Shown: positions 1-52,912 of the stretch, piece by piece | Position numbering within the stretch: the stretch's first letter is position 1 | Layout of the letters: each line of letters opens with the position of its first letter | DNA from: Dongia mobilis | GTDB lineage: Bacteria > Pseudomonadota > Alphaproteobacteria > Dongiales > Dongiaceae | Direction of reading: 5' to 3' | Assembly (NCBI RefSeq): GCF_945906275.1 | Contig: NZ_CAMDRA010000004.1 | Coordinates: 1-52,912, forward strand | Length of the DNA stretch: 52,912 bases | Program-made: the position numbers and the translations under genes | Notes under the pieces: generated by a model | Database searches by the model: none | Seen by the model: the letters and a program-made list of their open reading frames with translations, nothing else | Told to the model about the DNA's origin: nothing

Positions 1-170
1 CACAGCGCTGCCGACGCCAGATCAGACAGCCCGAGCGCGTCATCCAGCTCGCGCATTACCAGCAGACCGCCATCGGAACTGAGCTGCGTGCCGCGAAATT
101 CCAGACGCACCCGACGGTCGAAATCCACCCGATCACCCCGCTGGGAACCAGCACCCTCTGGGTGATCCAT
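1..170 (-). mobile_element. N-terminal part of an IS1380-family-like transposase, truncated by the window edge
   Basis: Reverse strand from ATG at 170 reads MDHPEGAGSQRGDRVDFDRRVRLEFRGTQLSSDGGLLVMRELDDALGLSDLASAAL, resembling IS1380 transposase N-termini; IS end not identified. Confidence 0.7.
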
Positions 171-370
171 GAAACGCGCCCCTAGAAGCCAACAACATCA
201 TGATTTATATAGAAAATACTACATTCAGGACAGAGAAATCAGCCGATTACTTGGGGAATGCAGGATAATAGATCTCGGTACCGTCCTTGGTTCTGATCGT
301 GCTCATCGCATGCTTCCCTTATTTCTTTTGTTCGATGGGATCGTCGGCGCCGAAATGGCGTGGCGGAACC

Positions 371-931
371 TTAGGCCGCCTTCAGAGTAGTGTTGATGAC
401 ATCCGCCGTCGATACGACCTTGGCATAGGAGCCGAGTGCCGACATGAAGGATGCGTGCACCTGGGCTGCCGGCACCGCGATACCGTTGAAATCCGCATCG
501 CGTGTCGCACAGGAATCATGCGCCAGTGTCACCTTGTAGCCGAAATCGGCGGCGGCACGCGTCGCCGCATCGACGCACATGTGACTCATGGCCCCGCAGA
601 CGATGAGGTCTTTAACGCCGGCCGCATCGAGCTTGGCCTTGAGGTCGGTACCGAGGAAGGCGTTGACCTCGTTCTTCACGACAATGGCCTCGCCGGCAAT
701 TGGCGTCACCTTGGCATGGATCTCGGCACCGGCCGTGCCTTTGGTGAAGAAGGGGGAGTCGGCTTCTTCCATGATGTGCTGCACGTGGAAGACCGGATGG
801 CCGGCGGCGCGGGCGGCGGCGATGAGCTTCGCTACATTGTCGCTGGCCTTGTCCATATCGCTGAGGGCCCAGCGGCCGCCGGGGAAGTAGTCGTTCTGCA
901 CGTCGACGACGAGAAGGCCGCTTTTGCTCAT
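371..931 (-). CDS. Isochorismatase/cysteine hydrolase family protein
   Basis: MSKSGLLVVDVQNDYFPGGRWAL...VICGAMSHMCVDAATRAAADFGY; nicotinamidase/isochorismatase motifs. Confidence 0.9.
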   Translation of the reverse strand: MSKSGLLVVDVQNDYFPGGRWALSDMDKASDNVAKLIAAARAAGHPVFHVQHIMEEADSPFFTKGTAGAEIHAKVTPIAGEAIVVKNEVNAFLGTDLKAKLDAAGVKDLIVCGAMSHMCVDAATRAAADFGYKVTLAHDSCATRDADFNGIAVPAAQVHASFMSALGSYAKVVSTADVINTTLKAA

Positions 932-1040
932 GTCGGATAGCTCCTGATCTGGGTGGTTGCATTTCGATGTGGTTTTTTTAGCCGGACCTGCCCATCCTGC
1001 CCATTGGCGGAACTGACATAGATCAGGCTGAAACTGACAA

Positions 1041-2036
1041 ATGACAACCCCAGTGACATCTCGGGCCAGATTCATCGATATCGGCATCCTCGCTTATCCG
1101 GGCGCGCAGGCGGCGGCGCTGCATGGTCTCACCGACATGTTCCTCACCGCCAACCGGCTTTGCGCCGAGGAAGGGCTTCGCGGCGTGCCCACCTTGCGGG
1201 TGAGCCATTGGGCCCAGGGAGCTGAAGGCCGGGTCACCCGAGGTTTCACCGCACCCGACGCCATACCCAAATTGCTCGACGTGCTCATTCTGCCGCCCTG
1301 CCTCGGCGATCCGATCTGGACCGCGCAAGGGGCGCCGCTGCTGCGCTTCCTGAAACACCAGCATGGCAAAGGCGCGGTCATGTCCTCGGTCTGCGCCGGC
1401 GCCTTCCTGCCGGCCGAAGCTGGGCTCCTCGACGGGCACGCGGCCACCACGCACTGGTCGCTGGCCGAGGAACTCCAGGCCCGCTTCCCCGAGATCGCGG
1501 TCGATGGCGACAAGCTGCTGATCGAGGATGGCGATATCATCACCGCGGGCGGGGTCATGGCCTGGGTGGAACTGGGGCTCAAGATCATCGAACGCTTCAT
1601 CAGCCCGGCCATCGTGCTCAGCGTCGCACGCTTCTTCCTGGTGGATGCGGCGGGGCGCGAGCAGCGTTTCTACTCCGCCGTCAGCCCGAAGTTCTCCCAT
1701 GGCGACACGGCAATCCTCAAAGTGCAGCATTGGCTGCAGCGCCATGCGGCGGAGAAGCTGACCCTGCCGCAGATGGCCGCTCAGGCGAAACTGGGTGAGC
1801 GCACGTTCCTGCGCCGCTTTCAGAAGGCCACGGGTTTCAATCCCACTCGCTATCTGCAGCTTCTGCGCATCGCCAAGGCTCGCGAGATGCTGGAACTCAC
1901 CAACCACAAGATCGACCAGATCGCCTGGCGCGTCGGCTATGAAGACGCCGGCGCCTTCACCAAGGTCTTCCAGGCCAGCATGGGCCTGACGCCCAGCGAC
2001 TATCGCCGGCGGTTCAGCGTAGGAGCGGGATCGTAG
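1041..2036 (+). CDS. GlxA-family (DJ-1/PfpI + AraC HTH) transcriptional regulator
   Basis: N-terminal DJ-1-like domain (VCAGAFLPAEAGLLDG) and C-terminal AraC HTH; divergent from the isochorismatase. Confidence 0.9.
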   Translation: MTTPVTSRARFIDIGILAYPGAQAAALHGLTDMFLTANRLCAEEGLRGVPTLRVSHWAQGAEGRVTRGFTAPDAIPKLLDVLILPPCLGDPIWTAQGAPLLRFLKHQHGKGAVMSSVCAGAFLPAEAGLLDGHAATTHWSLAEELQARFPEIAVDGDKLLIEDGDIITAGGVMAWVELGLKIIERFISPAIVLSVARFFLVDAAGREQRFYSAVSPKFSHGDTAILKVQHWLQRHAAEKLTLPQMAAQAKLGERTFLRRFQKATGFNPTRYLQLLRIAKAREMLELTNHKIDQIAWRVGYEDAGAFTKVFQASMGLTPSDYRRRFSVGAGS

Positions 2037-2061
2037 ACAACAATCCAGCCTTCCCTCCCTT

Positions 2062-2150
2062 GTCATCCCCCGCGAAAGCGGGGGATCCATGATGGATGCC
2101 CCGGTCCCGCCGACGAATGTCGGCATTCGCCGACAGGGCCGGGGCATGAC
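2062..2150. repeat. Composite hairpin: GTCATCCCCCGC hairpin followed by a nested hairpin carrying the 26-bp module
   Basis: Stem ATGCCCCGGTCCC...AGGGCCGGGGCAT (2096..2147) with GCCGACGAATGTCGGCATTCGCCGAC at 2109..2134. Confidence 0.9.
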
Positions 2151-2165
2151 AAATAAGGAAGCGCC

Positions 2166-3545
2166 CTACAGAATGAACTTCGAAAGGTCCGTGTTCTTGG
2201 CGAGCGGGGCCACGCGGTCGCGGACATAAGCGCCGTCGATGGTGATGGTCTTGCCGGTCATCTCGGAGGCGGTGAAGCTCACTTCCTCCAGCAACCGTTC
2301 CAGCACCGTGTGCAGGCGTCGGGCGCCGATGTTTTCGACCGAGGCGTTGATGTCGGTGGCAAGGTCGGCCAGCGCATCGATCGCATCGTCGGTGAAATCG
2401 AGCGTCACACCTTCGGTGCCGAGCAGCGCCACATATTGCTTGATGAGGCTGGCTTCCGGTTCGGTGAGGATGCGGCGCAGATCTTCGCGGGTGAGCGCAT
2501 CAAGCTCGACGCGGATGGGGAGGCGGCCCTGCAATTCCGGCAGCAGGTCGCTGGGCTTCGCCACATGGAAAGCACCCGAGGCGATGAACAGGATATGGTC
2601 GGTCTTGACCGGACCATATTTCGTCGCGACCTGTGTGCCTTCGATCAGCGGCAGCAGATCGCGCTGCACACCTTCGCGGCTGACATCGGCCCCCGCCCGT
2701 TCTGAACGGGCACAAATCTTGTCGATCTCATCCAGGAACACGATGCCGTTCTGCTCGACCGCACGGATCGCTTCCGCCGTGACCTTCTCCTGGTCGAGGA
2801 GCTTGTCGGCTTCTTCCGACAGCAGGACTTCGTAGGAGTCGGACACGTTCATGCGCCGCGTCTTGGTGCGGCCACCCATGACATTGCCGAGCATCTCGTT
2901 CAGATTGATCATGCCCATCGAGGCGCCGGGCATGCCGGGGATATCGATGGTCGGCATGGAAGCCGCACCGCTATCCTTCACATTGAGTTCGATCTCCTTG
3001 TCGTCGAGCTCGCCCGCGCGCAGCATGCGGCGGAACTTGGCGCGGGTCTCAGCACCCGACCCTTCGCCGACCAGCGCATCGAGGACACGTTCCTCGGCCA
3101 GGGTTTCCGCTTTCGCGCGGACCTGGCGGCGCATCTTGTCCTTCGACATGGCAATCGCGATCTCGATGAGGTCGCGGATGATCTGCTCGACATCGCGCCC
3201 GACATAGCCGACTTCCGTGAACTTGGTCGCCTCCACCTTCAGGAACGGCGCCTGGGCGAGCTTGGCGAGGCGCCGCGCAATCTCGGTCTTGCCGACACCG
3301 GTCGGCCCGATCATGAGGATGTTCTTGGGGCTCACTTCCTCGCGCATGCCCGGATCGAGCTGCTGCCTGCGCCAGCGGTTGCGCAAGGCGATGGCGACCG
3401 CGCGTTTGGCGTCGTTCTGGCCGACGATGAACCGGTCGAGTTCCGAGACGATCTCGCGCGGTGTCAGCGATGAGGTCACCAGGGGTTCTTCGGCCTTGGC
3501 GGATGGCTTGCGACCGGCGTTCTGGGCAGTGTTTGAATCGGGCAT
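2166..3545 (-). CDS. hslU: ATP-dependent protease ATPase subunit HslU
   Basis: [34 protein letters not shown]..., Walker [15 protein letters not shown]-terminal SKFIL. Confidence 0.98.
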
Positions 3546-3549
3546 CGGT

Positions 3550-4128
3550 TTACAGCTTTTCGATCATGACATTGTGGTTGGTATAGATGCAGATATCGCC
3601 GGCGATCTTCATCGCGCGCCGGGCGATCGTCTCGGCATCCAGCCCCTCGATATCGATGAGGGCGCGGGCGGCCGCCAGGGCATAGGCGCCGCCCGAGCCA
3701 ATGCCGATGAGCCCGTCTTCCGGTTCCAGCACATCGCCGGTGCCGGTCAGGATCAGGCTGACGCTGGGGTCGGCCACCGCCATCATGGCTTCCAGGCGTC
3801 GCAGATAGCGGTCGGTCCGCCAGTCCTTGGCCAGTTCCACGCAGGCGCGGGCCAATTGGGCCGGATACTGCTCCAGTTTCGCTTCCAGCCGCTCGAAGAG
3901 GGTGAGGGCGTCGGCGGTCGCCCCGGCAAAGCCGGCGATCACCTGGCCCTTCCCCAGCCGGCGCAGCTTCTTGGCGTTGGATTTCATCACCGTCGGCCCC
4001 ACGGTCACCTGACCGTCGCCGGCCAGGACCACCTCGGCCCCCTTGCGCACGAGCAGGATGGTGGTGCCATGCCAGGGAGCCATCCCATGCATCAGGGGGC
4101 CGTGTTTGTCGTTCTCATCACGCGACAT
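3550..4128 (-). CDS. hslV: ATP-dependent protease subunit HslV
   Basis: [38 protein letters not shown]; adjacent to hslU. Confidence 0.98.
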
Positions 4129-4350
4129 GAAGATTCCTCAAAAGGCCCGGGGATGCCCGGGGATGATGGTCGGGGGCGGGCCGGCTGAATGGGCTACCCC
4201 GGGAGATAGGTTAACGTTTGGCGGCAATCAAGCCCGCAATCCGGGACCGTGCCGGCCGCCCGAAGGCGTCTAACCACTGGCCAGAACGGCTCATCGCTGC
4301 TAAGAACCCGGCAGTTAAGGCCTTTTTACCCAAGCGGGCAGGAATTCGTG

Positions 4351-4977
4351 ATGCGTATTGGCAAGAACGAGCGCAGGACCAAGGAAACCGAGATCGCCGT
4401 CGAGGTCAATCTCGACGGTCAGGGACGGTCGGAGATTTCGACCGGCATCGGCTTTCTCGACCATATGCTGGACCAGCTCGCGCGCCATTCGCTGATGGAC
4501 ATCAAGGTCCGCGCCAAGGGCGACCTCCATATCGACTATCACCACACGACCGAGGATACCGGCATCGCGCTGGGCCTGGCCGTTTCGGAAGCTTTGGGCG
4601 AGCGCGTCGGTATCAACCGCTATGGCGAAGCGACCATCCCGATGGATGAGACGCTGACCCGCGTCGCCCTCGACGCCTCGAACCGCGCCTATCTCATCTG
4701 GAAGGTGACTTTCAGCCGCGACAAACTGGGCGAGATGGATACCGAGTTGTTCAAGGAATGGTTCCAGGCCTTCGCGCAGAATGCCGGCCTCACCCTCCAT
4801 GTTGAAAACCTCTATGGCGAGAACAACCACCATATCGTCGAAAGCTGCTTCAAGGCCCTGGCGCGAGCGCTCCGCCATGCCATCGAGATCGATCCACGCA
4901 AGTCGGATTCGGTCCCGTCGACCAAAGGCACACTGAGCGGAAGCCTTGGGGTCGCCTCACGCGCCAAGCAGTCATGA
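4351..4977 (+). CDS. hisB: Imidazoleglycerol-phosphate dehydratase
   Basis: [21 protein letters not shown]...[14 protein letters not shown]; his operon context. Confidence 0.97.
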
Positions 4978-5612
4978 CCGTCGCGGTCATCGATTACGGC
5001 GCGGGCAATCTCAGATCCGCGGCCAAGGCGCTGGCCTTTGCGGCCAGGACAACCGGCGAGGATGTCATCGTCACCGCCGATCCGCACGCCATCGCGCGCG
5101 CCGATCGCGTCGTGCTGCCTGGCGTCGGCGCCTTTGCCGAATGCAAGCGGGGCCTGGAAGCCGTGCCCGGCGTGGTGGCGGCGATGTCGGAAGCCGTGAT
5201 CGTGAAGGGGCGACCATTCCTCGGCATCTGTGTCGGCATGCAGTTGATGGCGACGGTCGGTGTCGAATATGGCGAGCATCCCGGCCTCGACTGGATCAAG
5301 GGCAGGGTAGTGAAGCTGACGCCAAACGATCCCACGCTGAAGATTCCGCAGATGGGCTGGAACGATCTCAACCTGCGCCGGCCCGATCATCCGATCTTCG
5401 CCGGGCTGAAATCGGGCGCCCATGGCTATTTCGTGCACTCCTATCATTACCTCCTCGACCGGGCGGAGGATCTGCTGGCCGATGTCGATTACGGCGGCCC
5501 GGTTGCGGCCGCCATCGGGCGCGACAATCTGGTGGGCCTGCAGTTCCATCCCGAGAAGAGCCAGGCGGTCGGCCTCGCTTTGCTCGGCAATTTTCTGCGC
5601 TGGAAGCCGTAG
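4974..5612 (+). CDS. hisH: Imidazole glycerol phosphate synthase subunit HisH
   Basis: [36 protein letters not shown] overlap with hisB. Confidence 0.97.
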
Positions 5613-5630
5613 GAGCTGGGAATCGCACCA

Positions 5631-6157
5631 TGGCCGATTTGTCTATCAGCATCGTCACCGAACTGAAGCGCAGCGAACTTGAGGAGCTGTGCGATGCAAC
5701 CCAGGCCGCGATCGAGGCCGGCGGCGGCTTCGGCTGGCTGAAGCCGCCCCACCGCAACATTCTCGAAGTATTCTGGAAAGGCGTCACCCTGGTGCCCGAC
5801 CGGACGCTGTTCATCGGCAAGCTCGATGGCACGGTGGCAGGCTCGGCGCAGTTGGTGCGGCCTACGCGCAACAACGAAGCACAAAGCCATTCAGCCCATC
5901 TTACCACGTCCTTCGTGGCCCCCTGGGCGCGCGGCCATGGTCTGGCACGGCTGCTGACGGAAGCGGTCGAGACGGAAGCGCGTGTGCGCAACATCAAGGT
6001 CCTCAACCTCGATGTGCGCGAGACGCAGCAGGCGGCAATCAGCCTCTACCGGGCGCTCGGCTATCACGAGATCGGCCGGCATCCGCGCTACGCCCAGGTC
6101 GATGGGCAATATGTCGGCGGTCTCTATTTCTGGAAGTCGCTGGAAGGTACCGCATGA
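5631..6157 (+). CDS. GNAT-family N-acetyltransferase
   Basis: [20 protein letters not shown]...[22 protein letters not shown]...[21 protein letters not shown]. Confidence 0.88.
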
Positions 6158-6903
6158 TTCTTTTTCCGGCGATCGATCTCAAGGGTGGCCAATGCGTGCG
6201 CCTCATCAAGGGCGACATGGCACAGGCAACCGTGTTCAACACCGACCCAGCCGACCAAGCCCGTCAGTTCGCCGCCGCCGGCGCTGCGTGGCTGCACCTG
6301 GTTGACCTCGACGGCGCCTTTGCCGGCGCCCCTGTGAATGAGGCAGCGGTCGAAGGCATTCTGTCAGCGACCGCCTTGCCGGTGCAGCTGGGCGGCGGCA
6401 TCCGCGACATGGGCCGCATCGAGGCCTGGCTGAAGAAGGGTGTCGCACGAATCATTCTTGGCACCGTCGCCTTGAAGGACCCCGACCTCGTGAAACAGGC
6501 CTGCAGGCGCTTTCCCGGCAAGATCGCCGTGGGCATTGACGCCAAGGGCGGCAAGGTCGCGGTCGAAGGCTGGGCGGAGACATCGGAACTGACGGCGCTC
6601 GATCTCGCGCGCCGCTTCGAAGACGCGGGTGTTGCCGCCATCATCTATACCGACATCGATCGCGACGGATTGCTGCAGGGTGTGAACGTGACGGCAACCG
6701 CGGAACTCGCCGCCTCGCTCAGCATCCCTGTCATCGCTTCCGGCGGCGTCTCCTCGCTCGATGACATCCATGCCTTGCTCGACGTTCTCGCCGCCTCGCG
6801 CGTGAAGGGCGGCGGCATTGTCGGCGTCATATCCGGCCGCGCCATCTATGACGGCCGGCTCGATTTGAAAGAAGCACTGCAGCTGCTGCGGGAGCGTGCG
6901 TGA
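6154..6903 (+). CDS. hisA: Phosphoribosylformimino-5-aminoimidazole carboxamide ribotide isomerase
   Basis: [22 protein letters not shown]...[26 protein letters not shown]. Confidence 0.97.
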
Positions 6904-7667
6904 TGCTGAAGATGCGGGTCATACCCTGTCTCGATGTCAAGGACGGGCGCGTGGTGAAGGGTGTCAATTTCGTCAACCTCGTCGATGCCGGCGATCCGGT
7001 CGAGCAGGCCAAGCTCTATGATGCGGCCGGCGCAGACGAGCTCACCTTCCTCGACATCACCGCCAGCCATGAGAATCGCGACACGCTCTATGACGTCGTG
7101 TCGAAGACCGCCGAGGCTTGCTTCATGCCGCTCACCGTCGGTGGTGGTGTCCGCAAGTCGGAGGATATCCGCAAGCTGCTGCTGGCCGGTGCGGACAAGG
7201 TCTCGATCAACACAGCGGCGGTGAACGATCCCGATTTCGTGAAACAGGCTGCGCAGAAGTTCGGCGATCAGTGCATCGTGGTCTCGATCGACGCCAAGGA
7301 AACGTCCCCGGGCAAGTTCGAGATCTTCACCCATGGCGGCCGCAATCCGACCGGCATCGACGCCGTGGCCTTCGCGAGGCGCATGGCTGAAAACGGCGCC
7401 GGCGAATTGCTGGTGACCTCGATGGACCGGGATGGCACCAAGGCCGGCTATAACCTGGCCCTCACCCGTGCCATCGCCGATGCGGTATCAGTGCCGGTGA
7501 TTGCGTCTGGCGGTGTGGGCAGCCTCGACGATCTGGTGGCCGGCATCCGCGAGGGGCATGCGACGGCGGTCCTGGCCGCCTCGATCTTTCATTTCGGCAC
7601 GTTTACCATTGGTCAAGCAAAAGAGCATATGGTGAAAGCTGGTTTGGCCATGCGCCTGGAGCGTTGA
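6903..7667 (+). CDS. hisF: Imidazole glycerol phosphate synthase subunit HisF
   Basis: [31 protein letters not shown]...[13 protein letters not shown]. Confidence 0.97.
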
Positions 7668-7696
7668 TATCACCTGGAAAGGTAAGGGTTTGCGTC

Positions 7697-8044
7697 ATGT
7701 CTGCTGATAAACTCGACGGCACCGTGCTCGATTGTCTGTTCCAGACGATCGAAAGCCGTAAGGGCGGCGACCCGACGCAATCGCATACCGCCAAGCTGTT
7801 CAGCAAAGGCACCGCCAAGATCGCGCAGAAGGTGGGCGAGGAAGCCGTCGAAGCCTTGATCGAGGCGATGCGCGGGGACAATGCGGCGCTGGTCGCCGAA
7901 TCCTCGGACCTGCTCTATCACCTGCTGGTGTTGTGGTCCGATCGCGGTGTCGATCCCGCCGATGTCTGGGCGGCGCTCAAGGCGCGCGAAGGTATTTCCG
8001 GCATTGCCGAGAAGGCCGCGCGGCGCGAAGCCAAGGGCAAATAG
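7697..8044 (+). CDS. hisE: Phosphoribosyl-ATP diphosphatase
   Basis: DGTVLDCLFQTIESRKGGDPTQSHTAKLFSKGTAKIAQKVGEEAVEALIEA. Confidence 0.95.
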   Translation: MSADKLDGTVLDCLFQTIESRKGGDPTQSHTAKLFSKGTAKIAQKVGEEAVEALIEAMRGDNAALVAESSDLLYHLLVLWSDRGVDPADVWAALKAREGISGIAEKAARREAKGK

Positions 8045-8054
8045 CCAACGTCCT

Positions 8055-8594
8055 CTAGCTGCTGGGCACGTTGTCGGCGACGATCGGCGCTGGCAGTGAT
8101 TTCAGGCACGCATCAACGGGCTTCTTGTCGGCGCGGATCGAGCGCGCCTCGGCATAGGTAACACGGTAGCTGCCTTCGACACCCTGATAGAGGAAAAGGT
8201 CGAGCACGCAATCGCTGCCGATATACTGGTAGATGCGCCCGGCTTCTTCATCGCGAATGCGTGCCGGCGCGCCGAGGGCCGCCTGCAACTCATCCGCCGC
8301 GAGGCCCATCAGCTTGTCGGCACTTTGCCAGATCGTGGCCACCGCCGGCATCGCCGTTGCAGCCGCGACGGGGGCTGGTGGCGTTGCAGTTTCCGCTGCC
8401 GGCGCCATCACGCCATGCGCCGACTTCTTCGGCTCGTTGATGGCGCCGTTGAGCGCCACGCCCTTGCCATTCTGCGCGCAGGCGGTGAGCAACAATGTGG
8501 TGGCAAGCAGCAATGACGGGAGAGTCGTGGCGCGCGCAACCTTCAGGATTGCTGGGCGGCTGATTGATGTAAGAAATGTTTGGGAACGATACAC
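8055..8594 (-). CDS. Hypothetical lipoprotein
   Basis: Signal peptide with lipobox LLLTACAQNG. Confidence 0.75.
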   Translation of the reverse strand: MYRSQTFLTSISRPAILKVARATTLPSLLLATTLLLTACAQNGKGVALNGAINEPKKSAHGVMAPAAETATPPAPVAAATAMPAVATIWQSADKLMGLAADELQAALGAPARIRDEEAGRIYQYIGSDCVLDLFLYQGVEGSYRVTYAEARSIRADKKPVDACLKSLPAPIVADNVPSS

Positions 8595-8675
8595 GTTCCG
8601 CTCTCCCCCGGCACGAATCCCCGAAGCCCGCAGGTCACCCGACCGATCGGCCGGGGACCCAAAGGCAGCTAACGC

Positions 8676-9257
8676 TTAGCGGCCGTTGCCGGAAGCGGGG
8701 GGAACCGCAGCGCCGTCGGCGAGCGCTTCGATGGTACCGGAGATGACACCGCCGCGTTCGACCTCAAGCTGGCCGTAGCGGATCTTGCCGAGCACCTTGC
8801 CCGTGGCGCGGATGGTGAGGCGCTGGCGGACGATGAGGTCGCCGTCGAACCGGCCGGAAATGTCGGCGGATTCGATTTCGGCCGAGCCGCGGAATTCGCC
8901 GGAGCCGGCGATGTCCATGGCGCGGCAATCGGACAGCACGGCTTCGACCTTGCCTTCAACCACCAGGCTGTCGCAGGTGCGGATCTCGCCGTTGAGGAAA
9001 ATGTCGCGACCGACGATGAGCTTCTTCTGCTCGGCCTCGGCGGTGGTGCGCTGGGCGGGGCTGGTGCTGCTGCCGGAGGGACGCGGCGCAAAGGCGCTCA
9101 TGTCCGGGCTGCGGCGGGCGATATCGGGATTCATCGCCGGACGGGCCGGCGCCGAGGCGGCTGCCGCATCGGGCTTTGCATAATTCTTGCTGTCGCCATC
9201 GGCCGGGCTCGCTGTCGAACCATGGGTCGGTTGTTCGTCTTTCTTTTTGCCAAACAT
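8676..9257 (-). CDS. Bactofilin-family polymer-forming cytoskeletal protein
   Basis: KKLIVGRDIFLNGEIRTCDSLVVEGKVEAVLSDCRAMDIAGSGEFRGSAEIESADISGRFDGDL beta-helix pattern. Confidence 0.9.
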   Translation of the reverse strand: MFGKKKDEQPTHGSTASPADGDSKNYAKPDAAAASAPARPAMNPDIARRSPDMSAFAPRPSGSSTSPAQRTTAEAEQKKLIVGRDIFLNGEIRTCDSLVVEGKVEAVLSDCRAMDIAGSGEFRGSAEIESADISGRFDGDLIVRQRLTIRATGKVLGKIRYGQLEVERGGVISGTIEALADGAAVPPASGNGR

Positions 9258-9327
9258 GCGGCGCTGGTCCCTAGCCTGAAACTTGAGAAAATGATCCCCG
9301 GAAGTTGCGCGCGCCGTCCCCGAACGC

Positions 9328-9990
9328 CTACCCCCGACGCGATCCCAGATTTACCACAGATTCAAACATATGCACCATAAAAGCGATGCCGATGATGGGT
9401 GCGATGAGGTTGAGGAACGGGATCGTCGACAGGAAGGCGATCACCACCCCCGCGAGGACGAAACGACCGCGGTGGCGCTCGAACAGCGCCTTGGCCTCCG
9501 GCCGCGGCAGGCGCCGGAAAGCCGGCATTTCATAATATTCCCGCCCCAGCAGGTAGCCGTTGAGGCCATAAGCCACGAGCGGGTAGAGGAACGGCAGCAG
9601 AAGGAAGACCAGCGCCAGCACATTGCCGATGAGGGCGATCAGCGCCATTTTCAGGCCATCGACGATCATTTCCGGGATCGAGACCGAATGGGGCATCTGC
9701 CGGCCCGGATAATGCCTGGCCATCACGGCATCGATCACCTGGTCGGAGAACAAGGCGGCGAGGGCGACCGCGAACATGGGAAAGGTGAACCAGGCAATGA
9801 GGAAGGTCCCGGCGCCGCTGAGAAGGGTGCCCCACCAGCCGTCCAGGCTGAGATAGGTGGAAACGAGATAGTCGGCCAGGAAGTAGAGGCCGACGAACAG
9901 CCCCAGGGTGATGCCGAGGCAGAAGCCGATCAGTTTCAGGATGCGCGGGTCGCTAAGCTGGCCAAAAGCCAGGGAAAGGGCGTGCAGCAA
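9328..9990 (-). CDS. EI24-domain / CysZ-like membrane protein
   Basis: MLHALSLAFGQLSDPRILKLIGFCLG..., FLYPLVAYGLNGYLLGREYYEMPAFRR. Confidence 0.85.
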   Translation of the reverse strand: MLHALSLAFGQLSDPRILKLIGFCLGITLGLFVGLYFLADYLVSTYLSLDGWWGTLLSGAGTFLIAWFTFPMFAVALAALFSDQVIDAVMARHYPGRQMPHSVSIPEMIVDGLKMALIALIGNVLALVFLLLPFLYPLVAYGLNGYLLGREYYEMPAFRRLPRPEAKALFERHRGRFVLAGVVIAFLSTIPFLNLIAPIIGIAFMVHMFESVVNLGSRRG

Positions 9991-10119
9991 GAAATTTATC
10001 CAGTTCTGTCAGAATGTTGCCACTATTTAGCGGAAACTGGCGAGATGAGCAATCCAGGGCGGAGGATGCGTGTTGCAGGTTGAGATGGGCGTGAATTGGC
10101 AGGATCAGGAGATAAGCGC

Positions 10120-10503
10120 ATGACGCGCCACCGCAAGATGCGCCGCCACACCCTCCCCGTCCTGGTCCTGGCGCTGCTGGCCCAGCCGGCCTTGGCCGCC
10201 TACCGGCTGCTGGGCCATTGGTGCGACGACACCGGCTACCGCATCCATCTGACCGCCGACAGGATCACCTTCAGCGACCGGCAGATGGGCGACCCGCCGG
10301 ACGGGACCGATCTGGCCTTTGGCGACGGCATTGCCGTCTACCGGCAGGATTTCCGCAACAGCCCCTGGCCGCACATCGATCTCATCGATTGCACCTTGCG
10401 CCTGGTCGGCCCCGACAGCGCCGAGGAAACCTGCCGCGGCCCCGGCTTCGGCTTCGTCCCCGTCTACATATTGCGGCGCTGCCCGACCGAACATATCAGC
10501 TGA
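10120..10503 (+). CDS. Hypothetical secreted protein
   Basis: Signal peptide TLPVLVLALLAQPALAAYRLLGHWCDDTGYRIHLTADRITFSD. Confidence 0.6.
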   Translation: MTRHRKMRRHTLPVLVLALLAQPALAAYRLLGHWCDDTGYRIHLTADRITFSDRQMGDPPDGTDLAFGDGIAVYRQDFRNSPWPHIDLIDCTLRLVGPDSAEETCRGPGFGFVPVYILRRCPTEHIS

Positions 10504-10537
10504 CGAAACATATCGGCTGACCGAACATGCCGGCTGA
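10487..10537. repeat. 17-bp x3 tandem repeat spanning a stop codon
   Basis: CCGAACATATCAGCTGA / CGAAACATATCGGCTGA / CCGAACATGCCGGCTGA. Confidence 0.9.
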
Positions 10538-10642
10538 TGGGGTTCCCCGCCTTGCCCAAACGACCGCGATCCCTATACTCCGCGGCAATTGGCGCCCATC
10601 GCATGTCGCGGCCGGCGCATGGCCATTTTTGTGCGGGGATGA

Positions 10643-11635
10643 ATGAGCGACAAGCTGTTTGATGTGTGCGGCATTGGCAATGCCATCGTGGATGTCCTGG
10701 CCCATTGCGACCTCGATTTCATCGACCGCATGAGCCTCAACAAGGGCACCATGACCCTGATCGACGCCGCCCGTGCCGAACAGCTTTACGACGCCATGGG
10801 CCCGGCGGTGGAAGCGTCCGGCGGCTCCTGCGGCAATACCATTGCCGGCATCGCCAGCCTAGGGGGTCGCGGCGCCTATGTCGGCAAGGTCGGCAATGAC
10901 CAGCTGGGCGGCATTTTCCGCCATGACATGCGCGCGACCGGCGTTCATTTCGAGACTGCGACCGCGACCACCACCACGCCCACCGCGCGCAGCATGATCT
11001 TCGTGACGCCGGATGCCGAGCGCACCATGAACACCTATCTCGGCGCCTGCGTCGAATTGACGCCCGAGGACGTTGATCCCAACGTCGTGACCCGCGCCAA
11101 GGTGACCTATCTCGAGGGCTATCTGTGGGATCCGCCCCTGGCCAAGCAGGCCTTCCTGAAGGCCGCCAACCTCGCCCATGGCGCCGGCCGCGAGATTTCG
11201 CTCAGCCTCTCGGATCCGTTCTGCGTGCAGCGCTATCTGGCCGAGTTCCAGGATCTGGTGAAGAACCATGTCGATATCCTGTTCGCCAACGAGCATGAGA
11301 TCACGGCGCTGTGGGAAACCGCCTATTTTGACGAGGCCGTCCGCATCACCCGCGAACATTGCAGCCTTGCCGCCATCACGCGGAGCGCCAAGGGGTCGCT
11401 GATCGTGGCCGGGCCACAGCTGGTCGAGGTGCCGGCCTGGCCGGTCGCCAAGGTGGTCGACGTGACCGGGGCGGGCGACCTTTACGCCGCCGGCTTCCTC
11501 TATGGCTATACCCAGGGGCGCGACCATGCCGACAGCGGGCGCATCGCGGCGCTGGCCGCCGGCGAAGTGATCAGTCATTTCGGCGCCCGGCCCGAGACCC
11601 CCCTTGCAGAGCTTTTGTTGCAGCAAGTGGGCTAA
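10643..11635 (+). CDS. PfkB-family carbohydrate/adenosine kinase
   Basis: FDVCGIGNAIVDVLAHCD..., DVTGAGDLYAAGFLYGYTQG. Confidence 0.92.
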   Translation: MSDKLFDVCGIGNAIVDVLAHCDLDFIDRMSLNKGTMTLIDAARAEQLYDAMGPAVEASGGSCGNTIAGIASLGGRGAYVGKVGNDQLGGIFRHDMRATGVHFETATATTTTPTARSMIFVTPDAERTMNTYLGACVELTPEDVDPNVVTRAKVTYLEGYLWDPPLAKQAFLKAANLAHGAGREISLSLSDPFCVQRYLAEFQDLVKNHVDILFANEHEITALWETAYFDEAVRITREHCSLAAITRSAKGSLIVAGPQLVEVPAWPVAKVVDVTGAGDLYAAGFLYGYTQGRDHADSGRIAALAAGEVISHFGARPETPLAELLLQQVG

Positions 11636-11809
11636 TAGGGTAAAAGCCCGCTTGAAAAAGCACCCCTCATTCCAGCCGTTTCCCCGATGTGCGGGGCAAG
11701 GGTGAGGAAATCGCCGCCGGCTTGCCGGAAGCGCTAGTAACTGGTTGCCATTCCACAATAATTCCCTCCGCCCTGCGTGCGGGGTGAGGGTTAGGGTGTG
11801 GGGTAACCG

Positions 11810-11832
11810 ATGGCGATTGTAACAATCGCCAT
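11810..11832. promoter_or_regulatory. Perfect 11-bp-arm palindrome upstream of typA
   Basis: ATGGCGATTGT a ACAATCGCCAT, about 40 bp upstream of the typA ATG. Confidence 0.6.
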
Positions 11833-11872
11833 GGGATGATGGGCGTTACCGCAATTTTTGAAAAGCGAAGCC

Positions 11873-13714
11873 ATGAAACTGCGTAACATCGCCATCATCG
11901 CCCATGTCGACCACGGCAAGACGACCCTGGTTGACCAGCTCCTGCGCCAATCCGGCGCCTTCCGTTCCAACCAGATCGTGGCGGAGCGGGTGATGGATTC
12001 CAATGATCTGGAAAAGGAACGCGGGATCACCATCCTCGCGAAATGCACCTCGATCCAGTGGCATGACACCCGCATCAATATCGTCGATACCCCGGGCCAC
12101 GCCGATTTCGGCGGTGAGGTCGAGCGCATCCTCAGCATGGTCGACGGAGTCGTGCTGCTGGTCGATGCCGCCGAAGGCGCCCTGCCGCAAACCAAGTTCG
12201 TGACCACCAAGGCGCTGCGCCTCGGTTTGCGTCCGATCGTACTCATCAATAAGTGCGACCGCCCCGACGCCGATCCGCATGCCGTGCATGACCAGATCTT
12301 CGATCTGTTCGCAGCGCTGGATGCGACGCCGGAACAGCTCGACTTCCCGACCCTCTTTGCCTCGTCGAAGCAGGGCTGGGCGACCGAGGATCTCGAGAAG
12401 GGCGAGCGCAAGGATCTGGCGCCGCTCTACGACCTCATCGTGCGCCACGTGCCGGCGCCGACCGTCGAAGAGAACAAGCCGTTCTCGATGCTGGTCACCA
12501 CGCTCGAATACGACAACTATCTCGGCCGCGTGCTCACCGGCCGCATCGAGACCGGCACCGCCACCGTCAACATGCAGCTCCGCGCCATGCGTCCCGATGG
12601 GACCCAGGTCGAAGTTGGCCGCCTGACCAAGCTGCTCGCCTTCCGGGGCATCGAGCGCACGCCGGTTGAGTCCGCCGAAGCCGGCGACATCGTCGCCATC
12701 GCTGGCCTAACCGACAGCACCGTCGCCGACACCATCGCCGCGATGGAAGTCGAAGTGCCGCTGAAGGCACAGCCGATCGATCCGCCGACACTCTCCATGA
12801 GCTTCTCGGTCAATGACAGCCCGCTTGCCGGTCGCGATGGCGACAAGGTGACGAGCCGCATGATCCGCGATCGCCTGATGCGTGAGGCGGAAGGCAATGT
12901 CGCCATCCACGTCACCGAGACCGAGGACAAGGACGCGTTCCAGGTTGCTGGCCGTGGCGAATTGCAGCTGGGCGTGCTCATCGAGCAGATGCGCCGTGAA
13001 GGCTTTGAACTGTCCATCAGCCGTCCGCGCGTCATTTTCCAGACCGACCCGAAGACCAACCAGCGCCTTGAGCCGATCGAGGAAGTCGTCATCGACGTTG
13101 ATGATGATTTCACCGGCATCGTCATCGACAAGCTGGGCCAGCGTCGCGGCGAACTGGTCGAGATGCGCCCGTCGGGCGGTGCCAAGACGCGCCTCGTCAT
13201 GCTGGTGCCGGCGCGTGGCCTCATCGGCTATCACGGAGAGTTCCTGACCGACACCCGCGGCACCGGCGTCATGAGCCACCTGTTCCACGGCTACGCCCCT
13301 TATAAGGGCCCGATCGAAGGCCGCCGCAACGGCGTGCTCATCTCCAATGCCGATGGCGTCTCGGTTGCCTACGCTTTGTGGAATCTCGAAGAGCGCGGCA
13401 AGCTCATGATCGATGCCGGCGTGCCGATCTATGAAGGCATGATCATCGGCGAGCACAGCCGTGCCAACGATCTCGAAGTCAATCCGCTGAAGTCGAAGCA
13501 GCTCACCAACATCCGCACCACGTCGAAGGACGAAGCCATTCGCCTGACGCCGCCGATGAAGCACAGCCTGGAGCAGGCGCTGGCTTACATCGAAGACGAT
13601 GAGCTGGTGGAAGTGACGCCGAAGGCGATCCGCATCCGCAAGGCGGTGCTGGATCCCAACGAGCGCAAGAAGGCCGAGCGTGCCGCTGAATCAGCGCGTG
13701 CCGCCCAGGGCTGA
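11873..13714 (+). CDS. typA: Translational GTPase TypA/BipA
   Basis: MKLRNIAIIAHVDHGKTTLVDQLLRQSG...NIVDTPGHADFGGEVERIL. Confidence 0.98.
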   Translation: MKLRNIAIIAHVDHGKTTLVDQLLRQSGAFRSNQIVAERVMDSNDLEKERGITILAKCTSIQWHDTRINIVDTPGHADFGGEVERILSMVDGVVLLVDAAEGALPQTKFVTTKALRLGLRPIVLINKCDRPDADPHAVHDQIFDLFAALDATPEQLDFPTLFASSKQGWATEDLEKGERKDLAPLYDLIVRHVPAPTVEENKPFSMLVTTLEYDNYLGRVLTGRIETGTATVNMQLRAMRPDGTQVEVGRLTKLLAFRGIERTPVESAEAGDIVAIAGLTDSTVADTIAAMEVEVPLKAQPIDPPTLSMSFSVNDSPLAGRDGDKVTSRMIRDRLMREAEGNVAIHVTETEDKDAFQVAGRGELQLGVLIEQMRREGFELSISRPRVIFQTDPKTNQRLEPIEEVVIDVDDDFTGIVIDKLGQRRGELVEMRPSGGAKTRLVMLVPARGLIGYHGEFLTDTRGTGVMSHLFHGYAPYKGPIEGRRNGVLISNADGVSVAYALWNLEERGKLMIDAGVPIYEGMIIGEHSRANDLEVNPLKSKQLTNIRTTSKDEAIRLTPPMKHSLEQALAYIEDDELVEVTPKAIRIRKAVLDPNERKKAERAAESARAAQG

Positions 13715-13753
13715 AATTGACCAGGGCTGAAATTGACCAGGGCTGAAATTGAT
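13706..13753. repeat. 16-bp x3 tandem repeat spanning the typA stop codon
   Basis: CAGGGCTGAAATTGAC x2 then CAGGGCTGAAATTGAT. Confidence 0.95.
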
Positions 13754-13777
13754 CAGCTGAATTGCTGAATGAAGGAA

Positions 13778-13809
13778 ACGGCCGCCTGGCAGCAGGCGGC
13801 CGTCTTTTT
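13778..13809 (+). terminator. Intrinsic terminator after typA
   Basis: ACGGCCGCCTG gcag CAGGCGGCCGT CTTTTT. Confidence 0.9.
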
Positions 13810-13836
13810 ATGTGCCGTCGTCAGAAGGTCAGGCCG

Positions 13837-14957
13837 TCAGAAAGTCAGGGACGAGCCGATCGATATTTCGAATGCATCGTACTCGTCGGCGGAATCGCCC
13901 GCATCATCGGCCGATTCGTTCCAGGTATAGAAGATGCCGGCATCGAGATCGATACCCGTGGCCATGGCGTAACTGACGTCGAGGCCCGCGCGCTGCAACA
14001 GGTTCTCATCACTGAAACCCGCTTGCTCGGTGCCGAAATAGGCATAGCCACCACCGATGGTCCAGGCATCGATCGTGTAGGCAAAGCCCGCACCGAGCAG
14101 CAGGCCGTGCTGGCCCGGTCCGTTGAAATCATCGAGATAGGTGCTGGCGACACCGAGCTCCAGATTGCCGATCGCGACATTGGCGCCGAGATTGTAGGCG
14201 GCCTGTTCGGCGTCGTTGGCCGATGTGCCTTCGACATCGCCTTCCCAGTAGCCGGCGCCACCCAGAGAGAAGCCCCAGCCATCCCCGCTGTAGTCATAAT
14301 GCAGGCCGATTGCCACATTGTGATTGGCACTGCCGGTCGACCGATCAGGGTGGAACGAGCTGGCGACAGCATCGGTACCGCTCTGGGTTTTTTCATCATC
14401 ATTGGGCGTGTAGGAGAGGCCGAAGCTGAAGCCATTCCACTCCGGCGAGAAGTAGACAAGCTTCATCACCGCGTCCTGGAGCGCCAACGACAGTTCGGGA
14501 TCGAAGAAGCCGGGGCTCAACACGGCGCCAATGGTGTTCGGAGAATAGGGTCCGAAATTGGCCGTCGAGCCGGGCGGCAGCATGTACATGGTGCCGGCGG
14601 CGCCATCCAGGGCGCCGATCCGGAAATCGCCGAAGCCGCCCTTGAAGAAGGCATAGACATTGTCGATCTGGTCGTCGTCTTCTTCGGCTTCCAGTTCCAC
14701 CTGCGCGCCGACGGTGACGCCATTGTCGAGGGTCACTTCGCCGAGGAAGAAGATCTCGCCGTCGGACCCTACACCGTCGAGATTTCTGTCATGGCCGAGT
14801 TCGCCTTCACCATCATCATCGACCGTGAAGCCATAGGCGCTGCGCAGGAAGCCACCAAGGCTGAGCTTGACGCCGTCCGATGCTGCGGCAGGCAGAGCCG
14901 AAAGGCCTGTCGCCGCGAAAGCGAGAAGTGAGGTTGTGGCAGCAGATTGGTGCGCAT
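13837..14957 (-). pseudogene. Gram-negative porin paralog with apparent -1 frameshift in the signal peptide
   Basis: 13837..14736 is homologous to the 15871..16980 porin; its frame continues upstream without a start codon. ATG at 14957 (MRTNLL) joins the frame (ATTSLLAFAATGLSALPAAASDGVKLSLGGF) only if one base is restored near 14939-14942. Confidence 0.8.
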
Positions 14958-15007
14958 GATCGGATTCCCCATCCCCGGTCTCCGGTTAGCCAGGCGCTGG
15001 AACTTAT

Positions 15008-15679
15008 CTAGCGCTGGCCGAAAATTGCCGTGCCGATGCGGACATGGGTGGCGCCGAAGGCGATCGCGGTTTCGTAATCGCCGCTCATGCCCATGCTGAG
15101 ACAGCCGAAACCGTTGCGCCTGGCCATCTCGCGCAGCAAAGCAAAATGTGGTGCAGGATGCTGGTGATGGGGCGGGATGCACATCAGGCCGATGACCGGC
15201 AACTGCAATTCATCGTGACACAGCTTTACAAAGTCATCAACAGCGCTGGGGTTAATCCCGGCCTTCTGTGGCTCTTCGCCGGTATTGACCTGGATGAAGA
15301 GGGCCGGCCGGCGCTTCTGCTTCTCCATTTCATCGGCAAGTGCCCGCGCCAGCTTCTCGCGGTCGAGGGTTTCGATGACGTCGAACAGCGCCACCGCCTC
15401 GCGGACCTTGTTGCTCTGCAGGGGGCCGATCAGATGAAGCTCGAGCGTTGGGTGGGCGGCCTTGAGGTCGGGGAACTTCGCCTGTGCCTCCTGAACCCGG
15501 TTCTCCCCGAACACCAGCTGGCCAGCATTGATCGCCGCGGCGACAGCGTCGGCCGGATGCGTCTTTGAGACAGCGACCAGCGTCACATCATGCGGCCCGC
15601 GCCCATGTTCATGGGCAGCGCGGGCGATGCGGCTGCGGATCTCCGTCAGATTAGCTGCGATATGGGCATTTATGGTCAT
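15008..15679 (-). CDS. YggS-family pyridoxal-5'-phosphate-dependent protein
   Basis: VTLVAVSKTHPADAVAAAINAGQLVFGENRVQEAQAK...CLSMGMSGDYETAIAFGATHVRIGTAIFG. Confidence 0.96.
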   Translation of the reverse strand: MTINAHIAANLTEIRSRIARAAHEHGRGPHDVTLVAVSKTHPADAVAAAINAGQLVFGENRVQEAQAKFPDLKAAHPTLELHLIGPLQSNKVREAVALFDVIETLDREKLARALADEMEKQKRRPALFIQVNTGEEPQKAGINPSAVDDFVKLCHDELQLPVIGLMCIPPHHQHPAPHFALLREMARRNGFGCLSMGMSGDYETAIAFGATHVRIGTAIFGQR

Positions 15680-15870
15680 CGGGAGCGGCTATGGCAGGGA
15701 GAACCAGCCTCGCGGCCGGACGGGCTTCACCTATAGATCATGCCTGGTTCGAAACCAAGCACCCCACCCGAAGCGGCCCGAAACGATCTGCGCAAAAGCA
15801 AGAAGGGGAGCAGTTGCCTGCTCCCCTTCAAGTTTCATCCTGACTTTATCCAGCTTGCGCTGGGCAGAAA

Positions 15871-16980
15871 TCAGAAGCTGATCGACGAACCAACCGAGAA
15901 TTCGATCGAGTCGTAGTCATCAAGGCCTGCCGTATCGTCTTCATCAGTAGAAGCCCAGCTGTGGAAAACGCCAGCGTCGAGCGTGATGCCAGGGCCCATA
16001 GCGTACGAACCGGTCACGCCAAGACGGTCGATTATACGATTCTCACTGAGGCCATCGATCTCGCTTTCCGTGTGCGCCCAACCGGCGCCAACAGTCCATG
16101 CGTCAACATTGTAGCTCAGACCCGTACCAACGGCCCAAATATCATCATTTTCGCCATTGATGTCGTTCAGGAAAGTAAAGGCAGCGCCGACGGTCAGACC
16201 ACCAAAGCCGAGGTTCACACCGGCGTTGTAGCCCTGGCCTTCCGGATTGCCAACGGTCTCTTCAACATCGCCTTCGAAATACGCGGCGCCGCCGAGAACG
16301 AGGTTCCAGCCTTCGCCTGCGTAATCGTAATGCAGACCGACGCCGACATTGTGGTTGGCGCTGTCGTCTTCACGGGCCGGATGGAAGGTGCCATCGGCAT
16401 TGTCGGTGCCCGAATACTGCTCTTCGTTATCGTTCGGCGTGTAGGACAGGCCGAAGCTGAAGCCCGACCAGTTCGGCGAGTAGTAAACGATCTTCTGCGA
16501 CTTGTCCTGAGCTTCGAACATGCCTTGCGGACCGAACGAACCCGGCGAGATGGCCGAGCCGAGGGTGTTCGGCGAATAGGGGCCGAAGTTGGACGTCGAA
16601 CCCGGCGGAAGCATATACATGTTGGAAGCGGCACCATCCGTCGAACCGATACGGATTTCACCGAAACCGCCCTTGAAGTAGGCGTAGGCGGCGTCGATCT
16701 GATCGGTTTCTTGCTCGCCTTCGAGTTCGATGCGCGCACCGACCGTAATGCCGTTGTCGAGCGTGACGGAGCCGGTGAAGTAGACTTCGGCATCGGTGCC
16801 GAGGCCGCCAAGGTTACGATCATGACCGCGGTCACCATCGCCATCATCGTCGAAGGTCATGCCGTAATACGAACGCATGAAGCCGCCAAGGCTCAATTTG
16901 ACACCATCGGACGCCGCCGCGGTACCGGCCAGAAGGCCAACACCGAGGAGAGCCGAGGTCCCCAGGAGAACTTTTTTCAT
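15871..16980 (-). CDS. Gram-negative porin
   Basis: MKKVLLGTSALLGVGLLAGTAAASDGVKLSLGGFMRSYYGMTFDDD...; ends in F. Confidence 0.9.
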   Translation of the reverse strand: MKKVLLGTSALLGVGLLAGTAAASDGVKLSLGGFMRSYYGMTFDDDGDGDRGHDRNLGGLGTDAEVYFTGSVTLDNGITVGARIELEGEQETDQIDAAYAYFKGGFGEIRIGSTDGAASNMYMLPPGSTSNFGPYSPNTLGSAISPGSFGPQGMFEAQDKSQKIVYYSPNWSGFSFGLSYTPNDNEEQYSGTDNADGTFHPAREDDSANHNVGVGLHYDYAGEGWNLVLGGAAYFEGDVEETVGNPEGQGYNAGVNLGFGGLTVGAAFTFLNDINGENDDIWAVGTGLSYNVDAWTVGAGWAHTESEIDGLSENRIIDRLGVTGSYAMGPGITLDAGVFHSWASTDEDDTAGLDDYDSIEFSVGSSISF

Positions 16981-17433
16981 CTCGAGATTCCCTAAGTTTG
17001 CGATTGCCACCGGGACTTTCCCCAACCTTTGCGGTTTTAAGGAAGGCCCGGATGCCCCTCGTTTCGGACCGGCTTGCTGGGTCGATTTTGCCAAGTACTT
17101 GACCAAATCGACTCAAAAAGCCCGCTCAGTCCGGAACACGAGCTACCTTCTCGGAATGGCGGGGGGGTGTCAAACCATTTGAGCCTAACACTGTGGCATT
17201 TTTCGGTGCCTGTTGCGCATTTACCACAAGGCCGGCCGCGGCCGGCCCGGACGGAATTGGCCAGCAATTGCAAGGCGGCTCACCTTTGCTGCAGCCGCCG
17301 CGCGGGGTCGGTGGGGCATGATTGCCGCAGCGCGGCAGCCATAATTCAGGCCGTTCCGCACCCCTTTGGGACAGCGCCGGCGGCCCGGTCAGGACCCCGT
17401 TTTGGTCGTATCCGGCGCGGTCAGATCCACCAT

Positions 17434-18276
17434 TCAGCCCGTGGTCTGGTCCGGCAGATAGCCGAAACGCTGCATCTGCTCCCGATGATTTTCGACCAGC
17501 CGGTCAATTTGAGCAGGAGTCAGCACTTTGCGCCATTGGCCGGCCTGGCCGACCCGGAAGAACTTGCTGCCGCGCTCCGACTTCTCCCGAAACCCCTTGG
17601 CTTCCTCCTGTTGGCGCAGGTTCTTGAAGGAGGAGAGTTCGATGGCCCGCTCCAGCCGCTCACGTGGGGTTTTCAGCCCCATGAAACGGGTAATCCCGCC
17701 GAAGGTGTGGAGTGGTTTTGCCAGCATGTCTTCATACCGCACGACCAGGAGACCCGGATGGGGCTTCTGGGTCCAGGATTTGACATGGGCGGACCAGGAA
17801 CTGTGGATTTCGAACACGATGTTGCCATCGGCGAGGCCCCCGTTATTGGGGTCGTTCAGCACCTCGATCGCCTTGTCGATATCGACGCCGTAGTGATCGG
17901 CCATGGAGATGACCAAATCGAGTGGGTTGCGCACCACATAAATGGCACCCGCGGTGAGATCCATCTGGATGATCGGCAGGCCGTGGGGTGACAGCAGGGC
18001 GTTATGGGTCTTGACGATGACCGTTTCGGGTTTCGAGGCGACCATGGCCAGTTGCGCGCCGCGGCGCATTTTCGCTACATCTTCGCGACTCCAGGCCAAA
18101 GGCGGGCGCGGGTCGAGATGGTGGTACCATTGCACCAATGAATCCCCCGTGGTCAGGGTATTCATGTCGTTGATGTCCACCGGGGTCGCCGGGTTGCGCA
18201 TCAGATTGTGAATGAACGCCCTAAGCCAGGTGTTGCCCGATTTCGGATAGCTGGCCAGCCACAGGATCTTACCCAT
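17434..18276 (-). CDS. Sulfotransferase domain-containing protein
   Basis: MGKILWLASYPKSGNTWLRAFIHNL (PAPS-binding loop), VVRYEDMLAKPL. Confidence 0.93.
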   Translation of the reverse strand: MGKILWLASYPKSGNTWLRAFIHNLMRNPATPVDINDMNTLTTGDSLVQWYHHLDPRPPLAWSREDVAKMRRGAQLAMVASKPETVIVKTHNALLSPHGLPIIQMDLTAGAIYVVRNPLDLVISMADHYGVDIDKAIEVLNDPNNGGLADGNIVFEIHSSWSAHVKSWTQKPHPGLLVVRYEDMLAKPLHTFGGITRFMGLKTPRERLERAIELSSFKNLRQQEEAKGFREKSERGSKFFRVGQAGQWRKVLTPAQIDRLVENHREQMQRFGYLPDQTTG

Positions 18277-18604
18277 TCACTCTTCCATCCTTTCCCGGTT
18301 GTCGGCGACCTTCAGCCATTTCCGGCCCAACCCATTTCCATCCCAACCAACGCCCGCACAGCCAATTCCTGCAACCCTTGGCTTTCCAGCGGCCTGGACA
18401 GGAATCTGGCGGAAAACCCTGTCCCGAAAACTGGCCCAAAACGGTTCGGGGGCGCCTTTCGGCGGGATGGGCCACAAGGTTTGGTCCAGATGACGCGATT
18501 CGGTTGACGAAGGCCTACCATTTCGCATACCAGTTCTGGGCCGCTTTCTGGGCTGCTTCTCGGCCGCAGGGTGGCTTTAGGGTGAAGAGCGTCGGGCCGT
18601 CAAT

Positions 18605-19237
18605 ATGAAACTCCCACATCGTCGTGCCGACCAGTCCGCCTCGGGCGAATTTAGTGCCATGAGCGGTAGCGATTTCAGTGTCGCGGTCGGTACCGGAAGC
18701 AACGCTGGACACCGGTTCCTCCTGATCGTGATGGCGGCCCTGGCGGCCATCACTCTCTCGGCCTGCAATGCGGATCTGGGTGGCGAGGAGAAATACCCGA
18801 CCACCCGCCAGAAGGGCGATTCCGGCCCGCAATATGATGAAGGCGACACCGTCTTTGGCGAAGGCGGCCTGTTCGGCGGCCAAAGCAAGGAAGACGGTTC
18901 CGGCGGTGGCGGTGGCGTCGGCGTGAATTCGCTGCTGTGGCGCGCCAGCCTTGACACCGTTTCCTTCATGCCGCTGGTCTCGGCCGATCCCTTCGGTGGC
19001 GTCATCATTACCGACTGGTACACGCCGCCGGCCACGCCGGACGAGCGCTTCAAGGTCAATGTCTACATCCTGGGCCGCGCGCTCCGCGCCGACGGCATCC
19101 GCGCCTCGGTGTTCCGCCAGCAGAACCAGGGCGGCACCTGGATCGACGCCCCGGTGGCGCTCAATACGGCGACAGACCTCGAAAACGCCATCCTCGCCCG
19201 CGCCCGCCAGCTGCGCCAGTCCGGCCTGCAGGAATAG
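18605..19237 (+). CDS. DUF3576-like lipoprotein; start could be 18659
   Basis: Lipobox AITLSACNADLGG; WRASLDTVSFMPLVSADPFGGVIITDWYTPP. Confidence 0.85.
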   Translation: MKLPHRRADQSASGEFSAMSGSDFSVAVGTGSNAGHRFLLIVMAALAAITLSACNADLGGEEKYPTTRQKGDSGPQYDEGDTVFGEGGLFGGQSKEDGSGGGGGVGVNSLLWRASLDTVSFMPLVSADPFGGVIITDWYTPPATPDERFKVNVYILGRALRADGIRASVFRQQNQGGTWIDAPVALNTATDLENAILARARQLRQSGLQE

Positions 19238-19254
19238 GGGCGGCACACACACGT

Positions 19255-19341
19255 CGTCATGGTCCGCAAAGGCGGACCACCCACGAATTCCTTGGTGTTG
19301 GCGACAAACTCGTGGGTGGTCCGCCTTTGCGGACCATGACG
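19255..19341. repeat. Perfect 32-bp inverted repeat pair of the GGTGGTCCGC...GCGGACCATGACG family
   Basis: 19255..19286 is the exact reverse complement of 19310..19341, 23-nt spacer; each arm is itself a hairpin. Confidence 0.95.
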
Positions 19342-19368
19342 GTTTAACGAGAGCAAAGCCAAGGCATC

Positions 19369-21963
19369 ATGTCGCGATATAATTTCCTGGAAGCGGAAGG
19401 CAAATGGCAGGCGGCTTGGGCTGCCCGGAACTGCTTCGTTTCCGAGGTCGATAGATCCCGCCCGAAATATTACGTCCTGGAGATGTTCCCGTACCCGTCG
19501 GGCCGCATCCATATGGGCCATGTGCGCAACTATACGATGGGCGACGTGGTTGCCCGCTACAAGCGCGCCAAGGGGTTCAATGTCCTCCACCCGATGGGTT
19601 GGGATGCGTTCGGCCTGCCCGCGGAGAACGCCGCCCGCGACATGAAGGTGCATCCCGCCGCCTGGACCTATGACAATATCGCCAACATGCGCGCCGAGTT
19701 GAAGCGCATGGGATTGTCGCTGGATTGGAGCAAGGAACTCGCCACCTGCCATCCCGGCTATTACGCCCAGCAGCAGCGCATCTTCCTCGATTTCTTCAAG
19801 GCGGGCCTCGCCTACCGCAAGGAGGCCTTCGTCAATTGGGACCCGATCGACCACACCGTGCTCGCCAACGAGCAGGTGATCGACGGCAAGGGCTGGCGCT
19901 CCGGCGCCCCCGTGGAAAAGCGCAAGCTCAGCCAGTGGTTCCTGAAGATCACCGAATATGCCGACGACCTGTTGTCGGCCTTGGGATCGCTCGACCGCTG
20001 GCCGGAAAAAGTCCGCCTGATGCAGGAAAACTGGATCGGCAAATCGACCGGCGCCCATGTGCGCTTCAAATTGGCTGGCCGCCCCGGTAAAGAATCTGGG
20101 GATCGCATCGAGGTCTTCACAACCCGGCCCGACACGCTGTTCGGCGCCAGCTTCATCGCCATCTCGCCCGACCATGCGCTGGCCGACGCCGCCGCCAACG
20201 CCGACCCGAAAGTGGCCGCCTTCATCGCCGAATGCCGCGCCGCCGGCACATCCGAGGCCGCTGTCGAGGCGCAGGAAAAGCGCGGCTGCAAGCTCGACAT
20301 CGAGGCCGAACATCCCCTGATACCGGGCAAGCGCCTGCCGGTCTATATCGCCAATTTCGTGCTCATTGAATACGGCACCGGCGCCATCTTCGGCTGCCCG
20401 TCCGGCGATCAGCGCGATCTCGATTTCGCGCGGAAATACGGCCTGCCCGTGATTCCCGTCGTGCTGCCGGCCGGCGAAGATCCGAAGACCTTCACCATCG
20501 GCGACACCGCCTATACCGATGACGGCATCATCTTCAATTCGGGCTTCCTCGACGGTCTCGATGTCGAGACCGCCAAGAAAAAGGTCGGCCAGGTCCTCAA
20601 GGACCAGGGTGACGGCGAGCCCACCACGGTCTTCCGCCTGCGCGACTGGCTGGTCAGCCGCCAGCGTTACTGGGGTTGCCCGATCCCGATCATCCATTGC
20701 GATACCTGCGGCGCGGTGCCGGTTCCGGCCAAGGACATGCCGGTCCTGCTGCCCGACGACGTTACCTTCGACAAGCCCGGCAACCCCCTCGACCACCACC
20801 CGACCTGGAAGCATGTCGACTGCCCGGCTTGCGGCAAGGCCGCCCGGCGCGAGACCGACACGTTCGACACCTTCGTCGACTCATCCTGGTATTTCGCGCG
20901 CTTCTGCGCGCCGCGCGATGCCAACCCGGTCGACAAGGACGCGGTCGATTACTGGCTGGCGGTCGATCAGTATATCGGCGGCGTGGAACATGCCATCCTG
21001 CACCTCCTTTATTCGCGCTTCTTCACCCGCGCCATGAAACAGGTGGGCCTGGTCAAGCTCGATGAGCCCTTCGCCGGCCTGTTCACGCAGGGCATGGTCT
21101 GCCACGAGACCTACCGGGACCCCATCGCCAATGAATGGCTGCTGCCGGAGCAGATCGAGCGGAAAGGCCAGAGCGTCACCAGGAGCGACACCGGTCAGCC
21201 GGTCGAGATCGGCCGCTCCGAGAAGATGTCGAAATCGAAGAAAAATGTCGTCGCCCCCGACGTCATCATCAACGGCTATGGCGCCGATACCGCGCGCTGG
21301 TTCGTCCTTTCCGACAGCCCGCCGGAGCGGGACATGGAATGGACCGCGGCCGGCGTCGACGGCGCCTGGCGCTATTCGCAGCGCCTGTGGCGCCTCGCTT
21401 ACACATGGCTGGAAGCGTTCCCGGCCCTGAAAACCTCCCAGACAGCCCCGGCGAGCTTCCCCGAGGCAGCCTTGGCCTTGCGCCGGGCGAGCCACAAGGC
21501 CATCGCCGGTGTGTCCGAGGATATCGAGAAGTTCCGTTTCAACCGGGCGGTCGCCAAGCTCTACGAATTTGCCAACACGCTGGCAGAAGTCCAGGACGGC
21601 ACCCTCAATGACGCTGCGGGCCTCTATGCAAGGCGCGAGGCGCTGGAGACCCTGGCCCAGCTCATTGGCCCGATGATGCCGCATCTGGCCGAGGAAATGT
21701 GGGCATCGCTCGGGCATCAGACCCTGCTTGCCGAGACCGCTTGGCCAATCGCCGTCGCTGAGCTTATCATCGATGAATCCGCGACCGTCGCCATCCAGGT
21801 CAACGGCAAGCTGCGGGCAACCATCCAGTTGCCGCGCAATTGCGACCCCAAGGTGGCGGAAGCGGCGGCCTTGGCCGAGGATGCGGTGATCCGCGCCCTC
21901 GAGGGCAAGTCGCCGAAAAAGGTGGTGGTGGTGCCGAACAGGATCGTCAATGTCGTGGTCTAG
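19369..21963 (+). CDS. leuS: Leucyl-tRNA synthetase
   Basis: [24 protein letters not shown]...[12 protein letters not shown]. Confidence 0.98.
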
Positions 21964-22549
21964 AAGAGACTTTATCCGCATGGGCGCAGCCGGCTTTGCC
22001 TTGATGGCCGGCGGCTCGCTGCTGACCGCCTGCGGCTTCAAGCCGCTCTATGGCAATGCCAGCACGACGCCCAGCGGCAATGGCACGGTCGATGCCAATC
22101 TGGCTGCGATCTCCATCAAATCGCCGTTCTGGGAACGTGACGCCGCCCCCTATGGCGAATTCGCCCAAGCCGGCAAGGCGAAGTACGACGCCCGCACCGC
22201 CCAGATCCTGCACAATGCCCTGCGCGATGGCCTCAACCCCTATGGCCAGCCGAGCGCGCCGGTCTACACCCTTGCCGTTGAACTGTCGGAACGCATCAAC
22301 CGGACGGTCACCGCCGATGAAGGCGATGCGCGGCGCGAGGATCTGACGCTGAAGGCGAATTTCTTGCTGTCCGGCCCCAAGGGCGAGGAACTGCTCAAGG
22401 AGCAGACCCGTTCGATCGTGGCCTATACCGTGCTGCAGGATCCCTATCAGGATCTCATCGCCCGCAACGATGCGCGCGACCGCACCGCGCGCCAGGTCGC
22501 CGAGCTGATCAAGCTGCGCCTTTCCGCTTACTTCGCGACGCACGGTTAA
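21950..22549 (+). CDS. lptE: LPS assembly lipoprotein LptE
   Basis: [32 protein letters not shown]; leuS-lptE-holA order. Confidence 0.92.
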
Positions 22550-22569
22550 GCCGCAGCGTTCGGCCTTTC

Positions 22570-23595
22570 ATGAAACTCGACAAGCAACCGCTCGAGCGCT
22601 TCCTCAAGGAGCCGGGCGGCAATATTGCAGCAGTCCTCATCTTCGGTCCCGATGAGGGCATGGTGCATGAACGCGCCATGATCGTGAGCCGGGCGGTCCT
22701 TGGTGACGTCGATGATCCCTTCCGCCTGACCGAACTCACTGGCGATGACATCAAGGCCGATCCCGCGCGCCTGATTGATGAAACCCGTGCCATCGCCATG
22801 ATGGGCGGCCGGCGCGTGGTGCGCGTGACGCGCGTCACCGATGCGGTGGAGCCGGCCTTTGCCGCCCTGCTCGCCGATCACAAGGACGGGACCCAGTGCC
22901 TGGTGGTGATCGAGGCCGGCGATGTCGGCGGCAAGTCCAGCCTCAAACGGCTCTTCGAAAACGCGCCGCACGCGGCGGCCATCGCCTGCTACCGCGATGA
23001 AGTGGGCGTGCTTCCCGGTCTCATCACCGCGCAGCTGAAAGCTGCCGGCATCGAGATCGAGCGCGATGCGCTGGCCTATCTCGCCGCCAATCTCGGCGGC
23101 GACCGCGGCATCACGCGGGCGGAACTCGACAAGCTCGTCCTTTATATGGGCGCCGAAAAGAAAGTGTCGCTCGTGGATGCCGTCGCCTGCGTCGGCGATC
23201 AGGCCGCGATCGGCCAGGATGATCTCTGCCAGGCGATCGGCATGGGCGACTTGAAGGGGCTGGAGCGCCAGATCGAGCGCAACCTCGCCGAGACCAACGA
23301 GATCTCGCTCCTGCGCGTGGTCGCCCGCCATTTCATGCGCCTCCATCAGGTGGTCGGCCGCACCGCGCGCGGCGAACAACTGGAAAGCGCCATGGCGGGT
23401 TTGCGCCCGCCGGTCTTCTGGAAGGCGGTCGACGGGTTCAAGCTGCAATGTCGCCGCTGGCCGGTCGAGAGCATCGGCAACGCACTGCTGCGCCTCACTG
23501 AGCTTGAAGCCGAAGTGATGCGCCAGCATCAGTTCGCCGACACCCTGACAAGACGCGGCCTGATGGAAATCGCCGCGATGGGTGTGAAGCGATAG
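22570..23595 (+). CDS. holA: DNA polymerase III subunit delta
   Basis: MKLDKQPLERFLKEPGGNIAAVLIFGPDEGMVHERA...; downstream of lptE. Confidence 0.93.
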   Translation: MKLDKQPLERFLKEPGGNIAAVLIFGPDEGMVHERAMIVSRAVLGDVDDPFRLTELTGDDIKADPARLIDETRAIAMMGGRRVVRVTRVTDAVEPAFAALLADHKDGTQCLVVIEAGDVGGKSSLKRLFENAPHAAAIACYRDEVGVLPGLITAQLKAAGIEIERDALAYLAANLGGDRGITRAELDKLVLYMGAEKKVSLVDAVACVGDQAAIGQDDLCQAIGMGDLKGLERQIERNLAETNEISLLRVVARHFMRLHQVVGRTARGEQLESAMAGLRPPVFWKAVDGFKLQCRRWPVESIGNALLRLTELEAEVMRQHQFADTLTRRGLMEIAAMGVKR

Positions 23596-23604
23596 CTGCC
23601 GCGC

Positions 23605-24246
23605 TCAATTCCCCTTCGGCTGCGCGAACGGGCTGAGGCCCAGCCAGGCCTGCATCGAGCGGACGATCTCCTTGTCGCCAGTCGCCTCAAAGCGGCCGGC
23701 CGCCATCTCGCCCTGCACCGTGGCGATGCCCATCCAGATCGAGGTCATGCTCTTGAGCGATGTCTCGACGAACAGATCCACCTCGAAGCCCGGATCGGAC
23801 TGGCACAGATCGACGTCCTGGTTCTCTACCACCAGCCACCAATCGCGTCGGTTCGCGAGTTCCGGGTAATGAAAGTGAATGGTGTAGCGACGCGGTGGCA
23901 TCGGCGTTGGCCTGAGATGCCGGCGCATGTCCCACATCAGCAGAGAGGGATCGAGGTTCTTCAGTGATTTCTGGGTATCGATCCAGCGCGTCCCCCAGAA
24001 GCCCAACCCCATGACCAGGTCGCGGAGATCCTCGCCGGCCTCGGTGAGATTGTATTCGGTGGCGCCGCCGGTGCCTTCGACACAGGTCAGCAATCCCGCC
24101 AGCTGCAATTCCTTGAGACGCTTCGACAGCAAGGTCGGGGAGATGCGTGGAAGCCCGCGCCGCAGATCGTTAAAATGTTTGCTGCCGCAGAGCAGCTCAC
24201 GCAGGATGAGCGGCGTCCATCGCGTGCAGAAAATTTCTGCCGCCAT
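23605..24246 (-). CDS. HxlR-family winged-helix transcriptional regulator
   Basis: CTRWTPLILRELLCGSKHFNDLRRGLPRISPTLLSKRLKELQLAGLL. Confidence 0.92.
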   Translation of the reverse strand: MAAEIFCTRWTPLILRELLCGSKHFNDLRRGLPRISPTLLSKRLKELQLAGLLTCVEGTGGATEYNLTEAGEDLRDLVMGLGFWGTRWIDTQKSLKNLDPSLLMWDMRRHLRPTPMPPRRYTIHFHYPELANRRDWWLVVENQDVDLCQSDPGFEVDLFVETSLKSMTSIWMGIATVQGEMAAGRFEATGDKEIVRSMQAWLGLSPFAQPKGN

Positions 24247-24593
24247 GGCGACCGGGCAGAACTGGCCGTAACTGGCCTTGATCTACATCTCGATCCCTCA
24301 TGTCCAAGGTTATCAGGCCCAGGTCGATGCTGAACTCACCGGCACTGAATTAACTGGCGTTGAATTCATCGACGCTGCCGCGCTGACCGGGGAGAGACGC
24401 TAATCCGCAGCCAAGCAAGGCGCGAGTCCAGAAACTGTATCACCCTTTTTGGCCGCCGGCGGCAGAAACCGAGCGGACCGGTCCATCGCCGCACCAGACG
24501 CCCGCGCGTCGGTACACATCCTGCACTAGAGGGGATGGGGCGAACGTGACAGCTTCTGGGCAGGGACGCTTTATCTGTCAGGAGAACCAGTCG

Positions 24594-25748
24594 ATGACAC
24601 TCGCCCACGCCCTTATCCCCGATGCCGCGCCGATCGATTATCAGGCTCTTGCCCACAATTTGGGTCCGGTCTTTGCAGCCCGTGCCAACGAGGCGGACGA
24701 TCATGATTCCTTTGTCGCCGCCAACTTCGCCGAGCTGAAGGCCGCCGGACTGGTCGAGGCCGGCGTGCCCGCCGATCTAGGCGGGGGTGGCGCGACGGTC
24801 GCCCCTCTCGCCGCCATGCTGCGGGAACTCGCCCATCATTGCGGCGCAACCGCCCTGGCCTTTTCCATGCACACCCACCAGGTGGCGATCCCGGCCTGGC
24901 GCTGGACCAAACAGCAGGCAGCGCCGGTTGCACCTCTGCTCAAGCGCGTCGCGGCCGAACGTCTCATCCTCCTCTCCAGCGGCGGCTCCGATTGGATCGC
25001 GGGTTCCGGCAAGGCCGAGAAGGTCGACGGCGGCTACCGCATCACCGCGCGGAAAGGTTTCACCTCGGCCTCGCCGATCGGCGATCTGCTGATGACCGGC
25101 GCCGTGCTTGAGGGCGAGCCGGAAGGTCCGCAGGTTCTCCATTTCGGCATCCCGATGAAATCGCCGCAGGTCTCGGTCCTCCCCACCTGGAAGACCATGG
25201 GCATGCGCGGTACCGGCTCCAACGACGTCATGATCGACGGCCATGTGGTGCCGGAGGCCGGTGTTGCCCTGAAGCGCAAGCAGGGCGAGTGGCATCCGCT
25301 TTTCCACATCATCTCGATGATCGCCTTCCCGCTCATCTATGCGGCCTATCTCGGCGTCGCCGAAGCCGCGCGTGATCGTGCGATCGCGATGGCGGCGAAA
25401 CGGCGCCCAAGCGATCATGTCGTGAGCCTCGTTGGCCAGATGGATACCGAGCTCCGCGCCGCGCAATACGCCCATGCGGCGATGGTGACGGTTGCGGAAA
25501 GCGCGATGCCCTCGGCGGCCACGACCAACGAAATCATGATCGGCCGTTCCCTGGTCGCGCGCCATGCCCTGGCCGCGGTGGATCTTGCCATGGAGACCGC
25601 GGGCGGTGCCGCCTTCTACCGTGACAATGGATTGGAGCGGATGTTCCGCGACATCCAGGGCGTGCGCTATCACCCGATGCAGACCGGCCCGCAACGGGAA
25701 TTCGCCGGCAACGTCGCGCTGGGCATGGATGTGGCGACGACGTTCTAG
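24594..25748 (+). CDS. Acyl-CoA dehydrogenase family protein
   Basis: LKAAGLVEAGVPADLGGGGATVAPLAAMLRELAHHCGATALAFSMHTHQV...MGMRGTGSNDVMIDG. Confidence 0.92.
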   Translation: MTLAHALIPDAAPIDYQALAHNLGPVFAARANEADDHDSFVAANFAELKAAGLVEAGVPADLGGGGATVAPLAAMLRELAHHCGATALAFSMHTHQVAIPAWRWTKQQAAPVAPLLKRVAAERLILLSSGGSDWIAGSGKAEKVDGGYRITARKGFTSASPIGDLLMTGAVLEGEPEGPQVLHFGIPMKSPQVSVLPTWKTMGMRGTGSNDVMIDGHVVPEAGVALKRKQGEWHPLFHIISMIAFPLIYAAYLGVAEAARDRAIAMAAKRRPSDHVVSLVGQMDTELRAAQYAHAAMVTVAESAMPSAATTNEIMIGRSLVARHALAAVDLAMETAGGAAFYRDNGLERMFRDIQGVRYHPMQTGPQREFAGNVALGMDVATTF

Positions 25749-25756
25749 GAAAAAGG

Positions 25757-25795
25757 CCCCTCTCCCGAACCCTCCCCCACATTGGGGGAGGGGAT
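25757..25795. repeat. Intergenic palindrome
   Basis: CCCTCCCCCacatTGGGGGAGGG-type hairpin after the acyl-CoA dehydrogenase stop. Confidence 0.7.
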
Positions 25796-25882
25796 GAGCG
25801 ACGGCCCTCAACGCGAACATCTCGCTTTCTTCTCCCGCGCCGGTCGCTTGCGGCGACTCACTGAATGCGGTGCTGATGGACG

Positions 25883-26338
25883 ATGCTTCGGCCATTGCGC
25901 ATCGCCATCTTCATCATCGCCACCTTGCTCCCGCTCGCGAGCGCGAGCGCCATTGCCGAGAGACTCTCCGAGGGCCGCTATGACTGGCCGGTGCTGGGCG
26001 CCATCGATGGCGACACGCTGAAGGTGCATCTGCCCGGCCTGCCGAAAGAACTCCAGCCGATGAAAGTACGGGTGCGGGGGATCGACACGCCGGAGATACG
26101 CGGCAAATGCGACCTGGAAAAACAGGCCGCGCAAAAGGCCACCGCCCTCACCCGCTTTCTCATCGCGCAAGCAAAGGCCAGGCAAAGGCCGATCGTCTTT
26201 TCCGAAATCAGCTGGGACAAGTATGGCGGCCGTCTCGATGCCATCGTCACCATCGACGGTCAATCCCTGGGCGCCATCTTGATCAACGCCGGATTGGCGC
26301 GCGCTTATGATGGTGGGAAGCGGATGGGTTGGTGTTGA
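25883..26338 (+). CDS. Thermonuclease (SNase-like) family secreted protein
   Basis: IDGDTLKVHLPGLPKELQPMKVRVRGIDTPEIRGKCDLEKQAA. Confidence 0.92.
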   Translation: MLRPLRIAIFIIATLLPLASASAIAERLSEGRYDWPVLGAIDGDTLKVHLPGLPKELQPMKVRVRGIDTPEIRGKCDLEKQAAQKATALTRFLIAQAKARQRPIVFSEISWDKYGGRLDAIVTIDGQSLGAILINAGLARAYDGGKRMGWC

Positions 26339-26351
26339 CCGGATACTCTCA

Positions 26352-26410
26352 TCGTCATGGTCCGCCGTCGGCGAAGGCCGACATTCGTCGGCTGTGGCCG
26401 ACCATGACGA
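26352..26410. repeat. Nested hairpin: TCGTCATGGTC...GACCATGACGA stem with 26-bp module in the apex
   Basis: Module GTCGGCGAAGGCCGACATTCGTCGGC at 26367..26392, one mismatch to the other copies. Confidence 0.9.
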
Positions 26411-26422
26411 TTGAAAAAGTAC

Positions 26423-27304
26423 TCACCCCAGCTTGGCGATGATCCCGTCGAGCTGGTCGAGACTCTTGTAATGCAGGGTGACGCTGCCGCCCTTGCCGTT
26501 GAAATCAATCTCGACCTTGAGGCCGAGCTTCAACCCCAGATCATGTTCGAGTGCCTTGGTGTCGGCATCCTTTTCCTTGGGCGCCTTCTTCGTGCGCAAG
26601 GTCTTCAGCAGTGATTTCGGCTTGTAGTTCTCGGCGAGTCGTTCGGTCTGACGTACGTTGAGGCCCTGCGCCACCACTTCACTGGCAAGGCTCACCGGGT
26701 CGGAGCATTTCAGCAGCGCGCGCGCGTGGCCGGCCGTGAGCCTGCCATCGCTCAGCATCGAGCGCACCGCACCCGGCAGATCCATCAGGCGCATCAGGTT
26801 GGCGATGCCGGACCGGCTCTTGCCCATCCGTGTCGCAAGCTCCTCCTGCGTGTATTTGAATTCGTCCATCAGGCGGCGATAGCCTTCCGCCTCTTCCAGC
26901 GGACCCAGATCCTGGCGCTGGATATTCTCGATGAGGGCGATCTCGAGCGCATCGCGGTCGGTGAGCGCCCGCTCGACCACCGGCACTTCATGGAGCTGCG
27001 CCATTTGCGCCGCACGCCAGCGGCGCTCGCCGGCGATGATCTCGAACTCGCCCTTGGGGCGCGTCGGATGCGGCCGCACCAGGATGGGCTGGATGATTCC
27101 GTTGCTGCGGATCGATTGCGCAAGATCTTCCATCGCCTGGGGGTTGAAGCTTCCGCGCGGCTGGTATTTGCCGGGATGCAGCAACTCGATCGAGACATGA
27201 CGCTGGCCGGCCACGGGTGCCGTCGCCGTTTCGGATGTCACCGCCGCGACGGTGTCATTCCCCAGCAATGCCGAGAGCCCGCGGCCCAAATGTTTTTTCG
27301 CCAT
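26423..27304 (-). CDS. parB: Chromosome-partitioning protein ParB
   Basis: RGLSALLGN..., GKYQPR, GERRWRAAQ, ALIENIQRQDL. Confidence 0.98.
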   Translation of the reverse strand: MAKKHLGRGLSALLGNDTVAAVTSETATAPVAGQRHVSIELLHPGKYQPRGSFNPQAMEDLAQSIRSNGIIQPILVRPHPTRPKGEFEIIAGERRWRAAQMAQLHEVPVVERALTDRDALEIALIENIQRQDLGPLEEAEGYRRLMDEFKYTQEELATRMGKSRSGIANLMRLMDLPGAVRSMLSDGRLTAGHARALLKCSDPVSLASEVVAQGLNVRQTERLAENYKPKSLLKTLRTKKAPKEKDADTKALEHDLGLKLGLKVEIDFNGKGGSVTLHYKSLDQLDGIIAKLG

Positions 27305-27346
27305 GTTGTTATCTGTCTCTACTCGGCTTCATTTGTCATTTGCTCT

Positions 27347-27398
27347 CCCTCGCCCCGCCGCCGACGAATGTCGGCATTCGCCGACTGCGGGGAGAGGG
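27347..27398. repeat. Nested hairpin: CCCTCGCCCCGC...GCGGGGAGAGGG stem with 26-bp module in the apex
   Basis: Module GCCGACGAATGTCGGCATTCGCCGAC at 27360..27385, between parB and parA. Confidence 0.9.
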
Positions 27399-27421
27399 TC
27401 GAGGTGGGGGGCCTCAGTAGC

Positions 27422-28219
27422 TCACGCCACCTTCAGCGACCTGCCCTCAAGCCCCTGCTCCCGCCGCAGGAGTTCGGAGGCCAGATGGATATAGGCCTGG
27501 GATCCCGCGCAGCGGATGTCGTAGAGCAGAGCGGGCTTGCCATAGCTCGGCGCCTCGGCGATGCGGACATTGCGCGGGATCACGGTCTCATAGACCTTGG
27601 CGCCGAAATGCGCGCGGACGTCGGCCGCCACCTGCTCGTTGAGGCTCGAGCGCTTGTCGTACATGGTGAGCACGACGCCCTGGATTTCCAGCACCGGATT
27701 GAGTTGCTGGCGCACGCGCTCGATCGTCTTGATCAGCTGGCTCAAGCCCTCCAGCGCATAGAACTCGCATTGCAGCGGCACCAGCACGCAATCGGCGGCC
27801 ACCATCGCATTCAAGGTGAGCAGCGACAGCGAAGGCGGGCAATCGATGAGGATGAAATCATAGGCGAGGTTGGTGGCCGCCAGCGCATCCTTCAGCCGGT
27901 ACTCGCGGCGCGGCAAATCGATGAGCTCGATTTCAGCCCCGGCCAGGTCCGGTGTCGTCGAGACGATCGACATGTTGGGTACAATCGTGGGTTGTGTCGC
28001 CTCGACAATACTCGCGCCGTCAATCAGCACTTCATAGGAACCCGTTTCGCGCTGTGCGGCTTCGAGCCCCAGACCGGTCGAGGCATTGCCCTGCGGGTCA
28101 AGGTCGATGATCAGCACCCGCTTGCCGCAGGCGGCGAGCGCCGTGGCCAGATTGACGGCGGTCGTGGTCTTGCCGACGCCGCCCTTCTGGTTGACGACAG
28201 CCATGATGCGGGGATGCAT
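27422..28219 (-). CDS. parA: Chromosome-partitioning ATPase ParA
   Basis: MAVVNQKGGVGKTTTAVNLATALAACGKRVLIIDLDPQGNASTGLG. Confidence 0.98.
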   Translation of the reverse strand: MHPRIMAVVNQKGGVGKTTTAVNLATALAACGKRVLIIDLDPQGNASTGLGLEAAQRETGSYEVLIDGASIVEATQPTIVPNMSIVSTTPDLAGAEIELIDLPRREYRLKDALAATNLAYDFILIDCPPSLSLLTLNAMVAADCVLVPLQCEFYALEGLSQLIKTIERVRQQLNPVLEIQGVVLTMYDKRSSLNEQVAADVRAHFGAKVYETVIPRNVRIAEAPSYGKPALLYDIRCAGSQAYIHLASELLRREQGLEGRSLKVA

Positions 28220-28230
28220 ATTCTTGTCGG

Positions 28231-28866
28231 TCACTGCTGGCCCCGCCGCTTGATGTTGTGAAGTTTGAGGATCACGCCGCTGGAATCCGTGAGACTCTGG
28301 TGACGCTCGACATCCATTGTCCAAGAGCGGCCGGCCGCGGTCAATTCATCTTCCACCTTTGCACCCTTCAGGAACAGGCAGACTGTCTCCGGCATCAGAT
28401 AGGGTTCGGCCCATGCCAGCAGTTGATCCAGCGAGGCCAGGGCCCGGGCGGTGATGATCGGTGCACCCCAGGCCTTTGCGGTCTCGATCCGGGTCGAATG
28501 CACCTTTACCCGGTCGAGCACACCCGTCTGACGCGCCGCTTCCAGCAGGAAGGCGCCCTTGCGCTGGTCGGAATCGATGAGATGCACTTCGCGGCCGGTC
28601 ATGATGGCGAGGACCAGGCCGGGAAAACCCGCGCCGGAACCGAGATCGGTGATCGGATCGTTGCCCGGCGGCAGCAGCGGCAGCAGCTGCGCGGAGTCCA
28701 GAAAATGCCGCCGCCACAGCTCCTGGAGAGAATCCTTGGCGACGAGATTGATCTTCGCCTGCCACTTCCGCAGCAAGGCGGCATAGGTCTCGAGGGCGGA
28801 AAATGTTTCACGTGAAACATTTTGGCCGGCAGCGCTCATGGCGGAGGCGAAGGCGGCAGGTGTCAC
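28231..28866 (-). CDS. rsmG: 16S rRNA (guanine(527)-N(7))-methyltransferase
   Basis: [51 protein letters not shown]. Confidence 0.97.
28804..28819. promoter_or_regulatory. parS: parS site, inside rsmG
   Basis: Perfect palindrome TGTTTCACGTGAAACA. Confidence 0.97.
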
Positions 28867-30743
28867 GCGCTCTGCCTCTCCGCCCGATGCCGGCGGACAT
28901 GGCGCAGCAGGATGGTGAGCGCTGCGGGGGTGACCCCGGAAATGCGCTGGGCGGCACCCAGCGATGCCGGCCGGGCCGCTTTCAGCTTCTCGCGCACTTC
29001 GGTCGAGAGCGAGCCGATCTGGTCGTAATCAAGATCTTCTGGCAACAGCAGGGCCTCATCCTTGCGGAAGGCAACGATGTCGGCGTCCTGGCGCTTCAGA
29101 TATCCGGCATAGCGCCCGTCGATCTCGATCTGCTCGGCGATTTCCGGGGCGAAACCGTCGATTTCCGGCCAGATCTCGGAGAGGCGCGGCATGGTGATCT
29201 CGGGGTAAGCCAGCAGCCCCAACGCCGTCCGGCGCTGGCCGTCCTGGTTGATATTGAAGCCCTCGGCCTTCAGCTCATTGGGCGTCGCCGAGAGCGATTG
29301 CATGGTCGCCCGCGCCGTTTCCAGCGCCGCCATCTTGGCGGAAAAGGCTGATTCACGGGGCTTTCCCACGCATCCCCAGGCCAGGCCCAAGGGCGTCAGG
29401 CGCTGGTCGGCATTATCCTGGCGGAGCTGCAGCCGGTATTCGGCGCGGCTGGTGAACATGCGGTAGGGCTCGGCGGTGCCATGCGACACGAGGTCGTCGA
29501 CCATGACACCTATATAGGCCGTGGCCCGGTCCAGCGTCACACCCTCCCCGGCTCCACCGGCCAGGCGCGCGGCATTCAAGCCCGCCATCAAGCCTTGCGC
29601 CGCTGCCTCTTCATAACCCGTGGTGCCGTTGATCTGCCCGGCGAGGAACAGGCCCGGCATGGCGCGCAGCTCCAGACTGGCTTTGAGCGCCCGCGGATCG
29701 ACGAAATCATATTCGATCGCATAACCCGGCCGCAGCATGACCGCGTGTTCCAGGCCGACGATGGTCTTCAGCAACCCCGCCTGCACATCGGCCGGCAGCG
29801 AGGTCGAAATACCGTTGGGATAGACCGTGTCGTCATCCAGCCCTTCCGGCTCCAGGAAGATCTGGTGCCGGTCCTTCTCGGCGAACCGCACCACCTTGTC
29901 CTCGATCGAGGGGCAATAGCGCGGCCCCGTCCCTTCGATCTGGCCCGAATAGATGGGCGCCCGGTGCAGGTTTTCGCGAATGAGGTCGTGTCCGGCAGCC
30001 GAGGTATAGGTGATGCCGCAGGCGATCTGTGGCGTCGTGATGCCGGCGGTGAGATAGGACATCGGCACCGGCGGATTGTCGCCGGGCTGTGACTCCAGGG
30101 ATTTCCAGTCGATGGTGCGACCGTCAAGACGCGGTGGCGTCCCGGTCTTGAGCCGCCCCATGGGCAGGCCCAGCCGATAAAGGGTCTGGGCGAGTTGCCT
30201 GGAGGGCGCTTCGTCGACGCGGCCGGCCGGGATGCGCTCTTCGCCGCAATGGATGAGGCCATTGAGGAAAGTCCCGGTGGTGAGCACCACGGCGGCGCAA
30301 GCCAGGCGCAGCCCAGCCTCGGTGATCACGGCGGCGACACGGCCATCGGCCCCGATTTCCAGATCCCCGGCGGCACCGGCCAGGATGGAGAGGTTCGGCT
30401 GTTCGGCCAGAAGCGCCTGGACGGCCTGGCGGTAGAGCTTACGGTCGGCCTGGGCGCGGGGGCCGCGGACCGCCGGGCCTTTGGACTGGTTGAGCATGCG
30501 GAACTGGATGCCGCCCTGGTCGATGGCCTTCGCCATGATCCCGTCGAGGGCGTCGATCTCGCGCACCAGATGGCCCTTGGCCAGGCCACCGATGGCCGGG
30601 TTGCACGACATCTCGCCGATCTTCCGGGGATCGTGGGTCAGGAGCAGCGTGCGGGCGCCCAGGCGCGCGGATGCCGCGGCAGCCTCCGTCCCGGCATGGC
30701 CGCCACCCACCACGATAACATCAAATTTCAGGTCATCATTCAT
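28863..30743 (-). CDS. mnmG: tRNA uridine-5-carboxymethylaminomethyl(34) synthesis enzyme MnmG
   Basis: [47 protein letters not shown]. Confidence 0.98.
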
Positions 30744-30758
30744 GTTTCACGTGAAACA
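30743..30758. promoter_or_regulatory. parS: parS site overlapping the first base of the mnmG start codon
   Basis: Perfect palindrome TGTTTCACGTGAAACA. Confidence 0.97.
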
Positions 30759-30790
30759 ATTTCATATTTACCATATATTTCAATGGCTTG

Positions 30791-32119
30791 CTATTTTCCG
30801 ATGCAGAATTCCCGAAAGATCAAATCGAGAACATCATCGACTTCCACGCGGCCGGTGATGCGGCCCAAAGCCTGCACCGCGAGCCGCAAATCCTCGGCCT
30901 TCAGCTCCACAACCGACGCCTGCAGGCCACGCTGCAGGGCACCCAGGCACCGCTCGAGCGCCGCTCGGTGCCGCAACCTTGTCAGTGCCGGCTGGGCTCC
31001 GGGGCTCAGCGCCTTCGCCGCTTTCCCGGCCAGGGCGGTCACCAGCGCCTCGATCCCGGCGCCGGTCTTGGCCGATACCGGCAGCAGTTTCCGGCCCGCG
31101 ATTTCGGGCGCCAGGGGCTGTCCGGCCAATTCGGCCTTGTTCAATACGACAATCGCCTCGGCGTCAATCTGTGCCGCGACATCCGGGTCAAAATCCGGCC
31201 AGCTGGCCGCATCAAACACGATCAGCTTGAGATCGGCATATTCGGCGCGCTTCAGGGCGCGGCGCACGCCCTCCTGTTCGATTTCGTCCGGACTGTCGCG
31301 GAGGCCCGCCGTGTCGGCGATCAGCACCGGATAGCCGCCAAGGTCCAGCTTCACCTCGATGACATCGCGCGTGGTGCCGGCCCGCGCCGAGACGATCGCC
31401 GCCTCCCGTCCCGCAAGGCGGTTGAGGAGGCTGGACTTCCCTACATTGGGCGCACCCAGGATCGCCACCGACAACCCCTCGCGCAGCATCTCGCCGCGAT
31501 GCCCGTCGGAAAGATGCTGCTCAATCCCCTCTGCCAGCGCCCGCATGGTCTCGTCGATGAGGGTCATGAGCCCTTCGGGCAGATCCTCGTCGGGAAAATC
31601 GATGGCGGCCTCGATACGCGCCAGGGCCGAGATGAGCGCTCGCCGCCATTCTTCATAGAGTTTCGACAGCTCCCCTTCCGCCTGGCGCAGGGCCTGCCTG
31701 CGCTGCGCCTCGGTTTCCGCGGCGATGAGGTCGGCAAGGCCCTCGATCTCGACGAGGTCAAGCTTGCCATGGTCGAAGGCGCGCCGCGTGAATTCGCCGG
31801 GCTCAGCGAGGCGCAGGCCCAAAGCCTGGAGCGTTGCCGCCACCGCGGCAAGAATGGCGGGGCCGCCATGGGTGTGCAGTTCGACCACATCTTCGCCGGT
31901 GAAACTGTTGGGTGCCGGGAAGTGGATCGCGAGACCGTCATCGATCGCCGTTTCCGGCGATTGATAAAAGCGCCGCTTTGCAGCGATCCGTGGTGCTGGT
32001 AATGCCCGGTTTGTCAGGGTTTTCAGCACCTCGCCAGCACGCGGGCCGGAGATGCGAAAGACGGCGACACCCGATCTTCCCGCCGGCGTGGCCAGGGCAA
32101 AGATCGTGTCGCCGCTCAT
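30791..32119 (-). CDS. mnmE: tRNA modification GTPase MnmE
   Basis: MSGDTIFALATPAGRSGVAVFRISG..., GAPNVGKSSLLNRLAGREAAIVSARAGTTRDVIE, C-terminal FCIGK. Confidence 0.98.
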   Translation of the reverse strand: MSGDTIFALATPAGRSGVAVFRISGPRAGEVLKTLTNRALPAPRIAAKRRFYQSPETAIDDGLAIHFPAPNSFTGEDVVELHTHGGPAILAAVAATLQALGLRLAEPGEFTRRAFDHGKLDLVEIEGLADLIAAETEAQRRQALRQAEGELSKLYEEWRRALISALARIEAAIDFPDEDLPEGLMTLIDETMRALAEGIEQHLSDGHRGEMLREGLSVAILGAPNVGKSSLLNRLAGREAAIVSARAGTTRDVIEVKLDLGGYPVLIADTAGLRDSPDEIEQEGVRRALKRAEYADLKLIVFDAASWPDFDPDVAAQIDAEAIVVLNKAELAGQPLAPEIAGRKLLPVSAKTGAGIEALVTALAGKAAKALSPGAQPALTRLRHRAALERCLGALQRGLQASVVELKAEDLRLAVQALGRITGRVEVDDVLDLIFREFCIGK

Positions 32120-32144
32120 TGTACTGGCATCATCGTCTTGCGAC

Positions 32145-32564
32145 TCATTCGGCCGTAACGCGGGGCCCCGCTTGCACGAGAGCGGCGCGGTCTTCCTTCG
32201 CAAGATCTTCCGGCAGCTTGTCGGTCGGCTGCAGCATCAACCGTTCAACGCGTTCGCCCTTGATCAGGTGACGCTGGATGATTTCTTCCGCATCCTCGAC
32301 CGAGTGATAGCTGTACCAGATGCCTTCCGGATAGATCACCATGGTCGGCCCCAACTCGCAGCGATCGAGACAGCCGGATTGATTGACGCGGATGTTTGTG
32401 ACGCCCAGTTCCTTGGTGCGCGCCTTCATGTAATTGCGCAAGGGTTCGGCCCCGCGCGACTTGCAGCAGCCGCGCTTGTGCCCGGCCGGGCGCTCATTGA
32501 TGCAACAGAAGATGTGGGTCTCGAAATAGGGCGCCGGATCACCCGGTTTGGAATGTGCAGTCAT
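32145..32564 (-). CDS. (2Fe-2S) ferredoxin domain-containing protein
   Basis: HIFCCINERPAGHKRGCCKSRGAEPLRNYMK...VNQSGCLDRCELGPTMVIYPEGIWY. Confidence 0.9.
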   Translation of the reverse strand: MTAHSKPGDPAPYFETHIFCCINERPAGHKRGCCKSRGAEPLRNYMKARTKELGVTNIRVNQSGCLDRCELGPTMVIYPEGIWYSYHSVEDAEEIIQRHLIKGERVERLMLQPTDKLPEDLAKEDRAALVQAGPRVTAE

Positions 32565-32579
32565 CGCTGATCCGAAACT

Positions 32580-32831
32580 CTATTTGCTGCTGTCTTTGCC
32601 GGCGCCCTGACCGAAAGCCTGCCAGAACATCTTCTGCATCTGCTCCAGGCCCGCGATCCCCGCCGGCATCCAGGTCTTCATCAGCGTCTCGGCATCGGTG
32701 CCCTTCATCGAGGCCATGACCCGCTCCTGCACTTCCTGCATCACGGCATCCTGCATCGGCGCCACGTTGGGCAGGCCGAAAAAAGCCCGCGCCTCTTCCG
32801 GCGAACATTCGATATCGACATTGATCTTCAT
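32580..32831 (-). CDS. DUF6489-like small conserved protein
   Basis: MKINVDIECSPEEARAFFGLPNVAPMQDAVMQEVQERVMASMKG. Confidence 0.8.
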   Translation of the reverse strand: MKINVDIECSPEEARAFFGLPNVAPMQDAVMQEVQERVMASMKGTDAETLMKTWMPAGIAGLEQMQKMFWQAFGQGAGKDSSK

Positions 32832-32936
32832 CAAGAACTCCCGCCGCTCCGGGCCCATAGTTAATCCGGGCTCATGGTCAAGGTGACACTAGCCGATGGC
32901 ATGCCAGAACAAAAGCATGACAGCCGCCAGCGGTGC

Positions 32937-32975
32937 CAATGTCCGGGGCCAATGTCCGGGGCCAATGGCATGGCA
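32937..32975. repeat. 13-bp tandem repeat (x2 plus partial)
   Basis: CCAATGTCCGGGG CCAATGTCCGGGG CCAATGGCATGGC. Confidence 0.75.
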
Positions 32976-33059
32976 CGCGTGGGATGACGACGGCCAGGTG
33001 TCCGTGCTACAGCGGATACAACCTGCGGAACCAGACGATTTGGCGGCTATTGGGACGGC

Positions 33060-33530
33060 ATGACCGGCTATATCAACTATCTCGACCGGAAACCTGATCC
33101 CCGGCTGCAGCACCTGCAGGAGATCTGGGAGCAGCTCTGTGATGGTGGCAGGCTGCCAGCCTATTCGCCTGCCACCCTGGCCGCGTTCCCGGTCGCATCC
33201 GAGCAGGCCAGCATCATCGAGGTTCGGGACGGCGGCAAGCGCCGGCGCTATTTCGTGGTCAAGGACGGTCCCGCCGTGGTGGCGGCTGTCGGCATCGATT
33301 GCAGCGGCACCTATCTCGACGCTCCCAGCGACACACCCGAATACCACACCATCCTGATCAGCGATTATGACGGGGTCGTCGCCAGCCGGCGGCCGCGCCT
33401 TTATGCTGAGGAACATCATCTCGACAACCGGGCCCGCCTCATTGCCGGCATCCAGCTGCCCTTTGCCGCGGATGGCGAGCATACCGACGTGATCGTCGAA
33501 TTCGTCTACGCCCTCGAAGAACTGGCCTGA
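33060..33530 (+). CDS. Small PAS_5-like domain protein
   Basis: LQEIWEQLCDGGRLPAYSPATLAAFP...YHTILISDYDGVVASRRPRLYAEEHHLDNRARLIAGIQLPF. Confidence 0.6.
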   Translation: MTGYINYLDRKPDPRLQHLQEIWEQLCDGGRLPAYSPATLAAFPVASEQASIIEVRDGGKRRRYFVVKDGPAVVAAVGIDCSGTYLDAPSDTPEYHTILISDYDGVVASRRPRLYAEEHHLDNRARLIAGIQLPFAADGEHTDVIVEFVYALEELA

Positions 33531-33567
33531 TCGCTAATCGCGGCGATCCGCGGGATCATGGTCCAGA

Positions 33568-33603
33568 TCCCGGCCCAGTTCCCGGCCCGGCTCCCGGCCC
33601 AGT
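33568..33603. repeat. 12-bp x3 tandem repeat near a stop codon
   Basis: TCCCGGCCCAGT / TCCCGGCCCGGC / TCCCGGCCCAGT. Confidence 0.85.
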
Positions 33604-33606
33604 CCC

Positions 33607-34020
33607 CTAGCGCGCCTGGTCCAGATCCTCCATCGCCAGCAACCGCTCGACTTTGTGCTCATCACCATAGGGCAGCACGACGAATTCGGAGACATGGAAG
33701 ACACCACTCACCGCTTGCCAACTGTAACGGCCCATGCGCGGCTTACCCGACAGCGCCACTACGCGATAGTTGTCGGCAACGCTATCCGACTCTGGGAAAG
33801 GTGCCGCCCGGACATCCGCTCCGGAAAAATCCTGGTCGTAGAAGTCGCGGTAGCCGGAGCCGAACAGGCGGAATTTCGGCTGCTCCGGATCACGCACATC
33901 GACCACGACGAGATCGGTTAGGAATGGCTTCAGCTCGACCGGATCGATCGCTGCGAGCGCCGGGAGCCTCGCCCCGGCACAGCCGCGCTGCCATTGCGCA
34001 TGAAGCTGCCGCAGGCGCAC
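33607..34020 (-). CDS. PAS_5-like domain protein; start uncertain (GTG at 34020 chosen)
   Basis: LRQLHAQWQRGCAGARLPALAAIDPVELKPFLTDLVVVDVRDPEQPKFRLFGSGYRDFYDQDFSG. Confidence 0.75.
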   Translation of the reverse strand: MRLRQLHAQWQRGCAGARLPALAAIDPVELKPFLTDLVVVDVRDPEQPKFRLFGSGYRDFYDQDFSGADVRAAPFPESDSVADNYRVVALSGKPRMGRYSWQAVSGVFHVSEFVVLPYGDEHKVERLLAMEDLDQAR

Positions 34021-34198
34021 CGACTGCAGGACTAGCCCCCTGGCTAGAGTAGATGTACTCTTAGTATTTGAAATAATTAGATAACTTCTCAGAAGTCCCG
34101 GCCAAGAGCCTGCCTTCTCCGGAAGACCACAATCCTGTGGTCCGGCGGCCTGGGACATGCTTGGATTTCGCCCACGTCCAGGTGAACCGGGGGGAAGC

Positions 34199-35041
34199 AT
34201 GGGTTTCGCGGATCGACGGCAGATCATCGTCGCAATCGTCATCGCCACGGGCCCGCTGCTGGGCCTGAGCGATCACGCGCAAGCACAGCAATATCTGGGG
34301 CAGATGACGGCCGCTGACTGCCGGTCCCGGGGTGGCTCGCCCGACAGTTCGATCACCGACGATGCCAATCCCGATCCGCCGCGCGGCTGCTGGAAACATT
34401 TCACCAGCGGCAGTGCTGCCGGCAGTAGCGGGTCGACCACGACAACCACAACGACGACCGTGACCACGACGTCAGGCGGCGGCGACAACACCGCCGCCGT
34501 TGCCCTGCAGGTGGGTGGCGCCGCCCTCAATTTGCTCGGCCAGATCATCGAAGCCTTTGGCGACGATCAACCAGCGACCACCCCCGCCGAAACGGCGAGC
34601 ATGGCGGAGGTCGAGGCCATCAAGGCGCAGGAAGCAGCCGTCCTCGCTGAAGAAGCGCGCAACCTCAACGAGGCCGGGCGCCAGGCCGCGGCCGACGGCA
34701 AGACTGTGGTGGCGCTCGCCAAATTCCAGCGCGCCCTCGATACCGCCGAGCAGATCAACGACAACGAGAACATGGGTCTCTATCGCGACAACATGAACAC
34801 GATGCAGGCCTATATCGCCTATGATTTCGGCCTCCGATCCTGGCGCAGCGGCAATTACGAGGGGGCGCGCAAACGCTTCGACGAAGCGATCCATTTTGCG
34901 TGGCTGGCCAACAAGGATGATCTCGCCCGCGAGATCACCAATGGCATCAAAAAGCTGCCGAAAAAAGGCAGCGCCGACACCAATACCAATCAGGGGAACG
35001 GCATATGTATGCAGATCAACGGCGAAATCGCCTGCGAGTAG
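34199..35041 (+). CDS. Hypothetical secreted protein with poly-Thr linker
   Basis: Signal-like N-terminus; STTTTTTTTVTTTSGGGDNT; helical/TPR-like C-terminal half. Confidence 0.65.
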   Translation: MGFADRRQIIVAIVIATGPLLGLSDHAQAQQYLGQMTAADCRSRGGSPDSSITDDANPDPPRGCWKHFTSGSAAGSSGSTTTTTTTTVTTTSGGGDNTAAVALQVGGAALNLLGQIIEAFGDDQPATTPAETASMAEVEAIKAQEAAVLAEEARNLNEAGRQAAADGKTVVALAKFQRALDTAEQINDNENMGLYRDNMNTMQAYIAYDFGLRSWRSGNYEGARKRFDEAIHFAWLANKDDLAREITNGIKKLPKKGSADTNTNQGNGICMQINGEIACE

Positions 35042-35724
35042 CAAGCGGCATCGTTGCGGCACTGGCGCTGCTGTCGCCGACTGTCGCCACCGCCGATTTC
35101 AAGACCGTTGATGGCCGCATGATCACGCTGGAGCATCTATCCAGTCATCTCATGGTGGTCAATGAAATGCCTGGCCTCCCCCCCAGCCCCATTGAATCCG
35201 AGAGCGAGTCCTCAACGACCCTCAATGTCCTCGGCGATAAAAAGATCCTCGCCTGGGTTGCCACCAATTTCTTCTGCCAGGCGGGCGGCAATTACCAGCA
35301 GACCGCGATCGTCTATACCGATGGCAGGAATTCCGGCAGCGGCACTTGCGATGAGCGCATCTCGGGCACCGATGTTGATTCGACCACCCAGGAGCCGGTT
35401 GAGTTCGAGTTCCAGAGCGAGAGTCGGGTCAGCGGTACCGAGATCCGCTTGAAAGGCACCTTCTCGGCCGAGCTGGTGACGCACAAGGTGACCAAAGAAG
35501 GCCCCTTCGCGGGGACATCGGATTACGAGAAGGAGATCGACGTCAAACAGGAAGCCGTGCTCAGCATCAATGGCAAGACCTGCAAGGTGATCTCCCTCAC
35601 CTGGATCCAGACCGAGATCGAATACGGCGAAATCCACAACGCGACTGGAACCGAGGGCAGCGTCACCACGACCATACAGCGCACCACCCAGGCGAACGAC
35701 GCCACAACCTGCACAATCCAGTAA
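35005..35724 (+). CDS. Hypothetical secreted protein overlapping the upstream gene by 37 nt
   Basis: Signal peptide VASGIVAALALLSPTVATADF; overlaps 34199..35041 in another frame. Confidence 0.65.
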   Translation: MYADQRRNRLRVASGIVAALALLSPTVATADFKTVDGRMITLEHLSSHLMVVNEMPGLPPSPIESESESSTTLNVLGDKKILAWVATNFFCQAGGNYQQTAIVYTDGRNSGSGTCDERISGTDVDSTTQEPVEFEFQSESRVSGTEIRLKGTFSAELVTHKVTKEGPFAGTSDYEKEIDVKQEAVLSINGKTCKVISLTWIQTEIEYGEIHNATGTEGSVTTTIQRTTQANDATTCTIQ

Positions 35725-35769
35725 ACGAAAACGGTTGATTAAACCGGCGAGACCGCCACATTGTCGGGC

Positions 35770-37875
35770 ATGACCCGACACGCAGCCCCCACACACCCGA
35801 CCAAGCCCAACCCGCAGAACAAGCTGGTGGATGAAACCAGCCCCTATCTGCTTCAGCACAAGGACAACCCCGTCAACTGGCGCGCCTGGAACAACGCTAC
35901 CCTGGCCGAGGCGCGGGACCGGGACATGCCGATCCTGCTCTCGGTGGGCTATGCCGCCTGCCATTGGTGCCATGTCATGGCCCATGAGAGTTTCGAGGAT
36001 GAGGGCATCGCCGCGCTGATGAACAGACTGTTCATCAACATCAAGATCGACCGCGAAGAGCGGCCGGATCTCGACCAGATCTACCAGCAGGCGCTCTCGC
36101 TGCTGGGCCAGCAGGGCGGCTGGCCACTGACCATGTTCCTGACGCCCGACGGTCAGCCCTTCTGGGGCGGTACCTATTTCCCGAAGGAGCCGCGCTACGG
36201 CAGGCCCGGTTTCGGCGATGTGCTGAACGCCTTGTCCGAGGCCTATCACACCGACAAGGAAAAGGTCGGGAAGAACGTCGCGGGCCTGGCTGAAGCGATG
36301 CAGCGGCTTTCTTCGCCGCAAGGCGGTGGCGAGATCACCGTCGAGGTGATGGACCGCATCGCCGAGCGCCTGCTGCAGGAAATCGACCTGGTACGTGGTG
36401 GCATTGGCGGCGCGCCGAAATTTCCGCAGCCTTCGGTGCTCAACCTGCTGTGGCGCAGCTTCCGCCGCAACGGCGACGGCCGCTACCGCGAAGCGGTGCT
36501 CCTGAGCCTCACCCGCATGCTGCAGGGTGGCATCTATGATCATTTGGGCGGCGGTCTTGCGCGCTATGCGACCGATGCCGATTGGCTGGTGCCGCATTTC
36601 GAAAAGATGCTCTACGACAATGCCGAACTGCTGGGTCAGCTCGCCGAGGCCTGGATCGAGACCGGTGAAAAGCTCTACGAGACCCGCGCCCATGAAATCG
36701 TCGGCTGGCTCATGCGCGAGATGCTGGCTGCACCCGACGCTGAAGGCCGTCACGCCTTCGCCGCCTCGCTCGATGCCGATTCGGAAGGCGTCGAAGGCAA
36801 GTTCTATGTCTGGGACGAGGCCGAGATCGACGAGGTGCTGGGGGCAGAGTCCAACTTCTTCAAACATATCTATGATGTGAGTGCCGCCGGCAATTGGGAA
36901 GACACCAACATCCTCAACCGCGGCCATCAGATGGGCCTGCTGATCGAGGGCGACGAACAGCGCCTCCATGCCGCGCGGCAGAAATTGCTGGCGCGACGCG
37001 CGACGCGCATCCGGCCCGGCTGGGACGACAAGGTGCTGGTCGATTGGAACGGGCTGATGATCGCAAACCTCGCGCAAGCCTCGCAGGTTTTTGCGCAGCC
37101 AGGCTGGCTCAAGCTCGCCGAGGACGCCTTCGCCTTCATTGACAAGAACATGCGCGACAGTTCTGGTCGCCTGAAGCATGCTTGGCGTGCCACGCCTGAC
37201 TATCCAAAGGGCCGCCTCGCCCACCCGGCAACGCTCGATGATCACGCCAATCTCGCCCGCGCAGCCCTCATGCTCAATCAGGCGACCGGCAGCGATGGCT
37301 ACCTCATGGCGGCCCGCGCCATCGTCGCCGATCTCGATGCACATTTCTGGGATACGCGCGCCGGCGGCTATTTCTTCAGCGCCGACGATACCGGCGACGT
37401 CATCATCCGGACCAAATCCGCCAATGACAATGCGACGCCCAGCGGCAATGGCACCATGGTCGAGGTGCTGACGCGCCTCGACTCGCTTACCGGTAACGAA
37501 GCCTATGGGAACCGCGCCGCCGATCTGCTCAGGGCCTTTGCGGGCGAGATCCAGCGCAACTTCTTCCCGCTCGCCAATCTCCTCAACGGCAACGACTTCC
37601 ATCTTCGTGCCATCGAAATCATCATCATCGGCGACCGCGCCGCCGCCGACACGCAGGCGCTGCTCCGGGCCTTGCACAGCCAGCCGGCCCAGAACCTCGT
37701 GCTGCAAATCGTCGCAGACACCAGCCATCTGCCGGCCACGCATCTCGCCTCGGCCAAGACACGGATCGGCGGCAAGGCCACGGCCTATGTCTGCCGGCAG
37801 CAGACCTGCTCGGCGCCGGTCGTGGAACCGGGCGATCTGGCCCTTGCCTTGAGCCGGCGCGGCGATCTGGGCTAG
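35770..37875 (+). CDS. Thioredoxin domain-containing protein (DUF255/YyaL family)
   Basis: NKLVDETSPYLLQHKDNPVNWRAWNNATLAEARDRDMPILLSVGYAACHWCHVMAHESFED. Confidence 0.97.
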   Translation: MTRHAAPTHPTKPNPQNKLVDETSPYLLQHKDNPVNWRAWNNATLAEARDRDMPILLSVGYAACHWCHVMAHESFEDEGIAALMNRLFINIKIDREERPDLDQIYQQALSLLGQQGGWPLTMFLTPDGQPFWGGTYFPKEPRYGRPGFGDVLNALSEAYHTDKEKVGKNVAGLAEAMQRLSSPQGGGEITVEVMDRIAERLLQEIDLVRGGIGGAPKFPQPSVLNLLWRSFRRNGDGRYREAVLLSLTRMLQGGIYDHLGGGLARYATDADWLVPHFEKMLYDNAELLGQLAEAWIETGEKLYETRAHEIVGWLMREMLAAPDAEGRHAFAASLDADSEGVEGKFYVWDEAEIDEVLGAESNFFKHIYDVSAAGNWEDTNILNRGHQMGLLIEGDEQRLHAARQKLLARRATRIRPGWDDKVLVDWNGLMIANLAQASQVFAQPGWLKLAEDAFAFIDKNMRDSSGRLKHAWRATPDYPKGRLAHPATLDDHANLARAALMLNQATGSDGYLMAARAIVADLDAHFWDTRAGGYFFSADDTGDVIIRTKSANDNATPSGNGTMVEVLTRLDSLTGNEAYGNRAADLLRAFAGEIQRNFFPLANLLNGNDFHLRAIEIIIIGDRAAADTQALLRALHSQPAQNLVLQIVADTSHLPATHLASAKTRIGGKATAYVCRQQTCSAPVVEPGDLALALSRRGDLG

Positions 37876-37919
37876 CTTCACAGACGTATCAACTGCGTCT
37901 CCAGCAAATCAGGTCCTTC

Positions 37920-38972
37920 ATGCCACCGCGCCGTATCGCCATCGTGCTGTTCAATCTCGGCGGTCCCGACGGGCCGGCGGCGGTGAAGCCGTTCCTGTTC
38001 AACCTGTTCAACGACAAGAACATCATCGGCGCCCCCGGGCCGATCCGCTGGGCGCTGGCGAAATTCATCTCGGCCCGGCGCGGGCCCATCGCCCAGCATG
38101 TCTATGACCAGATCGGCGGCGGCTCGCCGATCCTGCCCAACACGCTGGCGCAGGCCGATGCCCTCGCCCGGGCGCTCGCCGAAATCGGCGAGGTCAAGAC
38201 CTTCATCGCGATGCGCTACTGGCATCCCTTCACCGAGGATACGGCGCGCGCGGTGAAAGAATGGGCGCCAGATGAAATCGTGCTCCTGCCGCTCTATCCG
38301 CAATTCTCCACCACCACCACGGCCTCCTCACAGCGCGTCTGGGAGACGACCGCGCGAAAGATCGGCCTCAATGTCCCGGCGCATTTCATCTGCTGCTATC
38401 CGGATGAACCCGGCTTCGTCGCGGCCCTCACCGACATCACGCGGCAATCCATCGCTGCGGCCGCGACGGAAGCGCCGGACAAGGCGCAGATCGTCATCTT
38501 CTCGGCCCATGGCCTGCCGCAGAAGATCGTCGACAAGGGCGATCCCTATGTGCAGCAGGTCGAGGCCACGGTCACGGCGACGACAAAGGCCCTCGGGCTT
38601 GCAGCGGACCAATGGATCATCGCCTATCAGAGCCGCGTCGGTCCCCTGCAATGGGTCGGCCCCTCGACCGACGCGGTGATCACCGAGAATGCCAAGGCCG
38701 GCCGCGCCATCATCGTGGTGCCGGTGGCCTTCGTCTCGGAACATTCCGAAACGCTGGTCGAACTCGACATCGAGTACCGCCACCTCGCCCTGACCACCGG
38801 CGCCGCCGCCTTCGTCCGCGCGCCCACCGTGGCAACCCATCCTTCCTTCATCCAGGGCCTCGCCCACCTGGTGGAACAAGCGCGCCGGAAGGGTGCCGTC
38901 CTGCAACCGGGCTGCAGCCGCGACGCCTGCCGCGGCCAAAGCCAATGCGCCATGACAATTGCTGGGATGTGA
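37920..38972 (+). CDS. hemH: Ferrochelatase
   Basis: RIAIVLFNLGGPDGPAAVKPFLFNLFNDKNII...FSAHGLPQKIVDKGDPY. Confidence 0.97.
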   Translation: MPPRRIAIVLFNLGGPDGPAAVKPFLFNLFNDKNIIGAPGPIRWALAKFISARRGPIAQHVYDQIGGGSPILPNTLAQADALARALAEIGEVKTFIAMRYWHPFTEDTARAVKEWAPDEIVLLPLYPQFSTTTTASSQRVWETTARKIGLNVPAHFICCYPDEPGFVAALTDITRQSIAAAATEAPDKAQIVIFSAHGLPQKIVDKGDPYVQQVEATVTATTKALGLAADQWIIAYQSRVGPLQWVGPSTDAVITENAKAGRAIIVVPVAFVSEHSETLVELDIEYRHLALTTGAAAFVRAPTVATHPSFIQGLAHLVEQARRKGAVLQPGCSRDACRGQSQCAMTIAGM

Positions 38973-38974
38973 CC

Positions 38975-39403
38975 ATGGACCTCTATCTCTGGCTGAAAGC
39001 CCTCCACGTCATCGCCGTCATCGCCTGGATGGCCGGCATGCTCTATCTGCCGCGGCTCTACGTCTATCATTGCAATGCCAAGCCTGGCTCGGAGATGAGC
39101 GAGACGTTCAAGGTGATGGAGCGGCGCCTGCTCCGCGCCATCATCAACCCGGCCATGATCTGCGCCTGGGCGCTGGGTCTCACCATGGCCTGGATGAATG
39201 ACCTCTGGGCCGAGGGCTGGTTCCACGGGAAGCTGCTGCTGCTGCTCGGCATGCAGCTGGTCCATGCCGGCTATGCCCGCTGGCGCCGCCATTTCGCCGA
39301 AGACGCCAACCGCCACGGCGACAGATTCTACCGCATCATGAACGAGGTCCCGACCCTGCTCATGATCGGCATCGTCATTCTGGTGATCGTGAAACCGTTC
39401 TAG
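38975..39403 (+). CDS. hemJ: Protoporphyrinogen oxidase HemJ
   Basis: MDLYLWLKALHVIAVIAWMAGMLYLPRLYVYHCNAKPGSEMSETFKVMERRLL; next to hemH. Confidence 0.93.
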   Translation: MDLYLWLKALHVIAVIAWMAGMLYLPRLYVYHCNAKPGSEMSETFKVMERRLLRAIINPAMICAWALGLTMAWMNDLWAEGWFHGKLLLLLGMQLVHAGYARWRRHFAEDANRHGDRFYRIMNEVPTLLMIGIVILVIVKPF

Positions 39404-39435
39404 GGATCGTCCAGCCAATCCGGCTGGACGATCCC
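39403..39435 (+). terminator. Perfect 14-bp-arm hairpin after hemJ, no T-tract
   Basis: GGGATCGTCCAGCC aatcc GGCTGGACGATCCC. Confidence 0.6.
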
Positions 39436-39701
39436 TGGACTGTCACAGGCCGTTGATTTGACTTCTGGCCGGAATTCCGTTAGGGATTTTTCCAGGTTCA
39501 GGTTCACCATTCGGGTTGGACCGGCCTGTTTTCGAGAAAACCTCCGCGCCACATCTCAGATCAAGGACCCTGGACCACAGGGTCGCGGCGTTAGGTTCGA
39601 AGACCACATTCCCGGCGACGCCGTTCCAAGCACCCATCCCCAAGCACATCCGAGCCAGCGCCCCAGGGTCCCCTTCCCAGTTTCACAACTCCAGAAAACA
39701 C

Positions 39702-41063
<1,362 letters not shown>

Positions 41064-41069
41064 AAGAAG

Positions 41070-41098
41070 GGCCGGTGGAAGTTTTCACCGGCCTTTTT
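41070..41098 (+). terminator. Intrinsic terminator after rho
   Basis: GGCCGGTG gaagtttt CACCGGCC TTTTT. Confidence 0.95.
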
Positions 41099-41158
41099 CT
41101 CGCCGTGCTTCCGCCATCTTTGCGTGTTTTAATCCGAACCACACAATCGGGGGCCGGC

Positions 41159-42061
41159 ATGCGCGTCATCTATCTCTGTCTCTGCTTCGTCCTGCTCGCC
41201 CTTGCGATGCCGCCCGCCTGGGCCGAAAGCAGTCCGGGGGTTGCCGCCTATGAGCGCAAAGATTTCAAGGCCGCGCTGCCGCTGCTCGAGAAGGAGGCCG
41301 CGGCCGGCGATCCCGTGGCGCAGACCAAGCTCGGCCTTATCTATGCCAAAGGGCTGGATGTGCCGAAGGATCCCAAGATAGCCCTTCCCTGGTTCGAGAA
41401 AGCTGCCGCTCAGGGTCATGCGGAAGCTGAGTATTGCTTGGGTGTCGCGCACGATTTCGGCGACGGCATTCCCCAGGACCAGGCAGAGGCTGCGATCTGG
41501 TACCGCAAAGCCGCTGAAAAGGGCTACCTCAAGGCGCAGACCAATCTCGCCTATCTACTGGAGCGGGGCGAAGGAGTTCCCAAGGATCTCGCGCAATCCG
41601 CCAGTTGGTATACCAAGGCTGCCGAACAGGGCGAAATCGATTCACAGAACTATGTCGCACACCTCTATCTCAAGGGGATCGGCGTTGAGCGCAACATCCT
41701 AACGGCCAGGATTTGGATCGACCGCGCCGCCGCGCAAGGCGACCCCACCGCGAAGAAAGGTGCCGCCTATCTCGCCGAAGAGTTCGAGAAGCTCGAGAAG
41801 GAGGGCGCGATTCCGCGCCTTGCCGGGGGCGATGGCTCCAGCACGACCAATGCCATTTCATTCCCCTTGGTCAAGCTCGGCCATGACGGCGTCAATGCCG
41901 AGCACAAGGTCACGAACTTCTTCTTCAACGGCTGGACATGGGATGGGCAGTCTCTGATCAACGATGCCGGCCGTGCCTATGACGCGATCGAAATGAGCAA
42001 GAACGGCCAGAAAAGGGTCGTCTATTTCGAGGTTACGAAGTGGTTCGGCATCCTGGAATGA
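41159..42061 (+). CDS. Sel1-like repeat protein
   Basis: Signal peptide then SLR units: AAAGDPVAQTKLGLIYAKGLDVPKDPKIALPWFEKAAAQGHAEAEYCLG. Confidence 0.92.
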   Translation: MRVIYLCLCFVLLALAMPPAWAESSPGVAAYERKDFKAALPLLEKEAAAGDPVAQTKLGLIYAKGLDVPKDPKIALPWFEKAAAQGHAEAEYCLGVAHDFGDGIPQDQAEAAIWYRKAAEKGYLKAQTNLAYLLERGEGVPKDLAQSASWYTKAAEQGEIDSQNYVAHLYLKGIGVERNILTARIWIDRAAAQGDPTAKKGAAYLAEEFEKLEKEGAIPRLAGGDGSSTTNAISFPLVKLGHDGVNAEHKVTNFFFNGWTWDGQSLINDAGRAYDAIEMSKNGQKRVVYFEVTKWFGILE

Positions 42062-42170
42062 CGCCCTGACAAGGAATTGCGGCGTTAACTTAAGCTAAAC
42101 TATCTGCCCGCATAGTTCCCCTGGGGCCATGGGGAAGATGGCCCCTGCTCATTGGGGACATCCACCTGCC

Positions 42171-42692
42171 ATGATGACGCTTCGGGCCGTTTTGATCAGC
42201 GCAGTCATCTTGCTGGGCCAGCTTGTTCTGGCCCCGTCCATGGCGCTTGAGCCCCTGCCGAGCCCAAGCGGTCCGGTCATCCTGACCATCGACGGTGCGA
42301 TCGACGTCAGCAACACCGAGGACGGCAAGGCCGCTTTCGATCTTGCCATGCTGGAGGCGCTGCCGCGCAGCAGTTTCACCACCACCACCATCTGGACCGA
42401 TGGCCCGCAGACCTTCGAAGGCGCCAGCATCACCGACCTCATGGCGCGGCTGGGCAGCAAAGCCGGCGAGATCAACGCCATCGCCACCAACGATTACGAA
42501 ATCCGCTTTCCGGTGAGCGATGCCCGCGATCATGCCGGCCTCATCGCCTACCGTGCCAATGGCGCCCTGCTGCCGCCGGGCAACAAGGGTCCGCTCTGGA
42601 TCGTCTTTCCCTTTGACAGCGATCCGCTGCTGCAGACCGAGCGCTTCCAGAGTGAATCCATCTGGAGCCTTGCCACCATGACGCTGCGCTGA
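42171..42692 (+). CDS. Molybdopterin-oxidoreductase-fold-like periplasmic protein
   Basis: Signal peptide; VILTIDGAIDVSN...FDLAMLEALPRSSFTTTTIWTDGPQTFEGASITDLMARLG. Confidence 0.75.
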   Translation: MMTLRAVLISAVILLGQLVLAPSMALEPLPSPSGPVILTIDGAIDVSNTEDGKAAFDLAMLEALPRSSFTTTTIWTDGPQTFEGASITDLMARLGSKAGEINAIATNDYEIRFPVSDARDHAGLIAYRANGALLPPGNKGPLWIVFPFDSDPLLQTERFQSESIWSLATMTLR

Positions 42693-42695
42693 CCG

Positions 42696-44099
42696 ATGTC
42701 GACGATCTCCCTCCTCAAACCGATTGCCTGGTGGAAGCGCGGCGTGGCCGTGGCCTTTGCCATCGTCATCGGCGGCCTGTTGCTGGCGCTTTTTGTGCTG
42801 CGCGACGATGTCACCGAAAATTTCGACCGCATGCGCCGCACGGCAGCCAGCGCGCTCACCTGGAATACCGCGCAATTCGTGGTCGACAGCGCGCGCCTCG
42901 CCACCACTTTCAACAGCCCAGACCCCACGCCCGAACGGACCAAACACTGGTACGCCCTGCAGAACCGCTATGCGGTCCTCACCGCCGGCATGGTGCGCGA
43001 GGAATTGCTGGCCAACACCGACAGTGCCGCCCTGCTGCCCAGCAGCGCGATCGACATGGATGTGCTGACTGATGCGCTGGGCGAGAGCGCGGCGACACCC
43101 ATCGACAGCGCGCGCCTCAGCGCGACCGTTGATGGCCTTATCACCAAGGCGCATCGACTTGCCGTCCTCACGGCCACCACCGCGGCGCGCGAAGACGAGG
43201 CCGCCCGCGAATCCCTGGCCGAGATCATCGAGACCATTTCCATGGTGCGCATTGCGCTTGGCATCGTGCTGGGGATCGGCGTCATGACCCTCTTCTGGCA
43301 GCAGATGCGCATGCGGCGGCTGACCGGTGAGCTTGCCAAGGCGAAGATCCAGGCGGAATCCGCCAACCGCGCCAAGACCGATTTCCTGGCGCATATGAGC
43401 CATGAATTCCGGACACCGCTCAATGCCATCATCGGTTTCTCCGACCTGATGCGCGCCGAGGTCTACGGTCCCATCGACTCGCCCCGCTACAAGGAATATA
43501 TCGGCGACATCGTCGATGCCGGCAATCACCTGCTCGGCCTCATCGACAAGGTGCTCGACGTCGCCAAGATCGAGGCGGGCAAGGTCGAGGCGCAGCCGGT
43601 GCCGGTCGATATCTCCGACCTGCCGCAGAATTGCGCGGACCTCATCCGCCAGCCCCTCGCCGAGCGGCAGCTGACCCTCGAGATGAGCCTGTCACCGACC
43701 CTGCCGCCGGTCATGGCCGACCCGCAGCATCTCCGCCAGATCGTCCTCAACCTTCTCAGCAATGCGGTGAAGTTCACCCTGGCCGGCGGCGAGGTCAGCA
43801 TCGGTGCCGCGCGCCGCGCCGCGAACGATACCGGCGAGGAGGGCATCGAAATCTGGGTGACCGATACCGGCATCGGCATCGCACCGGCCGATATCGCGAA
43901 GGCCCTCGCCCCCTTCGGCCAGGTCCGCACCAACGCCAATACGGCGCAGCAGGGAACAGGCCTCGGCCTGCCCATCACCAAGTCGCTGACCGAACTCAAT
44001 GGCGGCCGCTTCGAGATCCGCAGCGAGCCCGGCAAGGGCACCCGCGTCAGCATCCACTTCCCGACCGAGAAACTCGCACCCCGTAAGATCGCCGCCTAA
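42696..44099 (+). CDS. Membrane sensor histidine kinase
   Basis: [24 protein letters not shown] (HisKA); [30 protein letters not shown] (HATPase). Confidence 0.95.
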
Positions 44100-44106
44100 A
44101 GTCCGT

Positions 44107-45108
44107 TCAGGGCAGCAGTACGACCGATCCCGTGGTCTTGCGTGCCTCGAGATCGGCCTGCGCCTGTGCCGCATCCTTCAGCGCATAGCTATGCGCCACA
44201 CGGATCTTGACGATGCCTTTCGAGACGACATCAATCAGCGCATTGGCCGACAGTTCCAGTTCCTCGCGCGTCGCGGTATAGGCCATCAATGTCGGCCGGG
44301 TGAGAAAGATCGAGCCCTTCTGCGACAGCAGCAGCGGCTCGATCGCCGGCACCGGCCCCGAGGCATTGCCGAAGGTCACGAGATAGCCGCGCGGGCGCAG
44401 GCAATCCATCGAGGGAATGCAGGTATCCCTGCCGACGCCGTCATAGACGACATGCACACCCTTGCCGCCGGTAATGTCCTTGACGCGCTTCACCCAATGG
44501 TCGGATCCGGCTTCCGCGCGGTAATCGATCACATGATCAGCGCCCAAGGATTTGACGATCGCGCATTTCTCCGCCCCACCCGCCGTGCCGATGACGATGG
44601 CGCCGAGAGCTTTCAACCATTGCACCGCGATCGATCCGACACCGCCGGCTGCCGCATGCCACAGCACCCAGTCGCCTTCCTTCACGGTATAGGTGCGGCG
44701 GATGAGATATTCGACCGTCATGCCCTGCAGCATCATGGCGGCGGCAGTCTTGTCGTCGATGCTGTCCGGAATCTTCACCAGCTTGTCGGCCGGATAGTTG
44801 CGCCATTCGGCATAGGCACCCAAAGGTGCCGCGCAATAGGCAACGCGGTCACCGACCTTGAGATGCGTGACGCCAGCGCCCAGCGCCTCGACCACCGCAG
44901 CACCTTCAAGGCCGATGCCCGATGGCAGCGCCACCGGATAAAGTCCGCTGCGATGATAGGTATCGATGAAATTGAGCCCGCAAGCCTTGTTGCGCAGCGT
45001 GACCTCGCCGGCGCCGGGCGAGCCGAGCTTCACCGTCTCCCAAGTCAGGACCTCAGGCCCGCCGGTCTTGTGAAAACGAATGGCATGGGTCTCGGTGGGA
45101 ATGGTCAT
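44107..45108 (-). CDS. Quinone oxidoreductase (zinc-independent MDR family)
   Basis: AIRFHKTGGPEVLTWETVKLGSPGAGEVTLRNKACGLNFIDTYHRSGLYP. Confidence 0.95.
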   Translation of the reverse strand: MTIPTETHAIRFHKTGGPEVLTWETVKLGSPGAGEVTLRNKACGLNFIDTYHRSGLYPVALPSGIGLEGAAVVEALGAGVTHLKVGDRVAYCAAPLGAYAEWRNYPADKLVKIPDSIDDKTAAAMMLQGMTVEYLIRRTYTVKEGDWVLWHAAAGGVGSIAVQWLKALGAIVIGTAGGAEKCAIVKSLGADHVIDYRAEAGSDHWVKRVKDITGGKGVHVVYDGVGRDTCIPSMDCLRPRGYLVTFGNASGPVPAIEPLLLSQKGSIFLTRPTLMAYTATREELELSANALIDVVSKGIVKIRVAHSYALKDAAQAQADLEARKTTGSVVLLP

Positions 45109-45190
45109 GGGCTGTGCTCCGGTCAATCTGTTTTGCCAAGCATAGCCAGCGACAGCGCGCGCGTCATCCATCCGCGCGCGCTGCCCGTTG

Positions 45191-45847
45191 TTACGCGGCT
45201 TTCGCCAGCAGGTTCTGCCGATAGGCGACGATGTCGGCGATGGTGAGCACCGGGAAGCCGTTGCGACGGCCATAGGCCTTCGCCTGGCGGCCGCGCAGCA
45301 TCTCGCCGTCGCGTGTCATCAACTCGCACAGCACGGCAGCCGACCCCAGCCCAGCGATCTCGGCGAGATCGACCGAGCCTTCGGTATGGCCGCGCCGTGT
45401 CAACACGCCGCCTGGTGAGGCGCGCAACGGGAACATGTGGCCGGGGCTCACGATATCGCCGGGCTTCGCATTTGGCCCGATCGCGGTCTTGACCGTGGTC
45501 AGGCGATCAGCCGCGGAAACGCCCGTGGTGATGCCGAGGCGCGCCTCGATCGAGACGGTGAAGGGTGTGCCGAAACGGCTTTCATTGCGGCTCGCCATCA
45601 TCGGCAATTGCAGCCGGTCGACGGTGGCCGCATCGAGGCAGAGGCACACGATACCGCTGCAATCACGGATCATCCTGGCCATGACGTCGTGGGTGAGATT
45701 GCTGGCGGCAGCCACCAGATCGGCTTCGTTTTCGCGGTCATCATCGTCGAGCACGATGACCGGCAGGGCAGATTGCATCGCGTCGACAGCGGCCTGGATA
45801 CGGCCTTCGACGCGTGACAATTCGGCTTGGGTCAGAAACTTGGACAT
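45191..45847 (-). CDS. ribB: 3,4-dihydroxy-2-butanone-4-phosphate synthase
   Basis: [42 protein letters not shown]...[17 protein letters not shown]. Confidence 0.97.
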
Positions 45848-45963
45848 GTGAAACGCTCCTCGCACATGGTGGCGACAAACGTTCCAGGGCGGACCACGAC
45901 GGACCACGCAAGCCCTTGATCGCAAACGCGATTCCGGGCCTGTTGCGGGCGTCATGATCTCGT

Positions 45964-46118
45964 CTTCTTCCATCCGGACTATGACCGTCGGCTCAGGATT
46001 TCGACCTGATCTGCTTGACCCAATGCCTTGCGGCGCTGGCGCTCGCGGGCTCGACATATGGGGGTTTCCCCCAGAATGCCCTACCGCCGGTGGGGATTTT
46101 CACCCCGCCCTGAAGACG
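45964..46118 (-). ncRNA. FMN riboswitch (RFN element) upstream of ribB
   Basis: Reverse strand cttcagggcggggtgaaaatccccaccggcggtagg...agcccgcgagcg...gatcaggtcgaaatcctgagccgacggtcatagtccggatggaagaag. Confidence 0.97.
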
Positions 46119-46201
46119 TATTGACGTGTTGCATCAGTAACGGGGGCAACATGGCAGGTCGCCCCCGACCCCGTCAAGGACCCCCAAATCCGTCACGGAA
46201 T

Positions 46202-46243
46202 CGGGGGATATCTGCAAGTTTCCGGGGGATATTGGCAAGTTTC
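46202..46243. repeat. 21-bp x2 tandem repeat abutting the ogt stop codon
   Basis: CGGGGGATATCTGCAAGTTTC / CGGGGGATATTGGCAAGTTTC. Confidence 0.9.
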
Positions 46244-46761
46244 TAGAAAAGCCGCCCCTGGCCCTTCTCGAGGTCGAGGAGGAAGCGCTTGGCCGTCAAG
46301 CCAAGGTCGCTGGAATAGCCCCCGAGCGCGTTGGAGCCCACGACCCGGTGGCAGGGGATGATGATGGCGATCTGGTTCTGCCCGCAGGCGGTGCCGACGG
46401 CCCGGGCATCGGTATAGTCGCCCTTGCCGAGCAGGGTCGCGAGATGACCATAGCGCCTGGTCTCGCCATAGGGGATGCGCAGCAGCATCTCCCAGACACC
46501 GACCGCGAAGTCAGTGCCAGGATAGGAAAGCGGCAGGTCGAACCGGGTGAGCCTGCCCTCGAGATAGGCCCCCATCTGCCGCTTGGCTTCCTCGGCCAGG
46601 GGTGAACCCACCACCACCTTGGGTTCGATCTTGCGCCAATAGCATTGGGTGATGGCGGCATCGTCGCAGCGGATCTCGATCCAGCCGATCCTGGCGCGCA
46701 AGGTCGCCCCCACCGGAATACCGGTGCCGATCTTGTCGTCGCTGTCGGCTTCTATACTCAA
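46243..46761 (-). CDS. ogt: Methylated-DNA--[protein]-cysteine S-methyltransferase
   Basis: PYGETRRYGHLATLLGKGDYTDARAVGTACGQNQIAIIIPCHRVVGSNALGGYSSDL. Confidence 0.95.
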   Translation of the reverse strand: MSIEADSDDKIGTGIPVGATLRARIGWIEIRCDDAAITQCYWRKIEPKVVVGSPLAEEAKRQMGAYLEGRLTRFDLPLSYPGTDFAVGVWEMLLRIPYGETRRYGHLATLLGKGDYTDARAVGTACGQNQIAIIIPCHRVVGSNALGGYSSDLGLTAKRFLLDLEKGQGRLF

Positions 46762-47798
46762 CGGCGCCAGGCCTTCACGATCTCGACCAGTTCGCCGACA
46801 TGTTCGGGCGGCGTTTCGGGAACGATGCCGTGGCCGAGGTTAAAGATGAAGGGTCCGTGCCCCAGCACATCCAATATCTTCGTCGCGGCATCGCGCATGG
46901 CACCACCACCGGCCACCAGCAATTGCGGATCGAGATTGCCCTGGAGCGCGATGCGGCCCTGCAACTGGGTGAAGGCCCAATCGAGGGGTACGCCGGAATC
47001 AAGCCCCAGCCCATGCATGAAGCTGGACCGCGCAAAATCGAGATAGCCCGCCCCGCAGGCGCGCGGGAAGACGATCACCGGCACTTCCGGGTGCGACATG
47101 CGCACGCGGTCGACGATGGCCTTCATGGGGGCAAGGCTCCAGCGCAGGACGCTCGCATGATCAAGCGCCCCCGCCCAGCTGTCGAACAGCTGCAGCACCT
47201 CGGCGCCCGCCTCGATCTGGGCAATGAGATAGGTGGCGGTTGCTTCCACCAGCAGGTTGGTCAGGCGCTGGAAGCTGTCCGGGCGCTGATAGGCCCAGGC
47301 CTTGGTCTTGGCGAAATCGCGCGAGGAGCCACCCTCGATCATATAGCTCGCCACCGTCCAGGGAGCACCTGCGAAGCCGATAAGCGCTGTTTCGGCAGGG
47401 ATTGTCGCCCGGATACCGGAGACGGCGCTGTAGACCGGCCGCAGCTTGTTGTGGAACTGGTCCATGGCGAGGCGGGCAAGATCGGCATCACCCTGGAGCG
47501 CATCCAACAAGGGACCGCGTCCTTCCTCGAAACGGAGATCCATCCCCAACGCATGGGGGACGACCAGAATGTCGGAAAAGAGGATGGCCGCGTCGAAGCC
47601 AAAACGGCGGATCGGCTGCAGCGTCACCTCGACGGCGAAATCGGGATTGTAGCAGAGGTCGAGGAAGGAGCCGGCCTTGGTGCGCAGCGCGCGGTATTCG
47701 GGCAGATAGCGCCCGGCCTGGCGCATCAGCCAGATCGGCGGCCGATCCAGGGTTTCCCCCTTCAAGGCGCGCACCAGCAGTTTTTCCGCAGTCTTCAT
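46758..47798 (-). CDS. hemE: Uroporphyrinogen decarboxylase
   Basis: RPPIWLMRQAGRYLPEYRALR...NLGHGIVPETPPEHVGELVEIVK. Confidence 0.98.
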   Translation of the reverse strand: MKTAEKLLVRALKGETLDRPPIWLMRQAGRYLPEYRALRTKAGSFLDLCYNPDFAVEVTLQPIRRFGFDAAILFSDILVVPHALGMDLRFEEGRGPLLDALQGDADLARLAMDQFHNKLRPVYSAVSGIRATIPAETALIGFAGAPWTVASYMIEGGSSRDFAKTKAWAYQRPDSFQRLTNLLVEATATYLIAQIEAGAEVLQLFDSWAGALDHASVLRWSLAPMKAIVDRVRMSHPEVPVIVFPRACGAGYLDFARSSFMHGLGLDSGVPLDWAFTQLQGRIALQGNLDPQLLVAGGGAMRDAATKILDVLGHGPFIFNLGHGIVPETPPEHVGELVEIVKAWRR

Positions 47799-48350
47799 GG
47801 CAGATCACATCCTCTCATCAGCTCCCCTTCCTACATCTCTAAAAGATAAGACTCTAGGTGGAAGATGATGATGTGCGGTGAATCACGGGAATCCCCGCTG
47901 TTAGCTCCCACTCCCTGATCGGCTGGGGGTAAGGTGCCCGCCGAGACCGGACAGTGCTATCGGACAAGTCTGTGAGTCAGTTTTTCGATTCTGCGGCCAG
48001 CTTTCGTCGTCATGCCCGGGCTTGACCCGGGCATCTGCCCACAACTGAAAGGCAGAACCCAGTAGTGCCCGATCCCCGGGTCAAGCCCGGGGATGACGAA
48101 TGGAGGAGTGGATGGTCCAGAGTCTAAAACAGTGAATCGTGGGGACAGAATCCGGGCCGGTCGCCATCCATCTTATCCCCATGATTCAGAGCCAGCGGCA
48201 CCCACCCTTGTCAGGCGGGACAAGCGGTGTCATGAAAGTTGGGTGAAGGTGGACAAAACAGCGCAGGGTCGCTTATCCACAGCCCATCGGCCGCTTATCA
48301 ACCGATCCGCTGTGGATATCCTGGCTCCGGCGCGGACAAGCAGGCGCGTG
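47799..48350. promoter_or_regulatory. oriC: Candidate chromosomal replication origin (oriC)
   Basis: hemE/DUF299 gap; TTATCCACA at 48273..48281, TGTGGATAT at 48311..48319, TTATCCCCA at 48173..48181, weaker matches; nine GANTC sites. Confidence 0.75.
48007..48099. repeat. Inverted REP-like pair inside the candidate oriC
   Basis: CGTCATGCCCGGGCTTGACCCGGGCATC ... GATCCCCGGGTCAAGCCCGGGGATGACG. Confidence 0.85.
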
Positions 48351-49244
48351 ATGACGACAGGTACAACAGAGGGTACAACGGCGGGCACAGCAGCGGGACA
48401 ATTGCACATCCATCTGGTCTCGGATGCGACCGGCGAGACCTTGAACAGCATCACCCGCGCCTGCCTCGTGCAGTTCGAGCGCGCACATCCGATCGAGCAT
48501 CACTGGACCCTCATCCGCACCAACGGGCAGATGGACAAGGTGCTGGCCGGGATCGAGGCGCATCCGGGCCTGGTGCTGTTCACCGTGGTCAATGACCGGC
48601 TGCGCCAGCATCTCCTCAATGGCTGCCGGGGCCTCGGCGTGAAGGTGGTGTCGGTATTGGATCCCATCATGGGGGCCTTGACCGATCATTTCGGCCAGGC
48701 GGCGCGCGGCCAGTCGGGTCGGCAGCATGCGCTCGACGCCGAATATTTCGACCGCATCGCCGCCATGGATTTCGCCCTCACCCATGATGACGGGCAATCG
48801 GCGCGCAGCTATGAGGATGCCGACGTTATCCTGCTCGGCGTCAGCCGGTCGTCGAAGACGCCGACCTGCATCTATCTCGCCAATCGCGGCATCAAGGCCG
48901 CCAATGTGCCGCTGGTGCCGGGCTGTCCGCTGCCGCCGGAACTTTTCCAGGTGAAGAAGCCGCTCATCATCGGCCTCACCAAGGATGTGAATTCGCTGGT
49001 GCAGATCCGCCGCAACCGCATGGCGATGATCGCCAAGGACGAGGAATCGGATTATGTCGATCCGCAATCGGTGCGCGACGAGATCGCCCAGGCACGGCGG
49101 CTCTGTTCGGAGCATAACTGGCCGATCATCGACGTAACGCGCCGCTCGATCGAGGAGACCGCCGCCACCATCGTGCAGATGCTCTCCGAACATCGCGACG
49201 CGGCCTCTGATGCCGCTGCGACATCAACCAGGGCGGATGCCTGA
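48351..49244 (+). CDS. ppsR: PEP synthetase regulatory protein (DUF299 kinase/pyrophosphorylase)
   Basis: HLVSDATGETLNSITRACLVQFE...ILLGVSRSSKTPTCIYLANRGIKAANVPLVPG. Confidence 0.96.
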   Translation: MTTGTTEGTTAGTAAGQLHIHLVSDATGETLNSITRACLVQFERAHPIEHHWTLIRTNGQMDKVLAGIEAHPGLVLFTVVNDRLRQHLLNGCRGLGVKVVSVLDPIMGALTDHFGQAARGQSGRQHALDAEYFDRIAAMDFALTHDDGQSARSYEDADVILLGVSRSSKTPTCIYLANRGIKAANVPLVPGCPLPPELFQVKKPLIIGLTKDVNSLVQIRRNRMAMIAKDEESDYVDPQSVRDEIAQARRLCSEHNWPIIDVTRRSIEETAATIVQMLSEHRDAASDAAATSTRADA

Positions 49245-49250
49245 GCCAAG

Positions 49251-49862
49251 ATGGCAGCGCCGCTGATCCTCGCTTCCGGCAGCACGGCCCGCGCCAAGAT
49301 GCTGCGCGATGCCGGTGTCGCCCTCGACATCGCCGTGCCGCGCATCGACGAGGATGAGATCAAGGCGAGCTACCGCGCCGAAGGTGTCGGCGTCGAGGAT
49401 ACGGCGATCGCCCTTGGCGAAATGAAGGCGCTGGCGGTGAGCCGCAAGGTGATGGCGGCGGATCCCGGGCGCCATGTGCTGGGTTCCGATCAGATGCTGG
49501 AATGCGGCGGCATCTGGTTCGACAAGCCCATGGACCTTGCCGCCGCCCGCGCGCAGCTGATGGCGCTGCGAGGTCGCCGGCATCATCTGGTGAGTGCCGC
49601 CGTGCTGGTAAAGGACGGGGTGCGCATCTGGCATCATGTCGACCGCGCCGAGCTTACCATGCGCGATTTCACGGATGGCTATCTGGACGCCTATCTCGGC
49701 GCCATCGGCGCCGATGTGCTCTCGAGCGTCGGCGCCTATCACCTCGAGGGCCTCGGCGCGCAATTGTTCACCCGCGTGCGCGGCGATTTTTTCACCGTGC
49801 TGGGCCTGCCCCTGCTGCCGGTCCTGGCGATCCTGCGCACCCATGGGATGCTGCCGACATGA
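49251..49862 (+). CDS. maf: Maf-family nucleoside triphosphate pyrophosphatase
   Basis: LILASGSTARAKMLRDAGVALDIAVPRIDEDEIK...VLGSDQMLE. Confidence 0.95.
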   Translation: MAAPLILASGSTARAKMLRDAGVALDIAVPRIDEDEIKASYRAEGVGVEDTAIALGEMKALAVSRKVMAADPGRHVLGSDQMLECGGIWFDKPMDLAAARAQLMALRGRRHHLVSAAVLVKDGVRIWHHVDRAELTMRDFTDGYLDAYLGAIGADVLSSVGAYHLEGLGAQLFTRVRGDFFTVLGLPLLPVLAILRTHGMLPT

Positions 49863-50728
49863 ACGAGATGGATCCAAGGACGCTTACCGGAAAGACGGTG
49901 GTGGCCGGCGTGTTCGGCTGGCCGATCAATCATTCGCGCTCGCCCCGCCTCCATGGCTATTGGCTGGCGAAATACGGCATCGACGGCGCCTATCTCCCCT
50001 TCGCGACGCGGCCGGAGAACCTGGTCGATGCCATCCGGGCATTACCCAAGCTGGGCTTCAAAGGCGGCAACATCACGCTGCCGCATAAGGAGCGCGCGCT
50101 GGCCGCGGTGGATGACTTGAGCGACGTCGCGCGGCGCATCGGCGCCGTCAACACGCTTGTTGTGCGGGAGGATGGGACGATCCTTGGCGACAATTCGGAT
50201 GGCTACGGCTTCCTGCAGCATCTGATGACAAGCGCCCCGCATTGGCGGGCGGAGGCGGGACCGGCGGTGGTGCTGGGGGCCGGTGGTGCGGCACGCGCCA
50301 TCATCGTGGCGCTCATCGATGCGGGCGTGCCCAAGATCATCCTCACCAACCGCACCGAATCCCGCGCCGACAATCTCGCGCGGGAGCTGGGTGGCGATGT
50401 CAGCGGCCGGATCGAGGTCATTGACTGGACCTTGCGCGAAGCGGCGCTTGAGGGGGCGGGCCTGCTGGTCAACACCACGCAATTGGGCCAGGCGGGACAA
50501 GCGCCGCTGCAGCTCGATTTGCGGCACCTGCCACCCGGCGCCGTGGTCGACGACATCGTCTATGTGCCGCTGGAAACTCCTTTGCTCGCGGCAGCCCGCG
50601 CGCGCGGCAATGCGGTCGTGGACGGCATCGGCATGCTGCTCCACCAAGCGCGCCCCGGCTTCAAGGCCTGGTTCGGAGTCGAGCCGGAGGTGGATGCGGG
50701 CCTGCGGGAGTTTGTACTGCGGGGGTAG
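49859..50728 (+). CDS. aroE: Shikimate dehydrogenase
   Basis: GVFGWPINHSRSPRLHGYWLAKYGIDGAYLPFATRPENL...GGNITLPHKE. Confidence 0.97.
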   Translation: MNEMDPRTLTGKTVVAGVFGWPINHSRSPRLHGYWLAKYGIDGAYLPFATRPENLVDAIRALPKLGFKGGNITLPHKERALAAVDDLSDVARRIGAVNTLVVREDGTILGDNSDGYGFLQHLMTSAPHWRAEAGPAVVLGAGGAARAIIVALIDAGVPKIILTNRTESRADNLARELGGDVSGRIEVIDWTLREAALEGAGLLVNTTQLGQAGQAPLQLDLRHLPPGAVVDDIVYVPLETPLLAAARARGNAVVDGIGMLLHQARPGFKAWFGVEPEVDAGLREFVLRG

Positions 50729-50729
50729 A

Positions 50730-50766
50730 AACTCGTGGGTGGTCCGCCTTCGCGGACCATGACGAT
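50730..50766 (+). repeat. Dispersed hairpin repeat, 'empty' copy
   Basis: ACTCGTGGGTGGTCCGCCTTCGCGGACCATGACGATG. Confidence 0.9.
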
Positions 50767-50801
50767 GAAGGATGCGATCAGGCGCGGCAGGTTGCGCTTC
50801 T

Positions 50802-50906
50802 CCTCCCACCTTCAGGGGGGAGGTCGGGAGGGGGGCCGGTTTCAGTTCCGCTCTCACACAATCATCGCTGAGGCCCCCCACCTAACCTCCCCCTGAAGGT
50901 GGGAGG
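50802..50906. repeat. Large imperfect inverted repeat, about 35-bp arms
   Basis: CCTCCCACCTTCAGGGGGGAGGTcgGGAGGGGGGCC ... GGCCCCCCACCTAACCTCCCCCTGAAGGTGGGAGG. Confidence 0.9.
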
Positions 50907-50939
50907 GACTGCACCGAGGGCGTACACTCGCTTTCGTCA

Positions 50940-50963
50940 GTTGCTGACAGACTCGTGGGTGGT
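50940..50963 (+). repeat. Truncated copy of the hairpin repeat
   Basis: GTTGCTGACAGACTCGTGGGTGGT, then diverges. Confidence 0.75.
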
Positions 50964-51075
50964 AAGTTTATCCGCCGGCACGATTGTGTTGCCGAATCAA
51001 AAACCGGGACAAAAACTCCCATGGAGTTCGAACTCTCGCTGCTTGTGAAGATGCGTGGCGAAGCGGAAAGTCACT

Positions 51076-51786
51076 ATGATTGATAGTCAAGCTGGTGGAA
51101 AAGATGGCCGGCGACATTCCTCGCTGCGCGCGAGAGCAAGGGTGTTTGGCGCAACCATTCTGCTCCTTACAGCTCCCTCCAGCCACGCGGTGGCAGATTT
51201 CTACTGCGATGTAGCTCGTTCAGGTGCGGTAGAGCGTCGCGTGGCAATCGAAAGCAGCTACATTCTTATCGCACCGCGCGATGGCACCAGGTACCTCACT
51301 CTTTATGTTCAATTGCCTGGATTGGGAGGTGCAAAGGCCGAATTTGGAATGCCCGGGTTTGATCCGCAAAAAATTCTAACAGCAAAGAACTACGCCGATC
51401 TTCGCACCAACTCGCTGCTTTCCATTCAACGCAATGGAAAACAGATGGAGCCACTCATCGGTCGGCATCAAGTCGATCCTTCGAGATATCCGGGAAGCTG
51501 GATCGCCTATGAGAACTGCCTCAATTGTGGGTGGGTAATGCTCCTGCCGAAGGGCCGCGAGGCGGATCACTTCCTGGAATGTCCATCGCTGTCGGTGCCA
51601 GAGAAATATGACAGGAGATTTTCCTGCACCGTCTATGAGAACGTCCATGAAATCGGCGTGAGTTTCTCGGTCCCGAAAGTTGCGTTGCAGCACCTTGATG
51701 ATTTTCGCCGCGATGTGAAGACATTTGTCGGAAACCTCATCGCCCGCGGAAGCGAAGTGTGCCGACCTACCAAAAGAGAGATGTGA
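51076..51786 (+). CDS. Hypothetical secreted protein
   Basis: Signal-like FGATILLLTAPSSHAVADFYCDVARSG; no family recognised. Confidence 0.65.
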   Translation: MIDSQAGGKDGRRHSSLRARARVFGATILLLTAPSSHAVADFYCDVARSGAVERRVAIESSYILIAPRDGTRYLTLYVQLPGLGGAKAEFGMPGFDPQKILTAKNYADLRTNSLLSIQRNGKQMEPLIGRHQVDPSRYPGSWIAYENCLNCGWVMLLPKGREADHFLECPSLSVPEKYDRRFSCTVYENVHEIGVSFSVPKVALQHLDDFRRDVKTFVGNLIARGSEVCRPTKREM

Positions 51787-51810
51787 CGTTAGCGCAATGC
51801 TGCTCGCAAA

Positions 51811-51871
51811 CTCGTGGGTGGTCCGCCACAGCCGACGAATGTCGGCATTCGCCGACGGCGGACCATGACGG
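51811..51871 (+). repeat. Dispersed hairpin repeat, 'filled' copy with 26-bp module in apex
   Basis: ACTCGTGGGTGGTCCGCCACA[GCCGACGAATGTCGGCATTCGCCGAC]GGCGGACCATGACG. Confidence 0.93.
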
Positions 51872-51938
51872 TTAATATGAGGACGGCATGTGCTAAGCTA
51901 AACGTAATTCGAGATGCCTTGAGAAGGGACGGCAGAAG

Positions 51939-52178
51939 ATGGGCAAGACAATGCTACGGCGCTTCCTGCGTCTGCTGCTTTTCATTCCTGTGATTATTGC
52001 GCTGGTTGTGGTGGTGAATTTTGTCACCGCCTGGGAGAGACACCTGGATATCGATCTGCCGCGGCGGATAGAAGATGCTTTGATCGTTGTCTTGATGCTT
52101 TGCATCATATTGCTCTGTTACCGGATATTTCGCCGCGATCGGAAGAAGAAACGCAGCGATCCAGTGGACCGTCGATAG
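51939..52178 (+). CDS. Small hypothetical membrane protein
   Basis: Two hydrophobic segments: LLLFIPVIIALVVVVNFVTAW and ALIVVLMLCIILLCYRIF. Confidence 0.55.
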   Translation: MGKTMLRRFLRLLLFIPVIIALVVVVNFVTAWERHLDIDLPRRIEDALIVVLMLCIILLCYRIFRRDRKKKRSDPVDRR

Positions 52179-52190
52179 ATCGTCACTTCG

Positions 52191-52237
52191 TGTTGCCGAC
52201 AAATTCGTGGGTGGTCCGCCTTCGCGGACCATGACGA
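52191..52237 (+). repeat. Dispersed hairpin repeat, 'empty' copy with longest 5' extension
   Basis: TGTTGCCGACAAATTCGTGGGTGGTCCGCCTTCGCGGACCATGACGA. Confidence 0.9.
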
Positions 52238-52259
52238 TTAGGAAACCACCTTGGCCCGC

Positions 52260-52793
52260 TCACTCCCCGAAAATCGCGCGGGTCATTGTGGTGATCGCCG
52301 TCTTGGGGCTGAGGCCGCTTTCCTGCACGAGGCTGCGCCAGGTGTGGAAGCTTAAGGCGAGATGCAGCAGGTGGCGTTGGCGGGTGGGGATGCCGTCGGA
52401 GAGGACCGCCGCCATCCGGTCGAGGTGCGGGGTGACGCGGTGGGCGACGGTCTCGGCGGTCACCGGGTGGTGCTCGGCATCGCGCAGGATTGCGGCCACG
52501 AGTTCGGCGTTGCGGCCGTACCAGTCATAAAGCGCGCCGAGGCCCTTCACCAATCTCGTCTTGGGGTCAGCGATCCCGTGCCAGCTTTCCGCATCCGGCA
52601 TGGGGTCCCGTTCCTGCAGCAGCCCGGAACAGGCGCAGAAGAGGCCGCGATCGTCCGGGAAATGGGCATAATAGGTGTGGCGCTGGACGCCGGCGCGCTC
52701 GGCGATCATGCTGACCGTGGTGCGGGCCGGGCCGATCGTGCCGTGAAGATGGAGGGCCGCCTCGATGTAAGCGCCGGAGCAATAATCCCTCAC
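52260..52793 (-). CDS. TetR/AcrR-family transcriptional regulator
   Basis: ALHLHGTIGPARTTVSMIAERAGVQRHTYYAHFPDDRGLFCAC (TetR HTH). Confidence 0.92.
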   Translation of the reverse strand: MRDYCSGAYIEAALHLHGTIGPARTTVSMIAERAGVQRHTYYAHFPDDRGLFCACSGLLQERDPMPDAESWHGIADPKTRLVKGLGALYDWYGRNAELVAAILRDAEHHPVTAETVAHRVTPHLDRMAAVLSDGIPTRQRHLLHLALSFHTWRSLVQESGLSPKTAITTMTRAIFGE

Positions 52794-52912
52794 TGAAGCG
52801 GCCGGATAATCTGGTTGCGCCGGAGTAAAAGTCCGGCAGCAGATAGCCTTTTGCCTGATTGGCGGAAGGCGGAGGGATGAAGGGCGTGGAGTTATATGGA
52901 CGGGTTCGCCAT

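What the first reader, a model, noticed from the sequence alone, without database searches (positions are those of the whole stretch)
51811..52237. Filled and empty versions of one hairpin repeat: a 26-bp mini-hairpin inserted in the apex
Copies at 50730 and 52201 read GTGGGTGGTCCGCC-TTC-GCGGACCATGACG. The copy at 51811 has the same flanks, but its apex holds GCCGACGAATGTCGGCATTCGCCGAC. The same module is in the apex of three more hairpins (2109, 26367 inverted, 27360), at least two of which have unrelated stems. This looks like a short module that inserts at hairpin loops and makes hairpin-in-hairpin structures. I know of no named family matching this; mobility is inference.
Basis: partly seen in the sequence, partly recalled or inferred. 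Interest (0 to 1): 0.78.

Follow-up and report, generated by a model that had tools for sequence, protein, structure and literature searches.

The report
Tiny hairpin nested inside REP hairpins
A 26-base, self-folding DNA module is scattered through a group of bacteria (Dongia and relatives) almost always inside the tips of other, longer hairpin repeats, and comparison of related species shows the same hairpin with and without it, so it behaves like one of the smallest repeat units known to spread within genomes, by a mechanism that is not yet known.

Summary
The 26-mer is in the window at 2109+, 26367- (one mismatch), 27360+ and 51831+. The window's genome has 18 exact copies and 35 at up to 3 mismatches. 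I collected 168 distinct copies from 11 genomes of one family (Dongiaceae by named records) and one mislabelled MAG.

The copies sit in at least four clearly unrelated hairpin families: two CGTC-tagged REP types, a C-rich terminal-inverted-repeat hairpin, and MAG-specific stems. Orthologous empty and filled sites exist: the hslU spacer is empty in G003 and filled here, and the parA-parB spacer is an empty dimer in four species and filled in two. Different stems, sides of a dimer and orientations show several independent entries.

The module has its own rule, X-L-X'-L'-X, with hexamer X varying in all three places together. Insertion is not clean: the loop is replaced by the module plus a few bases, and sometimes a whole inner dimer segment is lost. 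RAYT transposase presence does not track the module.

Best reading: a short nested hairpin repeat, analogous to cyanobacterial SDRs, spread by copying (template switching or gene conversion at hairpin tips) and also carried along by mobile REP dimers. The mechanism is inferred, not shown.

The parts
51812..51870 (+). filled CGTC-type REP 'A' (CGTGGGTGGTCCGCC-aca-[26-mer]-GGCGGACCATGACG)
   Evidence: single-strand fold -19.7 (+) / -21.3 (-) kcal/mol, z -3.6 / -4.9
51831..51856 (+). 26-bp module X-L-X'-L'-X (GCCGAC GAAT GTCGGC ATTC GCCGAC)
   Evidence: exact
50733..50764 (+). empty REP A
   Evidence: -11.4 kcal/mol
52205..52236 (+). empty REP A
2109..2134 (+). module in the apex of a REP C hairpin (arms 2093-2108 and 2135-2151), downstream of hslU
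   Evidence: same REP empty (GGATGCCCCGG-CCAAG-CCGGGGCATGACA) in G003
2061..2089 (+). empty inverted partner REP of the 2109 copy (TGTCATCCCCCGCGAAAGCGGGGGATCCA)
26353..26409 (-). fused A-type REP with CATGACG at both ends, holding the module at 26367-26392 (-)
   Evidence: no REP at this spacer in G005, G006 and G007, other REPs in G002 and G003
27342..27410 (+). C-rich type B hairpin with module at 27360-27385, in the parA-parB spacer
   Evidence: filled in G007, empty dimer in G002, G003, G005, G006
19255..19341 (.). inverted pair of empty REP A copies (loop CTTTG): an empty-empty dimer

Best explanation
The 26-mer is a nested small dispersed repeat. Its core is three hexamers X-L-X'-L'-X, in which the middle one can pair with either neighbour on one strand, while the other strand can fold into one longer hairpin. 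It lives in the tips of REP-like hairpins in the Dongiaceae. Shown: it occurs in unrelated stems, in both orientations, in either member of a hairpin dimer, and the same orthologous hairpin can be empty or filled, so it has entered hairpins several times independently. Inferred: it is copied into a hairpin tip during replication or repair of that tip (stalling or cleavage of the extruded hairpin, then template switching or short gene conversion from a filled hairpin through a few matching C/G stem bases). It is also carried as a passenger when filled REP dimers move. Inferred origin: the X'-L'-X half is identical to the apex of the abundant REP variant ATGGTCGGCCTTCGCCGACCATGACG, so the module may be a collapsed dimer of that REP.
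For: Copies and controls. Arms pair far above control: 83 of 167 copies at score >=18, against 7 with a shuffled arm and 1 for distal flanks; 44 stem clusters. Orthologous filled/empty sites: hslU spacer, parA-parB spacer, and a mutM-like downstream dimer where G003 has hairpin 1 filled and G007 has hairpin 2 filled with the linker in the same orientation. Both module orientations in the same type B hairpin, with different junctions, and opposite orientation in CGTC REPs of G009 versus L055 and L138. Triple hexamer change GCGGAC/GTCCGC/GCGGAC in four copies; a scan for any other X in 0.93 Mb gave only scattered hits. L/L' association p=0.003 at one position (not corrected for relatedness). Flanks converge on C-rich left, G-rich right even where the empty REP C apex is GGG-TCAAG-CCC. 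RAYT absent from three copy-rich genomes.
Against: No copying event was observed and no strains of one species were compared. Junction microhomology cannot be told from the C-rich nature of the stems. A few copies lie in linkers, not apices. Much of the REP A set shares one junction (ACA...G), which fits spread of already filled REPs rather than repeated entry.
Confidence: 0.5

Rival explanations
1. Passenger model: the module entered a few REP-like families long ago, and nearly all present copies come from dispersal, inversion and deletion of filled REP dimers (REPINs). The module itself does not move now.
For: REP A copies share the junction ACA-[M]-G; partners lie at fixed spacing (REP A about 25, REP C 12-15, B about 40 bp); type B dimers have recognisable linkers; whole REPs come and go at orthologous spacers.
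Against: The same orthologous dimer is filled in hairpin 1 in one species and hairpin 2 in another; the same REP C hairpin is empty in G003 and filled here; both orientations within one hairpin type; 44 stem clusters including single-copy stems such as L017.
Confidence: 0.27
2. RAYT/HUH (Y1) transposition: a REP-associated tyrosine transposase cuts and pastes the folded single-stranded module into hairpin loops.
For: The window's genome has one RAYT-like gene (L039, PF01797 E 1.4e-13; NF047646 71 bits against a cut-off of 80); a CGTC REP dimer lies on one side of it.
Against: G003 (35 copies), G007 (30) and G009 (19) have no Y1 gene, while G015 has four and no module. Module boundaries carry no constant cleavage tetranucleotide. 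CGTC REPs are reported to lack a dedicated transposase (PMC3733652).
Confidence: 0.1
3. RNA-mediated copying: the transcribed hairpin is reverse-transcribed into new sites, as was proposed for Nostoc SDRs (from memory).
For: Size, compensatory changes and nesting resemble SDRs; REPs are often transcribed.
Against: No reverse transcriptase was looked for here; both orientations and loss of inner dimer DNA need a repair step anyway.
Confidence: 0.08
4. Selected function: the module is a protein site or RNA stabiliser kept at hairpin tips, appearing convergently or spread by selection; for instance it breaks the symmetry of palindromic dimers so that they survive.
For: Only one member of a dimer is filled in nearly every case.
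Against: Absence of double-filled dimers is not significant in the three sets with full counts (expected 1.7, P = 0.13). Presence at orthologous sites is not conserved.
Confidence: 0.05

Closest known systems
Small dispersed repeats (SDRs) of Nostoc/Anabaena (Elhai et al. 2008, from memory; not in the paper library)
   Same: 21-27 nt, hairpin with compensatory changes, embedded in other repeats, limited to one bacterial subgroup, no gene of its own.
   Different: Sequence not compared here; SDR hosts are heptamer repeats, HIP1 and minitransposons, whereas here hosts are REP hairpin apices; three-hexamer switch design.
CGTC-tagged REPs (Di Nocera et al. 2013, PMC3733652)
   Same: The host stems A and C and those of G009 fit: CGTC tag, AT-starting 8-9 bp stem, 4-5 nt loop, CCA tail, inverted dimers, no dedicated transposase.
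   Different: The module itself has no CGTC tag or tail and sits inside such REPs; loops with a nested 26-mer are not described in the text I read.
REPINs (Bertels and Rainey 2011, PMC3116915)
   Same: Inverted REP doublets with a spacer, probably moving as a unit; hosts here are such doublets.
   Different: GTAG type with a RAYT; no nested module.
Palindrome hosts of REPs in Anabaena variabilis, Thermomicrobium roseum and Halothiobacillus neapolitanus (PMC3733652, section 7)
   Same: A REP unit found within another palindrome.
   Different: There each REP family has one host palindrome, and hosts without a REP were not found in A. variabilis and H. neapolitanus; here many hosts, and empty hosts, are found.
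Mitochondrial double-hairpin elements (listed; papers not read)
   Same: Tiny double hairpins thought mobile, no gene.
   Different: Mitochondrial genomes; sequence not compared.

Membership tests
Host stems as CGTC-tagged REPs | CGTC (or TGTC/CCTC) tag next to an AT-starting 8-9 bp stem, loop 4-5 nt, CCA tail | tested here: met
   REP A rc CGTC-ATGGTCCGC-GAAG-GCGGACCAC-CCA; REP C CGTC-ATCCCCGGG-CTTGA-CCCGGGGAT-CCA; criteria
Host stems as CGTC-tagged REPs | Predominantly inverted dimers | tested here: met
   Inverted partner near 96 of 167 copies (score >=24), controls 4 and 14
The 26-mer as a CGTC or GTAG REP | CGTC or GTAG tag at one end | tested here: not met
   Core is GCCGAC...GCCGAC; flanking bases vary with the host
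REPIN/RAYT system | Cognate RAYT present in the genome | tested here: not met
   No Y1_Tnp in G003, G007, G009, G010
SDR-like nested small repeats | 20-30 nt unit embedded in other, unrelated repeats | tested here: met
SDR-like nested small repeats | Compensatory changes preserving a hairpin | tested here: met
   X changes together in all three places in GCGGAC copies; 128 of 168 copies keep both pairings exact.
SDR-like nested small repeats | Sequence homology with SDR1-8 | not tested
Known structured RNA (Rfam) | Match to a family | tested here: not met
   Only an FMN riboswitch elsewhere in the window

The most novel reading that the evidence does not exclude
A 26-bp DNA unit that spreads by itself, without any transposase, by being copied into the tips of extruded hairpins: hairpin apices act as its insertion niche, independent of stem sequence.
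Probability: 0.3. Interest if true: 0.8.

Novelty: new variant of a known kind. Interest (0 to 1): 0.58.

Why it matters
How REP-like palindromes and other very short repeats multiply, especially CGTC REPs with no known transposase, is open. Here a marker 26-mer can be followed from hairpin to hairpin across species, with empty and filled states at the same place. That makes the question testable: does DNA spread through replication or repair errors at hairpin tips rather than through a transposase?

Tried and rejected
Chance or assembly artefact: rejected (shuffles, reversed-pattern controls, several independent assemblies). One stem family only: rejected. RAYT as the mover: no correlation. 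Phage or plasmid carrier: no hit in IMG/VR; plasmids not searched. Known RNA: no Rfam hit. A law that both members of a dimer are never filled: it looked strong (one double case, L071, within 220 bp among 167; L052 and L190 carry tandem or partial second copies at closer range, which this count skipped) but is not significant in the sets with full counts (expected 1.7 doubles, P = 0.13). Wider class: 385 alphaproteobacterial genomes, hits only in the window's genus in that draw.

Full report
WHAT IS THERE. The window is contig 4 of a 3.72 Mb assembly in a small family whose named members are Dongia species. The 26-mer GCCGAC-GAAT-GTCGGC-[A/C]TTC-GCCGAC is at 2109+, 26367-, 27360+ and 51831+ (no match in 100 shuffles). 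The genome holds 18 copies exact but for A/C and 35 at up to 3 mismatches; reversed-pattern controls are zero. Eleven of the 17 family genomes have copies, with most in the window's genus (up to 35) and in G009 and G010. In 385 genomes drawn from the class only the four of the window's genus had any. One further genome, JASGCE MAG10, has about a dozen loci in stems of its own; NCBI calls it Paceibacterota, but its genes look proteobacterial.

HOSTS. I collected 168 distinct copies with flanks. Their arms pair far better than controls. Main hosts: REP A (CTCGTGGGTGGTCCGCC...GGCGGACCATGACG), REP C (GTGGATCCCCGGG...CCCGGGGATGACG), G009 types (CGTCATCCC...CTTGGCCTTGGGATCCACGAG), type B (CCCCCTCTCCCTAACCCTCCCCCAC...GTGGGGGGAGGG, with long complementary outer arms and an asymmetric linker between two hairpins), type D (CCCACC...CCTCCCCCTGAAGG), and MAG10 stems (CGCCTTCTGCCCC...AGGGCAGAACGCG; TTGCCCCTGCC...GGGGGCAAC). 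REPs A and C and the G009 types fit the CGTC-tagged REPs of Di Nocera et al..

FILLED AND EMPTY. hslU spacer: window GGATGCCCCGG-TCCC-[M]-AGGG-CCGGGGCATGACA; G003 GGATGCCCCGG-CCAAG-CCGGGGCATGACA; G005 another REP; no REP in G002, G004, G006, G007. parA-parB spacer: the window and G007 (89% identical over the query) have one hairpin with the module; G002, G003, G005 and G006 have a type B dimer of two empty hairpins, so the filled state looks derived and came with loss of the dimer's inner part. Downstream of a mutM-like gene: the dimer has the same linker orientation in both species, but hairpin 1 is filled in G003 and hairpin 2 in G007. In another spacer G003 and G007 carry type B dimers with the linker and the filled side reversed, and the window's genome carries a filled REP A plus another empty REP there. 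The 51811 locus itself lies in a 1.5 kb block between aroE and a TetR-like gene that G002, G003 and G005 lack altogether, so it has no orthologous counterpart; its empty twins at 50735 and 52207 are paralogues.

INDEPENDENCE. Type B hairpins hold the module in both orientations with different junctions (CCCCCACC-M-TGTGGGGGG and CCCCCCGCCC-M-GGTGGGGG) and on either side of the linker. The CGTC REPs of G009 hold it in the opposite orientation to L055 and L138. In REP C the empty apex GGG-TCAAG-CCC becomes GGG-TCCCC-M-AGGG-CCC, so the module arrives with a small C/G clamp. In REP A, TTC becomes ACA-M-G. Junctions are thus imprecise and host-specific.

ANATOMY. X-L-X'-L'-X: on the + strand the middle hexamer pairs with either neighbour; on the - strand the 26-mer folds as a 9 bp hairpin with a G.T wobble, so a filled REP A becomes one long hairpin (-21.3 against -11.4 kcal/mol when empty). 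X changes in all three places at once in GCGGAC copies, and once in MAG10 (GCTGAC). Both X pairings are exact in 128 of 168 copies. L2 and L'3 are associated (p=0.003, relatedness not corrected). The X'-L'-X part GTCGGCCTTCGCCGAC is the apex of a common REP variant, which suggests an origin from a collapsed dimer of that REP (inference).

DIMERS. About 96 of 167 copies have an inverted partner of similar stem within 220 bp (controls 4 and 14). A second module within 220 bp was seen for only one pair, in MAG10. Statistical support for exclusion of double filling is weak.

MECHANISM. A RAYT-like gene exists in the window's genome, but genomes rich in the module lack Y1 genes and one with four has no module. 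I favour copying at hairpin tips during replication or repair, plus carriage by REP dimers. The first part is inference from imprecise junctions, apex location, both orientations and reciprocal filled/empty states; the second follows from conserved spacing and shared junctions in REP A.

NOVELTY. The unit matches SDRs of cyanobacteria in size, folding and nesting (from memory), but its hosts and lineage differ. I found no report of it, in a library that lacks most subscription papers.

Noticed in passing
window 26353-26409: A REP with CATGACG at both ends (arms from two heads), as expected if the centre of an inverted REP dimer was deleted, with the module at its apex.
   Followed up: partly
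window 50728-52260: 1.5 kb block between aroE and a TetR-like gene, absent in G002, G003 and G005 where the two genes are adjacent; bounded by two nearly identical REP A copies in direct orientation and holding two small ORFs without family hits.
   Followed up: partly
window about 52766-52900: About 135 bp nearly identical to the ends of about 20 other contigs of the assembly; probably the end of an insertion sequence that breaks the assembly.
   Followed up: no
L039 990-1866: RAYT-like gene next to an inverted pair of CGTC-type REPs on one side; PMC3733652 states that no RAYT is flanked by CGTC units.
   Followed up: no
L122, L123, L125, L137 and L019, L035, L128: Module not at an apex but in the linker between CCCTCACCCC and CCCTCTCCCC (or CCCACC and CCTCCCCC) of C-rich repeats, four times at the same place.
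   Followed up: partly
L052, L190: Two modules (one partial in L190) in tandem within one hairpin in G009.
   Followed up: no
L069-L097 (JASGCE MAG10): Record titled Candidatus Paceibacterota carries SdhA, heme A synthase-like and GC about 52% contigs; the title is probably wrong.
   Followed up: partly
window 45958-46121 (-): FMN riboswitch (Rfam RF00050, 104.7 bits).
   Followed up: no
window near 30710 (-): TTTCACGTGAAAC, a parS-like site, a few kb from parA/parB.
   Followed up: no
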